Assembly (NCBI GenBank): GCA_027604005.1
Contig: JADGJT010000325.1
Coordinates: forward strand, 338 to 20,406
Direction of reading: 5' to 3'
Source of the DNA: Dinochytrium kinnereticum
Taxonomy: Eukaryota; Chytridiomycota; Chytridiomycetes; Chytridiales; Chytridiaceae
Length of the DNA: 20,069 nt
A program made the position numbers and the translations under genes. Within the stretch, counting starts at the first letter, position 1; the number at the start of each line of letters is the position of its first letter. A model generated the notes under the pieces. It was not told where the DNA came from. It was given only the letters and a program-made list of their open reading frames with translations, and made no database searches. Of the stretch, positions 1 to 20,069 are shown one piece after another.

Positions 1-204
1 AAAGTGGTCGGGGGAAGTGATGAGGGGCTGGGTGATTTCAACATTCGTGGCATTATGGTCTCTGTGGCTTTCATGACCTCATGGTTGAAGTTGAATACGA
101 GGAGGTTTCGGGTCAGCCGCCGCTTGGGGATCTACCCTGTGAAGCAAATCTGTATTTCTTTTTTCTTTTTCTTCTTCTTCTTTTTCATTTCTTTTCTTTT
201 GTAA
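1..204 (+). other. possible 3' fragment of a gene at the left edge (uncertain)
   Basis: The first frame is open from base 1 to a TAA at 202-204, and its first 130 bases have mostly G or C third positions, unlike the T-rich DNA that follows. A second frame starting at an ATG at 81 gives an acidic stretch that also looks protein-like. Both frames then run into a pyrimidine tract and become strings of Phe and Leu, so neither is convincing beyond about base 150. This may be the last exon of a gene that begins outside the window. I recognise no family and the call is weak. Confidence 0.2.
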
Positions 205-520
205 GGATAGAGGTGGATATATCCTTGTACAATGATACATCTTTTTCTCACCATTTTTCGTGTTGCTTGTTGTTTCTTTTCTGCTTCTTTCCCTAACGTT
301 TTCTCGGTGCTTTTGATTTGTCCTTTTCTTCACGTTTCTCGTCGTTTTTTCCTGTTCTTTTTTCTCACGTTTCTCGGTGCTGCATCTTGGGTTTTCCTCT
401 CCTTTCCAGATTCCGATTCCCTCTTGGTTCTTGATGGTGTCCGGGGGGGGTTCTCTTTTCGTGATTTTTTTTTTCTTCTTGAGTTATGTCTTTCACTCAC
501 CTCATTTTCATCATTATACA
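150..520 (+). repeat. pyrimidine-rich low-complexity tract
   Basis: The plus strand is strongly enriched in T and C here, with repeated TTC/TTTC runs around 155-200, 300-370 and 450-480. It makes spurious open frames on both strands (Phe/Leu-rich on plus, Lys/Arg/Glu-rich on minus). I see no gene in it. Confidence 0.7.
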
Positions 521-2274
521 TTTTGCCTAGTTTCGTTGTGCCCGAGGGGATGGGATGTGTTCTGATGGAGAAACCCTCGTATCTGACCATTTGAATCTTG
601 TTAGTCTCATCAAAAGAATCACAACGGTCAAAGAGACGCCTTATGAGGACGCAAGGTGGGGTTGGGGGGGTTGGCGAGTGGGCGTTGAGGAAGGAGAGGG
701 ATTTGTTGAATTGACTTTGAACGATATTCGTAAAGGCGTTTGTGCGGTATGTGGTGAGAAGGGCTGAATGTTTTTTTTTGAGGTAGACCCCGTTTTGAGA
801 GACCTCACCTCTGTGCCTGTGGAGACGAGAAGGGAAAGATGGATCTTGTCTTGATGTGGAGTGGGCGTTTAGGGTTTGGTTTGTAAAAGGGATGCTTTCT
901 CGCTGAGGATGAATAGAAGCCCTCACCATCTCCATCACAACCGTCGATGCCTTACACTCTGTGTATCTTGTAACCACACTCAAGCGGCAAGCACCTAAAC
1001 GTGGTGATGATCTTGTTCCCACCCACTGAATCACCTTCTTCCATGTCCCTTACGGAGAAGATAACAACAGGAGGTAGGAATCAATCACATTGAGGGAGTT
1101 GCAAGCACAGCAACGTCTGGTCTGGTTTAACGTATACGTGACAAGGAAAGTGAAGCAACAAATGTCGCACACGCCTGTGAACGATATGTCGATAAAAGGA
1201 CGGCGAAGGGACGCGCTCGGTGTGGTTGGCTGTCGTGTTATCGAGGGCGTGTATTGGCATACTCAAGCACTCTTCTTCTATTTCTTTTCTTCTATTCATT
1301 TCATTTTCTTTTTTTTTTCGTTTGGTCCGGAGGTAAGACTGATGTGGGGAGAGTGACCGGCTTCAGCATTTGGGTCCGTAATTTCAGTGTTTTGGGGTGC
1401 CGAATTATGTGGGAGGGTTGTAAATGAGAGAGAGTCTTGGCTGGGACCACTCTTGAAATGAAATGATGATCGTTGCTTCTGGTTTCGGTGAAGTGAGAGG
1501 GCGAGGAAAGATGATTAGTGTCTTTTTTTTGTTCTCAGGCGCGTCGCCAAATACTCCCCAAAAGGGCATTCATTGCCCATCACTTTTAAAAGACCCCCCC
1601 CCCCCCTTTTCCCTTAACGTTTGGACATTTTAGTGACTTTTTGATTGCCTTTGCATTCTGAATCCGTTTTTGGATTGACTGGATGAAATGGTTGGCAGGA
1701 GAGTTAAACAGAACTCCTGGTTGTTGTTTAAGGGCGGGCAATATGGCCAGCAAATGGAACTAGGACGGTGATTGTGATGTTGTCTTGGTCCTTTGCGGTA
1801 ACTGTGTTGCTATCGTAGAATTCTGAGGCATGCTATTGGATTTCGTGCTAATAAAAGTGATAATGTAAGATATATAACGCACGGACTCTACTGTGAAATT
1901 CAGAGACTGATCTTTTCCCCGTCATTCAGGTGTCGAATGGAAGAAGGGATAGGTTAGGTGAGAGAGTCACTCTTAACAGTTACAGAGCAAAAAATGAAAA
2001 GGGAAGATTGTGAGATGGATGGACATGCTGCTGCTCCTCTGCCATGCCTACATCAACTTACACATGTTGAGTGAAGTAAACATGGCATCGTCATGACACC
2101 TAATGGCAGTGATCCACCGCCACCCACAACTCAAGACTCAGGAGTCTTCTGCACCACACGAGGTATTACTTTGACAAGACACCAGTCAAAGTATGAAAGA
2201 AAGACGACAAGTTGGCTATTCCATCCTTGACCCCGCCTTCATTCGAATCCTTTCCAGTGGAGAGGAAGCCCGTC
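521..2274. other. long intergenic region, no supported gene
   Basis: No open frame here has convincing protein character or matches a family I recognise. The longest, on the minus strand from 1034 to 330, is the complement of pyrimidine-rich DNA and is very rich in Lys, Arg, Ser and Thr. A plus frame at 555-767 is Gly/Trp/Glu-biased because of a G-rich stretch. A run of 13 C lies at 1594-1606. A TATATAA string lies at 1870-1876, about 400 bases before the first receptor start; it could be promoter sequence but is not well placed. The last few hundred bases presumably hold the promoter and 5' leader of that receptor gene. Confidence 0.5.
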
Positions 2275-3589
2275 ATGTCCTCTCTGGTCGTCCATTACGC
2301 TGCGCTGGGAGTGATCGGGGTGTCGGTGGTGGGGTCTACTTTAGTCATCTTGTCGACCATCTACCGGGGCAAATACAAGACCATTGGTGACAAGCTTTCC
2401 ATGGTTGGAGTTGTCTCTGATGCATGGATGTTTTAGGTGAAAGGTTCCCGCTCTACGTGTCTGTGATTGATCTTCTTTGGAGTTGCTCTCATTCTGTGGA
2501 CCATGCGCTATTTATTTTGGAGGGGGGGTACGCAGAAGATAGCACTGTATGTCGGGCTTTAGGGGCTACCTTGAATGTAAGTGGTTTTGTTGAAAGGATG
2601 TTGCTGTTTGTTTGGTTTTTGTTTGGTTTTGGCATTGGATCGGTTTAGCTACATCATAACCAATCAAACCTTTTTCCCCTGCTTGCTTCAGTTCTTTATC
2701 ATCTCTCAGATCATGCTGCTGAATATCATGGCTGCGTCCATGTTCCTCACAGTTTACAGAGGATGGGCACTCTCCTACGGCAAAGGAGACTGGATCCTCT
2801 TTGTCTTAACCTTTGGTGCCCCAGTCATCCACACTTCAATTGGATGTAAGTAGGGGTGTTCCTCTCTTTCAATCGTGAATGTAGCATCTTCTTAAACACA
2901 TTACAACAACCCATTGGTTTTGTACAGGGGTGGTTGGAACGTTTGGTCCGGACGCCTATTGGTGCTTTTTGAATCCGAACGTATCAGCAGGGCGTCTTTT
3001 TCTGGCAATCGGACTTGCTGTATCGGTGCTCTGCATTGCGCTGCCAGCTGTTTGGTAAGCAAAGAAACAAAACAAAACAAAAATGTTAACCAACTCATCC
3101 CACCCCTTCCTTCCCTTTCTATTTGATATAACAGCTATTACCTCATCTACCGTAAAATTGCAGAGACAAACCGCGATCTTGCTGTTATCAACTGCAACGC
3201 TTGGAATAGTTTGGATGAAGGGATGAGGAAGCAGATTTGCTCGACTCCTGGTAACGCCTTTTCCGATGAAAACGGCCGAGCTACCTCTGCGAATACCTCT
3301 GACGCTGTTACGGTGAAAACGAGGCTGATCATTGAAAAACTTTTACGTATGTGGAGCGCCATCACAGCATAATCTCCTTGTACTAAACATATCCTCAGAG
3401 TATGAACTTGTCCTCATCATCACCTTTTCGTCCCTGATTGTGTACTCGGCGATGGTGACTTTGCGAAAACCGATGGACGTCTGGGTGGCAGTTCTGGTTG
3501 TGGTCTGTTTTAATTCTTGTGGGTGGCTTAATGCTGCCGTGTTCTTATATCAGGATTGGAGAAAGAGGGGAGAGGGATTGATGGTTTGA
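2275..3589 (+). CDS. cAMP-receptor-like (class E) seven-transmembrane receptor, first tandem copy
   Basis: Probable G-protein-coupled receptor of the plasma membrane, 311 residues in six exons: 2275-2386, 2437-2576, 2692-2845, 2928-3054, 3135-3346 and 3399-3589. All introns are GT-AG and all phases join. Approximate membrane segments are residues 6-30, 42-66, 77-106, 117-136, 158-183, 250-270 and 275-300, with a long polar third cytoplasmic loop (184-248). Cys76 at the start of TM3 and Cys148 in the second outer loop (motif YWCFLNPN) are placed to form the usual receptor disulfide. Loop and TM patterns (RGWALSYGKGDW, TM7 FNSCGWLNA) resemble the Dictyostelium cAMP-receptor family (Dicty_CAR) and fungal relatives; that family link is recalled from pattern, and a Git3/GPR1-type assignment is the alternative. 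The ligand is unknown. The start is the first in-frame ATG and matches the start of the second copy at 4271. An out-of-frame ATG lies upstream at 2193. Confidence 0.82.
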
Positions 3590-4270
3590 GGAGGTGGGGA
3601 GGTGAGGGATGATGCCGTTGTTTTGTTGCTTGATTTTTTGGATTTCTTGTTTCTTTTCTTTTGTTGGGACCGATGAGACCTCATTATTATTATTTTTGGA
3701 GGCTGCCTGTCACGCGTCACTTGATGCTTATTATAACCATAATGATTGATTAAATCCTTAAATCAACTTACAGTCGTCTTTTTTAAAAAGTACCGTTTCG
3801 AATTTATGATGCAAAAAGAGTTCACAGTGAATCTTCAATAAAGAAGATATTCAATCTTGGGCATATCTCCAAAAACGCGGGTGCCAGTCACAGTTGCCTC
3901 TTCTCAGCCAGCCGATACCAATACTATGCTCTGCACAACAAGATATCTGTTTGCATCGTCTTAAAATTCCATTGGGATTTCTTGGAATTTGCTTGCTGGG
4001 TTTTTCAGCCAATCAGTATTATTTTGGAAGAAGAAAAATCCACAAAAAAGCAGCCGCAGGTAATTTGGGGTTTGAAAGATGTGTGTATGACAATGGACGC
4101 ATTCTGCAGGCACGACTGGAAAACCCCTTTAAACCTTCAAACCGCTTAAGCATTGCGCTTCTGCAACGACATAATCCGTTTGTTAACCACCAACACACCG
4201 CCACCTCCATTCCTTTCAGTTAACCACCAATACACCACCTCCTCCTCTCCACGGTCGCTGATGAACGGAG
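3590..4270. other. intergenic region between the tandem receptors, with a poly(A) signal and a short direct repeat
   Basis: A consensus AATAAA lies at 3837-3842, about 250 bases after the first receptor's stop, and could serve as its polyadenylation signal. Near the right end a 27-base CA/CC-rich unit occurs twice in direct orientation (4182-4208 and 4219-4245) with a few mismatches, 10 bases apart. It lies directly before the second receptor's start, in its probable 5' leader. An open frame at 3894-4223 lacks an ATG at its beginning and shows no family resemblance, so I do not call it. Confidence 0.5.
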
Positions 4271-5619
4271 ATGGCGCTAGCTGTCCATTACATCGCTCTT
4301 ACCGTGATAGGAGTCTCCATCGTGGGCTCTGCTTCGGTCATCGTGTCAACTGTTTACAGGGCAAAGTACAAGACTATTGGTGATGAGAGCCTCCCTTCTG
4401 AGCACATCTGCCTCCTTTTTTGTCATTATTTCTACAGTGCTTCTGGTTTTTTTCTGATATCTGGGTGAAACAGGCGAGCGGTTCCCACTGTACCTCTCAA
4501 CCATTGACCTGCTTTGGAGCTGCTCTCACTCTGTTGATCACGTCTTTTTCATCATGAATGGTGGCCACGCTGTGGGGTGTGTCGGTATCTCGGGGCTACT
4601 TTGAACGTAAATATGGTTTTGCATCTTCAGCTGTCATCGTGTTGCGACCGTGTTTGGACTGTTCCGTGGTTTCTCTTTAGCTAATTTGCATTGATCACCC
4701 ACACAGCTTTTCATCATTGCGCAAATGGTGTTGTTGAACATCATGGCCGCGTCCATGTTTCTCACTGTTTACAGGGGATGGGCTCTTTCCTATGGGAAAG
4801 GAGACTGGATACTGTTCATTACTACTTTTGGAATTCCAATCGTTCACACTGCAGTGGCGTGTAAGTCCGCTTTTGCGACGTGTGCTGCGCAGCTTAACCT
4901 TCTCGTATTTGTTTCCAGGGCTGGTTGGAGCGTTTGGTCCGGATGCTTACTGGTGTTTCTTAAACCCGAACGTCGAGGCTGGTCGTATATTCTTCCTGCT
5001 GGGGATGTCGTGCTCGCTGGTTTGCATTGCGCTGCCGGCTGTTTGGTATTAAGCCAAAGTCAGCCGTGTCCAATCTAATCTTTTCGAACAAAAAAAACAA
5101 AAACAACAGCTATTACCTCATCTACCACAAGATCGCTGAGGTAACTCGAAGCCTTGAGGTTCTCAACGAACATATCTCTGAATCATCCACACATGATGAC
5201 GGGAGAAGGTCTTTGTACCCTCCTCGTCGGAACGCGTCAACCCTCTCTCATGATAAGCGCCAACCCACCCCTTCTTCAGCCCTTGGGATTAACAACGGCG
5301 GCCATGTGACCACCAAGACAAGGATAATGATTGAGAAGCTCCTCCGTGAGTTGGCTCAACCCCATCACCAACTCTAGTTTGCTAACCTCGATTCAACCGA
5401 GCAGAATACGAGCTCGTTCTCATCATAACGTTTTCATCCCTGATTGTTTATGCCGCGATGATTAACACCAGGAGACCGATGGAGGAGTGGGTGGCAATCT
5501 TGGTGGTGGTTTGCTTCAATTCGTGTGGATGGCTTAATGCTGTCGTGTTCTTTGTGCAGGATTGGAGAAAGAGAAAGGATTTGAGAGAATTGGCAAGAAG
5601 CCACGGGGGTTCTCAGTAG
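4271..5619 (+). CDS. cAMP-receptor-like seven-transmembrane receptor, second tandem copy, with an apparent frameshift in exon 2
   Basis: Paralogue of the gene at 2275-3589 with the same six-exon plan: 4271-4379, 4474-4606, 4707-4860, 4919-5045, 5110-5345 and 5405-5619. Introns fall at the same positions and phases, all GT-AG. TM segments, the outer-loop YWCFLNPN motif and the TM7 FNSCGWLNA motif are conserved. The third cytoplasmic loop is different in sequence, longer and rich in Ser, Pro and Arg. Exon 2 is 133 nt, but the frame needs one base more or two fewer. Read straight, it meets a TGA at 4602-4604. The conserved TM3 start (CRYLGATLN, with the disulfide Cys) is present in a shifted frame from 4580. 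The break lies between about 4569 and 4580, next to a GGGG run at 4574-4577. All other exons are intact, so a sequence or assembly error or a very recent lesion fits better than an old pseudogene. The start is ATG 4271; another ATG at 4261 is out of frame. Confidence 0.75.
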
Positions 5620-6788
5620 GAGAAGTGTGGGCTCCTTAGCGAATTTGGCTCTTTTTGTTGTTGTTGTTGTGTGTGGGTGTTTCTGAACAAGTACTTTGGG
5701 CTGAGATTCTTTTTATTTTCTCTGGTATATTACTATTACGACTGTTTAACATTTACAAATATTCTCCTTTCTAAAGTTTTCGTGAATGTGGCGGACTCGG
5801 ATTTTTTGCTGAGACGAATCTCGCCTTTGGGAAGTTGGCCCAGACGAAAGATCATGCGCCAAACTCTGTTGCGACCTTTCTCTATTTGAAAATAAGGGTT
5901 GACTCGACACAAATTCATATAATTATTTATACATGTTAATCATTTAAATATTTACTAAAGCCTCCTGCAACGCATCGGAATGGCGGTTGAGTGGGGCCCA
6001 GCAAGAGATTCAGAATGCGGAAAGCTTTCAGGATATGCCAGAAGTGCGTCAGTATGTTTTGGGAGAGAGATGTTCGTGTGACGATTGCTTTTTCTCTCTG
6101 TTTCGATTGTGAGAAAAACCATTTGAGATATCATTGGACACAGTGAGGTCCTGGGAGGGCGAGCCAACTTATGGAGGCTATGCGAGAAGCCAAAGCAAAG
6201 ATGTCAAAGAGAATGGGATGAGAAGAACGAACGAAGGCAATCGTTCGTACGCTGAGCAACTAGCAGGTGAGGTTGGCAGCATCATGCGATGTAAGTTGGG
6301 TAGAATATTGCTGCCAAAGTGAATACTTTGAAGGTCAAGTAAATATCTAAAAGATATCACTCGGCAAGGCCTGACAAGAAGTTCGGTTGCAGAGGCGCTG
6401 GAGCAGGTGTTCTGGAAAGCTTCATGGTCAAGCATCTTCCTCGGAATATCTGCAAAATGAACTTATCCCATCCAATGAGGGAGCTGCACTGGGCAATGTG
6501 CTGACATTTCAGACGGGAACTTCCTTCACTCTTGAATCTTTCGCAACCTGCTGCTTGGTGACCGATTTTTCGTAATCCGAGATTTTTATCAATTGTCAGC
6601 ACTATAAAAAGGCAACCTTCAACTCCATCCTCCATCATTGTCGACGACAAGGCAGTTAAACATATCCCTTCCAGCGACGCTCACCCCCATTCATCCCGTC
6701 TGCACCCGCGAGCGAGGCGCTCATCCTCGGTGCTGAGAGTAGCAGTACGGAATCATCTTTTCGGCTGTTACCCCTCAGCACTTCGAGC
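5620..6788. other. intergenic region upstream of the F-box/ankyrin gene
   Basis: This holds the 3' flank of the second receptor, including a (TTG)n microsatellite at about 5650-5670, then about 700 bases of mixed sequence with only short overlapping frames on both strands. No frame between 5940 and 6600 has protein-like character over its length or recognisable motifs. The right part carries the promoter elements described separately. Confidence 0.45.
6472..6610 (+). promoter_or_regulatory. putative core promoter: CCAAT box and TATA box
   Basis: A CCAAT pentamer at 6472-6476 is followed about 130 bases later by TATAAAAA at 6603-6610. Transcription would begin about 25-35 bases further on, giving a leader of roughly 150 bases before the ATG at 6789. 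Spacing and orientation suit the F-box/ankyrin gene. This is inferred from motif and position only. Confidence 0.45.
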
Positions 6789-8270
6789 ATGTCAGGGTCC
6801 CGGCCATCTGCGACTGTTGCCTCATGCAGGGCCACCATTGCGCTGACCGACCTCCCCGTTGAGCTGATCCGGAGTATCGCGATTCTACTACACCCGCATG
6901 ATGTCCTCAAACTTCGGTTTCTCTCCCGATCTGTTCTCCATCTCTATGTGTTCCAGGACGCGGCTTTTGCATCGGAGAACCTCCACAATCTCATCCTCCC
7001 CTCGCCCTCCCATTCTCTTAACAAGAATTCCAGATCGCCTTCCCCAACTGCCACATCTTCTTCCACTCTTTCCTCTACATCGTCATCCCCTGCATCGCCC
7101 GATTCCGTCGACGAATTGTCATTGTCAGTAGGAGGACCTGAAGTCTCACTCGTCCCAACCGTCGCGCTGGATTGGGGCCGACTTGGGATCCACTATATGA
7201 CGGCCATGATCAGATTGCGGAACCTCACTTCTTCAACCTTTTCCTCCTTTATGGCTGTCCCGGTTGACGGGGTGTGGACCATACCTTCTCCGCTCTTACC
7301 AAGTCTTGCACATGGGAGGAGGGCTGCTCTGACGCACCAGATGACCGAGATGTTTCATCGAGCAACGGGTCGGATAGGAGAGGCCATGATTGCCATCCTG
7401 GATTCTCAGACTCCTTCCCCGGCGTTTGATGGTTCAGAAGCTGCTTTCAACACATGCGAGTCCGTGCCACCGACGACCATAATCTCTGCGGGGTTCGACC
7501 TTGAAGCGGACGACTTTTTTGCCATTCGATGGGCTGTCGCCATAGACAATGTTCATCTCGTTTCCACGTTGTTAGATAGAGTGGGGCCATTTGTCTTTTC
7601 TCCGAGCTCGAGCTGGTCACCCCTCCTTCAGCATCTCTTTCGACATGCCGTCAAGGCTGGCAGCCCCAAGGTCGTCCGCTTCCTTCTCTTCACTGGTCGT
7701 GTAGATCCCACAGCCGACGACGACCTTGCCATTCGTGATGCCTGCGAGAGAGGCTACCCCGAAGTTGTCCTCATCCTTCTCAAATTCTCGAACCCCCGCT
7801 ACCCGAAGGTTGACCCGGTGTCTCGAAGCAACTACGGCATGCGGATGGCCAGTCAAAATGGCCATGCGGAGGTCGTTAGAATATTGCTTGGAACTGGTCG
7901 GGTCCCACCTTGCGCACTTCACTGGCCAGCATCAAGGGGCCATGCTGAGATTGTTGGGATGCTAGTGGATACTGGGAGGATTGATCCAAGCAACGCTGTT
8001 GGGGGTGATGGGTCCGCGCTTGTTGAGGCTGCTGAAAATGGATTTGCTGAGGTTGTCGACTTGATTTTGGCTTCTGGAGTTGCTGATGGGGCGGCCGTTA
8101 ATGCGGCTTTGCTGTCTGCGGCTCTAAATGGACACTTGGAGGTTTGCAAGCTTTTGGTTTTTACACGGAAAGTCACATCTGCTGTTATGCCTGAACTCTC
8201 CTCTTGCCTTAAGAGGAATAAGGAGTTTGCTGACCAACTTATGCCGGTACTGATGGGTCAGGTGGTATGA
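6789..8270 (+). CDS. F-box-like and ankyrin-repeat protein
   Basis: Single-exon gene of 493 residues with no intron signal needed, unlike the receptor genes around it. Residues 17-65 (LTDLPVELIRSIAILLHPHD and following) have the F-box pattern: a Leu-Pro start, then two hydrophobic helices. F-boxes bind Skp1 in SCF ubiquitin ligases. Residues 71-105 are a Ser/Pro/Thr-rich linker. From about residue 245 to 460 there are six or seven diverged ankyrin units, visible as recurring NGHAEVVRILL, RGHAEIVGMLV, NGFAEVVDLIL and NGHLEVCKLLV segments; these normally form a protein-binding surface. The likely role is a substrate adaptor of a cytoplasmic or nuclear ubiquitin ligase; the substrate is unknown. 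The middle part (residues 120-240) is not recognisable. Large families with this domain order are, as I recall, common in chytrid genomes. A TATA box and CCAAT box lie upstream. Confidence 0.85.
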   Translation: MSGSRPSATVASCRATIALTDLPVELIRSIAILLHPHDVLKLRFLSRSVLHLYVFQDAAFASENLHNLILPSPSHSLNKNSRSPSPTATSSSTLSSTSSSPASPDSVDELSLSVGGPEVSLVPTVALDWGRLGIHYMTAMIRLRNLTSSTFSSFMAVPVDGVWTIPSPLLPSLAHGRRAALTHQMTEMFHRATGRIGEAMIAILDSQTPSPAFDGSEAAFNTCESVPPTTIISAGFDLEADDFFAIRWAVAIDNVHLVSTLLDRVGPFVFSPSSSWSPLLQHLFRHAVKAGSPKVVRFLLFTGRVDPTADDDLAIRDACERGYPEVVLILLKFSNPRYPKVDPVSRSNYGMRMASQNGHAEVVRILLGTGRVPPCALHWPASRGHAEIVGMLVDTGRIDPSNAVGGDGSALVEAAENGFAEVVDLILASGVADGAAVNAALLSAALNGHLEVCKLLVFTRKVTSAVMPELSSCLKRNKEFADQLMPVLMGQVV

Positions 8271-8986
8271 ATATATTGAAGTCGGATCGGCTGGGGGTTT
8301 GCTTATACAACACGACTCCCGCTTAAGCTTCGGAGGAGCTTGTAGTCTTATTTTGTGGATTCCCCCCGCATGTCCTCCCCCCCGCTTTTGTGAGTCTCTT
8401 TGGCGGCTCTGAGCTCCTATATCCCTTTAAAAACATACTCGTGCTTAGCCAACTGCCATTTCTCTATTAAACAAAATATATGGTCTTCATTCGCTCTATC
8501 TTTAATGAAGCATGTTTTTATCGAACCCCATGAATTTCTTACTGCGACATGAGCAATGTCAGTCTTCAATCCAATTGTTTCAAAATATGTTGGAAAAGGA
8601 AAGTCTGTATCATGCTTCCCGAAGAGTGTATCTCGGTCAAAAAACAGCATTCTCAATGTATATTCAACCAACAGAGGTGATTAATAAAGCTATCACGGTC
8701 ATTTTAATGATTTGAAAGTGTTCTTTTTGAGAATCTCGGAAAAGTTTTGATTTTTCAAGCCTATGTTAACTTAGGTAGTGCTTCATCAAAAAATGTGGCT
8801 CAATCAAGTAAAAGGTTGTGTGTTTAAACAAGGAAAGCATTAGGAACGTGATGGCAAAAGAGAATCAATGATACAAGAAGATATGACAGGTTTAACGAAT
8901 GGCAAACAAAGAGCAACTAAAAAGGTGATGAATGGAGAATAAAGTCAAAACCATTAAATAAAAAAGAAAGATGAAACAAGGCTACG
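8271..8986. other. convergent intergenic region, A+T-rich
   Basis: This lies between the 3' ends of the F-box/ankyrin gene and the minus-strand receptor. An AATAAA at 8683-8688 on the plus strand could be a distant polyadenylation signal for the F-box gene. A 67-residue plus frame at 8512-8715 begins with ATG but has no recognisable features. The overlapping minus frame at 8417-8671 lacks an ATG. I call no gene here. Confidence 0.5.
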
Positions 8987-11900
8987 TTAAGGCTTAGTAG
9001 GATTTGAGGCAAGAGCCGACGACATCACTGCCTTAGCGCCTGTCACACTGTTGGTTCTCCCTGCCGTGTTGTTAGTTCGGTTCGCTGACATCTTGGCTGC
9101 ACTCGCAGGCTTGATTGTTTGCTGTGTTTGTATTTTGTTTGTTAGTTTGGTAATTTTGACAGTGTTTTTTTGGATAAATAAGGATGTACTCTGGATTATT
9201 CAGATTATTCAGCCCCTCACCTTGCAGTACTTGCAATGCATAATACTTTCCTCTCCTTCTACTGAAGACTCTCCGTGGTTGCTAGAGGTGAAGCTGACGT
9301 TATCAGAGTCTTTCGATAGGACCTAGGGTAAAGATGTTTAGATGGGGAACTAGGAGAATGACAAAGTCAAGCAATTTATCATACGCCATATATCTTAGTA
9401 AAGAAGTTGGTGAAAATCACTGTGTAGAGGGTCAGGGAAACCAATAACGAATTTATGAGGTGAAGAGCAGAAGGACTAAATACGAAACCAGTTAATACAT
9501 AAAATATTCTAGAATGCCTTACTCTTTGATAAACAAGCCAAGTGATACTAGAATAATCAGCGTAAGAGTTACAACGTAGATGGAAAGGTTGATTTGGCCA
9601 GTCTCGTTATACTTTGAAGTCACGTTTCGTGTTTTGAAACTAATGTAAAGACCGAAAATCAAGACAAGGGTAACGGGGGCCAAGAGAATCCAAAGCCATT
9701 GTCCCATTCCCTTGCTGACGCATATCGGCCAATCATCCCCATCGATGGTAATAACGGAAGTCTATTGAAAAACATCGAGTCATCAATACCGAGCCTTATG
9801 AAAGGATAAGAACGTAAATACTGTACCTCATACGGCGAAATTTGGTTGAAGGCAATCAAGACTGCAAAGTTGACGCAAACGAGAGCAGTCACCATGCCGA
9901 GAAGAACAGGATCTTGTATTAGGAAGGACTTTGATGCTGACTTTGACCTCAAGAAAATATAATAGATACGCCCTAAATAACATGATTTTAGATTTGGTTT
10001 GCAAAAGGAAGAAACAAGAAGAGAGAAAAGAAGGAAAAGGATATGGCAATAGGCGGTTTAGTTAAGACAATGCATGGCCAAACTTACAGTTCTTTACAAC
10101 AATCGCACTGAATAGCAGCATGCAACCAGTACTGAAAAGCCAGAGTGCAGATGAACAGTACTTAAACTCGATAGCAGAGAGGGTGTAGAGAATGATTCCT
10201 ATGAAACTAATGATGGCTCCGACGGCATAGATTGTCAAGAAAAGGGGTGAAGCCGACTTGAAGGCGGCATTTTGTCTCAATGCAATTGTGCAGCCAATAG
10301 CGCACAGACCGAGGAAGATACCAATCGCAGAAACCGCATAACCTAAGGCAAGCACTCCTTGACTAGGATATTTTGGAACCTTAGGTGGCCTTTCTGGATC
10401 AACAAAAAGGATCTGTCCGTGAAATAAGATGATTAGTTTGGGAATAAACTGCAGCGGGATACCATGGTTCAATTTTTGGGTAAGGGGCTGACAGGACTTA
10501 ATGGATAGCTTTACCTTGTGACTGCTAACGATTCCTTTTGTTGGGTGAGACCCACCGTAAACCATAACGACCGTGTCATTCATTGGAACGCAGATCGACA
10601 ATGCCGTTGAACGGAACGAGCAAGCTCGCTGGAAATCCGACTGAACGAAGGATGAAGCCGTAAGACCCTGCACTGGGTAAGGAAGTGCCAATCCGGCCTC
10701 CTCTGACCACGAATCTAATGCCAAGTTGTAGATAAACGCCCTTGACTGAGTCTGCTTGTTAAAGGTTCCACCCACAACAAGCACACGCCGGCTGTCAATC
10801 GCAGCCATTGCTAAGCGTGAAAGCCCAATTGGTTTGACACCAGAAGGGGATAAGGCCGTCCATTTCTGAGTACTAGTTTCAAACTTCCAGAGCTTCGAAC
10901 TGTCGGTTATGCCATCTGTTCCACCATATAACACGATAGTGGTGCCGTTAACGGCAGCCATGGAAGCGCTGTAACGTGGCTCAGGGAAGTCAATACCAAT
11001 AGCACCTGAGGGTTGGATTCTCGTCCACACATTTGAGTTGAGGTTCAAACTCCAGAAATCGCTTTGAATATTGAATCGGTCATCCTGACCTTACATTATC
11101 ATGTTTAGAATAAAGCAATGTTAGGTATGGAAAGCATGAAGTGTTTTTTTTATCAGATGAGTTTAGCTTACCTCCCCATACATACATCTCTTGATCTCCG
11201 ACAAGAGCGGTGGAATGTCTCAGTCGCCTACCCGGACCTCCACCTGTTGTAGTGAGAGCGCTCCACTGGCTAGTCGCGATCGAATACTTAAACACCTCGC
11301 CGCTCACCGTATTGTCTCTAGTAGACCCTCCAAAAATCACAAGCTCTCTGGCATCTCGGCGGTATACTGCACCGTGGTTTTGAAGACCAGGGGGTTGGAA
11401 TGATCCCGTACTGTTGACAAGGTTCCAGGTTACAGCATCATAATCATACCTCCACAGATCATTACTAATGTTTCCTGTTGGAGTCTGCCCGCCAAAAATG
11501 AAAAAACTGTTGTCGAATGTGAAGCTTTGTGTGTGGCCCTACGGGTCAACAGTATGATATCAACTTAGTTAGTCGAAAGCAAGGACTTCTAAATTAAAAA
11601 ATAAACTTGCCTGTAATCCGTCCGGGGAACGCCCAAAGCTGGGAAGGTCTGCCCAGGTGCCGTTAGACTTGCTCTTGATTCCCTGAATGTAGCCTTTCGC
11701 AACCGCGGTAAGGCCTCCTCCTTGAATTCTAGTCTGCACTATAGCCAATAATGAACCAAGATCGGTCTTTCGCACTGTCGCGCATCCAGAGTTGCCAGCA
11801 TCCACATCCTGAAAAATGACGGACCTATCCAGTTGGGAGCACGCCAGAGGACTGGAGCACCCTGATAGGCCAACACCACCAACAGCCGAATCCAAGATCT

Positions 11901-13326
11901 TGTTGCCGGAGAAGAATTGGTCGGTATGACTTTCGTTCAGAAGAATCAAAGTGGCTTTATCGAGGTTCTTCAGAGCGGACGCGAAGATGAAGTTTGAGGC
12001 TGGATCGCTCTTGTTCGCGAACGTTGTACGAGATTCATCATTGTCCACTCCGATGACCCACCGACCGGCCCTCGCGACATTGCGGATGGTTTGGGAGCCG
12101 AGTCCACCGGCAGCAGCGAAGAATCTGTTGTTTTTATCTTAATTGGTTGGCTGCTCTTTTGAATGTAGGTGTCTTATGACAACAATAGACAAAAACTCAC
12201 ACTGAGGTGCCGCAATGGAAGGCATTGATTCGCATGTGGTAAAGTTAAAGATTAGAGAAACCAGCTGTGTTTCTTTGTTTTTGCTCTTCACACATACCGT
12301 CTACATTTTTGGACAGGAAGTCTGTATGGGGACAGAATCAGCATCGAGAAGGCGTAAGTGATGATTGATTACTAACCTATCGAGTTCATTTCAGCGATTG
12401 TCGAGTTGCTCCAAGTCGGATCAAAGTTGAAGGTTCCATACGTGGTGACAGCAGGGTTGATGTACTGAACGCCGCTTAAAAAGCCTGGATCGTGTTTGTA
12501 AAGGGATTTCGTATAAATATATAATTTCAAAAGAAATGGAACGGAGAATGCCAGAGAAACCAACCGTAAACATATCTTCGCACTGGAGGAATGGGAAGAT
12601 TTCCCATGACTCCGACGGTACTAGTATTTGTAAGCGCGCCAGCAAGGACGCCAGCTAAGAATCCAGCCTCGTCTTCAGCAAAAGTTATCCCCTAGTAACG
12701 TAAGTTAGTACACTTCAACCACCTTTAAGAGTCGTCAGCGGGAAAGGAGACGCACTTGACAGTTTGGTGGATACGTGTTGTCGATACTAACTGCCAGATA
12801 TTTAGTTGGACACCATTACCGTTCGGGTTTGTACTTACCGTCCAGAATGGAAAATCTCATGTTTGGTAATTGTCTCGCGGTATTGTTGAGAACGGAGGTG
12901 AATGGAAAACCAACAAATATCGTGTGGAATATGGTAGGGTCTATTTCATCGAAATGTGAATTCGCAAGATTAATATCCTGCCAGCAAAGAAAAAAGTTCT
13001 CACCGGATTGAAGGTTGGAGAGCACCTGAGACGGATCGAGCCCTGTCGGGGGTACGTAAAAGTTCCTGCATTGGTAGCCTGGAGTCCCTCTCGAAAATTG
13101 ATCGCATCCCTTTATCACCTCAGCTGAAAATCCACCAGCGGTTGCAGCGGCTGTTGTGAAGATATGAAGGCATGAAGTTAATTTAAAACCATATTTAATG
13201 AATGTAGGCCTCACCAAGGTTAGGAGGGGAAACATATATCGCGATAGTTCTTTGTGCATGAGCCAAAGAGATCGCGGTTGAAAGCCATATCAGGGCCAGT
13301 ACGGCGCAAGCGACACGATGCAGCAT
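8987..13326 (-). CDS. BMP - Kelch - class C seven-transmembrane receptor, first copy (17 exons)
   Basis: Probable cell-surface receptor of 1,049 residues. Exons, 5' to 3': 13326-13215, 13150-13004, 12940-12839, 12790-12756, 12691-12565, 12484-12377, 12321-12298, 12201 (one base), 12124-11611, 11538-11172, 11089-10515, 10412-10088, 9972-9827, 9761-9523, 9475-9385, 9322-9221, 9121-8987. Residues 1-25 are a signal peptide. About 26-370 form a BMP/PnrA-like ligand-binding domain (GGFSAEVIKGCDQF, FAEDEAGFLAGVLAG, FFAAAGGLGSQ, WVIGVDNDES, ASALKNLDKAT); bacterial members bind purine nucleosides. Residues 391-704 hold about six Kelch repeats (FIFGG, VIFGG, YVWGG, VLYGG, VVGG, MVYGG). Residues 722-970 are a class C, GABA-B-like 7TM domain: FKSASPLFL before TM2, Cys790 at TM3 and Cys875 in the second outer loop for the disulfide, VVKNWRIYYIF after TM3, FKTRNV after TM5. 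The tail (971-1049) has a CKYCK motif and is Ser/Asn/Lys-rich. Intron 9 has a GC donor; the rest are GT-AG. The frame is intact throughout. Ligand and G-protein coupling are unknown. Confidence 0.88.
12201..12201 (-). other. single-nucleotide exon (exon 8) of the first BMP-Kelch-7TM gene
   Basis: On the minus strand this T lies between an acceptor ending CCTCAG and a donor GTGAGT. Exon 7 ends in phase 1 (one G left over) and exon 9 starts with the last base of a codon, so one base is needed. G, T and A make a Val codon, giving NVDVFFAAAGG, the expected hydrophobic strand of a BMP domain. Intron lengths on either side are 96 nt and 76 nt. The same arrangement occurs in the paralogue. Confidence 0.75.
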
Positions 13327-14315
13327 GCTTCAGCGTGGAATGATGACTTTTTTCTTTGCGCTTTCCTTTTTTTAAATCACTACTTCAATCTGGTTTATGA
13401 GAGTATATCTTTCAATACATATAATGATCATTATTGGTACTCAAGGTTGGCCAGGAAATCACTTGTAAATCTTTCGATAACCTAGCTATGTACTTGAACT
13501 TTGTTTCTTTACAGTTTCGTTGGACATGATTCTCAGTTCCACGTTAACCCACTATGGGCAAAACGAGATTCGATCTTTTCCATTAACTCACACCAGGACC
13601 TTTTATGATGAAGTATCAATTGTATGATCACAATGGCTGCATGGTGATCTTAAATTGCGCTCAGTCTTAAGAACCCAATTCCACATCCACAATGGGTCTG
13701 AACCGATTGCTGACGCTGGGTGTGCTACAAAACAGAGATAGAATAATGAGAGTGGTCAAATGCTTTCTTCTTCTTTTTCCGTGATGAACGCGATTCATGG
13801 AAGATGGAATTTACACCAAGGGTTGGCACAGGTGAAAGGCTGCTGAATACAATGATTGACTGCTCGCTTTTTGCTTTTCTGGGCCTCCTAAACAAGGTTC
13901 TGCGGATTGTCTTAAGGTTAAACAATGACAGTCATTAAGAAACTCAAAACCATCTTTGACTCTGCATCCAACACACTCTGGAATTGGAGACCTGTAGCAA
14001 AGAATCCGTTTGGAACGCTTGACGAAATCCGCTTGTGCGGGGCGACCAAATTTCGGTTTGTTCAATTTTGGCAAGGCACCCATTGAACATCAATGGTATA
14101 ACCTCTGCTCCAAAGCGATAGTAATGTGAGCAAAGGCTGCTTCAGCAGATAGTTGGAGTTACGTAAATCAGACGTTTTCTCTTTCTACAGATCACAGATC
14201 GGACGTGGGAAACGGCAATAATGATTTTATATTCACAACATCGAACAACAAACATGGTTTATAGTGTAGAAAAGAAGAAATGAAGAAAAAGAGATTTTAC
14301 AGTGAATAAAACGAT
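13327..14315. other. intergenic region between the tandem class C receptors
   Basis: This holds the 3' flank of the copy at 14316-18505 and the promoter of the copy at 8987-13326. A minus-strand frame at 14083-13811 has a Lys/Arg-rich first third but no recognised motif, and I see no matching exon around it. The 100 bases upstream of the ATG at 13326 contain an A-rich run (minus strand), a CCAAT box (13437-13433, minus strand) and a perfect 14-base palindrome at 13421-13434. Confidence 0.45.
13421..13434. promoter_or_regulatory. perfect 14-base palindrome upstream of a receptor gene
   Basis: ATAATGATCATTAT equals its own reverse complement. It sits about 95 bases upstream of the minus-strand start at 13326 and overlaps a CCAAT box read on the minus strand by two bases. 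It could be the site of a dimeric transcription factor, but A+T-rich palindromes of this length also arise by chance. Confidence 0.3.
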
Positions 14316-17300
14316 TTAAGCCTTGACAGACGAAGATGCAACTGCACCGCCAGTGGTGCTTTGGTTTCTTACCGCTGTAGCCCTGTTCATTGACGACTTT
14401 GCAGCGCCTGCCGGCTTGATGGATTGCTATTTGTTTGTGTTTATACGGTTAAATGCAAGAAGAAGTTGAGAGCCATCGATACACATACTTTGCAGAGTTT
14501 GCAGGCAATAAAGCTTTCCTCGCCGTCGACGGAAGATTCGCCATGACTGGAGCTGAAATCGATGGTATCACTCTCCTTCGACAAGATCTGAAGTAATGTT
14601 TAGAAACGTTGATCCCGAGTCGATCTCACTCACAGTATAGATCTTGGTGAAGAAGTTTGTAAAAATGACAGTGTAAAGTGTAAGGCAGACCAATAGCGAG
14701 TTGATGAGGTGTAGGGCCGATGGGCTTTTTGGAAAAGAAAGGTTAGATACGGATATAGCCACCATCACTTACTCCTTAATAAAGAGACTAAGGGGAACCA
14801 GAATGACAAGGGTCAGAGTGACAACATAGATAGACAAGTTGATCTGTCCAGTCTCATTGTACTTCGAAGTTACATTGCGGGTTTTGAAGCTAATGTAAAG
14901 ACCGAAGATAAGGACACCTGTGACTGGGGCCAAGAGAATCCAGAGCCATTTCCCGATATCCTTGCTAACACAGATAGGCCAGTCGTCTCCATCGATTGTA
15001 ATAATTGATGTCTGGTTTAAGCATTAACGGTTAGGCCGAATAAACATAAACTGATCGCAGCGCCTGACTAGAAACTAAGGGGACCGTTGATGACAAACCT
15101 CATAAGGAGAAACTTGGTTGAAGGCGATCAAGACTCCAAAGTTGATGCAAACGAGGAATCCAACCATTGCCATCATGACAGGATCCTGGATTAGGAAGGA
15201 CTTCTTCGCCGAGTGAGAGCGCAAGAAAATGAAGTAAATTCGCCCTATTAAAGCAAGGTTAGTGAGCTGACAATAAGAGAGTTCCTTGAATGTGAGAGAG
15301 GGGATGTAGCATGTAAACTATATGGTTAGAGAAAGAGACTTACAGTTCTTAACAACAATAGCACTGAATAGAAGCATGCAACCAGTACTGAATACCCAGA
15401 GTGCAGATGAGCAGTACTTGAAGTCAACTGCGGAAATGGTATAAAGGATAATCCCGATAAAGCTGATGATGGAGCCCACAGCATAGATAATCAAGAAGAG
15501 AGGGGATGCCGACTTAAAGGAGGCATTTTGTCGTAAGGCGACTGTTGCTCCAATGGCTCCAAGAGCAAAGCCGATTCCGATACCAGCGACAGCATACCCC
15601 AATGCAAGAATTCCCTGGCCCGGGTACTTTGGGACCTTTGGAGGGCGTTCTGGGTCGACAAAGAGGATCTAGTAGCAAAGTAGAGTCAGTTGATTTCAGA
15701 GGAAGATAATGCGAAAAAAGTTTCAAGGATCGCCATACTGCACAGTGGAAGCTTACCTTCTGATTCCCGATAATACCTTTAGTGGGGTGAGTACCACCGT
15801 AGATCATAACCACCGTGTCATTCATAGGCACACATACGGACAACCCAGTAGCTCTAAAGGAGCAGGCATTCGCGAAATTCGACTGAACAAATGCAGAAGC
15901 CGTCAAACCTTGAACAGGGTAAGGAAGACCCATATTAGCCTCCTCCGACCACAAATCCAGAGCCACATTGTAGATGAAGCTTCGAGACTGGGTTTGCTTG
16001 TTGAAAGTTCCTCCGATGAACAAAACACGACGGCTGTCGATCTCGACCGCGGCGGCTCTTGAGAGACCAATCGGCTTCACTCCACCAGGGGACAACGCAG
16101 TCCATTTTGATAGAGACACGTCAAACTTCCAGAGCTTCGAGCCGTCGCTTACTCCGTCATTGCCGCCGTAAAGAAGAATGGTACCATTGACTGCCACCAT
16201 GGATGCACTGTGCCGGGCTTCTGGGAAGTCCACACCTGATGCTCCAGAGGTTTGAATTTTTGTCCACTGGTTTGTTTCGAGGTCCAGGTACCAAAAATCA
16301 TTTTGAAGGTTAAATCGGTCGTCTTGTCCTGGTATCAAATCAGAAATTAAACCATTTTTTCCTGAAAGAGGGCAGTAAAAGTGATCCTTACCTCCCCAAA
16401 CATACATATTTCGGTCTCCGATCAAAGCTACAGAGTGTCGAAGACGCTTTCCAGGACCACCGCCAGTGGTGGTAACAGAGGTCCATTGATTTGTCGCAAG
16501 AGAGTATTTGAATACATCGCCGTTGACCATGTTATCTCTAGCAGAGCCTCCCGAAATCACCAGCTCCTGTGCACTGCGGCGGTAGACTGCACCATGGTTT
16601 TGCACACCAGGAGGCTGGAAGGAGCCAGTCGCGTTAACAAGGTTCCAAGTGATGGCATCGTAGTCGTATCGCCAGAGATCGCTGCTAATATTTCCGGTTG
16701 GGGTCTGTCCACCAAAAATCAAGAAGGTATTATCCTGAAGGAAGTTTTGGCTATGACCCTATTGTTGGCTGTTAGATTCTATTAATCGGAATCATTTATC
16801 AGCTCACCTGCAATCCATCGGGGGAACGACCAAAGCTAGGAAGGTCTGCCCAGGTGCCGTTTGACTTGCTCTTGATTCCCTGAATGTAGCCGTTTGCAAC
16901 GGTTGTGAGACCTCCTCCTTGAATTCGGGTCTGAACAATTGACAAAAGAGAGCCAAGATCCGTCTTTCGCACAGTCGCGCACCCAGAGTTGCTGGCATCC
17001 ACGTCTTGGAAGATGACTGACCTTTCCAATTGGGAGCACGCCAAACCGCTTGAGCAGCGAGATAAACCCACGCCACCCACGGTCGAGTCCAAGATTTTGT
17101 TTCCAGGGAAGAATTGACCTGTGTGACTCTCGTTCAAGAGGATGACGGTGGCTTTGTCCAAATTCTTTAGGGCAGATGCGAAGATGAAGTTTGAGGCGGG
17201 GTCACTTTTGTTGGCAAACGTCGTGAGTGATTCATCATTGTCCACTCCAATAACCCATCGCCCCGTGGAAGCAATGTTTCTGATGGTCTGAGAGCCGAGA

Positions 17301-18505
17301 CCGCCGGCAGCAGCGAAGAGTCTGCACAAAGTGTGGTTAGGTTGGATATTCGTGGTGCTGGCTTCTCATGACTCGAACAAAAATAACTGTACTCACACTA
17401 GGTAGAATAAATATCAAGTCCGTTTCCCAATGTGGAATAGATGTTTTTTGATTTAGCTCAAAAGAATCGAAAAGGTAAACTAATAGCCGTTCACTCACCG
17501 TCAACGTTCTTGGAGAGAAAATCTGAATATCATCGTAAATGATGGATTTACGTAAATCTTAAAACAATCAATAATAACCAACCTCTCGTGTTCATTTCGG
17601 CAATAGTCGAGTTGCTCCAAATCGGATCAAAATTAAAGGTTCCGTACGTGGTCACGGCGGGGTTGATGTACTGAACTCCGCTTAAGAAGCCTAGTCAAGA
17701 GCCGTCCCAATTAGTTATTCGTTCCAGTGACATTTGGGAATAAGGATGGACGTTGGCTAGCTTACCGTAGACGTATCTTCTCACTGGAGGAATGGGTAGA
17801 TTTCCCATGACCCCAACGATACTGGTGTTCGTAAGAGCACCAGCAAGAACACCTGCAAGGAAACCTGCCTCATCCTCAGCAAATGTGATTCCCTATAAAT
17901 CAAGATGTAAGAAATATTGAAGTCAAGGATATGTGGGTACCTGGCAATTCGGGGGGTACGTGCTATCAATGCCGACTGTGCCCAGATCCAGTTAGAACTG
18001 TAAGATCAAACGAGATGCTCACCGTCAAGAATAGAGAATCTCATGCTTGGAAACTCCCTCGCCGTGGCATTGAAGACGTCAGCAAACACGAAACCAACGA
18101 AGATGGAATGGAAGATGTTTGAGTCTGGCAACTTAGAGTCAGTCATGGACCGCCATTTGGCCAAAAGGAATGTCAGATTACTTGCCTGATTTCAGGTTGG
18201 CCACAATCTCACTCGGAACGACATTTCCAGAGGGAAGGTAAAAGTTCTTGCAGACATAGCCTGACGTGGCTTTCGTGAACTGGTCGCATCCCTTGATAAC
18301 TTCAGCCGAGAATCCACCAGCAATGGAGGTGGCTGACATTACAAGCGACATCCGATGAGCACATTTTGAATGGAGCTGAGGCCATTGACTCACCGAGATC
18401 CGGCGTGTTCAGATAGAGCGCAATCGTTTTCTGAGCAGTGGCCGCCAGAGGCAACGTTGCCAGTAAACCTATGGCCAGCGTCGCCAACGAGATATGGTGC
18501 CGCAT
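14316..18505 (-). CDS. BMP - Kelch - class C seven-transmembrane receptor, second copy (17 exons)
   Basis: Tandem paralogue of the gene at 8987-13326, 1,039 residues. Exons, 5' to 3': 18505-18394, 18332-18186, 18124-18023, 17975-17941, 17892-17766, 17690-17583, 17522-17499, 17397 (one base), 17321-16808, 16758-16392, 16328-15757, 15668-15344, 15244-15099, 15011-14773, 14724-14634, 14587-14489, 14426-14316. Exons 1-10 and 12-15 have exactly the same lengths as in the other copy. Exon 11 is one codon shorter, exon 16 one codon shorter and exon 17 eight codons shorter. Domain order and motifs are the same: signal peptide 1-25, BMP domain to about 370 (FAEDEAGFLAGVLAG, LFAAAGGLGSQ, WVIGVDNDES), Kelch repeats 391-703, class C 7TM about 721-969, and a tail with CKLCK. 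Intron 2 uses a GC donor (18185-18184), where the other copy uses GT. The frame is intact. The high coding similarity with diverged introns indicates a duplication that is not very recent. Ligand unknown. Confidence 0.88.
17397..17397 (-). other. single-nucleotide exon (exon 8) of the second BMP-Kelch-7TM gene
   Basis: On the minus strand this T sits between an acceptor ending TTCTACCTAG and a donor GTGAGT. Exon 7 (24 nt) ends in phase 1 and exon 9 begins with one base that completes a codon, so one base must come from here. The result is NVDVLFAAAGG. The flanking introns are 101 nt and 75 nt. Intron sequence is otherwise unlike the paralogue, yet acceptor, T and donor are kept. Confidence 0.75.
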
Positions 18506-19545
18506 ACTTTCGCAGTTCCCTTTTTTTTTTTTTTTTTGGCTTAACAAACGGCGAGTTCGGGTTTCTCTTCCTTGCTCGTATTTCAGGCTTCTATTGTGGG
18601 CTCTTACATCGATATTGCTACTCAGCGTAATGCAAATCCCAGGAGCATCCAGCACCAGATTTACTTGGTGATCATACATCATAATGACCACTGAACGAAT
18701 CATTAAGGGATTTTCGGACAGTAATCAGAGAATTGCCATGAGGCTACAGAAGTACATTGTTCAGGTTGGATCATCGTAGGGCACTCTTATTTTAAATTAC
18801 AAAAAAGATGCTTGAGCCTTGGTGTACAGCTGGGTCAGCTCGTGAATATTCCGCTATTCGTTCCTCGACCGTCTTTTAAAGTTATGGACATTGCTAAAGG
18901 TGGTTGTGGACCCCTTCACTCAGATTTTCACCTTGAGCGGTCTGGGTTCATTCCTGATGCTTCAGATCATCATGTGAAAGCACTAGTGGATATTTTCTTG
19001 TGTTATCAAGAAGAATAATGCTTTCGGATTAACTGCACCGCATCACTCGGTCGTTGGGGACAACAGATTTCGTCAATTTTGGTTAACATCGGTTGAAGAG
19101 AAGTTGAAGTTGAGCAAATATCCTGGACCCTCCGAAGGGCCTTGTTCAGATATTGGTTGGACTTCCCTGCTGGGGCCATAGAGACTGCAGTGTAACAATA
19201 TGGCTGTGATCGGGTGCCCAGAATCTCTCGATATCTTCTTAACATGATTCGATCAGGAGGAGATATCATTTTGAGAAGAAATGAGTTGATTAGCTGTTGT
19301 CTTTATTACGTTCGTTGCAGCGGTTCCAGTTCCAATCGGTTGTGTGTCCAGAATCTGAATGTGTTCTCTCCACCTATTTACGTAACCTCCCACCTTTGGC
19401 ATCTCATTCATGTCCATGCCAGGGACGCGCCTCCCTTCCCGCTCACCAATCCCAACACCTGTTGATGGTCTTGAACCCGGAAATGGCTGGAATGGAATGA
19501 TACGTCGTGTATTGGCAAAGATGCCCAAAAATAAATCCCTCAATC
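18506..19545. other. upstream region of the second class C receptor, no supported gene
   Basis: A 17-base T run (18521-18537) lies just before the minus-strand ATG at 18505, so the 5' leader or promoter of that gene carries an A17 tract. Further right, a plus frame ending at 19018 and a minus frame from 19269 to 19006 abut and partly overlap. Both have some protein-like composition, but I recognise no family and find no convincing exon structure. They might be remnants of a gene. Confidence 0.4.
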
Positions 19546-20069
19546 AGAAATCAGAGAGATACGAGCCTGCAGCTGTCGCCCCTCGTCTCGCCGTCGCCCT
19601 GCCTTCTTTGCCCACAGGCAACCCTCCTTTGGCTCTCCCTCGTCGCATCTCGCCGCTTCGCACCACCACCAGTGACCGTCTGGCAGCTTGCGGCGCCGCT
19701 GTCTCCACGTAAGAGCCACCGTCGCCTCCCCCGACGCCTTGGAGCCTCGCCTTGCTGCCTGCAGCTGCCTGCCGTCGCCGTCTGGCTGCAGCCAGCCGAG
19801 GGAGGGATTTTCCATATTATTTATTATATTTATTATTTTCAATTAATTAATTCTAATTTGTCTTTGCCTCGTTTCAATTTGTTTTGCCTTTCATCTGTGC
19901 TTGCCTGCCTTCGGCGCCATTCGCTGCAGCGACTCTTGCCGGGCATCAAGCTGCTTGCCTGTCGGAGTTGGAACCGCTCGTCGCAGGTGGGGCCCTTAAG
20001 CAAGCGATGGTCGGCCTCGACTTGGGCGGGGGGGGCGGGCGCGCGCCCCGGGGCGGGCGGGGCGCGGGG
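19546..20069. other. GC-rich low-complexity end region
   Basis: Base composition changes abruptly here. From about 19560 to 19800 the sequence is rich in CTGC, GTCGCC and GCCTGC words with a near-repeat of CCTGCAGCTG. A short A+T block follows (about 19810-19860). The last 46 bases (20024-20069) contain only G and C. The long minus frame at 19842-19540 is Arg/Gly/Ala-rich and looks like a by-product of composition. This could be a repeat, a transposon edge or an assembly-edge artefact. Confidence 0.5.

Follow-up and report, generated by a model that had tools for sequence, protein, structure and literature searches.

A putative single-nucleotide coding exon in two neighbouring BMP-Kelch-7TM receptor genes of the chytrid Dinochytrium kinnereticum

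In fungi, Nelson and Syed (2026, PMC12940212) describe a coding exon of only one nucleotide for the Fusarium CYP621A P450 genes and present RNA reads for two species. In plants, the one-nucleotide exon of APC11 is documented by cDNA and reporter constructs (Guo and Liu 2015, PMC4674806), and VPS55 is presented as a second conserved case with cDNA support (PMC8831610). Single-base exons are also reported from snoRNA host transcripts of the Candida parapsilosis group (2016, PMC5033589). A related arrangement are the stwintrons of filamentous fungi, described as adjoining short introns that are removed consecutively by intron definition (PMC6616335). The initial annotation of the DNA analysed here (the window, 20,069 nt of D. 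kinnereticum) had referred to APC11, which is indeed in print, and had stated that no fungal case is known, which is outdated in view of the Fusarium and Candida-group reports. Because single-base exons are thus already known from plants and a few other fungi, the exon proposed below is well supported as a further example of a known phenomenon and not as a new one.

Dinochytrium kinnereticum is a zoospore-forming fungus of the Chytridiales. The window contains two neighbouring BMP-Kelch-7TM receptor genes, A and B, with NCBI proteins P0001 and P0002, respectively. Gene A comprises 17 exons if the one-base exon is included, and gene B has the same exon plan. The Bmp, Kelch, and 7tm_3 domains all score above the Pfam cut-offs in full scans of gene A and of paralogue C, which is located on another contig. 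For gene B, Bmp was found in its own Pfam scan, and Kelch and 7tm_3 were taken from the precomputed domains of P0002. The genes and the parts around the putative exon are the following:

14316..18505, minus strand: gene A, BMP-Kelch-7TM receptor (NCBI HDU67_006008), hand-built model, open to the stop codon
17499..17522, minus strand: exon 7 of gene A, 24 nt, phase-1 end GACG
17398..17498, minus strand: intron 7 of gene A, 101 nt, GTGAGT...CTAG
17397..17397, minus strand: putative exon 8 of gene A, one nucleotide, T as second base of Val codon G/T/A
17322..17396, minus strand: intron 8 of gene A, 75 nt, GTGAGT...GCAG, with a branch-point-like word CTAAC
16808..17321, minus strand: exon 9 of gene A, 514 nt, begins A CTC TTC GCT
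8987..13326, minus strand: gene B, BMP-Kelch-7TM receptor (NCBI HDU67_006007), hand-built model, open to the stop codon
12298..12321, minus strand: exon 7 of gene B, 24 nt, phase-1 end GACG
12202..12297, minus strand: intron 7 of gene B, 96 nt, GTATGT...TCAG
12201..12201, minus strand: putative exon 8 of gene B, one nucleotide, T as second base of Val codon G/T/A
12125..12200, minus strand: intron 8 of gene B, 76 nt, GTGAGT...ACAG, branch-point-like word weak
11611..12124, minus strand: exon 9 of gene B, 514 nt, begins A TTC TTC GCT

Exon 7 of either gene finishes in phase 1, with GACG, and exon 9 has a single leftover A at its start. Their direct join is therefore out of frame and reaches a stop codon 152 nt beyond the junction, in gene A as well as in gene B. 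Skipping of the T would have the same consequence. The frame across the junction needs one extra base (or 1+3k), and with the T included both genes are open from end to end, encoding proteins of 1039 (A) and 1049 (B) residues that read NVDV(L/F)FAAAGG at this place, with L in A and F in B. The initial annotation had given exactly these two positions for the T, and its account of the broken and restored frame was borne out. It had also proposed that the resulting peptide fits the hydrophobic strand of BMP-family proteins, and the Pfam Bmp score is highest with the T (105.2 versus 93.2 and 88.2 for the other models of A; 99.2 versus 94.6, 88.8, and 87.3 for those of B). The Val codon completed by the T aligns with Val or Ile in those uninterrupted relatives that were aligned. 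Paralogue C, whose gene model is identical to NCBI P0059, has the corresponding NADVIFGAGGG in one unbroken exon, aligns without gaps, and thus marks the expected length and residue. Over exons 8-9, read in the frame set by the T, A and B differ by a dN of 0.059 at a dS of 1.48, indicating purifying selection. Very likely, therefore, a T that lies between two short introns of ordinary kind serves genes A and B as a constitutive coding exon of one nucleotide, although the use of the T in splicing is inferred from the genomic sequence.

The proposed exon shares with that of Fusarium CYP621A, as described for the latter, that it is coding, that a phase-1 exon end needs one base, and that the base is flanked by AG and GT and is the central one of a codon within a conserved motif. 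Further common features are a joint intron that is long compared to the short typical introns, an unbroken relative serving as length marker, and database models that are wrong at this place. The cases differ in the base, which is a G in AGGGT in Fusarium and a T in AGTGTGAGT here, and in that the one concerns P450 genes of Ascomycota with RNA reads and the other a chytrid receptor with an exon predicted from sequence. With the plant genes, as they have been reported, the chytrid genes share the single base between AG and GT and the coexistence of exon-bearing and exon-free copies. A conserved GTRAGT donor, another point of agreement, is described for VPS55 (PMC8831610), and sequential splicing by intron definition has been proposed for APC11 (PMC4674806), as it is here. 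The plant exons are shown by cDNA, whereas the chytrid exon is predicted. The Candida-group hosts are likewise fungal and have a single base between two introns, but according to their description they are not protein-coding and some of their introns are nested or recursive, unlike in the chytrid genes.

The stretch between exon 7 and exon 9 comprises 177 nt in A and 173 nt in B, and the AG-T-GTGAGT site is the sole AG-N-GT in each of them. The motif AGTGTGAGT is present in both genes at equal distance from exon 9, amid otherwise diverged introns. That this intron DNA is dissimilar had been noted initially; the 14 other intron pairs of A and B give alignment z values of only -0.8 to 2.1, and the flanking coding sequences have dS values of 1.98 and 1.48. 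To obtain chance expectations, each stretch was shuffled 20,000 times preserving dinucleotides, and an AG-N-GT was counted if it was at least 46 nt away from both ends. At least one such AG-N-GT was present in 19.7% of the shuffles for A and 22.2% of those for B. With score thresholds that were set post hoc, sites scoring at least as high as the weaker observed ones appeared in 0.19% (A) and 0.095% (B) of the shuffles; when the base also had to be a T, the figures were 0.02% (A) and 0.04% (B). A distance to exon 9 that deviated from the observed one by no more than 2 nt was seen in 0 of 20,000 shuffles, in A as in B. The two sites thus appear to be more than chance. Given that A and B are duplicates, they would represent one ancestral structure that persisted and not two independent events, and the one-base exon structure would accordingly be older than the A/B duplication.

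The introns flanking the T (101 and 75 nt in A, 96 and 76 nt in B) are ordinary in size compared to the other introns of genes A, B, and paralogue C, which have 46-115 nt with a median of 64 nt (n=37). One intron in place of the two would measure 177 nt in A and 173 nt in B. The same 37 introns, all from A, B, and C, also served to build the site matrices and the branch-point count. Not all signals are strong: the acceptor preceding the T in B reaches 0.6 bits, with 2 of the 37 ordinary acceptors scoring no higher (leave-one-out), and a YTNAY word, present in 34 of the 37 ordinary introns, is missing in intron 8 of B. Comparing intron 7 with intron 8 within each gene revealed no clear similarity that could be a trace of intron duplication (z 1.9 in A, -2.2 in B). 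All models with one or two GT/GC-AG introns of at least 35 nt were enumerated, with the first donor at most 60 nt beyond exon 7 and acceptors no deeper than 90 nt inside exon 9. Within this range, only the model with the T exon joins the exons at the right length with credible sites. Among the length-preserving models it has a site total of 24.9 in A (next best 8.1) and 22.2 in B (next best 5.7); a length-changing model of A with the same T and an acceptor 42 nt inside exon 9 scores slightly higher (25.8).

Very probably, the two short introns around the one-nucleotide exon are removed one after the other. They would be recognised by intron definition, and their removal would have to be sequential because the AG that ends intron 7 also constitutes positions -3/-2 of the donor of intron 8, so that simultaneous binding should be impossible. 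The order should be immaterial, as removing either intron 7 or intron 8 first would result in the identical mRNA. The initial annotation had offered stepwise removal of one long intron as an alternative to a tiny exon. As a mechanism this is the most plausible one, but since it yields the same mRNA at this site it is not a rival product. In stwintrons, as described, the inner intron interrupts a splice signal of the outer one, the two have no exon base between them, and the inner intron must be removed first, whereas in the chytrid genes the base would be kept and either order should work. The site is also not a zero-length recursive splice site (ratchet point), the T being situated between AG and GTGAGT and the direct join shifting the frame. 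It could further be imagined that the exon is an old fixture of the clade, already present before Dinochytrium and Phlyctochytrium separated, and that it works as an on/off switch: if both splice sites cannot be bound at once, splicing kinetics would choose between mRNA for the receptor and a transcript whose shifted frame leads to an early stop. We consider this combined reading rather unlikely.

In place of GAC-G/T/A, other conceivable junctions would be, for example, GACGGTGA/CTC in A and GACGGTAT/TTC in B, or the direct join GACG/A. A single long intron whose donor is located 4 nt further on (173 nt in A, 169 nt in B) would add one residue, resulting in NVDGELF in A and NVDGIFF in B. This is in frame and without stops in both genes, NVDGELF corresponds to the NCBI model of A (P0001), and in B it is the best single-intron option (site total 10.5) with an acceptable donor (4.5 bits; 8 of the 37 ordinary donors score no higher). 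In A, however, the donor has a score of 0.1, and only 2 of the 37 ordinary donors score no higher. Introns of this size are about 4 SD above the log-mean of the 37 introns, whose maximum is 115 nt. The extra residue, Glu in A, would be placed into a hydrophobic strand that is ungapped in the relatives, at a cost of 12.0 bits (A) and 4.6 bits (B) in the Bmp score, and the conserved AGTGTGAGT would not be accounted for. NCBI has also not chosen this solution for B. We therefore regard it as very unlikely. Still less probable is a single long intron with another acceptor, or skipping of exon 7, by which several residues would be gained or lost, as in NVDASTTNIQPNHTLCRLF (A) and NVDDKNNRFF or SIDKNNRFF (B). 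Such products are in frame and stop-free, a 137-nt intron has the top single-intron site total in A (11.9), and SIDKNNRFF is the NCBI model for B, where P0002 reads NSIDKNNRFF. But no solution is common to A and B, the indels would be within the conserved strand, and the Bmp scores are 88.2 (A) and 87.3 or 88.8 (B) compared to 105.2 and 99.2 with the T. Models with a single intron, those of the type adopted by NCBI among them, are thus disfavoured by site scores, intron length, and domain fit alike, and were rejected. It is equally hard to believe in a stwintron in which the donor or acceptor of the second intron is split by the first without an exon base in between. Nested introns of this kind are described from fungi (PMC6616335) and G/TGTGAG could formally build a [D1,2] donor, but of the distinct in-frame proteins obtained by enumerating split donors and split acceptors, 4 for A and 6 for B, none (0/4 and 0/6) keeps the length. 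That both copies are pseudogenes or lack a base through an assembly error, for which the out-of-frame direct join of exons 7 and 9 is the sole support, is scarcely credible, given that A and B, despite strong divergence at silent sites (dS 1.48-1.98), keep the same splice-like site and are otherwise open over more than 1000 codons with low dN downstream. The initial annotation had already argued from the conservation in two copies against a sequence error.

If the one-nucleotide exon of A and B is true, the known range of single-nucleotide coding exons extends to the Chytridiomycota, and there is another indication that no minimum exon size need exist in the presence of short introns. One genome would then offer a natural test set, in which the diverged A and B both have the exon and paralogue C lacks it. 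The structure would probably also predate the separation of Dinochytrium from Phlyctochytrium. Judged by protein models, both of the two Phlyctochytrium members of the receptor clade, P. bullatum HDU96_009972 and P. planicorne HDU97_002291, fail at the exon 7/exon 9 junction. Relatives were collected by scoring the best 8000 candidates by shared words, and more distant orthologues may thus be missed. When only the exon 9 peptide was used as query, none of the 146 candidates matched at E 0.001, and the search with the 7TM part brought in P0059, P0060, and P0061. The NCBI models fail at this junction in all four retrieved members of the receptor clade, from three species, and in none of the five other chytrid relatives that have the domain, which is a soft signal only because the NCBI models of A, B, and some relatives are wrong elsewhere too. 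For annotation it is nevertheless a warning that all four public models retrieved from this clade fail at the same place. The count of four versus five omits P0061 from Chytridium lagenaria, whose model is without a BMP domain, and P0008 and P0012, which are not from chytrids and read through the site.

Genes A and B form a tandem pair on the minus strand, and both code for BMP-Kelch-7TM receptors. The window (G000:C325:338-20406) belongs to an assembly of 22.4 Mb in total, and all exons of both genes were rebuilt by hand. The top protein matches are, for A, NCBI HDU67_006008 (P0001; Dinochytrium kinnereticum, Chytridiales; 99% identity, 92% query coverage) and, for B, HDU67_006007 from the same species (P0002, assigned to B by eye).

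18505-14316, minus strand: gene A
13326-8987, minus strand: gene B
17397 (A) and 12201 (B), minus strand: T, proposed one-nucleotide exon 8
17941-17975 (A) and 12756-12790 (B), minus strand: exon 4, also very small (35 nt)
17499-17522 (A) and 12298-12321 (B), minus strand: exon 7, also very small (24 nt)
18125-18185, minus strand: intron 2 of A, GC-AG with donor GCAAGT
11539-11610, minus strand: B intron 3' of the 514-nt exon, GC-AG with donor GCAAGT

Lengths of exons 1-9 in the hand-built models, minus strand, same in A and B: 112, 147, 102, 35, 127, 108, 24, 1 and 514 nt

At both GC-AG introns the corresponding donor of the other gene is GT, and thus the donor type has switched between the duplicates.

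As the initial annotation had proposed, a single T restores the reading frame in both genes: A and B are open throughout with it (1039 and 1049 aa), and without it a stop follows 152 nt beyond the junction in either gene. The junction needs one base, and one suitable site exists in the stretch between exons 7 and 9. As a single intron this stretch would measure 177 nt (A) and 173 nt (B), as two introns 101+75 and 96+76 nt; the 37 other introns of A, B, and paralogue C, a third family member, range from 46 to 115 nt with a median of 64. The donor following the T is GTGAGT in both copies and of middling strength (no higher scores in 16 of the 37 ordinary donors for A and in 22 for B); the acceptor is ordinary in A (14/37 no higher) and weak in B (2/37). 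Intron 8 of A contains the branch-point-like word CTAAC, that of B only a weak word of this kind; YTNAY is present in 34 of the 37 ordinary introns.

The expected protein length can be read from uninterrupted relatives. Paralogue C (locus L005 on contig C321), whose hand-built model is identical to NCBI protein P0059 at every letter, crosses the site in one unbroken exon coding for FLARNADVIFGAGGGIG. Both A (FLSKNVDVLFAAAGGLG) and B (FLSKNVDVFFAAAGGLG) align to it without gaps there, the split codon G|T|A lying opposite GTG. Among non-chytrid relatives, P0008 (EukProt Nk52) reads DVVFGAGG and P0012 (Plasmodiophora brassicae) DIIFGVGG, and three inspected alignments out of 14 matched PDB sequences are ungapped at the site (e.g. 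7x0r, DVIFHAAGG). The residues fit the BMP-family strand, as had been claimed, and the T isoform has the highest Pfam Bmp score in A (105.2, against 93.2 for the NCBI junction choice and 88.2 for another) and in B (99.2, against 88.8 for the NCBI choice and 94.6 and 87.3 for others). In C, exon 4 is also merged with exon 5, and exon 7 with exon 9. P0008 combines BMP and Kelch with kinase and cyclase domains and P0012 with 7tm_3, which suggests an old domain pairing beyond fungi.

Other splice models were assessed by enumerating GT/GC-AG choices, scored with matrices from the 37 other introns. One competitor in A combines the T with an acceptor 42 nt into exon 9 and totals 25.8 versus 24.9; however, it costs 14 residues. 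Among 119 (A) and 122 (B) two-intron options, five and six keep the length, and the T exon is the best of these by 16.8 and 16.5 bits. A single intron would leave an open frame in seven (A) and twelve (B) cases, none of which preserves protein length within this enumeration. Nested introns would yield four (A) and six (B) distinct proteins, none at unchanged length.

Because A and B are duplicates, the relevant point is persistence of the motif amid otherwise diverged DNA. Silent divergence is high (dS 1.98 in exons 1-7, 1.48 in exons 8-9), and exons 8-9, read with the T, are under purifying selection (dN 0.059), whereas the frame without it gives dS 0.16 and dN 0.264. The claim that AG-T-GTGAGT stands in otherwise dissimilar introns was borne out: compared with shuffled sequence, the 14 other intron pairs show no clear alignment (z between -0.8 and 2.1), the 177/173-nt pair reaches 2.3, and a comparable AG-N-GT occurs in 0.19% (A) and 0.095% (B) of shuffles. 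With intron ends trimmed, the longest word at matching 3'-end distance is AGTGTGAGT in this pair and TCTAAACAT, itself branch-point-like, in intron 14; the remaining pairs share words of at most 7 bases.

In a tree of 12 rows (midpoint root), A, B, P. bullatum HDU96_009972, and P. planicorne HDU97_002291 form one clade (support 99/100). All four NCBI models of this clade fail at the junction, each differently: P0001 reads NVDGELF, P0002 lacks exon 7 and reads KNNRFF, and the Phlyctochytrium pair reads NID-AAGG and NAK-RGIGSS. The five other chytrid members with a BMP domain (C/P0059, P0004, P0005, P0006, P0060) are all continuous there. This comparison is qualified by additional residues in P0005 and P0006 at the intron immediately before the site, and by errors in the models of A and B at other places too. 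The four-residue gap of P. bullatum would fit a model that missed the one base and spliced to the AG within two adjoining codons, GCA-G, 11 nt into exon 9. Both P0001 and P0002 lack the first exons, and exon 4 is replaced in P0001; their contig is listed with 26,444 bases versus 20,406 for C325.

Introns 7 and 8 would be recognised by intron definition and removed consecutively. Simultaneous recognition is unlikely because the terminal AG of intron 7 overlaps the intron 8 donor, of which it forms positions -3 and -2. Removing intron 7 first would leave CGT|GTGAGT, removing intron 8 first AG|TA, and either order would result in the identical mRNA. It may be speculated that the exon acts as a switch via frameshift and decay.

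Judged from the genomic sequence, the observation is confirmed and its interpretation as a very probable one-nucleotide exon supported, apart from the supposed lack of a fungal case. In Fusarium CYP621A a one-base exon is backed by RNA reads and presented by its authors as a first among fungal genes (PMC12940212), and single-base exons are also reported from snoRNA host transcripts in the Candida parapsilosis group (2016, PMC5033589). In plants, 1-nt microexons are conserved in APC11 and VPS55, and copies without them exist as well (PMC8831610). Placozoan mitochondrial cox1 has a single-base-pair exon, per the title (PMC5436844), and Trichoderma is reported to have a functional microexon of 20 nt (PMC11121469). 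No chytrid one-nucleotide exon was found in the open-access literature searched.

The window also contains a second tandem gene pair on the plus strand (about 2276-3590 and 4271-5620) with introns and common peptides such as NIMAASMFLTVYRGWALSYGKGDWILF; no Pfam domain was matched by three short pieces of their exons, and the products look like membrane proteins. The product of a single-exon gene on the plus strand (6789-8270) is 493 aa long and contains ankyrin repeats (Pfam Ank_2).
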